A stretch of 47,081 nucleotides of DNA from a virus. Made by a program: the position numbers and the translations under genes. The first letter of the stretch is position 1. Every line of letters begins with the position of its first letter. The stretch spans positions 1 to 47,081 of the IMG/VR virus record IMGVR_UViG_3300044716_000390; one strand, written 5' to 3'. The notes beneath the pieces were generated by a model. It saw nothing but the letters and a program-made list of their open reading frames with translations, was not told the origin of the DNA and did not search any database. Of the stretch, positions 1-47,081 are shown piece by piece.

Positions 1-37
1 AGTACCGACCCAGTACCGACCCAGTACCGACCCAGTA
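1..37. repeat. Terminal direct repeat, left copy (11-bp iterons)
   Basis: The first 37 bases are identical to the last 37 (47045-47081). The segment is three copies of the 11-bp unit AGTACCGACCC plus AGTA. An exact end overlap is what a circular or circularly permuted genome gives when an assembler opens it; a genuine short terminal repeat is the alternative. The 11-bp period, about one helical turn, is also typical of iterons at an origin or of packaging sites. Confidence 0.95.
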
Positions 38-38
38 A

Positions 39-62
39 CTCTAGCCGTTCTCTAGCCGTTCT
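39..62. repeat. Second 11-bp tandem repeat beside the terminal iterons
   Basis: The unit CTCTAGCCGTT occurs twice in tandem (39-49 and 50-60) and starts a third copy (CT). It follows the AGTACCGACCC array directly and has the same 11-bp period, so across the circle junction the two arrays form one roughly 60-bp iteron-like block. A protein-binding role at an origin or packaging site is inferred. Confidence 0.8.
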
Positions 63-456
63 TACAAAACCCCTGCACGATACACACGGCAAGCGTAGTG
101 TGCAAAAGGGTCGGGGGAAGATCAGGTCGCTGGGATTTCGGAACGAGGCGTGAAGCCTTCTGCGTCCGTGTTTCCCCCCTCATTGCCTCCCCCGATTTAT
201 GCGTCCGCTTTGTGACGTTTAACGGCCACTCCACGAAGCAGGGGTTCACCGAAGATTACCCCGAAGTTTTCACCGAAGGAATAACTGCTGGCGGCTGTTT
301 CCAGCCCTACTGGTATCCCAGCCATCGGATATTTCCAATGCAACCAGCAATGATTCCGATTGAGTTATCAAGGATTCCTTGACAACTGGCAAGAAAAATT
401 TTTCAACGCGACAAACCTCTTTACAGAACCTCAAAGATGGGGGAGGTGTATGCTCA
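63..456. other. Left intergenic region without convincing gene
   Basis: About 390 bases precede the first credible gene. Reading frames exist on both strands (GTG at 98 to 382 forward; 249 to 52 reverse), but their products are Cys/Arg-rich, resemble no family I know, and have no ribosome-binding site. The region holds a 12-bp direct repeat (247-282). With the right-end AT-rich stretch it forms a continuous non-coding segment of about 800 bp on the circle, a natural place for an origin, a packaging site and a late promoter. Confidence 0.5.
247..282. repeat. 12-bp direct repeat, three copies of CMCCGAAG
   Basis: CACCGAAG at 247, CCCCGAAG at 259 and CACCGAAG at 271 are spaced exactly 12 bp apart, with variable AT-rich bases between them. 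This is iteron-like. Because 12 is a multiple of three, the alternative is a repeated tetrapeptide in the GTG-started frame of 98-382, which I consider unlikely to be a gene. Confidence 0.7.
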
Positions 457-1143
457 ATGACAGTTGATATTTTTATACGTTCCTACAGGGATGACTTTAA
501 GTGGCTGAACCATTGCTTGAAGTCGTGCTATCAGAGGGCTAGGGGGTTTGGAAAGATCCACATTGTTATTCCGCACCAAGATTTTGAATTGATGCCCAGC
601 ATCGCTGGCGAAGAGGTTCACCTTGTTACAGACTCCTGCAATGGATACTTGGCCCAACAGATTACCAAGCTTCATGCCGATGAGTATTGCCATGCCGATT
701 ACATTCTCCATGTGGATTCGGACTGCATTTGGACGCAAGATGTGGAGCCGTCCATGTTCTTCAGCAACGGGAAGCCTATTATTTTGCGCGAGGATGGCGT
801 AGAATCGCCTTGGAAGGACATATCCGCAGTCTCGTTAGGGTGGAGGGATGAATACGAGTATATGAGGCGTTTACCGATTATCTACCCCCGTCATCTTTAC
901 GCTCCATTCCGTGCTTGGATGGAGGCACAGCATGGGATGAGCATTGATACATGGATTGCCAGCCAGCCAGAGAACAGGTTTAGCGAGTTCAACACCTTTG
1001 GGCAATGGCTATATCGCTTCCATCCAGATGAATTTGAGTGGAAACACCCCTCTGAAGTTCCTGCATATGCTAGGCAATTTTGGAGTTGGGGAGGGATAAC
1101 ACCAGAAATCCAAGGAGAAATTGACAACATCCTTGCTAGTTAA
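457..1143 (+). CDS. Glycosyltransferase-like protein (DUF6492-like)
   Basis: A 228-residue protein that opens with a beta strand typical of GT-A glycosyltransferases (MTVDIFIRSY) and carries a DxD-type motif, HVDSDCIW, near residue 95, where such enzymes bind metal and nucleotide sugar. The later FSEFNTFGQWL stretch resembles the acceptor-side motif of DUF6492-type proteins. I chose the ATG at 457 because GGGGGAGGTG lies just upstream; an in-frame TTG at 379 would add 26 unlikely residues. It stands first in the rightward virion-gene block. A role in glycosylating virion proteins or host surface sugars is inferred; donor and acceptor are unknown. Confidence 0.7.
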   Translation: MTVDIFIRSYRDDFKWLNHCLKSCYQRARGFGKIHIVIPHQDFELMPSIAGEEVHLVTDSCNGYLAQQITKLHADEYCHADYILHVDSDCIWTQDVEPSMFFSNGKPIILREDGVESPWKDISAVSLGWRDEYEYMRRLPIIYPRHLYAPFRAWMEAQHGMSIDTWIASQPENRFSEFNTFGQWLYRFHPDEFEWKHPSEVPAYARQFWSWGGITPEIQGEIDNILAS

Positions 1144-1170
1144 TGCCGCTGGAATTATTTCAAGTGAAGC

Positions 1171-1455
1171 ATGGCAAGGAAACGCAAACAAACTCCAGTT
1201 ACGGAGCCTCCGTTAAGCGAAAAAGAACTATCAGAAAGGTGGATTCTTCAGATACGGAACCTTACTGCGGAATTCTTTGACCATGCTATTATTTTGGTAA
1301 GTAGGGAAATCGAAGGGGAGACTGTGTTGTTAAACTGCAAAATTGGAAATGACTTTGCAATCAAGGGAATGATGAGTGTGTTTATGAACGAGTTTATGAA
1401 CGACCAGTTGGAGGATGTAATAGACTCCGAAGATGACGACGAGGACAATGAGTAA
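1171..1455 (+). CDS. Small protein with acidic C-terminus
   Basis: 94 residues, family not recognised. The N-terminus is basic (MARKRKQ), the middle has hydrophobic strands (FFDHAIILVSREIEGETVLLNC), and the C-terminus is strongly acidic (DSEDDDEDNE). It lies 27 bp after the glycosyltransferase gene and before virion genes. The charge polarity suggests a binding or assembly partner, but nothing in it fixes a function. Confidence 0.65.
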   Translation: MARKRKQTPVTEPPLSEKELSERWILQIRNLTAEFFDHAIILVSREIEGETVLLNCKIGNDFAIKGMMSVFMNEFMNDQLEDVIDSEDDDEDNE

Positions 1456-1507
1456 TAGAAGAAAGTTCATTGACTTTTATCGTGCTGGCAAGTTAGTGAT
1501 AACTTAA
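1448..1507 (+). CDS. Possible 19-residue peptide (MSNRRKFIDFYRAGKLVIT)
   Basis: An ATG at 1448 overlaps the end of the preceding gene by 8 bases and opens a 19-codon frame that stops 2 bases before the next start at 1510, so it fills the gap exactly. The product is amphipathic and basic. It could be a genuine mini-gene, a coupling device that carries ribosomes to the next gene, or chance. Confidence 0.3.
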   Translation: MSNRRKFIDFYRAGKLVIT

Positions 1508-1509
1508 TT

Positions 1510-2223
1510 ATGCCCTCCCTTACGTTTTCACAGGCGAAAACCCTGCTTGCTCCGTTTGTTACTTCACAAGGGGCTACTGATCCAGTTGTTGCAGACGCTA
1601 TTAACTTTGTGAATGAGAGGTTTATTTCTTCTGGTCAATGGAAGGGAAACCGATTTATTAAGTCGTTTGCCGTCAGTCAAGCCGTTGATGGCACTTACTA
1701 TTTCGATACCGTCCCCGGCGTGGAAAGCGTGTTAAAGGTAATGGCGATTGATCCTACCCAAGACGCAGGGCAGATCGTTGATATACAATCTGATTGGTAT
1801 CCATTTAATGATGGCGGCATTGGATATATGCCAGCAAATTATGCTGGTGACACACAGATCATTAGGATGGGGCCATCCCCTGCATCTGCCCTTCCAAGTG
1901 GAGCCACTTCTGACACTCAACGCTATCGCGTGGTTGGGCAAGTTCCCGAAAACAGAACCATGTATTGTATTGTTAGAAGGGGGTATGTTCCTCTTGTAAA
2001 TAGCTCCGATCTTCTCGTCCCATCTAATCGCAATGCATACCGTTATGGCGTACAGGCATATAACTATGATAATGCGAATGAACTAGAGAGGGCTAGTGCT
2101 TATTGGAGCCTTGCTTATCAATGCCTTAACGATGAAACCATTGCCTTCCAAGAGGGAGAGCAAGCGCAGGTTGACATTCAGACAAAGGCATTTGCTCCTA
2201 GCGGAATTAAAAATTTAATCTAA
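1510..2223 (+). CDS. Putative head-tail adaptor/connector-type virion protein
   Basis: 237 residues. The helical N-terminus (FSQAKTLLAPFVTSQGATD, then VADAINFVNERFISSGQWKG) resembles the opening of adaptor/tail-tubular proteins that bind under the portal, in which a pair of helices precedes a beta-rich domain; here strands such as GTYYFDTVPGVESVLKVMAID follow. The C-terminus returns to helices rich in Ala, Glu and Gln. It lies among rightward virion genes. The adaptor role is inferred from this layout rather than from a diagnostic motif; another minor virion protein is possible. There is no clear Shine-Dalgarno sequence before ATG 1510. Confidence 0.5.
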   Translation: MPSLTFSQAKTLLAPFVTSQGATDPVVADAINFVNERFISSGQWKGNRFIKSFAVSQAVDGTYYFDTVPGVESVLKVMAIDPTQDAGQIVDIQSDWYPFNDGGIGYMPANYAGDTQIIRMGPSPASALPSGATSDTQRYRVVGQVPENRTMYCIVRRGYVPLVNSSDLLVPSNRNAYRYGVQAYNYDNANELERASAYWSLAYQCLNDETIAFQEGEQAQVDIQTKAFAPSGIKNLI

Positions 2224-2227
2224 AAAT

Positions 2228-3022
2228 ATGGATAATCCATTTTCAAATGCTCTTGCTTCAATAACTGGGGCACCGAATGTTAAACTTGATAACCCTTGGC
2301 AAATGCCATTACAACAGCCTGATTATTTAGCCCCGGCAATGGGTGTTTCTGAACAAGCGTTTCAAGGAGCAAAAAATGCGGCTCAAGAAGGAAAAAATGC
2401 ATCAGAGGGTATGTTTAATGCAACCAATGCTCTTGAAAATCTGTTTAATGGAGAAGGAATGGCATTTGAATTTAAGCCAGCGGTATCCAAGCAGGTTCAA
2501 GCATATGAGTCTGGATCAATTGAATCCGAAACTCCGTATCTGTCTGGTAGGCAACAAACAATTGCCCGTGGCGGCAGACTTGGGGCTAGAGCCGCCGCGA
2601 AACAATGGGAAGAAGAAAACCCCGGACAGACCGCCCCGCTTTCAATTTCAGATCCAGAGGAGCTTCAGCGAATAATAAATAGGTATAATGCACCAAATAG
2701 TGGAGCGGCAAAAGGCACTCAACCAATGAGTGGAGCAGGAAGGGGCGGTGGAGGGGGACGGGGCGGCGGCGGCCAAATTTCACCAATGGAGGCAGAATTG
2801 TATTACCAAGATTATTTCAAAAAGACTCTTGCAAAAGATCCATTTGGGTCTAAGGGTGCAAATCCACGATCCGTTGTTGAAGAATTCTTGATTAAAAATA
2901 GAGAGAAAGAGCAAGCTAATCTTTATAATGAATACAAAAAGGAACTTGATTCCTTAACTAGTGGAAGGGGAACCGCTGGAACTTGGGAGCCTAGAATGGC
3001 TAACACAGGAATTAACTTTTAA
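2228..3022 (+). CDS. Putative internal virion protein, Gly-rich linker
   Basis: 264 residues, family not recognised. The N-terminal half is Ala/Asn/Gln-rich and probably helical (EQAFQGAKNAAQEGKNASEG). Near residues 170-185 there is a run dominated by Gly and Arg that looks like a flexible linker, followed by a charged helical C-terminus. With the two genes after it, it forms a set of polar, Ala/Gln-rich proteins of the kind ejected with the DNA by short-tailed phages; that role is inferred from position and composition. Its ATG follows the previous stop by 4 bases with no Shine-Dalgarno sequence. Confidence 0.5.
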   Translation: MDNPFSNALASITGAPNVKLDNPWQMPLQQPDYLAPAMGVSEQAFQGAKNAAQEGKNASEGMFNATNALENLFNGEGMAFEFKPAVSKQVQAYESGSIESETPYLSGRQQTIARGGRLGARAAAKQWEEENPGQTAPLSISDPEELQRIINRYNAPNSGAAKGTQPMSGAGRGGGGGRGGGGQISPMEAELYYQDYFKKTLAKDPFGSKGANPRSVVEEFLIKNREKEQANLYNEYKKELDSLTSGRGTAGTWEPRMANTGINF

Positions 3023-3034
3023 GTAAATTTTATT

Positions 3035-4186
3035 ATGGAAGAAGAAGACGAAATTTCAATCTCCACGGCACAAGGGCCGAATCAATATGCCCAAGGGCTA
3101 GATGTGATGGCATCTTTAAGGAACGCAAAAAGCGAGGATGAAATTAGATCAATCCTTTCACAAAGAGGAGGTGGCGTACCAAGTCAATTAACCGCCTCGC
3201 AAGCAAGAGCCATGTCGGAAGCACGACAGCAACAAGGGCTTGCAGTAAGGCAATCTTTGCAAATGCAAAGGCAAAGGCAAAATGAATTTGCTAATAATTT
3301 GAGGATTCAAAATGCAGAGCTTGAAAGAAAAAAATTCCTTCTTAACCTTCAGCAACAACAAAATGTGCTGAAAAAGGAAGTTTCTGCGGCAAACGCAATG
3401 AATCAAGTATTGAGACTTGACCCTCAAGACATTCAGTTTACGCAAAAACTTCAAAGGCTTAAAATGACAAACCCTGATGTGATTGATGTGTTGTCTGACA
3501 GGGTTCATGGAAACGAGTTTTATAAGACGCACATTGCCCCTCTTGAGGAGCAGAATTCAAACATAATGAAGTCATTAAAGGACAGGCTTGTTAATAGCGG
3601 GATTAATATGTCTCCAGAAGAATTTGTTGTGAAGTCTGGATCTTTGAATGAAGATGGAACCGCAAACTGGGAATCGCTTGAAACTGTTATTGCTCCCATT
3701 CAGCAACAGCACCTTGCCAACTTGAAGGCGGCTGAGGAGGCGGCATTGCAACGAACAATGGAACGTAACAAGCAAATCATTTCTGGTGGAGCGGAATCAG
3801 TTACAGGGAAGGTTGGCGAAACTCCGACTGTTACATATAGGGCACCAGACAAAGTGATGACCGCAGAAGAGATGGCTGGGAGGGCTAGGGAATTTGACCC
3901 AACTGGCACGAGACTTGGTGTTGCTGGAGTTACATCAAAAGGAGAACCAGTCATTAAAATGGGAGCAGAGGATGAAAAAGTCATCCCATTGAAGGAGGCT
4001 TTCCCAAGTCAATTCAGCGATGGAGCAAGGGCTGGCGTTGAATTCCCCGGTCAAGCTGGTGGCACGGCGGCGTTTATGGACGCCGCAACTCCAACTGAAC
4101 AAACTCCATCTTCCTTGCCCGCAGTAAAAGAAGAGGTTACAACAGAAGAACAACCAGCCAGAAAACCGCTGGGTGAAATCTTCTAA
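3035..4186 (+). CDS. Gln-rich coiled-coil protein, putative internal virion protein
   Basis: 383 residues. Residues about 55-140 are extremely rich in Gln, Arg and Leu in heptad-like spacing (for example SEARQQQGLAVRQSLQMQRQ), so a long coiled coil is likely. The C-terminal third is Ala/Gly/Thr/Pro-rich and looks disordered. Gln is encoded mostly by CAA, which matches the phage tRNA-Gln(UUG) at 40633. It lies 2 bp upstream of the giant virion protein gene. An ejection/internal core role is inferred; no enzymatic motif is visible. Confidence 0.5.
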   Translation: MEEEDEISISTAQGPNQYAQGLDVMASLRNAKSEDEIRSILSQRGGGVPSQLTASQARAMSEARQQQGLAVRQSLQMQRQRQNEFANNLRIQNAELERKKFLLNLQQQQNVLKKEVSAANAMNQVLRLDPQDIQFTQKLQRLKMTNPDVIDVLSDRVHGNEFYKTHIAPLEEQNSNIMKSLKDRLVNSGINMSPEEFVVKSGSLNEDGTANWESLETVIAPIQQQHLANLKAAEEAALQRTMERNKQIISGGAESVTGKVGETPTVTYRAPDKVMTAEEMAGRAREFDPTGTRLGVAGVTSKGEPVIKMGAEDEKVIPLKEAFPSQFSDGARAGVEFPGQAGGTAAFMDAATPTEQTPSSLPAVKEEVTTEEQPARKPLGEIF

Positions 4187-4188
4187 CA

Positions 4189-7100
4189 ATGGCATTTTCT
4201 GAACAATCTCTTGCTGAAGCAAGGCAACAAGGATATAGCGATGATGAAATTTTCAATCATATCGCTACATCCGATGAGCGTTTTAGCGTTGCAAAGGAAC
4301 AAGGGTATTCTCTTGATGACATTGCCACGCATTTCAAACAAAAAGAAGGAGGTGTTAATTATGAAGATGCAACCAGCGAAAGTGGTCAAGGGCCACTCGA
4401 CAATCGCAATGAACAAGCCGTCAGCGGCGAAGTCCAAGCAGGATCAACTGAAGGGGTACAAGCCGACAGTATGTTGCCAGCCGAAGACCAAAGCCAGTTT
4501 CGGGGCGATGACCAAGCCCGTGTAACAACGGGTATTCCGCAAGGAGGTGAGTTAATTGAAAGACAAACGCAAGATGCCCAAGGAGGAATCCAAGGGGAAG
4601 AAGAAGGGCAAGGGCTACGAGGCCAAATCCCTACGGGGAACGAAGCGCAAGTAATTTCCCCCCAACAAGCGGCTATGAAAGCCGCCCCATTCGGAGCAGA
4701 GGGCGTTCAACCCACCCCTGCTAAAGAAAAAGGCATTATTGATTATACTGGAGAAGCGTTTAAGTCTGCGTATAAGGGACTTGGAACGATGGCTTCCGAA
4801 CTTCAGCAATTTGGATGGGATCTTTCAAAGCGAGTAAATCCGATTGTAACAATCGCAAAGGATGCTGAAGCTGTATTTGGTCAGAATCCTTTCTCAGAGA
4901 AAATTAAAAAGAGTATCGTTGAAAGGGGAGACCAGTATTTTCAAGACCTTGTTGCTGGTAGCAAACTGACTCCAGAAGAGGCGCAAAGCCCCCTTAATCA
5001 ATTCATGTTCGGAGCAGGTCACATGATTGGTGATGTGGCATTAGCGATAGCCACAGGAGGCGGGAGCGCAGAAACAAGGGCATTGCAGTCTGCCGCTGAT
5101 CTTCCAATCTGGAAGGCTATAACGACCAAATCAGTTGACGGGATCAAATCGTTTGCCGCTCCATCATTGCTTGCCGCCAATACAACTATTGACGAAGAAA
5201 GGCAATCTGGCAAAACGGATACGGAAGCACTTGCCGCTGGAATGAAGCGATTGGTCGAAATGGAGGCAGGGGCCGCATTGCCAATGCAGGTTAGCTCTGG
5301 ACTTGATAATGTGTTTTTGAGGGGTGCTAGTCGTATCCTTCAATCCACTCCGCTTGCCGTGGCGCAAGGAGAACTTGCTACTGCCGCTGGCAATATGATG
5401 GCAAGCGAGGCAGATAGGAGGCCAACCATTTCCGAAAACATCGTTGCTGGAAATTTTGAAGAGGCGGCTAAAGATTTAGCGCAAGTTGCTCCTATGGGAA
5501 TCATGGGTGTGGCTGGTGGCAGGACAAAGCAAATTAAAGAAGCTGGACTCCCTGCTACAGCCGCCGCCCTTGAAGCCACGGCAAGAGCAGAAAATGCGAT
5601 GACTTCCACGGACTTAAACAATGCCGCCTCTGCAAGATTAAATCAACTTGAAGAAATTATTACTGGTCGAAAAATTGTTGGAATGGATGCCAATGGAAGG
5701 CCAATATATGAGCAAGATGCTGTTGACCTACTAGAGGCTGACAAAGCAAAAGAAGAATACGAATTCTTAAAATCAAATCCAACCACAGAGCAATTAGCTA
5801 AAAGGTATGGTGTAACAATTCGTGATGAAGCAATTGCTACCGACTCCGCTCTGGAAGCCACGGCAAAAGGAGGAATTGATGCCGCCCCTGCTGAGTTGCC
5901 GAAGGAGCCAGTTGTTCCAGAAAAAGAACCAACTACTACTGAAGAACCAAAGGGAAAGTGGTATGCATCTGATGAGCTAAAGCAATGGGATGAAGAAAAA
6001 ACACGGCTTTATGATGCATGGCAATCTTTGCCCATGGGAAGCGAAGAAAGAACACAAGCTAGAGAAAAATATCGTAATCATACAGACTTAGCAAATAAAC
6101 CAAAGGGTCAAATAGTTGATTTAGACAATCCTCAAATAGCCTATGAAAATAGTGCTGGAGATACACAATCTACATCTGGAGATAATGTTAAATCAGCAAG
6201 ATATACTGGCAAGCAAGGAACAAGCACTCGCGGACTTCCAACCGAAGAAGTGGAATTTGCAGATGGAACAAGGGGATGGGTAGAAGTTGGTGTTCAACCA
6301 GAGCCAATTCTGCAATTGCTTGAAGAAAACACAAAAAAGAAACCATCCCAAACACCCCCTTTAGCACCAAAGGAGACGGCTCCATCTTTGCCAAAAGAGG
6401 AAGCCCAACCTCCTGTATCGGTTGCTGGAGAAGCCCCTGTTGTAGAACCAACCGCTGAATTACAACCTATAGAAAAACTTTCTCCATCTTCTAGAACTGG
6501 TTCTTTTATTTCAAAGTCACTTACATCTCAAGGAGTAGAGAAAGATGTTGCAGACCATTTTGCGGCATTGGTAGAAGAGAAGCACACAGGGAAAAAGCCA
6601 GAAGATGTTAGGGCTGATGCTTTGCGTGAGTTTGAAGAAGTCGGAGGAAAACTTCCTAGTGGTTCTGAAAAAGAATCAGAAGATGCTTTATATTGGGCTT
6701 TATCATATCCAGAAGAATCTCCAGAGGCTCATGCGGGATATGCAGAGCAAGCAAAAATCAATAATGCACAGCGCATTCAAACAATCAATGATTCTAATAA
6801 AAAGATTTTAGAAACCAAACCAGCAGAAGCCCCCGCCGAAGCACAACCAACCAAACCAAGTGAAGCAAAAATCGAAAAAACAAGTGGGATACCTGCTATC
6901 GAAGGGAAGCCCGTTGAGCCAGAAACAGTAGTCAAAGTTGAAGAGGGAGTTGCACCAAGGGAAGGTGAAGGTGAAGCGGGGCAAGTAGCTCCTCCTGCCG
7001 CTGAAGCGGTGAAGGAAGAAGTAGCCGCTCCATCCGCACCACAAGCAGAGCCTACATTCCTCCAAAAAGCTGAATCATGGGCAGACTCCGTGATTAAAGA

Positions 7101-10017
7101 GTCGTCTAAGAGGGTATCTACTGGACTTGATCCAGAGGTATTGGCGGCATATGCGCTCAAGGGTTCTATTGTTATTGGTCGTGGAGTTCGTAACTTTGGC
7201 GCATGGTCTGGAGAAATGATTAATGAATTTGGCGAGGCAATCCGTCCCCATCTAAAGGACATCTGGAGCAGGGCTAAATCCTACGCAGAGGATGAGGCGA
7301 AGATCCAAATGGATACTAAGGATTACATCCAGCGCAGGGCAGAAGCCGTTGCTGGTGGCGGGCCTACTGTGATGCGTGGAGTTTCAGAGAGGCTTGCAGA
7401 ACAAGCTGGCGAAGGAACCGCCAAGGAATATTATATCCAAGCCGATGAACTAGTTCGCAGGAAGTCACTTTCTGATGTGGAGGTGATGGAATGGACTGAC
7501 TCCCTTACTCCCGAACAAGCAAAGGCAGAATACGAGCGAGCGATCTTTTCTCCTGCATCCGATGAGAAAACAGCCGCAATCAAGGTTAAACTAGCCGCTA
7601 GGAGGTTGACTGACCTAGAGGCCGCTAGAGATGACGCTGGCTATGCACGGGTCGTTAATGAGGTTGCTAGAGAGATTACCGTTGCCGCTCAAGTATTGCG
7701 CGATGCTCGCTTTCTATACAAAGCAACTCCCAAGGGATTCACTACCCTTCTTGAGAAGGTTGCGGGAGAAAGGGACATCAAAATTAAGCCAGAAAAGATT
7801 GCTGATATTGAGGCGCAATTCAAAGACTTCACCGAAGCTGGAAAGCTATCAGAAGCAAAAGAGCTTGAGGTTGTCAACGCACAATCAGAGCAGGAGTTTA
7901 ATGCGGCACTAAAGGATCTTGAAAAGCTCCGCAAAGACGGAATCAAAAAGCAGAACGCACTTGATAAAACTGTTGGTGGAATCTGGTCCAAGTCTGGAAG
8001 GGAGGAGCTTATCCCAACACTATTAAAGGGCAACCTGCTTACCACAATGTCGGTTGCTACTAACTTGGCTCAAAACGTATTGAAGGGAACATTCTTGGAT
8101 GTTCCTCAAAAGTTAATCCAAGGGAAGTATTCCAAAGTGGAGTCATTTCTTACTGGCAAAGAGCCAAAATATACATTCGGGCTTGAGCAAGCCGTTATGT
8201 ATTACGCAACACTTGCAAAGGAATCTCCAGAACTTGTTCGCAATTTGTTCAGAACTGCTTTGAGACAACCATTGCCAGCAGATAAGCCTGTTAACATAAT
8301 GGAGATTCGTTCTTCGCTTAATCCTATGGCGGCATTGCGTAGGCTGAAGGGGCTTTATAACAAAGACAATCTTCAATACGAGGGAGACTATGGATTCAAG
8401 GAAGCCATCAAGGATTCACTTGAAGGTACTACTGGCGTTACGGCAGACATCATGTTTGATCTTTTGACCACCACAGACAGACCATTTAGACAGGCGGTTG
8501 TAATTTCAGAGGCATCTGGAATGGCAAGGAAACTTGGATTAACTGGACTTGATTATGAGAAGTTTGTAAAACTGCCACAAAGAGGAATTGAAAAGTGGGC
8601 TAGAGAAAACATTAAAGATCCAGCGAAGCGAGCGGAGGAAATTAAAAATCTAAAGCAAGAACTTGATGATGCGGTATCGGCTGGCCTTGGTGAATCAGAG
8701 GTTACAATTGGTGGCAAAAACGTGACTAGGGGAGTTAGCAATTTCTTAAACAACATTGCTAAATCTAATCCGGTTTCCTCCCTGTTGGTATATGCCAATG
8801 CTCCATATGTCAGATTTCCTCTTAATTTTGCTGTAAGCGCATTTAAGTTGGCTAATCCAGAGGTGGCAATGGTTTCATTCCTATACAATTCCGCGAGGGG
8901 AAACTCTAAAAAAGCGGCGGTTGATTTTTCAATTATGGCATCTGGCGTGGCACTTGCTTATGCAGGAAAGTATCTTTATGACCAAGGAGTAATCCAAACA
9001 ACTGATTCACCACAGACAAAATCACAAAAGCTGTCTGGAGAATTAGGTCGCGCAGGATCAATTAATCTTTCCAAGCTAAAGAGGATTGTCAACGGGGGGA
9101 CATCTGACACAATGCCGGGAGATAAAATTCAGCGTCTTGACAGATTGGGTTTGCTGGGAGTTGCGGTTTTGGCCGAGGCAGACAAGCAAGAAGCACTTAA
9201 AAAGAAAAAACTACTTACTGGCAATGTGTCGTTTGCTGATGCAATGATAACTAGAATGTCGCAATTGCCCGTGTCTTTGGCATACACTCTTAATCAAACA
9301 TTTACAAAGGGAGTTGCTGGGGTAGTTGATGCGCTCACACAGGGAGAACAAAAGATGGAAAAGCTATTAAAGAATACTTTTTCATCCAGCTTGTCTATTG
9401 TTTTGCCTAATGAAATGGCGGCAATATCTAGGTCTATTTCTGATTACACTCCCAACCTCGACGATCCAAAGTTTATGAAGACTCTGGAAAACGCAGTTCG
9501 TCAAAGGTTTGGAATGACCGGGGATTTGCCTGTTAAGCGTGGCTTTTGGGGAGAGAAGATCACATCAACTCCAGAAGGGGCGAGTCCTATTGCTTATCAT
9601 TTCTTCGACTTCACAAAACAGCGCAAGTTGCCTAGCGTTCCAGCCACAATGGAAATCATCCGCTTGTTTGAAAAGACGCAGGATAACCGCATTATTCCAT
9701 CAGAGGTACAGGATAAGATCGCAATCAAGGGAACTAGTTACAGGCTATCTGCCAAAGATCACGAAAGGTATCAAGAGCTAGTTGGGGGAGAACGCTTGAA
9801 TAGAATTAACAAGTTGATTGATTCTCCGATTTATCAGTCTGCTTCTGTTGATCGAAAGGCAGATAGATTTAGCAAGGCTATCGAGAAGGGAGCCAGAATG
9901 GGCGAAAAGAAGTTTTTGAAGGAGCTACAAAAGAGTGGCAAGGAGGCTGGAGAAGTGCTTAATATACCTCGCAAAGAACTTATCAGGCGCATTTCAGAAT
10001 TAGAAAACGAAGACTAA
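4189..10017 (+). CDS. Giant 1942-aa putative DNA-ejection/internal virion protein
   Basis: The largest gene of the window. The N-terminus has two copies of a short repeat (ARQQGYSDDEIFNHIA at about 9-24 and AKEQGYSLDDIATHF at about 35-49), a motif seen at the head of phage ejection and polyvalent proteins. Residues about 55-170 and 560-990 are low-complexity, rich in Pro, Glu, Lys and Ala. A segment near 1265-1310 (GNLLTTMSVATNLAQNVLKG) resembles the large polyvalent-protein-associated regions of such proteins. About 1530-1600 is hydrophobic (PLNFAVSAFKLANPEVAMVS) and could insert into membrane. No transglycosylase or polymerase motif was found by eye. It probably enters the host with the DNA. 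Its last base is shared with the next start (TAATG). Confidence 0.6.
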   Translation: MAFSEQSLAEARQQGYSDDEIFNHIATSDERFSVAKEQGYSLDDIATHFKQKEGGVNYEDATSESGQGPLDNRNEQAVSGEVQAGSTEGVQADSMLPAEDQSQFRGDDQARVTTGIPQGGELIERQTQDAQGGIQGEEEGQGLRGQIPTGNEAQVISPQQAAMKAAPFGAEGVQPTPAKEKGIIDYTGEAFKSAYKGLGTMASELQQFGWDLSKRVNPIVTIAKDAEAVFGQNPFSEKIKKSIVERGDQYFQDLVAGSKLTPEEAQSPLNQFMFGAGHMIGDVALAIATGGGSAETRALQSAADLPIWKAITTKSVDGIKSFAAPSLLAANTTIDEERQSGKTDTEALAAGMKRLVEMEAGAALPMQVSSGLDNVFLRGASRILQSTPLAVAQGELATAAGNMMASEADRRPTISENIVAGNFEEAAKDLAQVAPMGIMGVAGGRTKQIKEAGLPATAAALEATARAENAMTSTDLNNAASARLNQLEEIITGRKIVGMDANGRPIYEQDAVDLLEADKAKEEYEFLKSNPTTEQLAKRYGVTIRDEAIATDSALEATAKGGIDAAPAELPKEPVVPEKEPTTTEEPKGKWYASDELKQWDEEKTRLYDAWQSLPMGSEERTQAREKYRNHTDLANKPKGQIVDLDNPQIAYENSAGDTQSTSGDNVKSARYTGKQGTSTRGLPTEEVEFADGTRGWVEVGVQPEPILQLLEENTKKKPSQTPPLAPKETAPSLPKEEAQPPVSVAGEAPVVEPTAELQPIEKLSPSSRTGSFISKSLTSQGVEKDVADHFAALVEEKHTGKKPEDVRADALREFEEVGGKLPSGSEKESEDALYWALSYPEESPEAHAGYAEQAKINNAQRIQTINDSNKKILETKPAEAPAEAQPTKPSEAKIEKTSGIPAIEGKPVEPETVVKVEEGVAPREGEGEAGQVAPPAAEAVKEEVAAPSAPQAEPTFLQKAESWADSVIKESSKRVSTGLDPEVLAAYALKGSIVIGRGVRNFGAWSGEMINEFGEAIRPHLKDIWSRAKSYAEDEAKIQMDTKDYIQRRAEAVAGGGPTVMRGVSERLAEQAGEGTAKEYYIQADELVRRKSLSDVEVMEWTDSLTPEQAKAEYERAIFSPASDEKTAAIKVKLAARRLTDLEAARDDAGYARVVNEVAREITVAAQVLRDARFLYKATPKGFTTLLEKVAGERDIKIKPEKIADIEAQFKDFTEAGKLSEAKELEVVNAQSEQEFNAALKDLEKLRKDGIKKQNALDKTVGGIWSKSGREELIPTLLKGNLLTTMSVATNLAQNVLKGTFLDVPQKLIQGKYSKVESFLTGKEPKYTFGLEQAVMYYATLAKESPELVRNLFRTALRQPLPADKPVNIMEIRSSLNPMAALRRLKGLYNKDNLQYEGDYGFKEAIKDSLEGTTGVTADIMFDLLTTTDRPFRQAVVISEASGMARKLGLTGLDYEKFVKLPQRGIEKWARENIKDPAKRAEEIKNLKQELDDAVSAGLGESEVTIGGKNVTRGVSNFLNNIAKSNPVSSLLVYANAPYVRFPLNFAVSAFKLANPEVAMVSFLYNSARGNSKKAAVDFSIMASGVALAYAGKYLYDQGVIQTTDSPQTKSQKLSGELGRAGSINLSKLKRIVNGGTSDTMPGDKIQRLDRLGLLGVAVLAEADKQEALKKKKLLTGNVSFADAMITRMSQLPVSLAYTLNQTFTKGVAGVVDALTQGEQKMEKLLKNTFSSSLSIVLPNEMAAISRSISDYTPNLDDPKFMKTLENAVRQRFGMTGDLPVKRGFWGEKITSTPEGASPIAYHFFDFTKQRKLPSVPATMEIIRLFEKTQDNRIIPSEVQDKIAIKGTSYRLSAKDHERYQELVGGERLNRINKLIDSPIYQSASVDRKADRFSKAIEKGARMGEKKFLKELQKSGKEAGEVLNIPRKELIRRISELENED

Positions 10018-11441
10018 TGGCAACCGCAAAACAACCACCATTTCCAGATCCACCTCTTGAGGTTGGAGTTCCACAATATCCAACGCCAAATATCCCTGAT
10101 TTTTATACAAAGAATGGGCATATCATTCTTGTTGAAAAGGTAAATGCAGAAAAGGGAAGCTACAACCCACAGCCACTTGATGGTAGCGTTGTTTATGCTG
10201 GAAGAGATGCGAGTAAGTGGCCATCCAATCTTTACCTTGTTGCTGAACAAACAGAGCCTACTGGTAAGTTTGTATTTAGGATTTGGGCAAATGACAGAAC
10301 GCTTGCTTCACAAGATCCTTGGAATTACGGAATTGACTACAGCTTGGACGATCCAACCAAGCCGATCTACACACGCGAGTATATCGTGCCCCGCTCACAA
10401 TATGCCGCAGTTAGCATTGGTTCAGTAGATCCCGTTTTCGGTGGGACTGCAAAGATCAGTAAGCAGTCCATGCAGGAGCTTGAGGACGGCAATCCACTAC
10501 GCTCTAGGCACGTTAGGGTTCAGCGGGTTTATGAAACCATCCCAAGTGCCGCAATTTCTGGTCAGTCTGTAAACAAGTACGGCTCTGTAGACACCACGAT
10601 CAAGCAGATCGTCCTTCCATCATCCACCGCCTCCACATCACAGACTCAAGGTCAGATTGGAGGGATTGACCAGTTTCTTGTTTCTGATTCAATTAACCCA
10701 GTAAGTGCGGCCAAGTCAGAGGAACAGAAGGTGGTAATGAGTCAGCCGCCTAGCGTTATTACCTATGAAATCACGCAGGATCTAGCTGTGGTTAGAACAA
10801 CTACAGACATGATTTTGAGGCAGAACTTAACTGTGCCTCCAATCCCCGGCACTACTGGATATGCGGCATTGCTTGACGTGAGCGATGAGGACGTTGGATT
10901 TCCTTGGATCAGAAGGTCTTCCAAAAGTCTCCTAACATCTGGAAGCACAGTTATTGTGCCTCCTCCTCGCGTTGAGTTTAAGACAATTAACTATGAATTT
11001 CCCGGCATCATCTATTCTTGGCAAGCCAAGCAGGGAACAACTGAAAATGACGTTACGACATCACCAACTGCCAATCTTTCATTCTTTAACAACAGGTATC
11101 CTCTGTCGTTAACTGTGTCGGCTAGGCACGTTATCACCTACCACACTTCTGCACAGGATTTGTCAGACCTTCAGTATTTCTCTGTTATTACCCAACCTTG
11201 GGCTTTGAAGTTCTTCAATATCCCAAGGAACATGATCCATCCCCCAGCCCCAGTAACACTAAGGGGGCAATCTGTTCAGTCTGGAGGAATTGACATTTTG
11301 ATTAGCGGAGGTCAAGGTAGCACTCCGTCCAATTATATCCCCGGACAAGAAATTCTCATTGGCGGGGATTGCGAGCTATGGCAGGGTGGGATATATATGA
11401 AGCAACTAATCTACGTTAAAGAACCTCCAACCACGCTATAA
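10017..11441 (+). CDS. Putative virion structural protein (474 aa)
   Basis: 474 residues, family not recognised. The N-terminus is Pro-rich (PPFPDPPLEVGVPQYPTPNI); the rest is beta-rich with many Ser, Thr and Val, and has no signal peptide or membrane segment. Length, composition and position between the ejection protein and the capsid gene suggest a tail-hub, nozzle or decoration-type component. The ATG overlaps the stop of the giant gene (TAATG), so translation is probably coupled, which may keep the two products in proportion. Confidence 0.5.
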   Translation: MATAKQPPFPDPPLEVGVPQYPTPNIPDFYTKNGHIILVEKVNAEKGSYNPQPLDGSVVYAGRDASKWPSNLYLVAEQTEPTGKFVFRIWANDRTLASQDPWNYGIDYSLDDPTKPIYTREYIVPRSQYAAVSIGSVDPVFGGTAKISKQSMQELEDGNPLRSRHVRVQRVYETIPSAAISGQSVNKYGSVDTTIKQIVLPSSTASTSQTQGQIGGIDQFLVSDSINPVSAAKSEEQKVVMSQPPSVITYEITQDLAVVRTTTDMILRQNLTVPPIPGTTGYAALLDVSDEDVGFPWIRRSSKSLLTSGSTVIVPPPRVEFKTINYEFPGIIYSWQAKQGTTENDVTTSPTANLSFFNNRYPLSLTVSARHVITYHTSAQDLSDLQYFSVITQPWALKFFNIPRNMIHPPAPVTLRGQSVQSGGIDILISGGQGSTPSNYIPGQEILIGGDCELWQGGIYMKQLIYVKEPPTTL

Positions 11442-11442
11442 T

Positions 11443-11754
11443 ATGCCAACACCAAACGATTTAGTATCTGTTACTATTACTGCCGCCACTGGCGATCAAA
11501 CAGCCGTATTTAAGCCAAGTAGTTTTCTTTATTGTAAAATTGTTGTAAGACCCAATGCTAATTCCAGCGCGATATATTATCGTGTAGATGTATATACTAC
11601 CACTTTCCCAAATGGTATAACTTTTACCAGTGCTGGTGTTAATCTTGGAGGGCTTATGGGTGTTGAATCTTCACTAACATACGCAGAAGCAAATGCAGGA
11701 GTTACGGCAGTTTATACCGCAGTAAATGCTTATTACACGGCCATAAACACATAA
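11443..11754 (+). CDS. Small beta-rich putative virion protein (103 aa)
   Basis: 103 residues, Thr/Ala/Val/Tyr-rich, predicted mainly beta by composition (LVSVTITAATGDQTAVFKP; FLYCKIVVRPNANSSAIYYR). No known family recognised. It starts 1 base after the previous stop and ends 1 base before the next gene, so it belongs to a tightly packed structural operon. A small capsid-decoration or tail-accessory protein is possible. Confidence 0.5.
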   Translation: MPTPNDLVSVTITAATGDQTAVFKPSSFLYCKIVVRPNANSSAIYYRVDVYTTTFPNGITFTSAGVNLGGLMGVESSLTYAEANAGVTAVYTAVNAYYTAINT

Positions 11755-11755
11755 T

Positions 11756-12061
11756 ATGTACGAACTAAAGGCACCTCTTAAAACGCAACTTTACCAAGTC
11801 TATGACTTTGGTTCCGTTACGTTTACATACCCATCTTCATTGACAAGCACTCAGGTTGATGAGGTTGTTATTTCAAATAACTTGGACGACGACGAAAACA
11901 ACATCAGCTTTGTTTCTAGGTACAAAACATGGCTTGCTTTTACTGATATTCAAAGCTATAAAACCAAGCTATATAACATTATTCTGATTCACTATGATCG
12001 CGTGAATCAAGTTGCCTACACCAAAACAGATAGACTTAGGATTGTTCCTTACGATCTGTAA
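11756..12061 (+). CDS. Small putative virion protein (101 aa)
   Basis: 101 residues, not recognised. Beta-rich, with an acidic patch (NNLDDDENN) in the middle. It is packed between its neighbours, and its TAA shares a base with the next ATG (TAATG at 12059-12063). Membership of the virion operon is the only functional hint. Confidence 0.5.
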   Translation: MYELKAPLKTQLYQVYDFGSVTFTYPSSLTSTQVDEVVISNNLDDDENNISFVSRYKTWLAFTDIQSYKTKLYNIILIHYDRVNQVAYTKTDRLRIVPYDL

Positions 12062-12327
12062 TGAAGCCAAACAAGCCCAAGCAAGGTTTCACGCAAACTG
12101 CATTTAATGTGCAGTCCGACATTTCGTTAATTGGTGGGAGGCTTGTTAGAAACTCAGTTCCAGAGCCCAACGGAAATAGCGGCGCAATTGAAGATCCCCC
12201 AACCGATAATAAAGTTTATGGAAGAAGGAACAACGCATGGATTGAGCTTAAAAAACACACAGTTCAAGTTTGCGTTGATGGAGTGCAAATGAGCTTGAAT
12301 GTTTATGTTGATGGAGATCCATACTAA
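12061..12327 (+). CDS. Small hypothetical protein of the virion operon (88 aa)
   Basis: 88 residues. The N-terminus is basic and extended (MKPNKPKQGFTQTAFNVQ), followed by strand-forming stretches (HTVQVCVDGVQMSLNVYVDG). PPTDNKVYGRRNNAWIEL resembles short linkers seen in fibre and baseplate accessory proteins, where a Trp-containing turn joins repeats; that is only a resemblance. Start codon overlaps the preceding stop. Confidence 0.45.
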   Translation: MKPNKPKQGFTQTAFNVQSDISLIGGRLVRNSVPEPNGNSGAIEDPPTDNKVYGRRNNAWIELKKHTVQVCVDGVQMSLNVYVDGDPY

Positions 12328-12335
12328 TTAAAATA

Positions 12336-12824
12336 ATGGCTACATTTATTAAGTCGTGCAATGGTGGTTGCTCAGAGAATCAATTTTGTGCCTGCGTTAT
12401 AAATGTTTTTGGATCTGGGTCAACCCTTGGCACATTTGAAACATTTAGGATGGTAGCAAATGGAGTCCAAATTTGGTCATTGGAGCCATCTTATCCTAAC
12501 TGGACAGGGAATACCGGTGGAGTTCCACCATTTACAATCCCACCCGACTACATAAAATTGCCAGCCGGAACAACCGAGGTGGAGTTTTTTCTTCGTGAAA
12601 ACGCGAACGGAGTTCCAGTAGATCCCGGCCCAATATATCCACCATTTACATTCAAAACACCGGGAACAGGCTGGTACTATGACATTACATTTCCAGATGG
12701 GCAGAGATTTGTGGATCAAAATACTGTTGGTTTTAAGTATTCTCCCCCAAGCGGAAATGCGTATTGGGCTCCAATGGGGCAAGTTGGAGTAGAGACTCGC
12801 GTTTTTGTTTGGAACCCAGCGTAA
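12336..12824 (+). CDS. Cys-rich N-terminus, beta-rich putative virion protein (162 aa)
   Basis: 162 residues. The N-terminus holds four Cys within about 15 residues (CNGGCSENQFCACV), followed by a Gly/Pro/Trp-rich beta domain (WSLEPSYPNWTGNTGGVPPF) and an aromatic C-terminus. Family not recognised. The Cys cluster could bind metal or form disulfides outside the cell, so a tail-tip or surface-exposed part is a reasonable guess. It ends the operon before the promoter at 12845. Confidence 0.45.
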   Translation: MATFIKSCNGGCSENQFCACVINVFGSGSTLGTFETFRMVANGVQIWSLEPSYPNWTGNTGGVPPFTIPPDYIKLPAGTTEVEFFLRENANGVPVDPGPIYPPFTFKTPGTGWYYDITFPDGQRFVDQNTVGFKYSPPSGNAYWAPMGQVGVETRVFVWNPA

Positions 12825-12844
12825 TAAAGAATTAAAATTCACTA

Positions 12845-12871
12845 TTGACAAGCTGGCAATACTGATATAAA
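12845..12871 (+). promoter_or_regulatory. Sigma70-like promoter before second glycosyltransferase gene
   Basis: TTGACA (12845-12850, perfect -35) is followed 15 bp later by TATAAA (12866-12871, near-perfect -10). The spacer is shorter than the usual 17. Transcription would start about 6-7 bases before the ATG at 12885, giving an almost leaderless message; no Shine-Dalgarno sequence is present. Both hexamers are close to consensus, which is unusual in the otherwise packed structural block. Confidence 0.5.
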
Positions 12872-12884
12872 AGCAATCATTGAA

Positions 12885-13829
12885 ATGATTGTATTTATAT
12901 CTTATCACCACGACGATAAGCCCCAGATGGTTCGGTGGGCTAACCACGTTAAGAAGCTAGGAGGGGCCTCTAGGCACCAGATTGTCGTGATGCCAGCGCA
13001 CGGAGCCTCCACGGATGGAGTGATGGAACCATTGTCCAAGGCATTCGGAAGGGCAGAGGAGTTGCCATGCTTCCATACGGAACAGGGATGGCCCGTTAGT
13101 TGCAATAGGGCGTTTGAACTTGCGGCTCGACATTCAGAACAAGTTACAAAGCAATCATTCCTTTGGATGGAGCCAGACGCAATTCCACTTAAAGATTTTT
13201 GGCTTGATGATATTGAGGCAGAATACAAACAATGCGGGAAGCCGTTCATGGGGGATTTTGTAAAGATTGCTGGCGTGATGCCCAATGGTATTGACCACAT
13301 GAGCGGAATTGCAGTTTATCATTGGGATATGTCTCGCTTGCTACCCAGCGTATTTAATAACGATCATGCGGCATGGGACATCGTTTCGGGGAGGGATGTA
13401 ATTCCGCAAATGCACAAGACAAAGCTAATTCAGCACGATTGGCTTCCAACAAAAGAATGGAGAAGGGAAGTTGTTACAAAGGATTGCGTTAATCCACTTG
13501 CTGTAATTTACCATCCTGATAAGCTGGGCGTGTTAATTGATGATTCATTAGCTGGAGCCGGGACTAGAGCGGAGAGAAAGCCTTCGACGGGAGCGTGTGG
13601 TGACGTATCCTCATTTGAACAATCGGCTCCAGCCCCTTCTCTTCTATTCTCTGGATTTGATTCATCGCTTATTGATATTATCCATTATGCAAAAACAGAC
13701 AGCAAATGCAAAAAAGTCCTTATTGCTAGGCTTGCCGAAGAAGGCATCATCAAGCCACCCAAAGCCAAAAAAGCCAAGCCAATCAAGCGTCCTAGAAAAC
13801 AAGTTCAGATTGCTTTGGGCAACGATTAG
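12885..13829 (+). CDS. Second glycosyltransferase-like protein
   Basis: 314 residues. It begins with a strand typical of nucleotide-sugar-binding folds (MIVFISYHH). VSCNRAFELAA and FLWMEPDAIPL (about residue 98) match the region where GT-A enzymes carry the DxD-like metal site; here the acidic pair is E-x-D. MSGIAVYHWDMSRLLP and AAWDIVSGRD resemble the acceptor-side loop. The last 60 residues are Lys/Pro-rich and may be a tail of other function. It has its own promoter-like sequence. The final 143 bases overlap the nuclease-like gene in another frame. Substrate unknown; modification of virion or host glycans is inferred. Confidence 0.6.
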   Translation: MIVFISYHHDDKPQMVRWANHVKKLGGASRHQIVVMPAHGASTDGVMEPLSKAFGRAEELPCFHTEQGWPVSCNRAFELAARHSEQVTKQSFLWMEPDAIPLKDFWLDDIEAEYKQCGKPFMGDFVKIAGVMPNGIDHMSGIAVYHWDMSRLLPSVFNNDHAAWDIVSGRDVIPQMHKTKLIQHDWLPTKEWRREVVTKDCVNPLAVIYHPDKLGVLIDDSLAGAGTRAERKPSTGACGDVSSFEQSAPAPSLLFSGFDSSLIDIIHYAKTDSKCKKVLIARLAEEGIIKPPKAKKAKPIKRPRKQVQIALGND

Positions 13830-14112
13830 CAAGATCAATCTTGCTGAGGAACACAGGTTCCATGACGCAAGAAAGTGGAGGCTGGATTTTGCTCATATCG
13901 AATCCAAGGTTGGTATTGAGATCCAAGGAGGGATCTGGAATGGAGGCCGTCATGGCCGTGGATATGGAATTGCTCAAGATAATGAGAAATCCAACGAAGC
14001 CATTTTCTGTGGGTGGGTAATTATAAAGCTGGCTGGAAATCAAATCACAACAGATGCTTTAGAGAAAATCGCAACATTAATTAAAAATAGAAGCGTTTTC
14101 CCGTTGACCTAA
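13687..14112 (+). CDS. Small PD-(D/E)XK-like endonuclease
   Basis: 141 residues from ATG 13687. After a basic N-terminus comes FRLLWATISKINLAEEHRFH, then KWRLDFAHIESKVGIEIQGG, which carries the pattern D-x(n)-E-x-Q found in VSR/DUF559-like and phage restriction-type nucleases (D of LDFAH, E and Q of GIEIQGG). GWVIIKLAGNQI would be the closing strand. The frame extends upstream to 13597, but residues there are read from inside the glycosyltransferase gene and look uncharacteristic. It overlaps that gene by 143 bp. Nicking of host or competitor DNA, or a homing-type role, is possible. Confidence 0.6.
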   Translation: MQKQTANAKKSLLLGLPKKASSSHPKPKKPSQSSVLENKFRLLWATISKINLAEEHRFHDARKWRLDFAHIESKVGIEIQGGIWNGGRHGRGYGIAQDNEKSNEAIFCGWVIIKLAGNQITTDALEKIATLIKNRSVFPLT

Positions 14113-14128
14113 TTGGTTAATTTGATAT

Positions 14129-14176
14129 ATGGCATTAACTTGCGTATGTGGGGTCGCAACCATAATTAAGGCGTAG
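14129..14176 (+). promoter_or_regulatory. Structured leader of the capsid gene with mini-ORF
   Basis: Between 14113 and the capsid ATG lie a 15-codon frame (ATG 14129, MALTCVCGVATIIKA) and two small hairpins: TTGCG/CGCAA (14140-14144 with 14155-14159) and AGGCG/CGCCT (14169-14173 with 14185-14189). The second loop exposes TAGGGAGGATT, a strong Shine-Dalgarno-like sequence with no start codon at the right distance. A leader that controls capsid message translation or stability is inferred; none of this has a known family. Confidence 0.35.
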
Positions 14177-14240
14177 GGAGGATTCGCCTCTTCCGAAAAA
14201 AGTCAGTTTAACCAAAATCTAACCAATAATTTTTAACTTT

Positions 14241-15431
14241 ATGCCTATTACTTGCAGTACGGTTAATGATCTTTTCGAGCGCGAAACTGGTCGTTTTTCC
14301 GTTGATATTCAGCAACGCTATCAGGTCGAGTCCCCTTGGGGTCGCCTCGTCCGTGTTGGCAAATTCCCCCTCGGAATGGGTACTTCCCTTAACGAGATCA
14401 CCGTTGAGCGTGTCCTTTCTGGTTCCGTGGAAAACGATTGGTCGAATGTTTCTACTTCTAATGGAACTTCGTCCAATGGATGTATCCCCGCGACGAATGA
14501 TCTGGCTTTTGGTCATACCGTTCAGAACTGGAACCTCCAACAGAAAGCCTATCAGACTCCTTGCATCTGCTTGGATGATCTGAAGACCAGCTTCCAAGTG
14601 GAGTCTCAGGTTTCCAAGACGGTTGAACAGCTTACCCAGCTTACCAAGACGGTTCTCGACAACCGCCGCCGTAGCGAGTATCTGCGTCTTGTTCCTAAGA
14701 TCCAGTCTGGATTCAGCACGGAATACACCAACCTCAACGGCCCCGGTGGAGTTCCCGTTCCTACCCTCCAGCTTTCGCAAGATCAGCTAGACGTTATTCG
14801 CGTTCAGCTTATCCGCGATGGTGCAGGACACAACCCGCTCGGTCGTGAGAATGGTGCCGCAGTCCTCGGACTTATTACCTCCCCCGAAACCAGCCGCTCG
14901 CTCCTCCGAAACAATTCAGATCTGCGTCAGGACATCCGTTTCGGTACTCCTAGCGAGCTTGTTCAGCCCCTTGGTGTTGATCGTAGCTACGGTGGATACT
15001 ACCACATGGTTGATTTCGAGGTTCCTCGCTTCACCTACAGCACGACTGGTGGTGGAACTTACACTCAGATTTATCCGTTTGTTCAGCGTGACGCTGGACT
15101 TTCGACAAATCGTTGGGTGCCGAATCCCGCCTACAATACCGCGCCTTTTGAGGCCGCATACATCTTCCACCCCGATGTGTATGAGGAAGCGGTTCAGCAG
15201 GTCGGCCCGAACATCCCCGGTGCCGCCTTCGATGACTATCCGTACTACTATAGCGGACAGTTCTTCTGGCTCAACATCCGTAATGCCACGGACAACCCGC
15301 TCGGAAAGATCGGTCGTTGGCTCGCAATCTTCCAGAGTGGAAGCCGCCCCCTCCAGCCTTGGCTGGGTCGCGTGGTTATCCACAGGCGTTGCGCTAACGA
15401 TCTGTCGTTTGCGACTTGCACCAACAGCTAA
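14241..15431 (+). CDS. Major capsid protein
   Basis: 396 residues. Assigned from length, position with its own leader and terminator, and composition: a soluble, beta-rich protein without signal peptide, with a helical region at about 112-155 (QVESQVSKTVEQLTQLTKTV) that fits the spine helix of an HK97-type fold, and a Gly/Pro/Tyr-rich second half. Codon use differs sharply from neighbouring genes: CGT/CGC, CTC, ATC, TTC and AAC dominate, the sign of a very highly expressed gene. Scaffold, portal and TerL lie about 15-20 kb away. I did not match a named capsid family, so function is inferred but strongly supported by context. Confidence 0.75.
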   Translation: MPITCSTVNDLFERETGRFSVDIQQRYQVESPWGRLVRVGKFPLGMGTSLNEITVERVLSGSVENDWSNVSTSNGTSSNGCIPATNDLAFGHTVQNWNLQQKAYQTPCICLDDLKTSFQVESQVSKTVEQLTQLTKTVLDNRRRSEYLRLVPKIQSGFSTEYTNLNGPGGVPVPTLQLSQDQLDVIRVQLIRDGAGHNPLGRENGAAVLGLITSPETSRSLLRNNSDLRQDIRFGTPSELVQPLGVDRSYGGYYHMVDFEVPRFTYSTTGGGTYTQIYPFVQRDAGLSTNRWVPNPAYNTAPFEAAYIFHPDVYEEAVQQVGPNIPGAAFDDYPYYYSGQFFWLNIRNATDNPLGKIGRWLAIFQSGSRPLQPWLGRVVIHRRCANDLSFATCTNS

Positions 15432-15453
15432 TAGCTGAAGGAAAGCACTAAAG

Positions 15454-15488
15454 AAAGCCCCGTCAGAAATGGCGGGGTTTTTCTTTTT
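15454..15488 (+). terminator. Rho-independent terminator after capsid gene
   Basis: AAAGCCCCG (15454-15462) pairs with CGGGG-TTTT downstream across a loop of about ten bases, followed by a T-rich run (TTTTTCTTTTTT). It lies 23 bases after the capsid stop and would isolate the capsid transcript from the fibre genes. Confidence 0.8.
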
Positions 15489-15571
15489 TGTTGATTATCT
15501 TAAATAAAACAACTAATTCTTTTTAGCAATATTAAATTCCTCCTCCAGCAAATTAATGGCAAAGAAAAGCA

Positions 15572-15600
15572 TTGACCATTTTGCAACATCAAGTTAATTA
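15572..15600 (+). promoter_or_regulatory. Promoter candidate before 15610 gene
   Basis: TTGACC (15572-15577), a 17-bp spacer, and TAATTA (15595-15600) lie just upstream of the ATG at 15610. Initiation about 7 bases after the -10 box would place the start site at or a few bases before the ATG, so the message would be essentially leaderless. No Shine-Dalgarno sequence is present. It follows the capsid terminator, so a new promoter is expected here. Confidence 0.45.
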
Positions 15601-15609
15601 ATTCTGACT

Positions 15610-15900
15610 ATGGCTTCATTTAACATTCCCAAAGGCTTCTCCGCTCCAGATGGGGTTAAAGAAGGAACAGAGTTCTCCGAAATCGCCACGTTCAAGATTG
15701 ATGGCGGGAAGATTCACATCGTAACAATTGGTCAGGACAATGTTCCTGTGTTGTCCAAGGAAGATAAAGCTGAAAGGCCAAAGGGCGGCAAGGATGCGAT
15801 TAAGGAGAGGCTGATGGCGATGGAGGACGAAGAGGAGGGGGCCGATATGGAAGGCGAGGAAATGGAGGAGGATTACGTTGAAGAGGAGGAGATGGATTAA
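15610..15900 (+). CDS. Small acidic protein (96 aa)
   Basis: 96 residues. The first 60 form a mixed beta segment (FSEIATFKIDGGKIHIVTIG); the last 25 are almost entirely Glu, Asp and Met. Such acidic tails occur in small scaffold, DNA-mimic or capsid-accessory proteins, but no family is recognised. It follows the capsid terminator and precedes a small membrane protein by one base (TAATATG). Confidence 0.55.
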   Translation: MASFNIPKGFSAPDGVKEGTEFSEIATFKIDGGKIHIVTIGQDNVPVLSKEDKAERPKGGKDAIKERLMAMEDEEEGADMEGEEMEEDYVEEEEMD

Positions 15901-15901
15901 T

Positions 15902-16066
15902 ATGAACTCCCCTTCTGATGGATTTGATGGGCTAATTGGTGCCACAACTTCTATGGCGGCATTTATTGCGTCCTACTTTCCAAACGAAGAATCCTTGCGT
16001 ATTTTGTGTCTATTGTTTAGTATCGTAGCGTCAGCCGCAACCATTATTAGAGTTCTCAAAAAATAA
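15902..16066 (+). CDS. Small membrane protein, holin-like candidate
   Basis: 54 residues from ATG 15902 (an upstream in-frame ATG at 15878 lies inside the preceding gene). Two hydrophobic stretches, LIGATTSMAAFIASYF and ILCLLFSIVASAATIIRVL, end in a basic tail (RVLKK). Size and topology fit a class II holin, but the lysis cassette at 21412-22536 has a better-placed holin candidate. It may therefore be a second holin, an antiholin or a virion membrane component. Confidence 0.55.
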   Translation: MNSPSDGFDGLIGATTSMAAFIASYFPNEESLRILCLLFSIVASAATIIRVLKK

Positions 16067-16070
16067 ATAT

Positions 16071-16724
16071 ATGCCTACCTATTTCCCAGAAAACAACACC
16101 CCTTGGCAGAATGATGACGTAACGAGGAGCTTGCAGAAGATCAACGGACTTCTTCTTTCTGGAAACGTCCCAGTATCTCTTGCCGCAGGAACCAACAACA
16201 TTGGTGCAGTTACTTCCAATAACTCGCTTATTGAGCGTGTTGCCTCTTTTACTCGTCCAGCCGATACCACTACCTATGCAAGCGGTGATCTTGTTGCAAA
16301 TAACACAACCGCAGGATCAGTAGTTCCGCTTACTTTTACTACTGTAACTAGGAGTGCTGGAGATTCCGTAAGAATTGAAAGGGCTAGGATTAACACTAGT
16401 AATGCGCTTTTGACAAACGCCAGCTTTAGGCTTCACTTGTTTGAAACAACTCCAGTACCAACTGTTGGTGACAACGGGGTATTTAATACTGCTGGAGTGC
16501 TTGCTACATCTGGGATAGATGGATACCTTGGCAATTTCTCCATTACGCTGTCTAACTCTGGAACTACTGGATCTAGCGGAAGAGGGGTTCCTGATGTTGG
16601 AAGTGCTATTATTGCAACTCCTGCAACTGGAACGTCTATCTTTGGGTTGCTTGAGGTAACTGCGGCATATGTTCCCGTGAGTGCGGCTACCTTTACAGTT
16701 TCGCTTGAGGGTTATCGTCCTTAA
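16071..16724 (+). CDS. Virion protein with fibre-type N-terminal module
   Basis: 217 residues. The first 32 (MPTYFPENNTPWQNDD, then RSLQKINGLLLS) match the start of the 429-aa protein at 20122 almost residue for residue, while the rest differ. The remainder is Thr/Ser/Ala/Gly-rich and beta-predicted, like fibre shafts or tips. The shared start is best read as a particle-attachment module and the variable remainder as a tip. It opens the fibre region after the capsid unit. Confidence 0.6.
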   Translation: MPTYFPENNTPWQNDDVTRSLQKINGLLLSGNVPVSLAAGTNNIGAVTSNNSLIERVASFTRPADTTTYASGDLVANNTTAGSVVPLTFTTVTRSAGDSVRIERARINTSNALLTNASFRLHLFETTPVPTVGDNGVFNTAGVLATSGIDGYLGNFSITLSNSGTTGSSGRGVPDVGSAIIATPATGTSIFGLLEVTAAYVPVSAATFTVSLEGYRP

Positions 16725-16729
16725 TTAGA

Positions 16730-18241
16730 ATGAGTGGTTATCCGATCATATTCGGAGAAGGTGTAGATCCCGATGCCTATCAATATTTCTTGAGGGCAGG
16801 GATTGCGAGCGGCACCCAGACGCCGACGGCTTGCGACAATGCGGCGAGTTTTAATGGCACGAATCAGTTTTTGAGTGTGGCGAGCAACTCGACGCTTAAT
16901 CTTTCGGGAACAAACTTCACACTCTCCTGCTGGTATTTTGTCCCAGCGATAAAGGCAAGTGGTTCCTTTGTCTTCTGCAAGAGTTCCAGCCTGCTTCCGC
17001 TTGACTACGGGTTCAGAATCGTTGATAACTCTACTACGACGCAATTTCTTTGGAGCACTTCAGGGAGCTATTCTGTCTTAACTGGGCCATCGGTTGTATT
17101 GGGGGCGTGGAATCATTTGACCATAGTTTTCGACGGAACGAATCTGACCATGTATGGGAATGGAGTTGCAGGGACTCCAGTTGCCATGCCTGCGGCAATT
17201 CAGAACACACCAACTGAACCTTTTTTAATAGGAGTCGGCGGCGTTTCGTCGGCCTTTGCGCAATACCTAAATGGACAAGTGGCTGGATTCGGATTCTGGA
17301 AGCGAGCACTCACCGCATCCGAAGTCACCCAACTCTGGAATGATGGCGCAGGCCGCACCTATGCCTCGCTTGACAGCGGGCTCCGCACGAACCTGATCTC
17401 TTGGTGGGCACTCAACGGCAACTCTTCAGCCGTCAGCCTGACTGATTCTCACGGGGGCAACAACCTCACCAACTCGGCGGTTCCTGTCACCGCTCCGAAC
17501 ATTGGCCCGATTGTCACGACGACTCAAAACTCAAGGCAACTAATCAATAACTTTGTAAAGGGCATCAAGAGCCTCGGCTTGTGGAATAGCATGGTCTGCT
17601 GGCCGTTGAGGAGCAGTCAGAATGCCTCGACAACCCTCACCGCAAGATCACTCGGAGGGCTTGGGACTTTTGATGCGGCGCTGGCAAACTTTACCAATGC
17701 GGCGACTGCATGGGGATCAAATGGCGTGATAACAAACGGCACGACCAACCTAATCACCAGTCAATTAAATTACAACTTGAGGCAGGGATCGATCTTCCTT
17801 TACGTGCAGCCGACCAACTCCTCTAACGCAAACTACACTTCCTACGGGGGAGGATCTTCTGCTGGTAACGGCAATTTCTCCTTGCACGTTTCCTCGACTG
17901 GCGGCACGGGGCTAGGAGTCACTCAACCGAACTTAAACCTCGCCAATAGCTCAACCGCAAATGGCTTGGGTTTTTATGGGGTGGCATACTCGGGTGGCGC
18001 GACCTCCTTCAGCGCATGGACGATTGGCGGAAACAATAGTTCGGTGTCAGGCGCTTGGGGCAACACTACTGGGACTCCAACCATCCTAAACCTTGCGTAT
18101 TCATCCATACCGACAGAAGCCGTTTTTGGCCTCATGTCACTAACCATGCCGGTGGCAGTCTCGTTCAATGCGCCGCTGACACAGGCTCAACATATCCAAC
18201 TCTGCTTGCTTTACCGCTCGACGATTGGTCTGGGTCTATAA
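16730..18241 (+). CDS. Tail fibre/receptor-binding protein with LamG-like domain
   Basis: 503 residues. Residues about 38-165 show the pattern of a concanavalin A/LamG-type jelly roll: ASFNGTNQFLSVAS, FTLSCWYFVPA, WNHLTIVFDGTNLTMYGNG and, at its end, FWKRALTASEVTQLWNDG. These domains bind sugars or surface proteins. The C-terminal 250 residues are Ser/Asn/Gly-rich beta repeats. It lies between the N-module protein and other fibre genes. Host-surface binding is a confident inference; ligand unknown. Confidence 0.7.
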   Translation: MSGYPIIFGEGVDPDAYQYFLRAGIASGTQTPTACDNAASFNGTNQFLSVASNSTLNLSGTNFTLSCWYFVPAIKASGSFVFCKSSSLLPLDYGFRIVDNSTTTQFLWSTSGSYSVLTGPSVVLGAWNHLTIVFDGTNLTMYGNGVAGTPVAMPAAIQNTPTEPFLIGVGGVSSAFAQYLNGQVAGFGFWKRALTASEVTQLWNDGAGRTYASLDSGLRTNLISWWALNGNSSAVSLTDSHGGNNLTNSAVPVTAPNIGPIVTTTQNSRQLINNFVKGIKSLGLWNSMVCWPLRSSQNASTTLTARSLGGLGTFDAALANFTNAATAWGSNGVITNGTTNLITSQLNYNLRQGSIFLYVQPTNSSNANYTSYGGGSSAGNGNFSLHVSSTGGTGLGVTQPNLNLANSSTANGLGFYGVAYSGGATSFSAWTIGGNNSSVSGAWGNTTGTPTILNLAYSSIPTEAVFGLMSLTMPVAVSFNAPLTQAQHIQLCLLYRSTIGLGL

Positions 18242-18242
18242 C

Positions 18243-18539
18243 ATGAGAACTTTTAGAGCGACAACTCTCCAAGACGCAAGCAGCCTTCCTTGGGCCTGCC
18301 AAACTCCACCAGAGACCGACTGCGTTCCAGTCTGGGGGGTCAATATCGTCCCGTGGCCCGTCTATGGCTCATGGCAAGAAGGTGAGGAAGGATCTCTTCT
18401 GCCCGTCGGTGAACCGCTCTACTACGAGTGGTCTGCCCTCCTCGACCCTGCCGACACTCCGCTTCCAAGCTGGATCACGGAGGTTGTGGAGGAGCCGACT
18501 CTTTTAGACGGATTCCAAGATTTTACGGAGGAAGAATAA
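18243..18539 (+). CDS. Small fibre-region protein (98 aa), Pro/Trp-rich
   Basis: 98 residues from ATG 18243, one base after the fibre gene stop; an in-frame GTG/ATG upstream would fall in that gene. The protein is rich in Pro, Trp and acidic residues (VWGVNIVPWPVYGSWQEG; the end is DFTEEE). Family not recognised. Its stop shares a base with the next ATG. A fibre cap or chaperone is possible from position only. Confidence 0.5.
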   Translation: MRTFRATTLQDASSLPWACQTPPETDCVPVWGVNIVPWPVYGSWQEGEEGSLLPVGEPLYYEWSALLDPADTPLPSWITEVVEEPTLLDGFQDFTEEE

Positions 18540-18889
18540 TGCCAGCAGGAATTTTTAATTTAGTAGATGATAACGCTATAGAACAGGGTAGCGACTTTTC
18601 CTTTTCCCTTATTTATAAGGACTCTGATGGCAACCCCATCAATTTGACAACGGCAACCATTACGTCGCAAATCAAGGACGCTTGGAACGAGTCCACGTTG
18701 GCGTCTTTTACTGTTACTAAAAATTCGCCAGCTACAGATGGCTACATAGGTTTGTTTTTGCCAGCATCAGCATCGGCGTCCATTCCACCAGAGCGTTATA
18801 AATACGACATCAGGGTGGTTGTTGGATCGAATGTTGATCACATTCTTCGTGGTGTGTGTGATGTGGTGGAATCAATTACCTTTTCATAA
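18539..18889 (+). CDS. Ig-like, BppU-type baseplate/fibre accessory protein
   Basis: 116 residues from ATG 18539 (TAATG overlap with the previous gene). The stretch EQGSDFSFSLIYKDSDGNPI followed by NLTTATITSQIKD is the pattern of the small immunoglobulin-like domain found at the N-terminus of BppU-type and other fibre-accessory proteins, where a strand-turn-strand precedes a polar loop. PERYKYDIRVVVGSNVDHIL gives the last strands. It overlaps the next fibre gene by one base. Confidence 0.6.
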   Translation: MPAGIFNLVDDNAIEQGSDFSFSLIYKDSDGNPINLTTATITSQIKDAWNESTLASFTVTKNSPATDGYIGLFLPASASASIPPERYKYDIRVVVGSNVDHILRGVCDVVESITFS

Positions 18890-20109
18890 TGAGCAACAAC
18901 GTCATTGAAATAACCACGCCGCCATCTAATCTTATTGAGATTACTCCTCCGTCTGGTGGGAACTTGGTTTCTATTTTAACTAATCCGTCATCCACGATTA
19001 CCAAGGCTCAACTTGGACTTGGTAATGTCGATAACACTAGTGATTTGAATAAGCCGATTAGTACGGCAACGCAAACAGCACTTGACGGAAAGGCTCCAGC
19101 AACCGCTATTGCTTCATCAAACTTTACGGCTGTTATTGGAACACGCTACATTACTACCGCCACGCTAACTGTAACAGACCCTACTGGAACCGCTGTTGGG
19201 CAAAGCTATGAGGTTTTAATTGGCAACGGCAATTGCACTATTGGTGGGGTTGCTTACGCTCCAAGTCGCATTGAAATTATTCGATACTACAATGGATCTG
19301 CTTGGACTACGCTTGCTCCGATCCTAACTCAAAATCTAACACTCAACGGAACTGCGAATGTTGCGGCTAGTCAGACTGCGGCGAGCGACTCCTCCCTGAT
19401 GACAAGATCCCTTGTTGGAGATGAGCCGTTCTTTAATATGGGAGCTTGCTATCGTCCCGCTTCATTGTTGCTTGGTTCCGCAGGGACTAGCTCAACAGCA
19501 ACAACCATTGCTGGTCAAAACGCATTGGCATCGCTGAACTCTGGCTCCTCAACGTCAGGATATGCCAGAGCAACATTGGGTAGAGGTCTTTCAACTGCTC
19601 CTGTATTCAGCGGAGGAGGCATTACTTTTGCTAGAAAAATGGGAGTTGCCACGAGGTTTTTTATTGGGTCAAGAAATTTATCTCCAAGGTTAAGAATGGT
19701 TATTGGTGGCAATGGTGCGGCTCCAGCTACAGCGGATGCTGATGCGCTTTCCGTCATTGGATTTGGATGGGAGTCACGACTAAATGGAACAACTCAAGAA
19801 ATACGCATTTTCTCCCATAATGGAACAACGTATTCCACATCGCCTTCATGGCAATCTCTTGGAGCAACTGGAGACAATTTGTATAATTCTTACTACATTT
19901 CTATATATAGCGATGGGGCTGGAAACATTACTTGTTATTATGGAATCAATGGAACTAGAAACCTTTCAACAATCACATTGTCTGGAGGCCCAACTGGCGC
20001 GGGAAATTCCGCAAACTCATATGTTGATTTGGTATTAACCAATAGCTCTACGGCAACAAGCAATTATTCGATAATTTTGACTGATGCAATGCTTATTACT
20101 AGAATTTAA
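18889..20109 (+). CDS. Tail fibre protein with GLGNVDNTSD repeat
   Basis: 406 residues. ITKAQLGLGNVDNTSDLNKP (about residues 39-58) is the hallmark of the collar/shaft repeat of many tail fibres, followed by an Ala/Thr linker. The rest is Ser/Thr/Gly-rich beta structure ending with IILTDAMLITRI. Immediately upstream is the Ig-like accessory gene (one-base overlap). Binding to the host surface or joining of fibre parts is the likely role. Confidence 0.7.
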   Translation: MSNNVIEITTPPSNLIEITPPSGGNLVSILTNPSSTITKAQLGLGNVDNTSDLNKPISTATQTALDGKAPATAIASSNFTAVIGTRYITTATLTVTDPTGTAVGQSYEVLIGNGNCTIGGVAYAPSRIEIIRYYNGSAWTTLAPILTQNLTLNGTANVAASQTAASDSSLMTRSLVGDEPFFNMGACYRPASLLLGSAGTSSTATTIAGQNALASLNSGSSTSGYARATLGRGLSTAPVFSGGGITFARKMGVATRFFIGSRNLSPRLRMVIGGNGAAPATADADALSVIGFGWESRLNGTTQEIRIFSHNGTTYSTSPSWQSLGATGDNLYNSYYISIYSDGAGNITCYYGINGTRNLSTITLSGGPTGAGNSANSYVDLVLTNSSTATSNYSIILTDAMLITRI

Positions 20110-20121
20110 TGATGTAAGATT

Positions 20122-21411
20122 ATGCCAGCATATTTTCCAGAGAATAATACGCCTTGGCAGAATGATGACTCTCATAGAAGCCTCCAGAAGATCAATGATC
20201 TTCTGCTTTCATCTGATGAGGTTCTAGGCAACGCTGACTTTACTAGCAAGGGAAGACTAAAGGTTAGCCCATACCAGACAGTCTTCTTCAACACATTCCA
20301 GTATGGGAAGGAGACGGATGTTTGGGATGAGTCAACTGCGAATGGAGGCGTGGCTACTCACGACCCTACTGGATCAGAGGTTGATATGGCAGTTACTAGC
20401 ACGCTTAACAGCGAGGTTATCCGTCAGACAATCCACACCATGCGGTACATTCCAAGCCGCACTTCCACGCTTTCTTTTTCGGTAAAACTCAATCTTCCAG
20501 TTGCAGGAATCCGTAAAAGGTTTGGACTCTTCAATGGGTCGGATGGGTTCTATTTCGAGGATGATGGATCAGGAGATTACTTCTGTTGCATCATCAACAG
20601 CGGCGGGACTCCATCGCTTCAGCGGGTTGGTAGGGCGCAATGGAATGGCGATAAGCTGGACGGAAATGGGCCTAGTGGCGTAATAGCAGACCCAACAAAG
20701 CAACAGATGGTTAGCTTTGAGTATGAGTGGTATGGTGCAGGTCAGGTAAAGTTTGGGTGGGTCATTGATGGGAAGACAATCATCGTTCACACCTTCAATA
20801 CAGCCAACGTCCTTGTTAATGCTTGGAGCCGAACCCCATTCCTTCCCATCCGTATTGAGATCAAAAACACTACTGGCGGTCAAGCTGGTGGGCCTTTCTA
20901 TATTTACCAAGGGTCAAACTCGCTGATTTCTGAAGGGGAAACAGAGAAGCTTGGCATCGCACAGAACATTCAAACTGCCATTACTGGGCTTGATACTGGC
21001 GCGGCCAATACCTACAGCCCATTGATTTCCATTAGGCTTAAGGCGACGCAGTTACAGGGCATTGTGTTGCCCTCTTACTTCCAAGTAGCCACGATTGATA
21101 ATACCAACGTCTATTACAGGCTGGTGAGGAACGTCACCCTTACTGGCGGTACTTGGAACGATATGCCAGATGCCAACAGCTTCGCTCAATACAATGTTAC
21201 CTCAACATCCTTTACTGGCGGCACCACTCTTGACGCAGGGTTTGTTATTGGAGGTAGTGGAGGAGGCCCAATTCGCATTGACAAGGACACTCAATTCCAG
21301 ATTGGCAGAAGCTCCATTGGAACAGTTAGCGACACCTTGACATTGGTGGCGGCGGCATCTACATCTAACAAAAACGCAATTGCATCAATGACATGGATAG
21401 AACAAAGGTAA
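20122..21411 (+). CDS. Second fibre-type protein with the shared N-module
   Basis: 429 residues. The N-terminus (MPAYFPENNTPWQNDD, then RSLQKINDLLLS) repeats that of the 16071 gene. Residues about 60-260 form a beta-rich domain that looks jelly-roll-like (STLSFSVKLNLPVAGIRKRF, then GLFNGSDGFYFEDDG), suggesting carbohydrate or protein binding. The C-terminus is again strand-rich. It lies directly before the lysis genes. A particle with two fibre-type tips on the same attachment module is inferred. Confidence 0.6.
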   Translation: MPAYFPENNTPWQNDDSHRSLQKINDLLLSSDEVLGNADFTSKGRLKVSPYQTVFFNTFQYGKETDVWDESTANGGVATHDPTGSEVDMAVTSTLNSEVIRQTIHTMRYIPSRTSTLSFSVKLNLPVAGIRKRFGLFNGSDGFYFEDDGSGDYFCCIINSGGTPSLQRVGRAQWNGDKLDGNGPSGVIADPTKQQMVSFEYEWYGAGQVKFGWVIDGKTIIVHTFNTANVLVNAWSRTPFLPIRIEIKNTTGGQAGGPFYIYQGSNSLISEGETEKLGIAQNIQTAITGLDTGAANTYSPLISIRLKATQLQGIVLPSYFQVATIDNTNVYYRLVRNVTLTGGTWNDMPDANSFAQYNVTSTSFTGGTTLDAGFVIGGSGGGPIRIDKDTQFQIGRSSIGTVSDTLTLVAAASTSNKNAIASMTWIEQR

Positions 21412-21786
21412 ATGAATACAATTAAACTTATTATTATATCATCCGTCGCCCTTGTTGCTGGTTGTGCGGCACCCAAACAGGAGCGTTACGTTGCTCCCTC
21501 AGCCGTTGCCGTTAAGGTCGGAGTGGAGCGGCTCAAGCCGCATATCACAACCTCCGCAGGAAATGCGGCGATTAAGGACGTAATCTCCGCAATTGACACA
21601 TACGAGGAGCAGGTTGACAAGCAGTCTCAAGACCTGTCAGAGGCTCAGAACAACATCGTTTACTGGCATGGCAAGCACGAAAAGGCACTCAGGGAGCTAT
21701 GGGCTTGGCGTATGATTGCACTTTCTGCAATCTTGTGCGTAGTGGTCTATATCGGATTGAAAACGGCATGGAGGTTCAGACCATGA
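21412..21786 (+). CDS. Putative unimolecular spanin (u-spanin) lipoprotein
   Basis: 124 residues. The N-terminus is a lipoprotein signal (MNTIKLIIISSVALVAGC) with lipobox V15-A16-G17-C18, and the C-terminus is a single membrane segment at about 98-116 (MIALSAILCVVVYIGLKTAW) with a basic tail. A helical, Gln/Glu-rich linker lies between. This arrangement, outer-membrane lipid anchor and inner-membrane helix in one protein, is that of u-spanins such as phage T1 gp11, which fuse the two membranes at the end of lysis. It overlaps the holin candidate by four bases (ATGA). The role is inferred from topology and position. Confidence 0.65.
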   Translation: MNTIKLIIISSVALVAGCAAPKQERYVAPSAVAVKVGVERLKPHITTSAGNAAIKDVISAIDTYEEQVDKQSQDLSEAQNNIVYWHGKHEKALRELWAWRMIALSAILCVVVYIGLKTAWRFRP

Positions 21787-22100
21787 TTACCAAGATGGTG
21801 TCCCAGCGTCTTATCGTTTCCTTGATCGGCATTGCCTTGATCCAAGCTTCTTGGCGTTGGGCCGTTGCCCATCTCTACACTCTTCCAGAGATTGCCCTTT
21901 CTGGCTTTGTGACCATTACCACCAACACCCTGTATGTGACTGGAGCGATTGTTGTGTTCCTAGTTACTGGAAGGATGGTCTATGACTGGAAGATGGGAAC
22001 GAACCAAATTCAAGAGGTTGTTGGGTCAGTTTCCAAAATTAAGGAAGAGATCGTTGAACGAACCCCAAAACCAAAATCATTCGATGACGAAGAGATTTAA
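21783..22100 (+). CDS. Putative holin
   Basis: 105 residues from ATG 21783, which overlaps the spanin stop (ATGA) and has GGAGG about seven bases upstream; a longer frame starts at 21699 inside the spanin gene. Two hydrophobic segments (LIVSLIGIALIQASWRWAVA and LYVTGAIVVFLVTGRMVYDW) are followed by a charged C-terminal tail (KEEIVERTPKPKSFDDEEI). Size, topology and the endolysin gene overlapping its end make it the main holin candidate, expected to form the timed membrane lesion. Confidence 0.65.
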   Translation: MITKMVSQRLIVSLIGIALIQASWRWAVAHLYTLPEIALSGFVTITTNTLYVTGAIVVFLVTGRMVYDWKMGTNQIQEVVGSVSKIKEEIVERTPKPKSFDDEEI

Positions 22101-22536
22101 GGACAGGATCATTCCATTCCTACTCAAGTGGGAGGGAACCAAGCTCGATCTTCATCCCAATGACGCAGGAAACTACGTCAATGGAAAGTTGGTGGGCACG
22201 AAGTATGGCATCGACGCTCGCTCACATCCCAAGGAGGACATTCCGAACATGACGGCTGAAAGAGCAACAGACATTTATTGGAATGAATATTGGGTGAAGT
22301 ATGGTTGCGATCACCTTCCACAAAACTACGACTGGGCATTCTTCGACGCTTGCGTGAACTGTGGGTTTGGCAGGGCTATGAAGATCGAGAAGGTTTCTGG
22401 ATTGAATGTAAAAAAATTCATGGATGAGAGAGACGCTTTCTATCATCGCCTCGTTGAGAGAAGACCAGCCAGTAAGGTTTTTTTGAAGGGTTGGCTGAAC
22501 AGGACAAGAGACCTACGAAAGCACGTTTTAGCTTGA
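22084..22536 (+). CDS. Endolysin, GH108-type N-acetylmuramidase
   Basis: 150 residues from ATG 22084, overlapping the holin end by 17 bp. FLLKWEGTKLDLHPNDAGNY contains the catalytic Glu (E17) in the K-W-E-G context of GH108, followed by GTKYGIDARSHPKEDIPNMT and IYWNEYWVKY, both family signatures. DWAFFDACVNCGFGRAMK matches the putative C-terminal peptidoglycan-binding part. There is no signal peptide, so export must depend on the holin. It would cleave the glycan strands of the cell wall at the end of infection. Confidence 0.8.
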   Translation: MTKRFKDRIIPFLLKWEGTKLDLHPNDAGNYVNGKLVGTKYGIDARSHPKEDIPNMTAERATDIYWNEYWVKYGCDHLPQNYDWAFFDACVNCGFGRAMKIEKVSGLNVKKFMDERDAFYHRLVERRPASKVFLKGWLNRTRDLRKHVLA

Positions 22537-22554
22537 GCCTTGGTTATCGGATGG

Positions 22555-22953
22555 CTACGACCTAAAGTTTAAGTCTTCATCTGCATAAAGCATAATTTTT
22601 TCTATGTCCCTTCTGGGCTTTTTCCATTTTTTGATTAGTGCTGGAGATGAAATTACAGCATCAATTTTATTTGGAGTGGCCATCCAGACTTTTGATCTTC
22701 CAATTATCCAATTCAAGCATTCCATTGTGTGGCAAATTTCCAAAGGAATTCCAAGTGATTCGTATCTAGAAATTTGATATGATCTTGAGCTTGGTTTTTT
22801 GTTTTTGCATTCAATGATTCCATAAATGAACTCATTGTCTTTGATGGCTATATCATGTCTCCCTACTGGACTTTTCCATTCAACCTCAAATGGTATTTTG
22901 GAAATTCTCAATGCGTGGCAAATTTCAAATTTAAGGTTATCTTCATGTTTCAT
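22555..22953 (-). CDS. PD-(D/E)XK-type nuclease-like protein
   Basis: 132 residues, alone on the minus strand between the lysis and early regions. After FEICHALRISKIPFEVEWKS comes GRHDIAIKDNEFIYGIIECK, giving the D-x(n)-E-x-K pattern of restriction-endonuclease-like folds (D of RHDIA, E and K of IIECKNK). A helical region with conserved-looking Trp and Cys follows. It has its own sigma70-like promoter with flanking direct repeats. Degradation of host or rival DNA, or superinfection exclusion, is a plausible role; it may be a moron. Confidence 0.55.
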   Translation of the reverse strand: MKHEDNLKFEICHALRISKIPFEVEWKSPVGRHDIAIKDNEFIYGIIECKNKKPSSRSYQISRYESLGIPLEICHTMECLNWIIGRSKVWMATPNKIDAVISSPALIKKWKKPRRDIEKIMLYADEDLNFRS

Positions 22954-23013
22954 TCTTCAATTCAATCACGATTAATTTTGCAGTCAAGCGTATCTTGGCC
23001 TCGCTCTGCTCGG

Positions 23014-23054
23014 ATTTTACTGGCCTAAAATTTCGAGTGTCAAGCCTAAAATTT
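23014..23054 (-). promoter_or_regulatory. Promoter with repeated operator-like elements for the nuclease-like gene
   Basis: On the minus strand, TTGACA (reverse of 23038-23043) and TAAAAT (reverse of 23014-23019) are separated by 18 bp. The element GCCTAAAATTT occurs at 23023-23033 and 23044-23054 on the plus strand, 21 bp apart (two helical turns), so the two copies flank the -35 box. This layout is typical of a repressor-controlled promoter. The leader to ATG 22953 is about 54 bases. The divergent rightward genes begin at 23092. Confidence 0.55.
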
Positions 23055-23091
23055 TGCTTGCAATAAATTTCCTTTGGGCAATACTGCGCCA

Positions 23092-23310
23092 ATGGAAGAG
23101 ACATCACCACAAAATCCGCACTCATTCAAGGTCGGTAAACAAAGCGGGAACAACACGACTGTATCCATTGAGGTTGACGATGATTTCGCGCTTGAGGAGG
23201 TGCTAGAGGCGTTTGAATCATTCCTCTACGCCATTGGGTACAGGCTACCAAGCGGGGCAGTCATTGGATACGAATACGAGGATGGAGGCCCAAAACCACC
23301 ACTAAATTAA
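23092..23310 (+). CDS. Conserved small phage protein (DDDxxLEEVLEAF type)
   Basis: 72 residues from ATG 23092; a TTG at 23074 is the alternative. VDDDFALEEVLEAFESFLYA, followed by IGYRLPSGAVIGYEYED, matches a helical motif common in small phage proteins of unknown function. It is the first gene of the rightward early-type block. The stop is followed directly by the next ATG, with no gap. Confidence 0.6.
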   Translation: MEETSPQNPHSFKVGKQSGNNTTVSIEVDDDFALEEVLEAFESFLYAIGYRLPSGAVIGYEYEDGGPKPPLN

Positions 23311-23529
23311 ATGATTGCCATCGTTAATATCGGAGGAGGGGATGAATCCAATCCTTTAGGAGAAAGAACATACGAGGTTCGCATTAACCGAGAAGTCATT
23401 GCCACCTTCAAGCACAAGAGAAGTGACGGGCTGGGCGCTTGCCTTCTTGAAGCGTCTAAAGCCGTGGAGCGATACAAGTGGCTGGCAGTAGAAGAGTTTA
23501 TGCAAGCCATTAACCACACCAACAAATGA
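23311..23529 (+). CDS. Conserved small phage protein (MIAIVNIGGGDESNP type)
   Basis: 72 residues. The start MIAIVNIGG, the strand TYEVRINREVIATFKHKRSD and the helix LGACLLEASKAVERYKW recall a family of small phage proteins of unknown function with the same order: beta, extended, helix. It abuts the preceding gene and overlaps the next one by four bases (ATGA). Function not known. Confidence 0.6.
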   Translation: MIAIVNIGGGDESNPLGERTYEVRINREVIATFKHKRSDGLGACLLEASKAVERYKWLAVEEFMQAINHTNK

Positions 23530-23828
23530 CCACCACCACCGACACACCGCGAACGGATGCCGCTAAATCCTATTGGGACTCAGCAGAAAGGGAGAATTGC
23601 GTCTCAATCGTATTGGCTAGAGAGCTAGAACTAGAAGCCGTAACCTACAAAAACGAAGCCCTCTCTCTGAGAGACAGCCACGATCTCCTTTACAGGGATT
23701 ACCAGAAGCTAGAGGCCGAGGTCGAGAGGCTTGACCAGATGGTTGAATGGTTCATCGAGAACGCTCCACACTTCACACTCGCACAATTCAACAAACACCA
23801 AAGAACCCTTAACTCCACCGACAAATGA
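23526..23828 (+). CDS. DTPRT-family coiled-coil protein, copy 1
   Basis: 100 residues. It opens with DTPRTDAAKSYWDS, an N-terminal motif shared by four genes here, then a long charged helix (RELELEAVTYKNEALSLRDS; LEAEVERLDQMVEWF) that should form a coiled coil. Bases 23556-23830 are nearly identical to 25378-25652 (two substitutions in 275 bp), so this gene is a recent duplicate of the 25354 gene. Start ATG overlaps the previous stop (ATGA). Function unknown; small coiled-coil phage proteins often act as adaptors or inhibitors, which here is only a possibility. Confidence 0.65.
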   Translation: MTTTTDTPRTDAAKSYWDSAERENCVSIVLARELELEAVTYKNEALSLRDSHDLLYRDYQKLEAEVERLDQMVEWFIENAPHFTLAQFNKHQRTLNSTDK

Positions 23829-24055
23829 ACACCGACGCAAACAACGAGGTCGCAAGGCTCAGGGAGCTGAAAAAAATAGAGAGTCAGCGTTACTCTGCCG
23901 CTGTGTCTATCCAGACGGCTAAAGTAAAATTAGACGAAGCTCTCAAACTGGGAATGGCCTGTAATTGGGAAAGCACAACGCTTGCTTTGAGCGAAGCGAT
24001 ATCGCTACTCCGATCCGCACGAAAAATTACAATGATGCAAACTTCCGAAAAATGA
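23825..24055 (+). CDS. Small helical protein (76 aa)
   Basis: 76 residues, mainly helix (ARLRELKKIESQRYSAAVSI; LKLGMACNWESTTLALSEAI), with a basic Ser/Arg-rich end. The N-terminus (MNTDANNEVARLRE) resembles a degenerate DTPRT-family start. ATG overlaps the preceding stop (ATGA). Not recognised. Confidence 0.5.
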   Translation: MNTDANNEVARLRELKKIESQRYSAAVSIQTAKVKLDEALKLGMACNWESTTLALSEAISLLRSARKITMMQTSEK

Positions 24056-24133
24056 ACCCCGACACAAACAAAAACCTGTAAAAATGCCCAAGCGGAAATC
24101 GACAAGCTATACTACGACCTACTGAACAAATGA
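24052..24133 (+). pseudogene. Remnant of a duplicated gene end
   Basis: After an ATGA start there are only nine codons (24052-24081), then another frame reads QAEIDKLYYDLLNK and stops at 24133. The last 42 bases (24092-24133) repeat 24436-24477, the end of the next gene, with one substitution. The piece has no start of its own in that frame, so it looks like the tail of a deleted or truncated copy left by recombination. It overlaps both neighbours by ATGA. Confidence 0.55.
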
Positions 24134-24477
24134 GCACCCTATTACAACGCGAGGAATCTAAAGCCCTCATTCAAATAGAATCTTCCCAGCTAGAGTTCCG
24201 TAGAAAACGAACAGGGGTGAACTGGGTTAAATGGGTGAACTGGTTGCCTTCTTGGAGGGGAGATATAGAAAAATCGCTTGACGTATATGATTTCAGAATC
24301 GCCCCCGCGACAGAGGAAACCCGCGAAGGAGTCACAATGGACGAGTGGTACAACGGCTTCTCGCTTGCTGATGCGACAAAACTAATGCGACTCGCCCCCG
24401 CGACAGAGGCAACCCACGAAGGAATCACGATGGACGCGGAAACCGACAAGCTATACTACGACCTACTGAACAAATGA
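24130..24477 (+). CDS. Small protein with internal repeat (115 aa)
   Basis: 115 residues. The middle and end contain two copies of a 43-bp unit (24301-24343 and 24394-24436, four differences), read as RIAPATEETREGVTMD and RLAPATEATHEGITMD. The first 40 residues are basic and Trp-rich (GVNWVKWVNWLPSWRGD). The last 14 residues equal those in the remnant upstream. No family recognised. The repeats suggest slippage or unequal exchange, and the gene may be evolving quickly. Confidence 0.5.
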   Translation: MSTLLQREESKALIQIESSQLEFRRKRTGVNWVKWVNWLPSWRGDIEKSLDVYDFRIAPATEETREGVTMDEWYNGFSLADATKLMRLAPATEATHEGITMDAETDKLYYDLLNK

Positions 24478-24584
24478 AACAAACTGAAATCAAACAGCGA
24501 ATCGGCATTGCGTTGTGCACTTACTTATTAATGTGCGTTTGCTTCGGCATCGCTAGTTTAATTGTCCACCTGCTTAAACACTAA
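24474..24584 (+). CDS. Tiny membrane protein (36 aa)
   Basis: ATG 24474 overlaps the preceding stop (ATGA). The 36-residue product has a short polar start, a central hydrophobic stretch (IALCTYLLMCVCFGIASLIV) and a basic end (HLLKH): one membrane segment. It fills the gap before the next ATG at 24587. Size and coupling are typical of phage membrane micro-proteins that affect host membrane processes; function unknown. Confidence 0.5.
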   Translation: MKQTEIKQRIGIALCTYLLMCVCFGIASLIVHLLKH

Positions 24585-24586
24585 AA

Positions 24587-24841
24587 ATGACAACCGACAC
24601 ACCACGCACAGAGGCCTTTGGAAATAACCTAGTTAAATGCTACTGCCCTCGCTGCATTGTTGGCGCACATGACAACATCCAACTTGCCGCTCAATACAGA
24701 AAACACGCTGAGTGGCGAGAACGAGCCGAGCGAGCAGAGGCAGAGGTTGAGAGGCTGAAGGAAAAGTTGAAACACGCTGTCTATTTATTAAAAAGTTATA
24801 ATCCATCGTACTCTGATCTTTTTGAAAAAGAATTTAAATAA
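24587..24841 (+). CDS. DTPRT-family protein with CYCPRC motif
   Basis: 84 residues. Starts TTDTPRTEAFGNN, then CYCPRC gives a Cys cluster that could bind zinc, and a charged helix follows (AERAEAEVERLKEKLKHA), the same EAEVERL heptad core as in its relatives. C-terminus is aromatic and basic. One of four DTPRT genes in this block. Function unknown; the Cys pair is a difference from the other members. Confidence 0.6.
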   Translation: MTTDTPRTEAFGNNLVKCYCPRCIVGAHDNIQLAAQYRKHAEWRERAERAEAEVERLKEKLKHAVYLLKSYNPSYSDLFEKEFK

Positions 24842-24859
24842 AAACACCCAATAAAAATT

Positions 24860-25357
24860 ATGAACTACAAAGAATTAGCAAAAGATATTCTCCAGCTACA
24901 CACGCCAGATCCTCAAGTAATACTGAAGCTCGCCAGAGAACAGCAGGAAACACTCAAGAAATTTGACGAGTCATTTAAGGATGGTGTCGAGGTCTTAGCT
25001 AAGGCTCACGCTCAACTCATCGCCGCACAGGAGTCCGAGGCCGTCTGGAAAACTGTGGCTGACAAGGCAGACCAGAGGCGGTTGGAAGCAGAGTCGCGTC
25101 TCGCGGAAGCAGAAGACCTCATCAAGCGAGGACATGATGGCTGGCAGAAAGCCGAGGCAGAGGTCGAGAGGCTGAGGGCCGAAGTAACTCTCTATAAGGG
25201 CTACACCAGAGGATTCGGAATCCTCCATTGTGCCGCATACGGAGAACAGCACTTTGGCAAAAAACTCTTGCATCCCGAACATTACGACCTCCTTGAGAAA
25301 GCAGGTTGCCGCATGGATGCATACAAAAAAGCAACCCTCAACCCAACCAGCAAATGA
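24860..25357 (+). CDS. Long coiled-coil protein (165 aa)
   Basis: 165 residues, mostly helix: DFxES-type start, then SESxxE-like runs (RLEAESRLAEAEDLIKRGHD; AEAEVERLRAEVTLYKG), ending in a globular patch with His and Cys (GFGILHCAAYGEQHFGK). It shares the EAEVERL core with the DTPRT proteins but not their head. Its stop overlaps the next DTPRT gene (ATGA). Function unknown. Confidence 0.55.
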   Translation: MNYKELAKDILQLHTPDPQVILKLAREQQETLKKFDESFKDGVEVLAKAHAQLIAAQESEAVWKTVADKADQRRLEAESRLAEAEDLIKRGHDGWQKAEAEVERLRAEVTLYKGYTRGFGILHCAAYGEQHFGKKLLHPEHYDLLEKAGCRMDAYKKATLNPTSK

Positions 25358-25650
25358 CAACCGACACACCACGCACCGATGCCGCTAAATCCTATTGGGA
25401 CTCAGCAGAAAGGGAGAATTGCGTCTCAATCGTATTGGCTAGAGAGCTAGAACTAGAAGCCGTAACCTACAAAAACGAAGCCCTCTCTCTGAGAGACAGC
25501 CACGATCTCCTTTACAGGGATTACCAGAAGCTAGAGGCCGAGGTCGAGAGGCTTGACCAGATGGTTGAATGGTTCATCGAGAACGCTCCACACTTCACAC
25601 TTGCACAATTCAACGAACACCAAAGAACCCTTAACTCCACCGACAAATGA
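25354..25650 (+). CDS. DTPRT-family coiled-coil protein, copy 2
   Basis: 98 residues from ATG 25354 (ATGA overlap). From GATGCC at 25378 onward it is a near-exact copy of the 23526 gene: a silent C/T change and one Lys-to-Glu change (QFNKH versus QFNEH). The head MTTDTPRTDAAK differs slightly from copy 1 in its first residues. Two almost identical genes 1.8 kb apart show a recent duplication or transfer within a recombining array. Confidence 0.65.
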   Translation: MTTDTPRTDAAKSYWDSAERENCVSIVLARELELEAVTYKNEALSLRDSHDLLYRDYQKLEAEVERLDQMVEWFIENAPHFTLAQFNEHQRTLNSTDK

Positions 25651-25889
25651 ACCACGAAACCGACACACCGCGAACTACACGCACACGAATGGAAACTGCT
25701 CACTTGCTTTGTGACTCGGATGATTTCGAGGGTGTCATATCAACGCTTAAAAAAGAGGAGGCAGAACTGGAGCGCGAACTCGACGAAGCAAGGGCCGAAC
25801 TCGCTGAACTCTGGTCACGCTTCGATAAGCAGATGGAAGCGGAAGCCGAGGTCGAGAGGCTGAAAGATGAACGAATCTATTCCTACTAA
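25647..25889 (+). CDS. DTPRT-family protein (80 aa)
   Basis: 80 residues. Opens with TDTPRTTRTRMETAH, followed by a long acidic helix (LKKEEAELERELDEARAELA; AEAEVERLKDE) ending in RIYSY. It is the fourth family member and overlaps the previous gene by ATGA. The end lies inside the start of the next gene (23-bp overlap). Function unknown. Confidence 0.6.
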   Translation: MNHETDTPRTTRTRMETAHLLCDSDDFEGVISTLKKEEAELERELDEARAELAELWSRFDKQMEAEAEVERLKDERIYSY

Positions 25890-26082
25890 AACTAAAATGA
25901 AAACACTATTCGGAAAATGGGTAAGAGCAGAATACGCAGAGCGTCTTGAGAACGAACTGGCGATTGCCAATCGGGAAAGGCAGGAAGCGATTGACAGGGC
26001 TTCATACTTTTCCAACGAAGTAGGGATGCGAGACATTCTGATAAAGAGGCTAGAAAACGAAATAAAAGAAAATCAAAAATAA
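25867..26082 (+). CDS. Small coiled-coil protein (71 aa)
   Basis: 71 residues, helical and charged (AEYAERLENELAIANRERQE; KRLENEIKENQK). ATG 25867 overlaps the previous gene by 23 bp; an in-frame ATG at 25897 (MKTLFGKWVRAEYAERL) is an alternative start giving 61 residues. Not a DTPRT gene, but its EAxxRLENE helix is similar in style to the array. Function unknown. Confidence 0.5.
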   Translation: MNESIPTKTKMKTLFGKWVRAEYAERLENELAIANRERQEAIDRASYFSNEVGMRDILIKRLENEIKENQK

Positions 26083-26124
26083 ATCTCGACATTGATTCAG
26101 CTACGCAATAAAACAAAACCCGTT

Positions 26125-26358
26125 ATGAAAAACACCAAACCCAAATCCACCAAACCCAAAAAGCCAACCAACGATGAAGTCACCATCGAAGACTGCTTGC
26201 TCGCCATCACATCAACGCTTAACAACATTTCTGTTGAAACAATCGAATTGCGAGAAGGAACGGAGTATATTGCTAAAAGCGTTTGCCTCTGGCAAAGCAC
26301 GACAATCGCATTCGCTGTTCTCTCAGTCATCAACACCATCTGGCTATTCCTCAAATGA
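26125..26358 (+). CDS. Small protein with C-terminal membrane segment (77 aa)
   Basis: 77 residues from ATG 26125; a TTG at 26092 is less likely. The first 25 residues are Lys/Pro/Thr-rich and basic, and the last 20 are hydrophobic (TTIAFAVLSVINTIWLFLK), so a tail-anchored membrane protein is likely. It overlaps the next small gene by ATGA. Confidence 0.5.
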   Translation: MKNTKPKSTKPKKPTNDEVTIEDCLLAITSTLNNISVETIELREGTEYIAKSVCLWQSTTIAFAVLSVINTIWLFLK

Positions 26359-26498
26359 GTGTAGCGGCATCTTCCCCAATCCCCCCCGAAGAAAAGATTC
26401 AAATTCTGCTTGAGGGATTGGAGGAGATCCGTCAAAAGCTAGACGACACCATTTCGCAGATTGACGACCTCTCAATTGAGGTTGATGATCGCGGATAA
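26355..26498 (+). CDS. Very small acidic helical protein (47 aa)
   Basis: 47 residues, ATG 26355 overlapping the preceding stop (ATGA). EEKIQILLEGLEEIRQKLDD, then QIDDLSIEVDD, is one long amphipathic acidic helix that could form a coiled coil. It precedes the annealing-protein gene by 12 bases. No family recognised; a partner of the tail-anchored protein upstream is one idea. Confidence 0.5.
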   Translation: MSVAASSPIPPEEKIQILLEGLEEIRQKLDDTISQIDDLSIEVDDRG

Positions 26499-26510
26499 AC
26501 CAAAGAAAAA

Positions 26511-27245
26511 ATGGAAACCACACCACAACAGAAAGCATACTCATCGGCTCTAGTGGCCGCTATCGGGGAACTATCCAATGTTCCGAAAACCGCAAACAAT
26601 CCGTACTTCAAGAGCAAGTATGCTCCTCTGGATGCGATCATTGACGCAACTCGACCAATCATGGCAAAGCATGGTCTGGCAGTAACTCAACAGCCATTGT
26701 TCATGGATGGCGCGGCTGGAGTTGAGACCACGATCATGCACAAGGATGGTCACAGCACGACTACCACGCTACTGCTTCCTCTCAAGGATCAGTCGCCACA
26801 GGGAGTTGGGTCTGCGATCACCTACGCTCGTCGCTACGCACTAGCGGCTGTCCTTGGCGTTGCGTCAGAGGATGACGATGACGGCAACGTAGCAGAAGGA
26901 AAGCGGCCTGTTGATTCCCCCAGACCAGCCATTGCAAAGGTAATGGACAAGAACCCCAGCGCTCGTCCTGCTGGTAACGTGACTGCTACTTGGAGGGGAG
27001 TGCTACCAACGCAAGCCAAGATCGCCGCACAGAGCAAGGAAGGCTCTGCCAAGAAATGGACACTCTACTCCGTGGAGTTCAATGACAACGGCAAGGTTAT
27101 TGAGGCAATGACATTTGATGAGAAGCTGTTCATTGCGGCAACCGACTTCGGATCTAATGGAACGCTGGTTGATGCTGGCGTTGCTGTAGGAAAGAAAGAT
27201 CCTAGCAAATGGGAGCTAGTAACGCTAACGCCTAATGAAGCCTAA
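26511..27245 (+). CDS. erf: ERF-family single-strand annealing protein
   Basis: 244 residues. The N-terminal 150 show the Erf pattern: ALVAAIGELSNVPKTANNPY, followed by FKSKYAPLDAIIDATRPIMA, then GLAVTQQPLF and QGVGSAITYARRYALAAVLG. These proteins anneal complementary single strands in phage recombination, usually with an exonuclease; the RecB/Cas4-like gene at 35919 is the candidate partner. The C-terminal 90 residues are Lys/Pro-rich and end in a beta segment. It overlaps the metallophosphoesterase gene by 11 bases. Likely early gene. Confidence 0.8.
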   Translation: METTPQQKAYSSALVAAIGELSNVPKTANNPYFKSKYAPLDAIIDATRPIMAKHGLAVTQQPLFMDGAAGVETTIMHKDGHSTTTTLLLPLKDQSPQGVGSAITYARRYALAAVLGVASEDDDDGNVAEGKRPVDSPRPAIAKVMDKNPSARPAGNVTATWRGVLPTQAKIAAQSKEGSAKKWTLYSVEFNDNGKVIEAMTFDEKLFIAATDFGSNGTLVDAGVAVGKKDPSKWELVTLTPNEA

Positions 27246-28005
27246 AGCAAAATCAAGGGGGGCGAAAGCCCCCCATATTGCCACAAAGTATGAACGCTTT
27301 ATTGCCATTTCGTGCAGTCACGGAAAATACGCAGATGAGACGGCCATTGACGCTGTGCTTAAAATGCGGGAAAGGTGGAACCCAAGTATTGTGGTGCATC
27401 TCGGAGACTGGTGCGATACCACGGCATTTCGTTCTGGTGCGATTGGAAGCTCCGACGAATCCGAACCTGTTGCTCCCGACATTGATGGTGGGCTTTCGTT
27501 CCTGCGAAAGTATAGACCAACTCATGTGTTGGATGGAAACCATGAAGACCGCATTCCCCGAATGCTTAGTCACCGCAACGCTATTGTCGCATACGCCGCT
27601 CAACAGGCTACGGATTACATTGACAGGACTTTTGTGGAGATTGGTTGCCGCAGGATTCCGTATGATGGGGTATTTCAAAAGCTGGTTATCGGTGATGTGA
27701 CCTTCACTCATGGAACCATCTACAATGAAAACTCCGCTAGGGACATGGCTGAAATCTATGGTGGAAAAGTTATTTTCGGACACACTCATAGAAGCCAGCA
27801 AGCTGAAGGCAGAACGATCAAGGAAAGCACGGGCTACTGCACAGGTACGCTTGCTCGCAGAGGTGAGATGGATTATGCGAAGGCAAGGCGAGCAACGCTT
27901 GGATGGAGGCAGGGGCTTGTGTATGGAGAAATCGGGCCAAAGGACTCAGCCGTGTGGCTTATCACCAGAGGAGAGTTTGATAAAGAATGGAGGTTGCCGC
28001 TATGA
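27235..28005 (+). CDS. Calcineurin-like metallophosphoesterase
   Basis: 256 residues with the five expected motifs in order: S-C-S-H at 26-29 (usual D-x-H position, here with Cys and Ser), H-L-G-D-W-C-D near 55-61, G-N-H-E-D near 99-103, T-H-G near 158, and F-G-H-T-H near 181-185. The first motif lacks the usual Asp, which may alter metal binding. Phage members act as phosphatases or nucleases, for example in DNA-end processing; nearby genes suggest recombination. It overlaps Erf at its start and the next gene by ATGA. Confidence 0.75.
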   Translation: MKPKAKSRGAKAPHIATKYERFIAISCSHGKYADETAIDAVLKMRERWNPSIVVHLGDWCDTTAFRSGAIGSSDESEPVAPDIDGGLSFLRKYRPTHVLDGNHEDRIPRMLSHRNAIVAYAAQQATDYIDRTFVEIGCRRIPYDGVFQKLVIGDVTFTHGTIYNENSARDMAEIYGGKVIFGHTHRSQQAEGRTIKESTGYCTGTLARRGEMDYAKARRATLGWRQGLVYGEIGPKDSAVWLITRGEFDKEWRLPL

Positions 28006-28244
28006 GCGCAAATAAGTGGGCAGAGATTATCGCCAACACGCAGGTCGGGAATCCAGATGTTGTTCCAGATGACTTCAAGACATCAAAGGATCTTTCTACG
28101 GAATTGAACATTCCATGTAGAACCCTTCGGACAAAACTTGAATTTCTCATCAAGGCAGGAAAAGTAGAAAGAAAGAACTTTAGAATCAACCATCCACTTA
28201 AAGGATTGCACTCAACACCGCACTACAAAATTGTTAAAGAATAA
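28002..28244 (+). CDS. Small winged-helix-like DNA-binding protein (80 aa)
   Basis: 80 residues from ATG 28002 (ATGA overlap). TSKDLSTELNIPCRTLRTKL, followed by EFLIKAGKVERKNFRIN, reads as helix-turn-helix plus wing: recognition helix CRTLRTKLEFLIKAG and a basic strand. It may be a transcription regulator of the early block or a replication accessory. No dimerisation domain is apparent. Specific targets unknown. Confidence 0.5.
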   Translation: MSANKWAEIIANTQVGNPDVVPDDFKTSKDLSTELNIPCRTLRTKLEFLIKAGKVERKNFRINHPLKGLHSTPHYKIVKE

Positions 28245-28273
28245 AAATAAAATTTACTACAAACTAATTGAAT

Positions 28274-28471
28274 ATGGAAAAAGAGTATTACATTGAAGAA
28301 GATTTTGCGGTTCTGGCTGGGCCATACATTCACGGGAAAAAGAAAGATGCAATTTACAAAAAGGCTGTAATTGAGGACATGATCCGTGGTGGAATCCCTT
28401 GGAGGATTAAATCCGATGGAGGAAATGATTATATTGAGCGCAAAGGAATGATTCTAACCAAGGCAAAATAA
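28274..28471 (+). CDS. Small hypothetical protein (65 aa)
   Basis: 65 residues from ATG 28274 (TTG 28268 is possible). Charged, with YIEEDFAVLAGPYIHGKKKD at the start and GGNDYIERKGMILTKAK at the end. No family recognised. Its stop shares a base with the following mini-gene (TAATG). The upstream 30 bases are A-rich and lack a Shine-Dalgarno sequence. Confidence 0.5.
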   Translation: MEKEYYIEEDFAVLAGPYIHGKKKDAIYKKAVIEDMIRGGIPWRIKSDGGNDYIERKGMILTKAK

Positions 28472-28557
28472 TGAGCGACTTTAATATGTTTTGCTTTTTT
28501 TGCTGGGGGATTATATCAGCATGGATACTGGTCAAAATCTTTAACTCAAGATTATGA
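28471..28557 (+). CDS. Membrane micro-protein (28 aa)
   Basis: ATG 28471 overlaps the preceding TAA (TAATG); the 28-residue product is Phe/Ile/Trp-rich (MFCFFCWGIISAWILVKIF), a single membrane segment with two Cys, ending NSRL. Its TGA overlaps the next ATG (ATGA). Coupling on both sides is the main evidence that it is translated. Function unknown. Confidence 0.5.
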   Translation: MSDFNMFCFFCWGIISAWILVKIFNSRL

Positions 28558-28850
28558 AATTGAAATTCCATTGCATTACCAAAGTTGAAATCAACGGAAA
28601 GAAATGGGAGATAGGATATGGACACCCCGGCACAACAAAGGGCAAAACAGATGACGGAATTTGCAGGTATGATGAATGCAGAATCATCATCAATCGTAGA
28701 GCAAGTTGCAGTCTCCTTGATGTGCTGGCGCATGAAATTATTCATGCAAGAGTACCAGATTTATCTGAAGAATCTGTGGGATCAACAGCAACTCTTATTG
28801 CTCAAGCATATGATGAGTTTTCCAAGCAACCTTCCAGAGATGGGAAATGA
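28554..28850 (+). CDS. Small HExxH metallopeptidase-like protein (98 aa)
   Basis: 98 residues, ATG 28554 overlapping the micro-protein stop. A zincin signature H60-E-I-I-H64 lies in LLDVLAHEIIHARVPDLSEE, followed by a Glu-rich stretch that could supply the third zinc ligand (EESVG). The first 50 residues form a beta sheet with Cys. The size is near that of compact SprT-like or ImmA-like phage proteins. Substrate unknown: cleavage of a host repressor, toxin or structural protein is possible. Confidence 0.55.
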   Translation: MKLKFHCITKVEINGKKWEIGYGHPGTTKGKTDDGICRYDECRIIINRRASCSLLDVLAHEIIHARVPDLSEESVGSTATLIAQAYDEFSKQPSRDGK

Positions 28851-29080
28851 GGAAGAATTTGATTAAAATGAAATTTGCAAGTAACGATTATTTCAACGAG
28901 TGGTACGATACCTACGGGATCAGGACATATTCTAAAAACCACGGAACGGCTCAAGGGCATATGGATTATATGAAGGCATCATTCCTAGCTGGATACCATA
29001 CTTATGAGAAAAACGATTCCTTGCTAAAGGAATTGCGGGAAGAAAACCAGCGTCTCAAGGATGCATTGTCTGCGCTATGA
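28847..29080 (+). CDS. Small protein with coiled-coil tail (77 aa)
   Basis: 77 residues. ATG 28847 overlaps the preceding stop (ATGA), preferred over the in-frame ATG at 28868. FNEWYDTYGIRTYSKNHGTA, then HMDYMKASFLAGYHTYEK, forms an aromatic region; the end (LLKELREENQRLKDALSAL) is a coiled coil. Not recognised; a phage early-gene type. Confidence 0.5.
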   Translation: MRKNLIKMKFASNDYFNEWYDTYGIRTYSKNHGTAQGHMDYMKASFLAGYHTYEKNDSLLKELREENQRLKDALSAL

Positions 29081-29739
29081 ACTATCAAAAGCTAATCCAA
29101 AAAAACATGATCCCTCCGGGGAAGTTCACATTCGTTGTTCCAGAAAATGGATACAGGATTTCCCATGTGATGTCTCTTGATGAACTTTTTGATAGGGTTT
29201 ATAAACATTACAGGGACAATAAAATTCCATTGCCCTCCGATTGGAAGGACAGAGTTGAAGACCAGCTTTGCAGGAGGCTCCCTTCCAGATGGTGCAATTA
29301 TTCCAATGGCGACGAGGGACAGGGATTTGTACCAAACCTATCTGGAGAAAAAATACTAAAGGGAATTCAGTCTTTGGCGGCAATGGCAATGTCTGTTGCG
29401 AAAGGGGAGGAAGTATTTGTTTCCCAAGACGAGGCAAATAAAAGGGCAGAAATATGCACTCGCTGTTATTACAATATGACATCTAACTTTTGCTCTGGAT
29501 GCGCTGTTGGTCAAGCCATCACTAGCACAGTAGCGAAGGTTAAGGGTGGAAGAACAACCCCGCTTGATGGACTTTTGCAGAGTTGCGGCATATGCGGGTG
29601 CAAGAATGAAGCCATTGTTCATGTCAACCGAAATATATTGCTAACTGGAGAAAAAAATGAGACAACTAACGCTAGGCCCGACTGGTGTTGGGTTAAAAAC
29701 CCTGACACTACGAAAGCAGATTCACTATTAAAGATATGA
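29077..29739 (+). CDS. Cys-rich zinc-ribbon-like protein (220 aa)
   Basis: 220 residues. The C-terminal half has several Cys pairs: ICTRCYYN, FCSGCAVG, SCGICGCKN and WCWVK (about residues 125-205), arranged as one or two zinc ribbons. The N-terminal part (PPGKFTFVVPENGYRISHVM) is mixed. It overlaps both neighbours (ATGA at each end) and lies just before the portal gene, so a packaging or DNA-binding role is possible but not shown. Confidence 0.55.
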   Translation: MNYQKLIQKNMIPPGKFTFVVPENGYRISHVMSLDELFDRVYKHYRDNKIPLPSDWKDRVEDQLCRRLPSRWCNYSNGDEGQGFVPNLSGEKILKGIQSLAAMAMSVAKGEEVFVSQDEANKRAEICTRCYYNMTSNFCSGCAVGQAITSTVAKVKGGRTTPLDGLLQSCGICGCKNEAIVHVNRNILLTGEKNETTNARPDWCWVKNPDTTKADSLLKI

Positions 29740-31961
29740 TTCAAAACGCATTGATCGACCCCAATGTTGGGGAAGCCGTACCCAAAACTCGCGTAAAAGA
29801 CGCAAGCTCCGCTAGGTCAATGCTTTATACATTGCTTGAAGACGATCAGGTTGCTTCTTATCGTCGCTCGCAGATTCAAGGAATCATTGATGGCAATCCT
29901 CCATACAACGAACAGCAGTTGAAGGAGATGGGGCAGGGAGACAGGATCAACGTAAATTGGGGACACGCAGGGGCGAAAATTGAAACTGCGGTTATCCCAT
30001 ATTTTGACATTCTTACTTCCGTTCCTCACTACATGACGGTGAAGACCAAGTATGGCAAGGACATGGGCAAGAGGGAGGAATGGAGCCGCATCATCACAGA
30101 GGAGGTGCATACGGCCCTAACCAAGACAAACCCCAGCTTCATTACTCAGCATCAAGTTGCTGTTAAACAACTTACCATTCATGGGCAGGGGTGTCTTTAC
30201 TGGGCAGACGGCACGGATTTTAAGGCAAAGGCAATTGAACCTTGGGCATTGGTTGTTCCAAAGGGGGCTGGGGTAGATCAAGATGCTTGGGAGTTCTGCT
30301 ATATCTTAGATGAGATGTATTGCGAGGAGCTTTATCGCTATATTGAAGACCCTGATGCGGCAGAAAGAGGTGGCTGGAATGTGGATCAATGTCAGGAAGC
30401 CATCATGGATGCGAAGGTTGATGAACAGGATCAACGGCGTCCTTGGGAGTGGTATCAGAGGGAGCTAAAGAACAACGCTCTCTACTACTCATACGCAAAG
30501 TCCAAGGTTGTCAAGGTGGCGCATATGTTTGTTCGTGAGTATGACGGACGCATTTCCCATTATATCTTTGATCGCCTTAACTCTACGGAGTTCCTTTGCG
30601 AAGTTCCAAGCCGCTACAAGAAGTTTTCAAATGCCTTTACGGTATTCCTTAATGGAGTTGGAAATGGATACTATCATGGCGTTCGTGGACTAGGGCAGGC
30701 TCTATACCCTTGGGCAGAGGCGATGAATCGCTTAAACAACCAAACGGTTGAAGGGGCAATTCTGTCTGGAGCCACCATGTTCCAGCCGAATTCCGCTAAA
30801 GACGCAGAGGGGCTAAAGACAATTCAGATTGGGCCTTATCGCATTCTTCCTCCCGGCCTTAATCTTGTGCAGGTCAATACGACCCCCAATCTACAAGCGG
30901 CAATGAGCGTTGCCCAAATGTTCCAAGGGCAAGAGGCAGATCAGACTGGTTCGTATATGCCGTCTATTGCTGGTGGAGGCAGGAAGAAAAGCAACAAGGA
31001 GGTTGAGATTGAAATCGGAGAAAAGAGCCGCCTTACCAATACCCGCGCAGAAATCTATCTTCAGTCCCTAGACCTTCACTACAAGGAGGTTTATCGTCGA
31101 TTAGCTAACCCGAATATCCTAGAAGAAGATCATGGTGGGCCAGAGGCTATTGCATTCCAAGAAGCTTGCGCTAACCGTGGAGTTCCAGTAGCGGCGTTGC
31201 TTGATATTGATTCTGTCAAAGCCACCCGTAGCATCGGGCAAGGATCGTCTGCCGCCCGAATGCAAGCGATGGAACTTATTAGCAGATACCTTCCACAGCT
31301 TCCAGAATCAAACAGGAAGCGTGTTATTAATGCAAACATTGCGGCTATCGCTGGCGAGAATGGAGTTGCTACATTTGGAATTCCAGAACAGACAAAGCCA
31401 GATGGCAACGATATGTCTATCGCTTCGCTTGAGAACAATGCATTCCAGAGTGGAGGGCAAGTCATCGTTGATCCCGACCAGAATCACTTCGTCCACCTTA
31501 CCGTCCACCTACAATTCGCTGGCCAGATTGTTCAAGGCGTTCAAGGGCAACAGGTCGATCCTCGCCAAGCGTCACAGATTATGTCTTCAGAGATTCCCCA
31601 TCTTCTTGTTCACCTTCAGAACATGGAGGGTGATCCTACACGCAAGGAGCAGTTTGATAGCATGAACGAGCAGGTTGGTGAATTGATGAAGATTGCCGAC
31701 CAGATTAACAGCATGGCACAAGCAATGCAGGAGCAAGAGCAGGAAGCCATGATGCAGGAGCAACAGCAACCCCAGCAAACTCCTCAAATGATGGTTGCTA
31801 TGAACAAGATCCAGTTGGATCAAGCAAAGTTCCAGAATGACGCAATGCTAAAACAGCAAAAGGTGCAACAACAGCTTGAGCTTAAAGACAAGCAAGTGGC
31901 TCAAAAATTGATGATTGACAAGGTAAAGCTGGCGAGTAAATACTCAGGAATTGCTCCGTAA
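29736..31961 (+). CDS. Portal protein
   Basis: 741 residues, in the size range of podovirus-type portals (P22: 725). Helical N-terminus, then the wing/clip-like domain with AKIETAVIPYFDILTSVPHY and HQVAVKQLTIHGQGCLYWAD, ANRLN-type stem helix with PWAEAMNRLNNQTVEGAILS, and a Gln-rich C-terminal coiled region (QAMQEQEQEAMMQEQQQ). It precedes scaffold and TerL genes on the same strand. It would form the dodecameric ring at the capsid vertex through which DNA enters and leaves. The assignment rests on length, order and motifs. Confidence 0.75.
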   Translation: MIQNALIDPNVGEAVPKTRVKDASSARSMLYTLLEDDQVASYRRSQIQGIIDGNPPYNEQQLKEMGQGDRINVNWGHAGAKIETAVIPYFDILTSVPHYMTVKTKYGKDMGKREEWSRIITEEVHTALTKTNPSFITQHQVAVKQLTIHGQGCLYWADGTDFKAKAIEPWALVVPKGAGVDQDAWEFCYILDEMYCEELYRYIEDPDAAERGGWNVDQCQEAIMDAKVDEQDQRRPWEWYQRELKNNALYYSYAKSKVVKVAHMFVREYDGRISHYIFDRLNSTEFLCEVPSRYKKFSNAFTVFLNGVGNGYYHGVRGLGQALYPWAEAMNRLNNQTVEGAILSGATMFQPNSAKDAEGLKTIQIGPYRILPPGLNLVQVNTTPNLQAAMSVAQMFQGQEADQTGSYMPSIAGGGRKKSNKEVEIEIGEKSRLTNTRAEIYLQSLDLHYKEVYRRLANPNILEEDHGGPEAIAFQEACANRGVPVAALLDIDSVKATRSIGQGSSAARMQAMELISRYLPQLPESNRKRVINANIAAIAGENGVATFGIPEQTKPDGNDMSIASLENNAFQSGGQVIVDPDQNHFVHLTVHLQFAGQIVQGVQGQQVDPRQASQIMSSEIPHLLVHLQNMEGDPTRKEQFDSMNEQVGELMKIADQINSMAQAMQEQEQEAMMQEQQQPQQTPQMMVAMNKIQLDQAKFQNDAMLKQQKVQQQLELKDKQVAQKLMIDKVKLASKYSGIAP

Positions 31962-31962
31962 T

Positions 31963-32025
31963 ATGGCAGAAAAAAATCAAAGCCGAAGGGCGCACCTCCC
32001 TCATTTGAGTAAAACACCAAAATAA
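31963..32025 (+). CDS. Possible 20-residue peptide after portal gene
   Basis: ATG 31963 is one base after the portal stop and opens 20 codons (MAEKNQSRRAHLPHLSKTPK), basic and polar. It ends 6 bases before the next gene. The gap could also be simple intergenic sequence; no Shine-Dalgarno sequence is present. Confidence 0.25.
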   Translation: MAEKNQSRRAHLPHLSKTPK

Positions 32026-32031
32026 AAACCC

Positions 32032-32256
32032 ATGACCACCACGAATGATGGGGCTAATGACCCCATCAACCCAAGCCACTATAAGGATATTTATCCAGTT
32101 GAGATCATCACTATTACCGAGTGCATGAACTTTAATCGCGGCAACGCAGTAAAGTATATCTCACGGGCTGGATATAAAAACAAAGCGACTGAAATTGAAG
32201 ACTTGACCAAAGCGATTTGGTACTTGCAAAGAGAAGTCCACCGCATATCAAAATGA
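32032..32256 (+). CDS. DUF3310-family protein
   Basis: 74 residues with the family pattern: NPSHYKDIYPVEIITITECM, then NRGNAVKYISRAGYKNKATE, and DLTKAIWYLQREV. DUF3310 proteins are common in phages, function unknown, sometimes annotated as nucleotide kinases without proof. Stop overlaps the next gene (ATGA). Confidence 0.8.
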   Translation: MTTTNDGANDPINPSHYKDIYPVEIITITECMNFNRGNAVKYISRAGYKNKATEIEDLTKAIWYLQREVHRISK

Positions 32257-32453
32257 ACCCTTTTGACAAAGGAAGGCTTGAGGCAACGGAACAAATTGTA
32301 GCATTAATTTACGAAAGATATTTGTACCACAGAACTTTTCACGGAAAAGACTCTGAAATCGCACTTGCCCATAAAAACTTAATCCACTCAATAAGAGACG
32401 CACAGGCTATTGACATGGAGGAAGAAAGCTGGCACCAATCAATCCCCAACTGA
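32253..32453 (+). CDS. Small helical protein (66 aa)
   Basis: 66 residues from ATG 32253 (ATGA overlap). Helical: FDKGRLEATEQIVALIYERY, then EIALAHKNLIHSIRDAQAID. Family not recognised. It lies between DUF3310 and another small conserved gene. Confidence 0.5.
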   Translation: MNPFDKGRLEATEQIVALIYERYLYHRTFHGKDSEIALAHKNLIHSIRDAQAIDMEEESWHQSIPN

Positions 32454-32462
32454 ATTAATGAA

Positions 32463-32741
32463 ATGACATACAATGAATGGAGAAAAGACCCAAAGAATGC
32501 CGCGGCACTTGCTGAATTGCTTAACCAGCCGATCATGCAAGAAGCACTTTCCATTCTGGAGGGTCAGACAATGGCAAAGACAATCGGAAGCGGCCCATCG
32601 CTTTTGCAATCTGCAAACAACTCCCATGTGCTTTTTGGCTGGGATTGCGGCAGGGCTTCTGCTTGGAGCGATCTTGCTAATTTGGCTGTTGCTCAATCCG
32701 ACGATGAACTAAAGCCAATTCAACCAACCTACCAAAACTAA
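32463..32741 (+). CDS. Small conserved phage-type protein (92 aa)
   Basis: 92 residues. EWRKDPKNAAALAELLNQPI, then MQEALSILEG, and SHVLFGWDCGRASAWSDLAN, a short motif often found in small phage proteins next to packaging genes. Function unknown. Ends 17 bases before the scaffold-like gene. Confidence 0.55.
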   Translation: MTYNEWRKDPKNAAALAELLNQPIMQEALSILEGQTMAKTIGSGPSLLQSANNSHVLFGWDCGRASAWSDLANLAVAQSDDELKPIQPTYQN

Positions 32742-32758
32742 TTTTAATTTAACACACC

Positions 32759-33907
32759 ATGAGCGAAACAAACACACAACCAGCAGACCCAATCCTAGCA
32801 ACTACAACGGAAGCCCCTACCGATTCTTGGCAGGAGAACATTTCAAAAAGATTCAAGGCACCAGAGATTCCAAAAGTAAATTACTCTCAGGTGGATCAGA
32901 CTCCAAAGGGGATTGAGGAAGTCCAAGAGATGACATCATCTGAATTTCTAAAACATCTTGATAGCGGAGGCCAGACTGAAGCCCCGAAGGAAGAGATAGT
33001 TGAAGAAAAGAAAAGCCTAGCCGACCTATCGCTTGATGATCTGGACTTGTCCAAGGATGAAGATCCTATCGTTGAGGAGAAGCCCAAGAAGAAATCCAAG
33101 GAGGACAACATTGCGGAACTTCGCAAGAAGGCAGAGGCTTATGAGTTGGAAGTGAAAAGCATTAAGGAGGAACTTGCGGAAGCTAAACGCAAGAGAGAAG
33201 AGATGGAGGAAACTCTGGAGAAATCTGATTTTGAGAAATCTCCTGCATTCATCAAAAACCTAAAAGAACCATACGAACAAGCTGTTCATAATGTTGTTGC
33301 TTATGCACAAGAGATGGCAGAAGACCCAAAGATTGCAGAAAGGGCCTTGTCTCTGAAAGGCAAGGAGCGTATTGATTTCATTGATGAGTCATTCGGAGGA
33401 GGAGCCGCCGCTAGTCAATTCCTTGAGCTTATTAATGAGGTTGATAGAAAGCGTGTTTCGCTTGACCATGCGCTTGAAAATCATCGTCCAACCAAACAGG
33501 CATTTATTCAGAATGAGGAAGCAGAAAGGAGTGCCTTCAACGAAAAGCTATCGAAAACCTTTGATCGCGTTGCCAGCCACCTTTCCAGTCAATCTGATTT
33601 CTTCCGCAAGGGAGATAACGACGAATCGAACAAGCTGATTGAGCAAAGGATTGCCGCCGCAAAAAACATCTTCCTTGGAAATGCAAGTAAGAACGACATG
33701 GCAGTTGCTCCATTTCTTGCTGTAATTGCAAAGGATGCTGTAGAGAAGCTGTCGAAGGTTGAGGCAGAGCTTGCCAAATACAAGACCCGCGCAAAGCAAG
33801 CGGCTAGTATCCAGCCTCGCATTAACCGTTCCTCTTCCGACGAAGAAGTTACTAGCAAGCCAAAGTCTGCGCTTGACAGCATTAGATCACAACTGCGAAA
33901 CTACTAA
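32759..33907 (+). CDS. Putative scaffolding protein
   Basis: 382 residues. Acidic disordered first third, then a long coiled coil (about 120-165, RKKAEAYELEVKSIKEELAE), a helical middle (EQAVHNVVAYAQEMAEDPKI), and a basic, Ser/Arg-rich C-terminus, the part that binds capsid protein in scaffolds. Position between portal and TerL is the classic scaffold place. There is no protease motif. The capsid gene is far away, so the two are not cotranscribed. Confidence 0.65.
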   Translation: MSETNTQPADPILATTTEAPTDSWQENISKRFKAPEIPKVNYSQVDQTPKGIEEVQEMTSSEFLKHLDSGGQTEAPKEEIVEEKKSLADLSLDDLDLSKDEDPIVEEKPKKKSKEDNIAELRKKAEAYELEVKSIKEELAEAKRKREEMEETLEKSDFEKSPAFIKNLKEPYEQAVHNVVAYAQEMAEDPKIAERALSLKGKERIDFIDESFGGGAAASQFLELINEVDRKRVSLDHALENHRPTKQAFIQNEEAERSAFNEKLSKTFDRVASHLSSQSDFFRKGDNDESNKLIEQRIAAAKNIFLGNASKNDMAVAPFLAVIAKDAVEKLSKVEAELAKYKTRAKQAASIQPRINRSSSDEEVTSKPKSALDSIRSQLRNY

Positions 33908-33947
33908 CCCTGCAACGGACGATAGACCCTTAAAGGTGTATCCCCCC

Positions 33948-33983
33948 AAGGGCCGTTGGTGTTAGATGCGCCAGCGGCCCTTT
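33948..33983 (+). promoter_or_regulatory. Strong RNA hairpin just before TerL
   Basis: AAGGGCCG (33948-33955) pairs with CGGCCCTT (33975-33982), and the stem continues inward with wobble pairs (TTGGTG with GCCAG), about 14-15 pairs in all. The downstream arm ends six bases before ATG 33989; there is no Shine-Dalgarno sequence there. Only three T follow, so it is a weak terminator at best; control of TerL translation or partial attenuation is more likely. Confidence 0.6.
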
Positions 33984-33988
33984 CCATA

Positions 33989-35677
33989 ATGAAGCTACAG
34001 ACTTACGGGCTGGATGTCAGCAAGTTCCCTAAAGTAACTCAACTAGAGATTGAGTTGCTGATGGTGGCTAACCATGACCCAAGCAGATTCTCTGGCTTGA
34101 GCCGGGGCCAGCATATCAAGCATTGCATTGGTATGCTATGGCCCGATGTGATGACTAGGTGGAACGACTGGAATGAACTAGCACTATGGGCGTGGACTAA
34201 TCACAACGAGATTGGCGTTACTGGGTGCGCGGCGGCTGGAAAGACATTTACCTTCACCTTGCTGTCGCTGGTGGAATATTTGGCTAAACCTATGGGAACC
34301 CGTGTTGCCCTTACTTCAACCACAGTCCCGTCATTGCGTGGTCGCATTTGGGCAGAGATGATGAAGTTTGTGCGACCAATCTATCCCCTGTTTGGACTGA
34401 ACCTAGTCGATTCACAAACCAAGATCCAGTTTGAGAAGGGAGATGATCGCTCTGCCATTATTGCGCTTGCCGTCGATAGTGGAGCGGTTGAGCAAGCCGT
34501 TGGAAAGTTGCAGGGTGTTCACCTACCTCGCATGGTCATCATGGTTGACGAGGCGGCACAGACAAATCCAGCCGTGTTCTCAGCTAGGGCAAACTTGGAG
34601 GTGGGAACCGATTTCTATCACTTCATCGCTATCGCCAACGCATCATCCATGTTCGATCCTCATGGGCTATTCTGTGAGCCGAAGATGGGATGGGGGAGCA
34701 TACAGGATGACGATGAGTTTTGGGAAACAAAGTCTGGCGTGTGCGTCCGATTCGACGGGCTGAAATCACCGAACATTAAGGCTGGTCGCACAATCTACCC
34801 ATATTTGTTTGGGCAAGACAACGTGGATACAATCCGCAAAAACTTTGGCGAAGGAAGTCTAGAGTGGAATAGCTATTGCAGGGGTATGTGGAGCAAGGGA
34901 GGGGCGAGGAACACGCTTCTGGACGCTCCTACGATTGCAGAGGGGAAGGCTAGGGACAAGGTTCTGTGGGCTGGTGGTGGCATCACTACAATTGCCGCTC
35001 TTGACCCCGCATTCACAACGGATGGCGACGATTGTATCTTTCGTGTTGGAAAGATGGGCAAATCAGACGATGGGCAAATCATGCTACTGGCCGATGAGAC
35101 GATCAGATTAAATTTGATGGAGGATGCAAACTATCCCTTGTTTTATCAAGTGGCAGACCAAACGATTGAATTGCTGAAAAAGTATAACGTGAGTCCAGAG
35201 AACTTTGCGCTTGATGCTACTGGTGGTGGCGCGGGAATAGCCGATATCATTTCACAACGATGGAAGAATGGATTCCATCGAATCAGTTTCGGAGGGGCCG
35301 CAACCGAAGCACCTATTTCCGTGGAGGACACAAGACCAGCCAAACAAGTCTATGCCAATCGCGTGAGTCAGCTATGGGGGCAGATCAAAGTTGTTGTCAT
35401 GGCGGGTCGCATGAGGGGGCTGGACGACCAAACGGCAAGAGAGCTATGCGCTCGCATCTATTCTCTCAAGAACGAGAAGATGGTACTTGAAAGCAAGCGG
35501 GAATTGAAGAAGCGCACCAAGGGAAACTCCCCTGACAGAGCCGATGCGCTTGCATTGCTGGTGGAGGTTTTCGTCAATCAGAACGGGCTTGGAAACGCCA
35601 CGGCAACCGATGGAATCAATGATGAAGATTGGCAAAAATTTGTTCTTGACCACGAAATCACCCCCTCGTATAGCTAG
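33989..35677 (+). CDS. terL: Terminase large subunit
   Basis: 562 residues from ATG 33989 (TTG 33956 is possible but lies in the hairpin). ATPase domain: Walker A GCAAAGKT at 79-86 and Walker B MVIMVDEA at about 181-188. Nuclease domain: ALDPAFTTDGDD at about 337, DATGGGAGIADII in the middle, and PDRADALALLVEVF at about 515, giving the three acidic clusters of the RNase H-like fold. It cuts concatemers and drives DNA into the portal. It follows the scaffold gene; TerS may be the gene at 43682. Confidence 0.85.
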   Translation: MKLQTYGLDVSKFPKVTQLEIELLMVANHDPSRFSGLSRGQHIKHCIGMLWPDVMTRWNDWNELALWAWTNHNEIGVTGCAAAGKTFTFTLLSLVEYLAKPMGTRVALTSTTVPSLRGRIWAEMMKFVRPIYPLFGLNLVDSQTKIQFEKGDDRSAIIALAVDSGAVEQAVGKLQGVHLPRMVIMVDEAAQTNPAVFSARANLEVGTDFYHFIAIANASSMFDPHGLFCEPKMGWGSIQDDDEFWETKSGVCVRFDGLKSPNIKAGRTIYPYLFGQDNVDTIRKNFGEGSLEWNSYCRGMWSKGGARNTLLDAPTIAEGKARDKVLWAGGGITTIAALDPAFTTDGDDCIFRVGKMGKSDDGQIMLLADETIRLNLMEDANYPLFYQVADQTIELLKKYNVSPENFALDATGGGAGIADIISQRWKNGFHRISFGGAATEAPISVEDTRPAKQVYANRVSQLWGQIKVVVMAGRMRGLDDQTARELCARIYSLKNEKMVLESKRELKKRTKGNSPDRADALALLVEVFVNQNGLGNATATDGINDEDWQKFVLDHEITPSYS

Positions 35678-35718
35678 GGGCGAACCAGAGGACTCACCAT
35701 CCTCGCAACAGAAAAACA

Positions 35719-35913
35719 ATGAAACCATACAAGGTCAGCTACGACTGCCCCGAATGCGAGGCATCGCTTGAGGTAAAGGTATTCCCTTATGCGCCAGCAA
35801 AGACTTCGTTTTCTTACGAAGACAATGAGCCGTCAGATGGTGGCTATTGCGAGCCAGAGGAATGCAAGTGCGGATGCTCTATTGATTACGAGTGTGTTCA
35901 AGAACACGAATAA
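35719..35913 (+). CDS. Small zinc-ribbon-like protein (64 aa)
   Basis: 64 residues. CPEC near the start and CEPEECKCGC near the end make a four-Cys arrangement typical of a small zinc ribbon, with an acidic linker. Phage proteins of this kind often bind nucleic acid or a host enzyme; the role here is unknown. It follows TerL by 41 bases and precedes the nuclease gene by 5. Confidence 0.55.
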   Translation: MKPYKVSYDCPECEASLEVKVFPYAPAKTSFSYEDNEPSDGGYCEPEECKCGCSIDYECVQEHE

Positions 35914-35918
35914 AAATT

Positions 35919-36713
35919 ATGGAAAAAGTAAAACTAGAGCGTAACGCTCCCCACCAAAAATACCATCTATCTGATGGAACCCAAGTGCCGGGAGGTAGCA
36001 CTATATGCAAAATTGGAGATGATGCCGGGGCATTGCTATATTGGGCATGGAACCTTGGCAGGGAGGGAAAGGACTATCGCAAGGAGCGAGACAAAGCCGC
36101 TGACATTGGAACTATCGCACATTTCCTCATCGAATGCTTCTTGAATAACCAAGTGGCCGATCTTTCCGATTACGAGCAGGAAGACATTGACAAGGCTCTT
36201 ATGTGCTACAACAAGTTCGTCGATTGGTGGGATGGGCAGGAGCTTGAGAAAGTTGCCACGGAGATCCAGTTGGTGAACGAAGAGCATCGTTATGGAGGAA
36301 CGATTGATTTGATAGCTCGTACTCAAAAAGGAGAACACATCCTTCTAGACTTCAAGACATCAAAGAAGATTAGCGAATCATACTGGCGGCAATGTGCTGG
36401 ATACGCACAGCTATGGAATTGCAATCAACCAAAGGTTGCAAAAACCATAGACGGAAAAGAATGTAGGCATATTAAAATTGGGACATATCAGGTGATTCCA
36501 GATGGCGTTAAAATTGATGTGATGGAATCAGAAAACCAAATAACCAACCACGCGATTGTTCGCATAGGCAAGCAGGATGAGGGCGACTTTGAGGTTGTCT
36601 GGAGAAATGATCTTTCAAGGGAGTGGTATGTGTTCCAGAAGCAGGTTGATCTTTACTGGGCCATGCAAGCCGCCAAGCCTGAGCCAAAGCCAAGGGGGAG
36701 GAAGAAGAAATGA
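35919..36713 (+). CDS. RecB/Cas4-like PD-(D/E)XK nuclease
   Basis: 264 residues from ATG 35919. Motifs in order: ADIGTIAHFLIECFL (about 62-76), YGGTIDLIARTQKGEHILLD (D of TIDLI, then D of LLDFKTSK with K, about 125-150), and YWRQCAGYAQLWN (about 157-169, Q-x3-Y helix). This is the order of RecB-type exonucleases, which resect ends for annealing proteins such as Erf. It may also act with packaging. Lys-rich tail. Overlaps the next gene by ATGA. Confidence 0.75.
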   Translation: MEKVKLERNAPHQKYHLSDGTQVPGGSTICKIGDDAGALLYWAWNLGREGKDYRKERDKAADIGTIAHFLIECFLNNQVADLSDYEQEDIDKALMCYNKFVDWWDGQELEKVATEIQLVNEEHRYGGTIDLIARTQKGEHILLDFKTSKKISESYWRQCAGYAQLWNCNQPKVAKTIDGKECRHIKIGTYQVIPDGVKIDVMESENQITNHAIVRIGKQDEGDFEVVWRNDLSREWYVFQKQVDLYWAMQAAKPEPKPRGRKKK

Positions 36714-36922
36714 AAAATATCACAATCACCATAAAGCCTTATTACGATCAATGCTCCGATGGTTGTTGCACAGAATTTGGCGAAACCATCTTGGTTGACG
36801 GAGTGATGGCGGCATCTGGCCCGTGCGAGCATAACAGGCTTATTGATTTGCTGAAGCACCTTGGATTTTCAGCAACAATTATCGGGAAAGACGAAGACGG
36901 AGAGGACGCATGGGAACTATAG
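36710..36922 (+). CDS. Small Cys-containing protein (70 aa)
   Basis: 70 residues, ATGA overlap with the nuclease. CSDGCCTEF near the start, GPCEHNRLIDLLKHLGF in the middle, acidic C-terminus ending in WEL. A possible metal-binding or nuclease partner; not recognised. The next gene starts inside its last codons at ATGGGAACTAT. Confidence 0.5.
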   Translation: MKNITITIKPYYDQCSDGCCTEFGETILVDGVMAASGPCEHNRLIDLLKHLGFSATIIGKDEDGEDAWEL

Positions 36923-37110
36923 AAACTAAAAGCATCCAAGTAAAAATTGATGATGCATTGCGCGAAATTAAAGAATTCAACGATAAGGCAAGGTTTGATT
37001 CCTTGCTTATATCTTCTGGTTCAAGTCTTGTTGTTACGCTTACAAGGAACGATAACTCTGCTTGCATCAAGGCAGAAATTGTAAAGAAAGTTGAATCATG
37101 GGAACTATGA
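36910..37110 (+). CDS. Small protein (66 aa)
   Basis: 66 residues: MGTIETKSIQVKIDDALREI, then LVVTLTRNDNSACIKAEIVK, ending ESWEL. Beta/alpha mixture, unrecognised. Overlaps the previous gene by 13 bases. Its last codons carry the same ATGGGAACTAT that begins it. Confidence 0.5.
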   Translation: MGTIETKSIQVKIDDALREIKEFNDKARFDSLLISSGSSLVVTLTRNDNSACIKAEIVKKVESWEL

Positions 37111-37304
37111 CCACTCCATACACAGAAAAGAACTTCAACGCCATGCTTGACAAGCTTTCCGAAGTGATGGCACAACGCAATGCGGCAATGATCCTAGCCA
37201 AAGCCGCAGTTGACGGGGCAGATAGAATGGAGATGCAGGAAGCCTACGAACTACTCAAAACAGAAATCAGCAAAAAAAATGACAACAACACCAGCCAGCC
37301 TTGA
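37107..37304 (+). CDS. Small helical protein (65 aa)
   Basis: 65 residues from ATG 37107 (ATGA overlap); an in-frame ATG at 37098 would make it MGTMTT. Helix: NFNAMLDKLSEVMAQRNAAM, then EMQEAYELLKTEISKKND. The end overlaps the helicase start by 26 bases. Unknown function. Confidence 0.5.
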   Translation: MTTPYTEKNFNAMLDKLSEVMAQRNAAMILAKAAVDGADRMEMQEAYELLKTEISKKNDNNTSQP

Positions 37305-38520
37305 CGCAGAGAAAGCATTCCTTTCTTGCGCGATCCAGAACATTAGCATTCTCAACGAGGCGGCAGATTATGCCGCTCCAAAGCTGTTCCACCACCCGTG
37401 TCACAAGAGAGTTTTTGAATCGGCATTGGAGTTATGGAAGGAAGGAAGAGATTGCGATCTAGTCACGCTCACAGATGCTATGTCCAATGCAGGAACATTG
37501 GATGACGCAGGAGGGGCGGCATTCCTAACGGAGTGCTTCATAGCCCCGGCAGTCACGGGCAACTGGCGCGAATACCTAGAGATCCTTCGCCACAAGCACA
37601 CGGCACGACTGGCCATCTCTGCCGCTGAACGCATCATCGCTTCAGCACAAAACCCATCCGAGGCAGGGGAATTGAGCGAGGTAGTCCAGAAGGCTTTGGT
37701 TGCCGTAGCCGCTGATGCGGAAAGCAAGGGGCGCATTGAATCGCTCAAGGAGGTTGCTCTAAACAGGGTCAGCGCATACGAGGAAATCTTCAAGAACAGG
37801 GGAAGGCTGATTGGCGTTACAACTGGCTTTAAGCCATTGGACGACATCACAGGTGGATTCCGAGAAGGACAACTGATCGTAATCGGTGCCGCTACCAAGG
37901 GTGGCAAGACCAGCATGGCAGTCAACATGGCGACAAGGGCCGCAAACGCTGGTCATGCCGTTGGATTCATTAGCCTTGAGATGAGTAGTGGGGAGTTGTT
38001 TGATCGTTTCGTTGCCTCCTACGGAGGGGTTGATGTGAGCGTTCTTTCCAAGGCACCGACATCGCAAGATATTGCCAACATTGGCAGGGCCGCACACCAA
38101 GCCTCGTTGCTACCGATCTACATCCGTGATGAGGGAGACGTTAATCCGCTTCAGCTTCGTGCCGCCATGCGCCGTATGTGCGCCGTGCATAAAACCCGCA
38201 TAATCGTCGTAGATTACATCCAATTGCTCTCCCCTACCGACCGCAAGGACAGCCGCGAGCGACAGGTTGCAGAGGCTTCTAGGACGCTTAAACAGCTTGC
38301 CAAGGAGCTAGGCATTACCATAATTGCACTCACCCAGCTTAACGCTGATGGAGCGAGCCGAGAGTCAAGAGCAATAGAACATGATTGTGACCTTTTTCTG
38401 GTCATTGAACGTGACGATGAAGGCAACTGGTATCTGAACATTAAGCTTGCAAGAGCCTGTGGACGGGCTAGAATACCTCTTGAGTTTCGTGAAAGCTATA
38501 TGCGATTCGACGAAAAATAA
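37279..38520 (+). CDS. DnaB-type replicative helicase
   Basis: 413 residues from ATG 37279. N-terminal helical domain (DAEKAFLSCAIQNISILNEA), then RecA-like core: Walker A GAATKGGKTS at about 203-212, Walker B IIVVDYIQLLSP near 308, and sensor/finger LTQLNADGASRESRAIEHDC near 353. It unwinds DNA at the fork; no primase or polymerase was found in the window, so host enzymes must join it. It follows small genes and precedes the SSB-like gene. Confidence 0.85.
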   Translation: MTTTPASLDAEKAFLSCAIQNISILNEAADYAAPKLFHHPCHKRVFESALELWKEGRDCDLVTLTDAMSNAGTLDDAGGAAFLTECFIAPAVTGNWREYLEILRHKHTARLAISAAERIIASAQNPSEAGELSEVVQKALVAVAADAESKGRIESLKEVALNRVSAYEEIFKNRGRLIGVTTGFKPLDDITGGFREGQLIVIGAATKGGKTSMAVNMATRAANAGHAVGFISLEMSSGELFDRFVASYGGVDVSVLSKAPTSQDIANIGRAAHQASLLPIYIRDEGDVNPLQLRAAMRRMCAVHKTRIIVVDYIQLLSPTDRKDSRERQVAEASRTLKQLAKELGITIIALTQLNADGASRESRAIEHDCDLFLVIERDDEGNWYLNIKLARACGRARIPLEFRESYMRFDEK

Positions 38521-38538
38521 CCAATAAAACAAATTATA

Positions 38539-38802
38539 ATGCAATACGACAACGAAATGAAGGGTCGCCTTTGGCGGCAGGAAAAAGTGAATCCCAAGGC
38601 ACCATACATGAAGGGGGAAATCACCATCAACGGAAAGAAAAAGGAACTTGTTGTTTGGCCTGAGCAAACTCCTAAAAGCGGCGGCAACCTTTACCACCGT
38701 GTTGAAATCAAGGAGCCATACAACAAATCCCTTGATGCCCATAACAAGGATAAGGGAAACGCATACGCCCCGAATGACAGGGACGAAGACGCCCCGTTTT
38801 AA
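38539..38802 (+). CDS. SSB-like small protein with DEDAPF tail
   Basis: 87 residues. The first 60 have a small beta-barrel-like pattern (MKGEITINGKKKELVVWPEQ; YHRVEIKEP), and the C-terminus ends in acidic residues plus DAPF. This resembles the DDDIPF tail by which SSB proteins recruit partners. It follows the helicase gene. OB fold is inferred and no sequence match was made; it could instead be another helicase-associated factor. Confidence 0.45.
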   Translation: MQYDNEMKGRLWRQEKVNPKAPYMKGEITINGKKKELVVWPEQTPKSGGNLYHRVEIKEPYNKSLDAHNKDKGNAYAPNDRDEDAPF

Positions 38803-38871
38803 TAATTTGCGAATAGAGCCAAGGGAGATCCTTGGACGAGGGTTTGACGTTTCCCTCTGTTGAACACGCAT

Positions 38872-38904
38872 GAAGGGCCGGGAGAAATCCCGGCCCTTCT
38901 CTTT
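38872..38904 (+). terminator. Strong terminator after replication genes
   Basis: GAAGGGCCGGGA (38872-38883), GAAA loop, TCCCGGCCCTTC (38888-38899): a perfect 12-bp stem with a tetraloop, followed by TCTTT. It ends the helicase operon. Further downstream the DNA is AT-rich (38940-38980). Confidence 0.85.
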
Positions 38905-39015
38905 AACCGCATAAACACTAGCTCTACAGGCGATGAGATTTTTTTATTTTTTTTATTGACCCATTAAAAAATTCTGAAAGACTCATCCCTAGCGGCACAA
39001 CCACCGCTGAAAAAC
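38905..39015. other. AT-rich intergenic region with promoter-like element
   Basis: About 110 bases after the terminator contain a T-run (38940-38954) and TTGACC at 38956-38961 followed, after an AT-rich spacer, by no clear -10. A promoter for the 39016 gene is expected here since the terminator precedes it, but only the -35 is convincing. Confidence 0.35.
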
Positions 39016-39291
39016 ATGAACACAATAATGAAATCCAAAGCAGACGCAGTAGTGGCACACGATGCGCTATTCAAGGTCAGCATCACACAGGCAGAACACG
39101 CAGGGTTGGATGAGATCCGAATCTCTGTTCCAAGGGCTAGGGCAATTTACAACGATTTGATTGCGCTCAAAAAAGCGGTTGAATCACCGTCGCGCAGTAT
39201 GAAACAGCCAGCATATTTTGACAGGCTGGACTCCATATTTTCCCAGCAAACGGAAGCAATCAACGAGGCAATGACCAAAATCCTAAAATGA
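39016..39291 (+). CDS. Helical protein (91 aa)
   Basis: 91 residues. HDALFKVSITQAEHAGLDEI, then VPRARAIYNDLIALKKAVES, helical and charged; alternate start ATG 39028. No family recognised. First gene after the terminator; overlaps the next by ATGA. Confidence 0.5.
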   Translation: MNTIMKSKADAVVAHDALFKVSITQAEHAGLDEIRISVPRARAIYNDLIALKKAVESPSRSMKQPAYFDRLDSIFSQQTEAINEAMTKILK

Positions 39292-39512
39292 TTACTACCG
39301 TACTTATTACTGGGGCAATTGGAATTGCTGGTGCGCTTTTGCTCGGTGCGTTCCAGTTGCTTGAGTATAGCCGCAAGAAGACCGAGCGTTCTATCGCCAT
39401 CTTTTACAGGGATCACCCGATGGAATGCACGATGATGCTAAACAAAATCTCTTTGGTTGAAACCAAAAAGGAAATCAACAACCTAAAGCACAAAGAGGAA
39501 CATGGATTCTAA
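39288..39512 (+). CDS. Membrane protein with charged tail (74 aa)
   Basis: 74 residues, ATGA overlap. N-terminal membrane segment (TTVLITGAIGIAGALLLGAF), then a charged helix (EYSRKKTERSIAIFYRDHPM). A cell-membrane anchor with a cytosolic tail is likely. Unknown function. Next gene overlaps its end. Confidence 0.5.
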   Translation: MITTVLITGAIGIAGALLLGAFQLLEYSRKKTERSIAIFYRDHPMECTMMLNKISLVETKKEINNLKHKEEHGF

Positions 39513-39660
39513 AGAAGAATTAATAAATCACCTGCAAGTAGAACTTGATGCTTTACTTCAACTTCTGGAGCTAATAAACCAACACAACTCTCGCGGTAAA
39601 ACCAAAAAAATAGCCGACGAGATCCGAAACGTACTAACCAAATACAATCGAAATAAATGA
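39502..39660 (+). CDS. Small coiled-coil protein (52 aa)
   Basis: 52 residues from ATG 39502, overlapping the previous gene by 11 bases and the next by ATGA. KEELINHLQVELDALLQLLE is a clean amphipathic heptad helix, followed by a basic helix (KTKKIADEIRNVLTKY). Good codon pattern and coupling support it despite its size. Function unknown. Confidence 0.55.
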   Translation: MDSKEELINHLQVELDALLQLLELINQHNSRGKTKKIADEIRNVLTKYNRNK

Positions 39661-39875
39661 AAAAGAACACCAAGCATAAACGCCCAGCGCAATGCATCAT
39701 GATAATGAAATACCTAGCCACGGGAAAGCCCTTGACTGCCATCCAAGCACTTAACAAGTTTGGATGCTTCAGATTAGCCGCCCGTATCCACGAAATGAGG
39801 AAGGAAGGAATTGCAGTAACCGAGAAGTCCATCAATAAAAACGGGAAGCGTTTTTCCCAATACCAAATCGCATAA
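39657..39875 (+). CDS. Helix-turn-helix small protein (72 aa)
   Basis: 72 residues. Basic start, then TGKPLTAIQALNKFGCFRLA, followed by ARIHEMRKEGIAVTE: a HTH/winged pattern like small phage proteins that begin with a similar EALxKFGCFRLA helix. Probably DNA-binding; regulatory target unknown. Overlaps its neighbour by ATGA. Confidence 0.6.
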   Translation: MKKNTKHKRPAQCIMIMKYLATGKPLTAIQALNKFGCFRLAARIHEMRKEGIAVTEKSINKNGKRFSQYQIA

Positions 39876-39877
39876 CC

Positions 39878-40048
39878 ATGAAACTAATTAAACTAACAAC
39901 ATCCAGCCGCGAACCAATATATGTCAATCCCGACAACATCGCATATATCGTCAACTCAGAAAATGGCAATAGCATTGTTTTCTTTGTTGGAGGAAGCCAT
40001 GAAGAAATTGAAGGGCTTGGAGATGAACAAGGAATTCTAATCGACTAA
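39878..40048 (+). CDS. Small FlbD-like protein (56 aa)
   Basis: 56 residues from ATG 39878. MKLIKLTTSSREPIYVNPDN, then IAYIVNSENGNSIVFFVGGS, matches the layout of FlbD-like short beta proteins (KLTxxxGxxxxVNPxxIxxI). These act as regulators in bacteria; in a phage the target is unknown. Supported by tight packing on both sides (2 bases either side). Confidence 0.5.
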   Translation: MKLIKLTTSSREPIYVNPDNIAYIVNSENGNSIVFFVGGSHEEIEGLGDEQGILID

Positions 40049-40050
40049 TT

Positions 40051-40374
40051 ATGAGCAACCTAATCATTCCCGACGAATTCAAGACAGAGAACCCGTTTCA
40101 GTTTCCATTCCGTGCCGATGCGGATATGGTTCTGGACGCTAATGACAGGGGCGTTGCAAAGATTAGCGACCAAGCAGGGCCGCAAGAGGCATTGCGTATC
40201 GCCAAGTTGTTTGCCTCAGCCACAGAAAGCCTTTCATTCCTGCACGACATTGCGCAGTTTATTGAGGCGGCAACAAGGGGGCAGGATGGATATAACCACG
40301 GAGAAGAGGGGGAGGATAAATCCAACTGCGTCATTTGCTCCATCAACGCCTATATCGAAAACGTATTGAGCTAA
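40051..40374 (+). CDS. Small protein with CVIC motif (107 aa)
   Basis: 107 residues. RADADMVLDANDRGVAKISD in the first half, helix ALRIAKLFASATESLSFLHD, then an acidic loop and CVICSINAYIENVLS at the end, with a Cys pair that could bind metal. Not recognised. Overlaps the next gene (TAATG). Confidence 0.5.
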   Translation: MSNLIIPDEFKTENPFQFPFRADADMVLDANDRGVAKISDQAGPQEALRIAKLFASATESLSFLHDIAQFIEAATRGQDGYNHGEEGEDKSNCVICSINAYIENVLS

Positions 40375-40577
40375 TGAAAGGAGAGAAGGTTAAAAATTAC
40401 CTGCCCCATGCAGGGATCGAAACCATTGATCGCGTTAGCGAGGAACAGGAATACCTAGTATCCCTTTCCAGAGTGGTTGGCAAGGCTTGCGACAAATGGC
40501 TAGAAGCAAAGGGATTGAAAAGCGAATTCAAACATGACTTTTCATATTCAAAGGTAAAATCACCTATCCAAAAATAA
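40374..40577 (+). CDS. Small protein (67 aa)
   Basis: 67 residues from ATG 40374. Helix EEQEYLVSLSRVVGKACDKW, basic C-terminus ending in KVKSPIQK. The end of the gene already contains the motif AAATCACCTAT that is repeated around the tRNA gene. Unrecognised. Confidence 0.5.
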   Translation: MKGEKVKNYLPHAGIETIDRVSEEQEYLVSLSRVVGKACDKWLEAKGLKSEFKHDFSYSKVKSPIQK

Positions 40578-40587
40578 AAATGAAATG

Positions 40588-40620
40588 ACCTGCACGAAAA
40601 GTAGGATGAAATCACCTATT
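40588..40620. repeat. Repeat unit before tRNA, copy 1
   Basis: The 33-bp sequence starting ACCTGCACGA and ending GAAATCACCTATT recurs at 40741-40772 with a few changes, so the two copies bracket the tRNA gene. Part of it also occurs alone (GAAATCACCTACC just after the tRNA). Each copy can form a small hairpin (CCTGCA-TGCAGG in copy 2). Origin, protein-binding or insertion-scar roles are open. Confidence 0.65.
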
Positions 40621-40632
40621 TAATATAGATAA

Positions 40633-40703
40633 TGCCTCGTGGTGTAATGGTAGCACCGATCCCTTTGGAGGATCTTGCCTAGGTTCGAGTCCTAGCGAGG
40701 CAG
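40633..40703 (+). tRNA. tRNA-Gln (anticodon UUG)
   Basis: A 71-base cloverleaf: acceptor TGCCTCG with CGAGGCA, D arm around GTGTAATGGTAGCAC, anticodon stem GATCC/GGATC with loop CTTTGGA (anticodon TTG, 40665-40667), T arm CTAGG-TTCGAGT-CCTAG. CCA is not encoded. It reads CAA, the Gln codon favoured by the Gln-rich virion genes. Confidence 0.9.
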
Positions 40704-40740
40704 TTTTATGAAATCACCTACCCATTAGGACGGGGAAACA

Positions 40741-40772
40741 ACCTGCACGATTGCAGGATGAAATTACCTATT
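40741..40772. repeat. Repeat unit after tRNA, copy 2
   Basis: ACCTGCACGATTGCAGG, then GATGAAATTACCTATT: the partner of the 40588 repeat. CCTGCA pairs with TGCAGG over a CGAT loop, a perfect 6-bp hairpin. Confidence 0.65.
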
Positions 40773-40817
40773 CAATTGGTGATGGAAAGAAACTAGGAAC
40801 TGGCACGGTGGAAGTCA

Positions 40818-40930
40818 CCGGGAAGAGCCGGGAAGATCCGGGAAGGTCCGGGAAGGTCCGGGAATGCTAACGGGAATGCTAACGGGAATGCTAACGGGAA
40901 TGCTAACGGGAATCATGGCGGGAATCATGG
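40818..40930. repeat. Stepped tandem array (10-bp then 12-bp units)
   Basis: Four 10-bp units CCGGGAAGNN (40818-40857), then four 12-bp units CGGGAATGCTAA (40859-40906), then two CGGGAATCATGG (40907-40930). All share CGGGAA, which thus occurs ten times at 10-12 bp steps. No reading frame crosses it. It looks like an iteron region for an initiator, or a packaging or partition-type element. It lies between the tRNA and a bidirectional terminator. Confidence 0.9.
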
Positions 40931-40936
40931 CACGAA

Positions 40937-40965
40937 AAAGGGAGGGGGAAAATCCCCCTCCCTTT
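40937..40965. terminator. Bidirectional terminator between rightward and leftward blocks
   Basis: AAAGGGAGGGGGA (40937-40949), short loop, TCCCCCTCCCTTT (40953-40965): stem of about 13 bp. On the minus strand it is followed by a run of T (from AAAAA at 40935-40939), so it should stop the leftward operon that ends at 40973; rightward it is weaker. Confidence 0.8.
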
Positions 40966-40972
40966 GCTTTGA

Positions 40973-41134
40973 CTATGCTTCCGGGTGATCGTGGGAAGCA
41001 ATCAATCGGCCCAGTTCAATAAGTAGCTTTCCCTCTTCCTCTGTCAGTCCACGATGCTCGGCGAATAGGGCGGGGGAAAGATAGTTGTTTTTCCAGCCCT
41101 CATATTCTTTGATTAGTTTTTCCCGTGTTATCAT
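40973..41134 (-). CDS. Small protein, last gene of leftward operon (53 aa)
   Basis: 53 residues: MITREKLIKEYEGWKNNYLS, then HRGLTEEEGKLLIELGRLIA. Helical, not recognised. ATG (plus 41132-41134) overlaps the upstream stop by four bases (ATGA), with GGGA as a weak Shine-Dalgarno. The bidirectional terminator lies just after it. Confidence 0.5.
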   Translation of the reverse strand: MITREKLIKEYEGWKNNYLSPALFAEHRGLTEEEGKLLIELGRLIASHDHPEA

Positions 41135-41283
41135 TTGATTTTCCCTTTTTTAATTTCTTGCAAGCAATCAATTAGTGTTTGCATCACAAACGCTTCACCC
41201 GATTCTTCCCCCCCATCGTCATATTGAATATGATCTTCCATAATTGATATGGCTTGAATAATTTTTACTTCCATTTCTTTCAT
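41131..41283 (-). CDS. Small acidic protein (50 aa)
   Basis: 50 residues: EMEVKIIQAISIMEDHIQYD, then a Gly/Glu run and LIDCLQEIKKGKIK. Helical. Overlaps the 53-aa gene (ATGA). Leader is A-rich; a T-rich hairpin lies 60 bases upstream. Function unknown. Confidence 0.5.
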   Translation of the reverse strand: MKEMEVKIIQAISIMEDHIQYDDGGEESGEAFVMQTLIDCLQEIKKGKIK

Positions 41284-41343
41284 GTTGTTTTTTTGTTGCT
41301 CTGTAAAGGTTACAGATTCCCCCGTGAAGCTATCCCCCCGGCT

Positions 41344-41370
41344 TCTCCCCCCTGCTATGCAAGGGGGAGA
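41344..41370 (-). terminator. Hairpin between leftward genes
   Basis: TCTCCCCC (41344-41351) pairs with GGGGGAGA (41363-41370) over an 11-base loop. It lies between the end of the 41382 gene and the start of the 41283 gene on the minus strand, and may attenuate transcription inside the operon or protect an end; no T-run follows. Confidence 0.5.
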
Positions 41371-41381
41371 TTGTCGGGAGG

Positions 41382-41588
41382 CTAGGCAAAACAGAGGAGA
41401 AAATCCCCTAATGGCTTGTCGCCCGGTGAACTTGTCGCCTCTATTGCCTCCCTAACCGATGAAGGGGAGGGCTTTATACCCAATTCCGTCTGATAATTAG
41501 GCAACACGACGCAAAACCTGTTTTTCCCATGCTTGCCAAGCCAAACACCAGAAAAATCAGGGTGTTGCTTCAGTTTTATTGTTTTCAT
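41382..41588 (-). CDS. Small protein (68 aa)
   Basis: 68 residues: MKTIKLKQHPDFSGVWLGKH, then GKNRFCVVLPNYQTELGIKP, ending in a Pro/Ser-rich loop. Beta-rich with one Cys. Unrecognised; member of the leftward block. Confidence 0.5.
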   Translation of the reverse strand: MKTIKLKQHPDFSGVWLGKHGKNRFCVVLPNYQTELGIKPSPSSVREAIEATSSPGDKPLGDFLLCFA

Positions 41589-41683
41589 GTTATTAATTCC
41601 AAAAGAGGCAGAAAAGAATGAAAGATACGGCTACAAGCCAGCAGATGAAGCTTGCAATGTGATAGAAAAACGATTTCATTTCT

Positions 41684-41881
41684 TTATCTGTATTCTAAAG
41701 AGTCTTCTAATGCTTTTCGGGCTTTTGCTAGTGCTTCGCAATTTAGCAATCCTTGGCTTGTTGCTGATTGATCTAAATCCTTGGCTTGGAAATAAAGGAG
41801 TTGCAAAGCTTCCCTTAATTCTTTGATTTTCTGGCAATATGCACTTGTCATTTCTTCTTCCGTGTATGTTATTTTGTCCAT
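41684..41881 (-). CDS. Small helical protein (65 aa)
   Basis: 65 residues from the ATG at 41881 (an upstream frame is a shadow). YTEEEMTSAYCQKIKELREA, then LLNCEALAKARKALEDSLEY: helical coiled-coil-like. Its leader contains the shared CACAACAAAA element (plus 41897-41906). Unknown function. Confidence 0.55.
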   Translation of the reverse strand: MDKITYTEEEMTSAYCQKIKELREALQLLYFQAKDLDQSATSQGLLNCEALAKARKALEDSLEYR

Positions 41882-41915
41882 GTTATATTCTAATTTTTTT
41901 GTTGTGTTTTGTTGC

Positions 41916-42305
41916 TTATTCTTCTGCGAGAAAATCCCGTGCCGATTTCTCCAAGGTTGCAAAAAAAGAGTCTGCAACTGCGTGTTCCCATTCTCTGCAT
42001 ATCTCGTCCATTGTTTCTTGATGATCATCGGCATCGGGAAAATACTCGTGCCCGGTGCATTTCTCGAAAAGGTCATTGGGATTTTCCTCGTCCGCCCACT
42101 CACCGGACAAGTTGGGAAGGGTAAAAGCGTCATATATTCGTGGGTCCCCTTCCTCGCTTGCTTTGATAAATGATTCCGCGCATTCTTTTGCTCCTCTGGT
42201 TATTCTGCCGCCCCATAGGTATTCGATGGCATTCTCTGCCGCGTTTTCTCCTGCTTGTTTGCCTTGCAAATATGCTTTGTGAATTGCGTCTTGTGTCGTG
42301 TCCAT
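41916..42305 (-). CDS. Small acidic/aromatic protein (129 aa)
   Basis: 129 residues: DTTQDAIHKAYLQGKQAGEN, then NAIEYLWGGRITRGAKECAE, acidic C-terminal half with FATLEKSARDFLAEE. Helical; not recognised. Preceded by CCCACAACAAAAGGAG, which combines the shared leader element with a good Shine-Dalgarno. Confidence 0.55.
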   Translation of the reverse strand: MDTTQDAIHKAYLQGKQAGENAAENAIEYLWGGRITRGAKECAESFIKASEEGDPRIYDAFTLPNLSGEWADEENPNDLFEKCTGHEYFPDADDHQETMDEICREWEHAVADSFFATLEKSARDFLAEE

Positions 42306-42327
42306 GGTGTTCTCCTTTTGTTGTGGG

Positions 42328-42540
42328 TTATTTTCCTACGTAGGTTATCAAGTGGTCTTCTACCCTGATGATTCCCATCCGTTGCATTGCGCCAATCATT
42401 TTTTCATAAGATCCAAGGGACATTTTTCCCATTATTTGAGCGTATAAGTGGCCGCTGGGTATGCTTCCCGCTTCTTTTATGGCTTCGGCAACCGCTTTCA
42501 TGATTTGCACTGCGGCTTCCATTTTTTGTTCTTGTGTCAT
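42328..42540 (-). CDS. Small helical protein (70 aa)
   Basis: 70 residues: EQKMEAAVQIMKAVAEAIKE, then LYAQIMGKMSLGSYEKMIGA and QRMGIIRVEDHLITYVGK: helical with a wing-like end, a possible DNA-binding fold. Family not recognised. Part of leftward block. Confidence 0.5.
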   Translation of the reverse strand: MTQEQKMEAAVQIMKAVAEAIKEAGSIPSGHLYAQIMGKMSLGSYEKMIGAMQRMGIIRVEDHLITYVGK

Positions 42541-42544
42541 GGTT

Positions 42545-42694
42545 TTAGTGGGTGAGTTGATGGCAAGCTACTGCGGCAAGCGTGGCGAGCATGGCGCAAA
42601 GGGTGAGAAGTTGAAGGAAGAAGAGACGAACAGCCTTTTCTCTGTTGTATTGCGTTATGAAGTCGGATTTTTTCATTTTTTTAGAGGGTGACAT
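42545..42694 (-). CDS. Small membrane protein (49 aa)
   Basis: 49 residues from ATG 42694. Basic start (SPSKKMKKSDFITQYNREK), then a membrane segment (FFLQLLTLCAMLATLAAVAC). It overlaps the next upstream gene by 14 bases. Unknown. Confidence 0.5.
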   Translation of the reverse strand: MSPSKKMKKSDFITQYNREKAVRLFFLQLLTLCAMLATLAAVACHQLTH

Positions 42695-42890
42695 CTTGGG
42701 CCAGTTTGTCGCTGATTTGCGTATTTCTTGATAGGCTGTCCAGCCAGTCACAGAAAATCATTCGGCAATGTGCGGTTTGTGCGTTTTGACCTTTGGAAAA
42801 AGTCCGGTTTTTTCGGGCTTGTGCTTCTAGCTCTGGGAAGGTTTCCCAGAAAGCGTTTCTGACTTCGCTTTGATTGTTATACTGAAACAT
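42681..42890 (-). CDS. Small conserved phage-type protein (69 aa)
   Basis: 69 residues: SEVRNAFWETFPELEAQARK, then NRTFSKGQNAQTAHCRMIFC and DWLDSLSRNTQISDKLAQ. The FWETFPELE and DWLDSL motifs recall a family of small phage proteins of unknown function. Leader carries the CCCACAACAAAA element (plus 42897-42906). Confidence 0.6.
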   Translation of the reverse strand: MFQYNNQSEVRNAFWETFPELEAQARKNRTFSKGQNAQTAHCRMIFCDWLDSLSRNTQISDKLAQDVTL

Positions 42891-42908
42891 AAGTTTTTTT
42901 GTTGTGGG

Positions 42909-43352
42909 TTAATAGCAAACGGCAATCCCTCTCGAATAATAAGATTCTGCCCTTTCCCCTTCGGGAACGTCACCTTTTCGGAGGATGTAGAGGGCGCACC
43001 CTCTTGGATCTGTTTGCTGGTAGTATCCAGCAATGTTCTCTTTTCCCGCCAGAACTGCGGCAATGCGGCGCAATGCGCCTTTTTCCTTGTCGGGATATGC
43101 TGTTCTTAGTGTCTTTCCGTCTTGTGGGTGGTATTCCATGAAAGGCTTCCCAGTTCCCTCATCACGAGTAAGGCAATAAGTTGTTCCATATGCGTTACAG
43201 TTTCCGCATTCCAATTCGTGCCAGCGGTGAAGAGTCATTTCTGCCCTTCGGAGGGTCTCGGTCTCGTCAAAGGAAAGGCCAAGGTCGGAAAATACACGAT
43301 AGAATCGTGCGATCCGGTCGGCCCTTGTCCAGCGGTTGCGTTTTGTGTTCAT
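42909..43352 (-). CDS. Conserved phage protein, first gene of leftward operon (147 aa)
   Basis: 147 residues from ATG 43352. TLRRAEMTLHRWHELECGNC, then TYCLTRDEGTGKPFMEYHPQ, followed by RRIAAVLAGKENIAGYYQQT. This order is common in small phage proteins of unknown function; the Cys pair could bind metal. Its leader has two CACAACAAAA elements. It probably starts the leftward transcript from the promoter near 43440. Confidence 0.6.
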   Translation of the reverse strand: MNTKRNRWTRADRIARFYRVFSDLGLSFDETETLRRAEMTLHRWHELECGNCNAYGTTYCLTRDEGTGKPFMEYHPQDGKTLRTAYPDKEKGALRRIAAVLAGKENIAGYYQQTDPRGCALYILRKGDVPEGERAESYYSRGIAVCY

Positions 43353-43437
43353 GTTGTTTTTTGTTGTGTTTTTGTTGTGTTTTGCTGGCGGGATTGCCAG
43401 CAAGGCGCACAATACGCAAAGCAAACTTTCCCGCAAC

Positions 43438-43467
43438 ATATATTTTTTCGCGCATCAAAAAATATAT
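43438..43467. promoter_or_regulatory. Long inverted repeat at divergent promoter region
   Basis: ATATATTTTTT (43438-43448), an 8-base GC-rich spacer (CGCGCATC), and AAAAAATATAT (43457-43467): perfect 11-bp arms. TTGACA follows at 43469-43474. It lies between the leftward operon (first gene ends at 43352) and the rightward HTH gene, where a divergent control site would be expected. Confidence 0.6.
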
Positions 43468-43614
43468 ATTGACATTCCCGCACAATCAAACGCAAAAGGC
43501 CATTTGTATGACAAAAATATATTTATTGATGACCCATGAATCACGGAAAATCTCCCCTTGTCACCATGCCAGCCACCACGGAAAAACACGATACAGACAA
43601 TCCTCGTAAGCCGT

Positions 43615-43674
43615 CTTTTTACTTTTAGAGCGTAAAAAGTAGGTATTGACAGAAACGGGGGGAAAGTGTCATCT
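43615..43674 (+). promoter_or_regulatory. Operator and promoter before the HTH/TerS-like gene
   Basis: CTTTTTAC (43615-43622) and GTAAAAAG (43632-43639) form an inverted repeat immediately upstream of TTGACA (43646-43651), 17 bp before TCATCT (43669-43674), a weak -10. Initiation would be close to the GTG at 43682. Control by the HTH protein itself is plausible. Confidence 0.5.
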
Positions 43675-43681
43675 TTTCTCT

Positions 43682-44188
43682 GTGAGTAAAACAAAAGAGA
43701 AAAAGCAGGAAAAAACTAGGGGAAAGAGGGTCTTTGATCATGAAGCGTTGGAAGTGGCCTTTTACGCAAACGACCGGGATTTCCTAAAGACGAGCGAAGC
43801 AACGGGATGCCCTAAAAACACCCTTTACGTCTTGTCAAAAAGGAAGGGATGGACAACAGCGGGAAATGCTAAAAGGAAAATAGAAGAGGGTAAAAAGGAG
43901 TTGGAAGTGTTGCAACCGGAAGTTGTCACTCGTGTGAGTGATGTAGTGCGGGATGCCTTCCAATCCCAGAAAGAGGGATTCAAGGCGAACTTGAGCCATG
44001 CAATGGCAAAGGCTGGCGAGTATGTCGCCACGCTTCCCGGTGATGCTATCTTGTCGGAGTCGCGCAAAGTAAAGGATATAATGGATACAGCCGGGAAGCT
44101 CTATGGGTTCGGAGAGGATGGGTCAAAGGCGGGATTATCCGTCAATATCCTTAATCTGACCGCCGATTCCCTCCATAGCATCAGATAA
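43682..44188 (+). CDS. HTH protein, small-terminase-like candidate
   Basis: 168 residues from GTG 43682 (43646 TTG is inside the promoter). Very basic first 20, then EALEVAFYANDRDFLKTSEA and GCPKNTLYVLSKRKGWTTAG: helix-turn-helix. Middle is a coiled helix (VVRDAFQSQKEGFKANLSHA); end VKDIMDTAGKLYGFGEDGSK is like small-terminase C-termini, in which a GRLxGW-type segment contacts TerL. If it is TerS it would choose the packaging site; alternatively it is a regulator controlling its own palindromic operator. Confidence 0.55.
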   Translation: MSKTKEKKQEKTRGKRVFDHEALEVAFYANDRDFLKTSEATGCPKNTLYVLSKRKGWTTAGNAKRKIEEGKKELEVLQPEVVTRVSDVVRDAFQSQKEGFKANLSHAMAKAGEYVATLPGDAILSESRKVKDIMDTAGKLYGFGEDGSKAGLSVNILNLTADSLHSIR

Positions 44189-44287
44189 CAGTCATAAGAA
44201 ATAGGCATAACGTCGTCACGTTTACAGAGTAGAAAAAGACTTTCCACGATTCCCGGCGATCACTTGGGCATATAACGTCATGTTATA
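44189..44287. promoter_or_regulatory. Intergenic region with two palindromes
   Basis: AACGT-CGTC-ACGTT (44209-44222) and ATATAAC-GTCAT-GTTATAT (44270-44288), both built on AACGTC/AC. They lie between the HTH gene and the leftward accessory operon, and look like binding sites. No obvious promoter hexamers go with them. Confidence 0.45.
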
Positions 44288-44458
44288 TCATGGAATGGCA
44301 CGTTGCCAAGCCTTTGACAGGTCAGTTTCCCTTTGAAAAAAAGGATTCTTTTTCAGCGTGGAGCCGTTGACGGGCACCGCCTTTGACCCGAAAAGTTTTT
44401 GTCCTGTTTTCTCGCGTAAGCCCCCATACAATTTTTTCACAAAAACCCAATATGACAT
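44288..44458 (-). CDS. Possible basic protein ending accessory operon (56 aa)
   Basis: 56 residues from ATG 44458, overlapping the WcbI-like stop (TAATG). Basic (YWVFVKKLYGGLREKTGQKL, then ALSKAWQRAIP-like end). It lacks the C-rich composition of the two genes upstream. The coupling is the main evidence; it may be a shadow. Confidence 0.35.
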   Translation of the reverse strand: MSYWVFVKKLYGGLREKTGQKLFGSKAVPVNGSTLKKNPFFQRETDLSKAWQRAIP

Positions 44459-45225
44459 TACTCTTCTATTTCCTCTGGTTTCCATGTAAAGGTTCGGTGG
44501 ATATGGTCGTATGGGTGGAGTTTTGTTTGGGTATTCTCGTAGAAGGATAGGGAGGCTAGGTTGGGGAGTTGTGGGAGGTGTAGGAAGCGGTTATTGAGGA
44601 GTTCCCATACTTTGTAGGAGTAGTTGCGATGGGTATGGTTGAATGAGCAGAATAGGCGAGTGGACAGGTAGTTTTGGAGGAAGTAGTCTGCGAATTCGGG
44701 GAAGGAGGTATTATGGCAATTACGGAGGAATTTCTGGATCTGTTGTTCTCCGTCTAGGTAGATTGTGCGGATTTGGTGATCGGAGAGGCAGGAGGGGTCG
44801 TGTGGGCCGATTAAAGAGGTGGTGTAGTCTTTGGCGGCTTGGTCGAAGTAGTCGTTGAAGAGGATGAAGATGTCGTTGAAGGCTGGGACTTGGATGGAGA
44901 GTTCTGGTTGGAGTCCGATTTGGAAGATGTTTTGGGGTTGGGACTGATCGGTGTTTAGGACTCCTATGTTTTGGGAGTGTTCGTAGATGAAGATTTTTAC
45001 TGACCTGAGGATTTTTTGGAGAACTTGGTTATTTTCCCATTTTGCAGGGTCTTGTCCGTAGGCACGGAGGTAGAGAATCTTATATTTCTGTGTGGATTCT
45101 TTGATGTAGTTGATGTAGGGGATCATTCTGCATGATCCGTGGACTAGGATGGTATCTCCGTGATTGTGAGGAGTGGCGTTATAGATTCCGTTTTCGTCAG
45201 GAACCGCTACGATTGTGTCGATCAT
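44458..45225 (-). CDS. WcbI-like polysaccharide-biosynthesis-type protein
   Basis: 255 residues. N-terminal ILVHGSCRMIPYINYIKES matches the nucleotide/acyl-binding start of WcbI-type proteins (GxC), the middle has PELSIQVPAFNDIFILFNDY, and near the end RLFCSFNHTHRNYSYKVWEL matches the FxxFNHP-like block. WcbI proteins act in capsular polysaccharide biosynthesis. The coding strand is strikingly poor in G and rich in C and A (GTG-rich mirror on the plus strand), unlike neighbours: likely acquired. It is coupled to the 75-aa gene (ATGA). A role in modifying host or virion sugars with the two GT-like genes is inferred. Confidence 0.5.
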   Translation of the reverse strand: MIDTIVAVPDENGIYNATPHNHGDTILVHGSCRMIPYINYIKESTQKYKILYLRAYGQDPAKWENNQVLQKILRSVKIFIYEHSQNIGVLNTDQSQPQNIFQIGLQPELSIQVPAFNDIFILFNDYFDQAAKDYTTSLIGPHDPSCLSDHQIRTIYLDGEQQIQKFLRNCHNTSFPEFADYFLQNYLSTRLFCSFNHTHRNYSYKVWELLNNRFLHLPQLPNLASLSFYENTQTKLHPYDHIHRTFTWKPEEIEE

Positions 45226-45449
45226 CTGGATTTTTTAGGTTTGGATTTGGGTTTGACGAGTTGTTTTGTTACTGCGGCTCCATAGATTGTTGTGGAAGCT
45301 ATGTCTTCTGGGAGTGATTGGACGTAGATTTTTAGGCGAAGGGAGTATTCTGGATTGAGTAGTCTTATTAGGTGAGCGAATTCTTCTCCAGAGGAGGCTA
45401 GTTTTGTGGCTTCTTTGAAGGTGTGGAGTTGGAGTTCGTCGTAGGACAT
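45222..45449 (-). CDS. Small partner protein of WcbI-like gene (75 aa)
   Basis: 75 residues: YDELQLHTFKEATKLASSGE, then HLIRLLNPEYSLRLKIYVQS, Lys/Pro-rich end. Helical, unrecognised. It is the first gene of the leftward accessory operon and overlaps the WcbI-like gene (ATGA). A partner or regulator of the WcbI-like protein is plausible. Confidence 0.5.
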   Translation of the reverse strand: MSYDELQLHTFKEATKLASSGEEFAHLIRLLNPEYSLRLKIYVQSLPEDIASTTIYGAAVTKQLVKPKSKPKKSR

Positions 45450-45667
45450 AAATGGAGGGTAGATGATATTTGATTCTATGAGTAGAATTATTTTATTATA
45501 TCTTGATTACCATCACAGGCTCTTGCAGAGAGCTAATTGGATAAAGACAAAGCATGCCCCTTGGGGCTTTGGCGTCTTAAGTCAAAGCAAGACCAAGGGA
45601 GCATTCACAACTTCGACCCCTCGCTATTTCCTTCAGGTCGTTGCACTTACCTCTATATGGAGGCAGT
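45450..45667. other. Intergenic region with alternative RNA hairpins
   Basis: AT-rich near 45460-45515. CAAAGC (45548-45553), GCTTTG (45566-45571) and CAAAGC (45583-45588) allow two mutually exclusive hairpins, and GCCCCTTGGGGC (45555-45567) is itself a palindrome. This arrangement resembles an attenuator or small regulatory RNA. No gene is convincing here; frames on both strands look random. Confidence 0.45.
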
Positions 45668-45889
45668 ATGCAAGCATTGCGTATGACAAAGATTAAGGCA
45701 TGGGTGGGCGACCATCCACGAGGTATAATGATTTGCAGGGGAGTCAGAGACATCCTGTCATTGACCAGACTTCCAATTAAGGAAGGGCCAATAAATAGCA
45801 CTTGCGTTTTTAGAAGTCAAGGGGTAAAAAAGAACAAGGCTGGAGAGAATGGAGTTCTCAACCAGCCTTTAACCTCAACCCATAATTGA
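45668..45889 (+). CDS. Possible small protein (73 aa), uncertain
   Basis: ATG 45668 with GGAGG upstream opens 73 residues (MQALRMTKIKAWVGDHPRGI, then CRGVRDILSLTRLPIKEGPI), basic. The C-terminal third contains the hairpin at 45836-45869 inside the frame. The start signal is good, but composition is unremarkable and no family is known. Alternatively the stretch is a leader for the HNH region. Confidence 0.35.
   Translation: MQALRMTKIKAWVGDHPRGIMICRGVRDILSLTRLPIKEGPINSTCVFRSQGVKKNKAGENGVLNQPLTSTHN
45836..45870. terminator. Hairpin before the HNH region
   Basis: AAGGCTGG (45836-45843) pairs with CCAGCCTT (45862-45869), with inner GAGAA/TTCTC pairs; stem about 13 bp. T tail is short rightward (TTT) but on the reverse strand GTTCTTTTTT follows, so it may be bidirectional. 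It lies 23 bases before ATG 45893. Confidence 0.6.
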
Positions 45890-45892
45890 ACT

Positions 45893-46120
45893 ATGAGCGA
45901 AGCTGAAGAGATAATAGGTGGAAGGCGCATTGATGGCAAGCGTCAATTTAAGAATGGAGACATTCATCCAGACGATCCAGATTTGGTATGCTGGGGATAT
46001 AATGGTGATGAGCCTTGGTGGGTGGATTGGTCTTCTTATTGGAGAATGGCAAAGGGCCACAAGGGAGTGGTAAGGCAAAAGAGAAAGGTGGGCAATGTTG
46101 TTAAAAGGGGGTTGCTGTGA
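45893..46120 (+). CDS. Small Trp-rich protein before HNH gene (75 aa)
   Basis: 75 residues: FKNGDIHPDDPDLVCWGYNG, then DEPWWVDWSSYWRMAKGHKG, basic tail. Many Trp and acidic residues in the middle; not recognised. It overlaps the HNH gene by four bases (GTGA). Confidence 0.5.
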   Translation: MSEAEEIIGGRRIDGKRQFKNGDIHPDDPDLVCWGYNGDEPWWVDWSSYWRMAKGHKGVVRQKRKVGNVVKRGLL

Positions 46121-46596
46121 ACCTTACCATTAAACAGGAACTTCATAGAGAGTATTTGCAATCTCCATTGTGGAAAGCAATTCGCCAAAAGGCATTGGAT
46201 CATTATGGCTCAATATGTGGGAAATGCGGGCAGGAAGGGAGGGACGTTCATCACCTTACCTACAAAGGATGGGGAGGAAATGAAAGAATCAGTGACTTGC
46301 AAGTGCTTTGCAGGGAGTGCCATTGTGCGATTCACGCAATTGAGAGGGTGTCCAAAAGGCGTGGGATAAAAAAGAGGGTGAGCGTGCAGGCGTTATTTGG
46401 CTATTTAACTGAGCCTCAAAGATCCATGATTGAAAAAGAATTTGGAGGTGTTTGTTATTCTGTTTTATTGCAGAAGGATAAGAGGGGGGATGCGGCTAGA
46501 GTGATGGCAAAAAGAATGCTGAATGTGCATGAGGTGTATTTCAGTAAAAAGAAATCCGCTGGCAGGTCGTCAAAAAGCCGCAGGGTTCACTATTGA
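46117..46596 (+). CDS. HNH endonuclease
   Basis: 159 residues from GTG 46117. SICGKCGQEGRDVHHLTYKG (C34, C37, H45, H46), N55, then DLQVLCRECHCAIHA (C65, C68): an HNH fold with a zinc-ribbon pair of Cys2. The N-terminus (REYLQSPLWKAIRQKALDHY) and Lys-rich C-terminus suit DNA binding. Phage HNH enzymes act in packaging, as homing nucleases or in host-DNA attack; the position next to the terminal iterons favours packaging or a homing role. An in-frame extension follows the TGA. Confidence 0.75.
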   Translation: MNLTIKQELHREYLQSPLWKAIRQKALDHYGSICGKCGQEGRDVHHLTYKGWGGNERISDLQVLCRECHCAIHAIERVSKRRGIKKRVSVQALFGYLTEPQRSMIEKEFGGVCYSVLLQKDKRGDAARVMAKRMLNVHEVYFSKKKSAGRSSKSRRVHY

Positions 46597-46599
46597 CTT

Positions 46600-46689
46600 T
46601 TGGAGTTGTCAAGCCGTGATGTTAAAAAAAATGATGCGTTTTTTAACAAGGTTGTTGAAGATTGGCAGTCGCCTTGGATGGATGGCTAA
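46600..46689 (+). CDS. Possible HNH read-through extension or 29-aa peptide
   Basis: Directly after the HNH TGA the same frame stays open: LELSSRDVKKNDAFFNKVVE, DWQSPWMDG, stop at 46687. A TTG at 46600 could start it. The amino acids look coding-like. A competing frame (ATG 46619 to 46720, basic) overlaps it. It could be a read-through domain, a lost part of the HNH gene, or chance. Confidence 0.35.
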   Translation: MELSSRDVKKNDAFFNKVVEDWQSPWMDG

Positions 46690-47044
46690 CTGGAATTGCG
46701 TTGCAGATTTGCGTCCTTAACTGGGAAACTGTTGCAAAAAACGCAACAACTCGTCTGTTAAGTCGATAAAACGGCATATTCCGTACATATGTGGTGTGAT
46801 ATGTCGATTATATCCTACAATTTAGACACATGGATTTAGTTATACCCTAAACGCCACATTTTCTGACATATGGCACATTTATGAGCAATTTGTTCCATAT
46901 CGGGTATAATGCGGTGAACAATCGGGTTCTTATTGAATGCGCTCTAGACCACTTGAATTATAGCAATCTTACAGATATTATAAAAAACTTATAAACCACC
47001 AAAGGTCGCTATAAGTTCCCTTCATGAATAGTATGATTGCGGGT
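46690..47044. other. AT-rich right-end non-coding region
   Basis: No gene. It holds TGTTGC-AAAAAAC-GCAACA (46731-46749), a 6-bp hairpin; several CATATG/ATATG motifs (46788-46872); TATAAT (46905-46910), a perfect -10 box preceded by CGGG without a clear -35; and ACTTATA/TATAAGT (46987-46993 and 47010-47016). Together with the iterons this is the most origin-like or promoter-like stretch of the genome, directed across the circle junction into the first virion genes. Confidence 0.5.
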
Positions 47045-47081
47045 AGTACCGACCCAGTACCGACCCAGTACCGACCCAGTA
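47045..47081. repeat. Terminal direct repeat, right copy
   Basis: Identical to 1-37. It is preceded by GCGGGT, so the array begins abruptly at this point. If the molecule is circular only one copy exists and the iteron block continues into the CTCTAGCCGTT units. Confidence 0.95.

Follow-up and report, generated by a model that had tools for sequence, protein, structure and literature searches.

Why would a phage carry, side by side, several small genes that begin with the same few residues and then go separate ways? The question is raised by a run of short ORFs in the window, positions 1 to 47,081 of virus record IMGVR_UViG_3300044716_000390, in which an earlier note had described a constant head in front of variable bodies. 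Head and bodies are as described and extend far wider than the window; what was missed is the main engine of body diversification, the exchange of modules. We read the locus as a gene array of uncultivated phages that is mobile and shuffled by recombination, with a probability of about 0.7; its parts are observed, and from these we infer mechanism and function. The genes are chains of interchangeable modules with fixed joints, namely an N-terminal linear head (TDTPRTDA), at least one internal hinge (AEVERL, GCCGAGGTCGAGAGGCT) and often an AAATGA stop/start end.

Composition of the array

The four genes said to share the head do so: their ORFs span 23526-25889 and carry (T)DTPRT at their starts, with ATGs at 23526 (TDTPRTDA), 24587 (TDTPRTEA), 25354 (TDTPRTDA) and 25647 (TDTPRTTR). 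For the third of these the mechanical ORF list gives a TTG start (25306), the head start being the ATG at 25354. A degenerate DNA pattern for DTPRT matches the window four times against 0.02 expected from dinucleotide shuffles, and retrieval by the hinge first recovers the head as well, which refutes the notion of a chance low-complexity start. The EAEVERL core is likewise found in five ORFs, the four head genes and the headless gene at 24860-25357; the DNA for EVERL, GAGGTCGAGAGGCT, has five matches at one mismatch or fewer in the window, against 0.00 expected. A Cys motif (KCYCPRC) is present in the 24587 gene only, again as reported. The ATGA coupling supposed to run through most of the array holds for the starts at 23526, 23825, 24130, 24474, 25354 and 25647 but not for the genes at 24587 and 24860, which are uncoupled, nor for that at 25867, which has a longer overlap.

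Table 1. Features of the array and its surroundings, in window coordinates.
Feature	Position	Strand	Basis or remark
Headless 72-aa gene MIAIVNIGGG...INHTNK; first gene of the block, mobile one-gene cassette	23311..23529	+	related-phage comparison
Head gene 1, 100 aa: head - m44 - hinge - m20	23526..23828	+	near-identical to 25354 gene
Head TDTPRTDA of gene 1	23538..23561	+	
17-nt hinge GCCGAGGTCGAGAGGCT, exact, in head gene 1	23715..23731	+	
Headless 76-aa ORF (MNTDANNEVARL...), ATGA-coupled	23825..24055	+	
Remnant: aborted start MNPDTNKNL* and orphan end box (...YYDLLNK*)	24052..24133	+	98% repeat of 24436-24477
Headless 115-aa ORF, internal repeat APATE.T.EG.TMD and YYDLLNK end box, ATGA-coupled	24130..24477	+	
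Hydrophobic 36-aa ORF, ATGA-coupled	24474..24584	+	3' end also found ahead of head genes in L017 and L077
Head gene 2, 84 aa, KCYCPRC: head - m19-like module - hinge - end module	24587..24841	+	
Hinge variant GCAGAGGTTGAGAGGCT in head gene 2	24740..24756	+	
Headless 165-aa gene with hinge	24860..25357	+	first module precedes another module in L122
Hinge, one mismatch (GCA for GCC), in headless gene 24860	25157..25173	+	
Head gene 3, 98 aa: m44 - hinge - m20	25354..25650	+	
17-nt hinge, exact, in head gene 3	25537..25553	+	
Head gene 4, 80 aa (MNHETDTPRTTR...)	25647..25889	+	
17-nt hinge, exact, in head gene 4	25845..25861	+	
Headless 71-aa coiled-coil-like ORF; last gene of the block	25867..26082	+	
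Whole inserted block relative to sister phages G023/G027	23285..26075	.	
Erf-family single-strand annealing protein, outside the array	26511..27245	+	Pfam ERF 4.6e-28
Empty site where sister phage G027 has its array	40373..40374	.	

Exchange of modules between genes and phages

The general plan of the genes is head - module - hinge - (module - hinge)n - end module. Swaps can be read directly from the DNA: modules that are 94-100% identical over about 150-390 nt end at the hinge and are followed by unrelated sequence. Among 44 module families, 27 of the 31 with a successor have at least two different successors, 23 of the 24 with a predecessor have at least two different predecessors, and 35 are joined in one network. 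When the ends of shared DNA (at least 90 nt at 85% identity or more) were counted, 86 of 135 internal right ends lay at the hinge in both genes, as against some 23 expected, and 46 of 77 internal left ends at the hinge, as against 14, the pairs being non-independent in both counts. Breakpoints of exchange are much more frequent at the hinge and the head than at other places; since 48 genes also have shared-DNA ends away from the hinge, the hinge is preferred and not obligatory.

Modules are exchanged in frame both between genes and between unrelated phages, and phages share modules even where their portal, capsid and terminase are only 21-36% identical or undetectable. Records L072 and L044, for instance, share 220 nt at 95.9%; the portal of the former is 92% identical to that of the window, and in the latter, a 66-kb record, no homologue of portal, capsid or terminase was detectable. 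A further pair, L017 and L059, shares 263 nt at 94.3%. In each of the 180 module pairs tested the two members are in phase, and dN/dS is 0.126, which refutes the possibility, named in the earlier note, that the genes are untranslated; the modules are under purifying selection and conserved as protein.

The hinge as a DNA element

But is the hinge a joint of the DNA or merely of the protein? EAEVERL is more than a coiled-coil core and constitutes a DNA-level hinge for the exchange of whole modules. The 17-nt element GCCGAGGTCGAGAGGCT encodes AEVERL in nearly fixed synonymous codons: exactly GCCGAGGTCGAGAGG is used in 49 of 77 AEVERL, compared to 0.29 expected from the codon usage of the same genes, and AGG accounts for 90% at the hinge as compared to 14% elsewhere. 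These statistics were drawn from head-bearing genes only, because the 17-mer also matches other LKAEVERL coiled coils; by itself it is without specificity across all viruses, high-GC phages with such coiled coils being matched too. In 26 records, nearly every match at one mismatch or fewer lies inside the array, all of them on the array strand, and the reversed control gave 0 matches.

Alternatively, illegitimate recombination could occur anywhere, with selection retaining those fusions that preserve frame and register, so that the hinge would be no more than a place where the protein tolerates a joint, and DNA anchors would play no part. The hinge is plausible as a register-preserving joint within one helix, some breakpoints do lie away from it, and the fusion seen in L184, where the head is joined straight to the hinge at a shared CCGA, requires only 4 nt of homology. 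However, selection on the protein alone does not account for synonymous codons that are nearly fixed across unrelated modules, whereas in the head, which is just as constant as protein, the Thr codon is saturated, and we consider this alternative unlikely. Going beyond our preferred reading of a shuffled array, the hinge might be a dedicated recombination element, retained within coding sequence because it serves exchange, such that several unrelated phage lineages draw on a common pool of modules, assemble coiled-coil proteins in frame and move gene units as ATGA-to-ATGA cassettes. We hold this to be fairly unlikely; if true, viruses would carry a combinatorial protein library. It counts against our best explanation that the hinge anchors are shorter than the usual comfort zone of homologous recombination, the longest exact run at hinges with unlike neighbours having a median of 10 nt and a 99th percentile of 27.

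The head

Collecting the proteins with the head, as had been proposed, placed TDTPRTDA in 99 viral stretches. DTPRT lies no more than 8 codons from an ATG in 163 of 173 occurrences, and 179 head genes were counted in the fetched loci. The strict head pattern had 0 matches in 85,000 bacterial genomes and a looser one had seven bacterial matches, among which only L117, a MAG contig, resembles a family member; the head-gene family is virus-only and essentially absent from the bacterial genomes searched. A text search of the literature found no text containing TPRTDA, and its matches to AEVERL were unrelated.

In loci fetched by the hinge and not by the head, T and P of the head never vary (27/27), and R and T each occur in 25 of 27. 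The codons vary, Arg being encoded by CGA, CGC, AGA and AGG and the Thr after it by all four synonyms in an even spread. The head is constrained at the protein level, and this constraint fits a linear recognition motif. One might object that the head is kept for translation, as an A/C-rich, G-poor start which after ATGA aids initiation without a Shine-Dalgarno sequence, the peptide being incidental. Head-gene starts are indeed set in ...AACAAATGACAACCGACACACC, and most are coupled through ATGA: 163 of 179 start with ATGA, and in 105 an upstream ORF terminates at that point. Since the amino acids of TPRT are kept while their codons vary freely, we regard such a role as quite unlikely to explain the head.

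Duplication and assembly

That a single ancestral coiled-coil gene simply duplicated in tandem and diverged, the head and EAEVERL being residues that were conserved, is very improbable: the genes at 23526 and 25354, identical at 292 of 300 nt, are recent copies of one another, but divergence alone cannot yield the module pattern, because boundaries are abrupt and the replaced part is found elsewhere on another module, as for m44 of the 25354 gene, which matches L091 at 100% over 196 nt before unrelated sequence, another end module, follows there. Four of the eight differences between the two copies sit within the first 21 nt, that is in the head, and the differences are not mainly at A, where the adenine-directed variation of a diversity-generating retroelement would place them.

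Usual final assembly k-mers exceed the lengths of the exact runs found at hinges. Chimeric metagenome assembly joining different phages at the repeated hinge is hardly credible either, even though the carriers are metagenomic contigs and isolate phages (INPHARED) gave no match to the two array proteins tried or to the window's portal, for exact runs at hinges with unlike neighbours stay below 51 nt throughout, 0.4% of pairs having a run of at least 31 nt, junctions such as m2-m24-m13 and m36-m6-m9-m7 recur in different records at 3-18% DNA divergence, reading frames are intact, and the empty sites are clean and collinear with the backbone.

Mechanism and related systems

In the shuffled array that we favour, exchange would proceed, when phages co-infect a cell or replicate together, by annealing or short-homology recombination at short identical anchors. 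The hinge would lie within one continuous helix, with V and L at a and d heptad spacing, and any two modules joined there would for this reason keep the coiled-coil register. Candidate recombinases are Erf in the window, whose gene adjoins the array, and RecT-like or other proteins in other carriers. Erf is not common to all carriers: only 8 of the 43 array-bearing records, many of them fragments, have it, and RecT is found in 2-4 of 23, so that no single recombinase stands out.

The KilA-N/Bro/Ant multigene families of DNA viruses combine a constant N-terminal unit with exchanged C-terminal parts. The array genes resemble them in having a constant N-terminus and exchanged downstream parts; their head however comprises about 8 residues and is predicted to be disordered, and no match to KilA-N, Bro-N or ANT in Pfam or PHROGs was obtained with the window proteins and 43 diverse members. 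Like shufflons, integron cassettes and gene-conversion cassettes, the array offers library-like variation from interchangeable coding pieces, but these move between genes and phages instead of being switched at one expression site. As to a shufflon or other site-specific inversion, inverted-repeat recombination sites flanking the pieces were not seen: the region holds only three chance-like inverted pairs of 76-78%, and the hinges are all on one strand.

Mosaics arise when Rad52-like annealing proteins of phages, Erf among them, exchange short stretches that have diverged, and in lambda diverged DNA is recombined by Erf pairs (De Paepe et al. 2014, PMC3945230). The window too encodes Erf, beside the array, yet exchange in that case takes place wherever there is homology, whereas the anchors of the array seem to be maintained in coding sequence. 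Non-homologous phage proteins have been found to share near-identical fragments through recent exchange, the examples being receptor-binding proteins, endolysins and similar proteins with folded domains, and the authors state that unknown and accessory proteins hold a large reservoir beyond their coverage (Smug et al. 2023, PMC10684548). The array shows both the fragment shared between otherwise non-homologous proteins and the recent exchange (94-100% over 150-387 nt in the best pairs); different from those examples, it is virus-only and consists of tiny coiled-coil genes with one DNA joint between many modules.

Possible function and implications

In two AlphaFold models the head is of low confidence and is followed by one long helix. 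The products may be small accessory proteins for host take-over or counter-defence, in which the disordered head would dock to a shared partner and changing specificity would come from the variable coiled coils, some of which bear Cys motifs; we offer this tentatively, as possible but doubtful. Searches of the array proteins against Pfam, PHROGs and PADLOC, and of 43 diverse members against Pfam and PHROGs, gave coiled-coil noise and scattered single matches only, and a PDB sequence search with one member returned nothing meaningful. As for a known anti-phage defence family, PADLOC gave only weak coiled-coil matches.

Accounts of phage mosaicism usually concern exchange between genes, or between the folded domains of familiar proteins. 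In this group of uncultivated phages, the one small array of each genome amounts to a parts kit of protein-level head, DNA-level hinge and stop/start overlaps, a design that permits in-frame module exchange across phages with unrelated structural genes. This raises two testable questions: are short intragenic anchors maintained to ease recombination, and to which common partner could a disordered eight-residue head dock? Together, the 17-mer and the head provide a handle to find and annotate many small phage genes now called hypothetical.

Mobility of the array

Mapping of gene order, also proposed earlier, located the array at different places in sister phages. G023 and G027 join the equivalents of 23284 and 26076, which makes an empty site for the window's array, and G027's own array (L072 7354-8988) corresponds in turn to an empty site in the window. 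With empty sites reciprocal between the window and its nearest relatives, the window's array is an insertion. A single gene moves as well: the 72-aa gene is found in L072 at 6062-6280, exactly at an ATGA stop/start overlap, where its insertion splits two genes that adjoin in the window at 39288-39291. In the window this gene, the first of the inserted block (23311-23529), falls just beyond the left limit, 23526, that the earlier note had set for the array.

The array and its gene family

The 47-kb uncultivated virus record encodes a terminase, a DnaB helicase, an exonuclease, an endolysin and an Erf protein; its capsid and portal genes are our own assignments, based on size and on conservation among relatives. 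An array of small genes lies between the endolysin gene, which ends at 22536, and the Erf gene. The earlier note had described here four genes with a common head, a shared EAEVERL core and ATGA stop/start overlaps through most of the array. This observation was right, since the head pattern occurs four times in the window as against 0.02 times expected by chance, AEVERL is present in all four head genes and in one headless gene, and the majority of array starts overlap the preceding stop as ATGA.

Features of the array and of other window genes discussed in the text
Feature	Position	Remark
Tail-region genes with another constant head	16071-16724, 20122-21411	common start MP(T/A)YFPENNTPWQNDD..RSLQKIN.LLLS, bodies differ
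(T)DTPRT head genes, four	ATG at 23526, 24587, 25354, 25647	
Debris	24052-24133	aborted start and orphan end box
Hydrophobic ORF of the array	24474-24584	36 aa; 3' end also upstream of head genes in loci L017, L077
Headless gene	24860	contains AEVERL
Erf single-strand annealing gene	26511-27245	Pfam ERF 4.6e-28
Helicase	37210-38520	has MTTTPASLDAEKAFLSC

A DNA scan for TDTPRTDA matched 99 stretches in viral contigs. In all, 179 head genes were extracted, 129 of them distinct and complete (a few of these stem from chance matches in bacterial contigs), and the head lies near an ATG in nearly all. The strict head pattern had no match among 84,980 genomes of bacteria and archaea, and a looser one matched at 7 places, one of which, on a MAG contig, looks related; neither two array proteins nor the window's portal matched anything in isolate phages. 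The family is thus in essence restricted to uncultivated viruses.

Modules are exchanged at a hinge

When 125 non-redundant head genes were all compared with one another at the DNA level, highly identical stretches bordered by unrelated sequence emerged. Window gene 25354, for instance, matches a gene of locus L091 at 100% identity across 196 nt that run from the head to the 17-nt element encoding AEVERL (GCCGAGGTCGAGAGG, the hinge), and is wholly different beyond; its end module recurs in loci L107 and L066 after different first modules. Among common stretches at least 90 nt long and at least 85% identical, 86 of the 135 internal right ends fall at a hinge in both genes (about 23 expected), as do 46 of 77 left ends (14 expected), the pairs counted being non-independent; ends away from the hinge also occur, in 48 genes. 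On these alignments, breakpoints are shown to prefer the hinge, but not exclusively. Since right ends cluster 6-23 nt past the hinge start and left ends lie within 6 nt of it, the exchanged pieces overlap within the hinge itself. Cutting at hinges yielded 44 recurring module families: at least two different modules come next in 27/31 and at least two different ones before in 23/24, and 35 families form one connected network.

The hinge codons, GCC GAG GTC GAG AGG CTK, hardly vary between modules that are otherwise unrelated. AGG makes up 90% of hinge Arg codons versus 14% in the rest of these genes, the corresponding figures being 94% versus 48% for GAG and 87% versus 34% for GTC, and the exact 17-mer is found in 49 of 77 AEVERL copies (0.29 expected). 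In 26 array-bearing records, nearly all matches with up to one mismatch lie within the array, on the array's strand; one match outside, with one mismatch, is in record G032. The reversed 17-mer, as a control, had no match. This sameness stems from repeated exchange passing through the hinge, from selection on the hinge as DNA, or from the two together.

Movement between and within phages

The window's portal, capsid and terminase served as probes to group the carriers. Records G004, G007, G023 and G027 are 72-96% identical to them, G030 31-36%, and G011, G015, G021, G028, G032, G034 and G035 21-30%; G005 and G008 are distant, and several long array-bearing records match none of the three, among them the 66-kb G018. 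Nevertheless, locus L072 (in G027) and L044 (in G018) share 220 nt at 95.9%, L017 (G004) and L059 (G021) 263 nt at 94.3%, and L040 (G015) and L044 201 nt at 98%. Judged by these identities, modules have moved recently between phage lineages.

The array itself appears at different places. In the sister phages G023 and G027 the equivalents of window positions 23284 and 26076 are directly joined, so that the whole block 23285-26075 is absent, and their own array lies where window positions 40373 and 40374 adjoin. The window's array opens with a 72-aa gene; in G027 this gene stands by itself, inserted precisely at an ATGA overlap, with ATGA restored on both sides. The two genes that flank it there overlap directly in the window (39288-39291). 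Two near-identical window genes show 8 differences in 300 positions, and 4 of these fall within the first 21 nt, a bunching consistent with head exchange; the debris fits ongoing rearrangement.

Mechanism and novelty

The modules most likely would be exchanged by annealing-type or short-homology recombination at common anchors, and selection would then keep the in-frame, in-register products. Assembly chimeras are unlikely, as exact runs common to unlike hinges all stay below 51 nt and several module junctions recur with divergence. An Erf gene lies next to the array in the window, and phage D3 Erf is able to recombine diverged sequences in lambda (PMC3945230). However, Erf was seen in only 8 of the 43 records with an array and RecT in a few others, many records being fragments, and the exact anchors at the hinge are short; for these reasons we offer Erf as the recombinase as a suggestion.

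Protein mosaicism in phages is already known (PMC10684548), as are the phage recombinases that make it. The literature searched contains no description of a virus-only kit of parts, common to unrelated phages, that combines ATGA gene cassettes with a DNA hinge frozen within coding sequence.

The proteins and their head

All 180 gap-free module pairs keep phase, at a dN/dS of 0.126; by this measure the modules are real proteins. AlphaFold predicts the head with low confidence, followed by a single long helix through the hinge. The V and L of AEVERL have the three-residue spacing of a and d positions, and therefore any two modules joined at the hinge would keep coiled-coil register. Comparisons with Pfam, PHROGs, PADLOC and PDB gave the array proteins no recognisable function. 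From their anatomy we propose, with fairly low confidence, that they are small accessory proteins serving host take-over or counter-defence; the head would be the common docking motif and the exchangeable coiled coils the variable part.

Because the head had been the search key for loci, its constancy was rechecked in loci fetched by the hinge: in their near-heads T and P are kept in 27/27, R and the T after it in 25 each, and D (otherwise E) in 24. The Thr codon after the head Arg is drawn evenly from four synonyms, which points to selection on the head as a peptide. Unlike this codon, both head D codons are nearly fixed in head genes of viral loci, the first as GAC (118/126) and the second as GAT (104/110). 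In L184 (2269) the head is joined straight to the hinge (MTTTDTPRTEVERL) at a common CCGA.

One gene, at reverse-strand position 10273 of L059, carries a doubled head, MTTDTPRTDTPRTD. The DnaB-like helicase of L181 (ORF ending at 1554) starts MTTDTPKSDGAEKAFLSC, close to the head, which may have originated from such a helicase start or resemble it by chance. A different family of small constant-head coiled-coil proteins (..QPEALRLAD.L..AAAELRRLH.EN..AEVERL), possibly a parallel system, occurs in the high-GC phages of L004, L142, L168 and L196.
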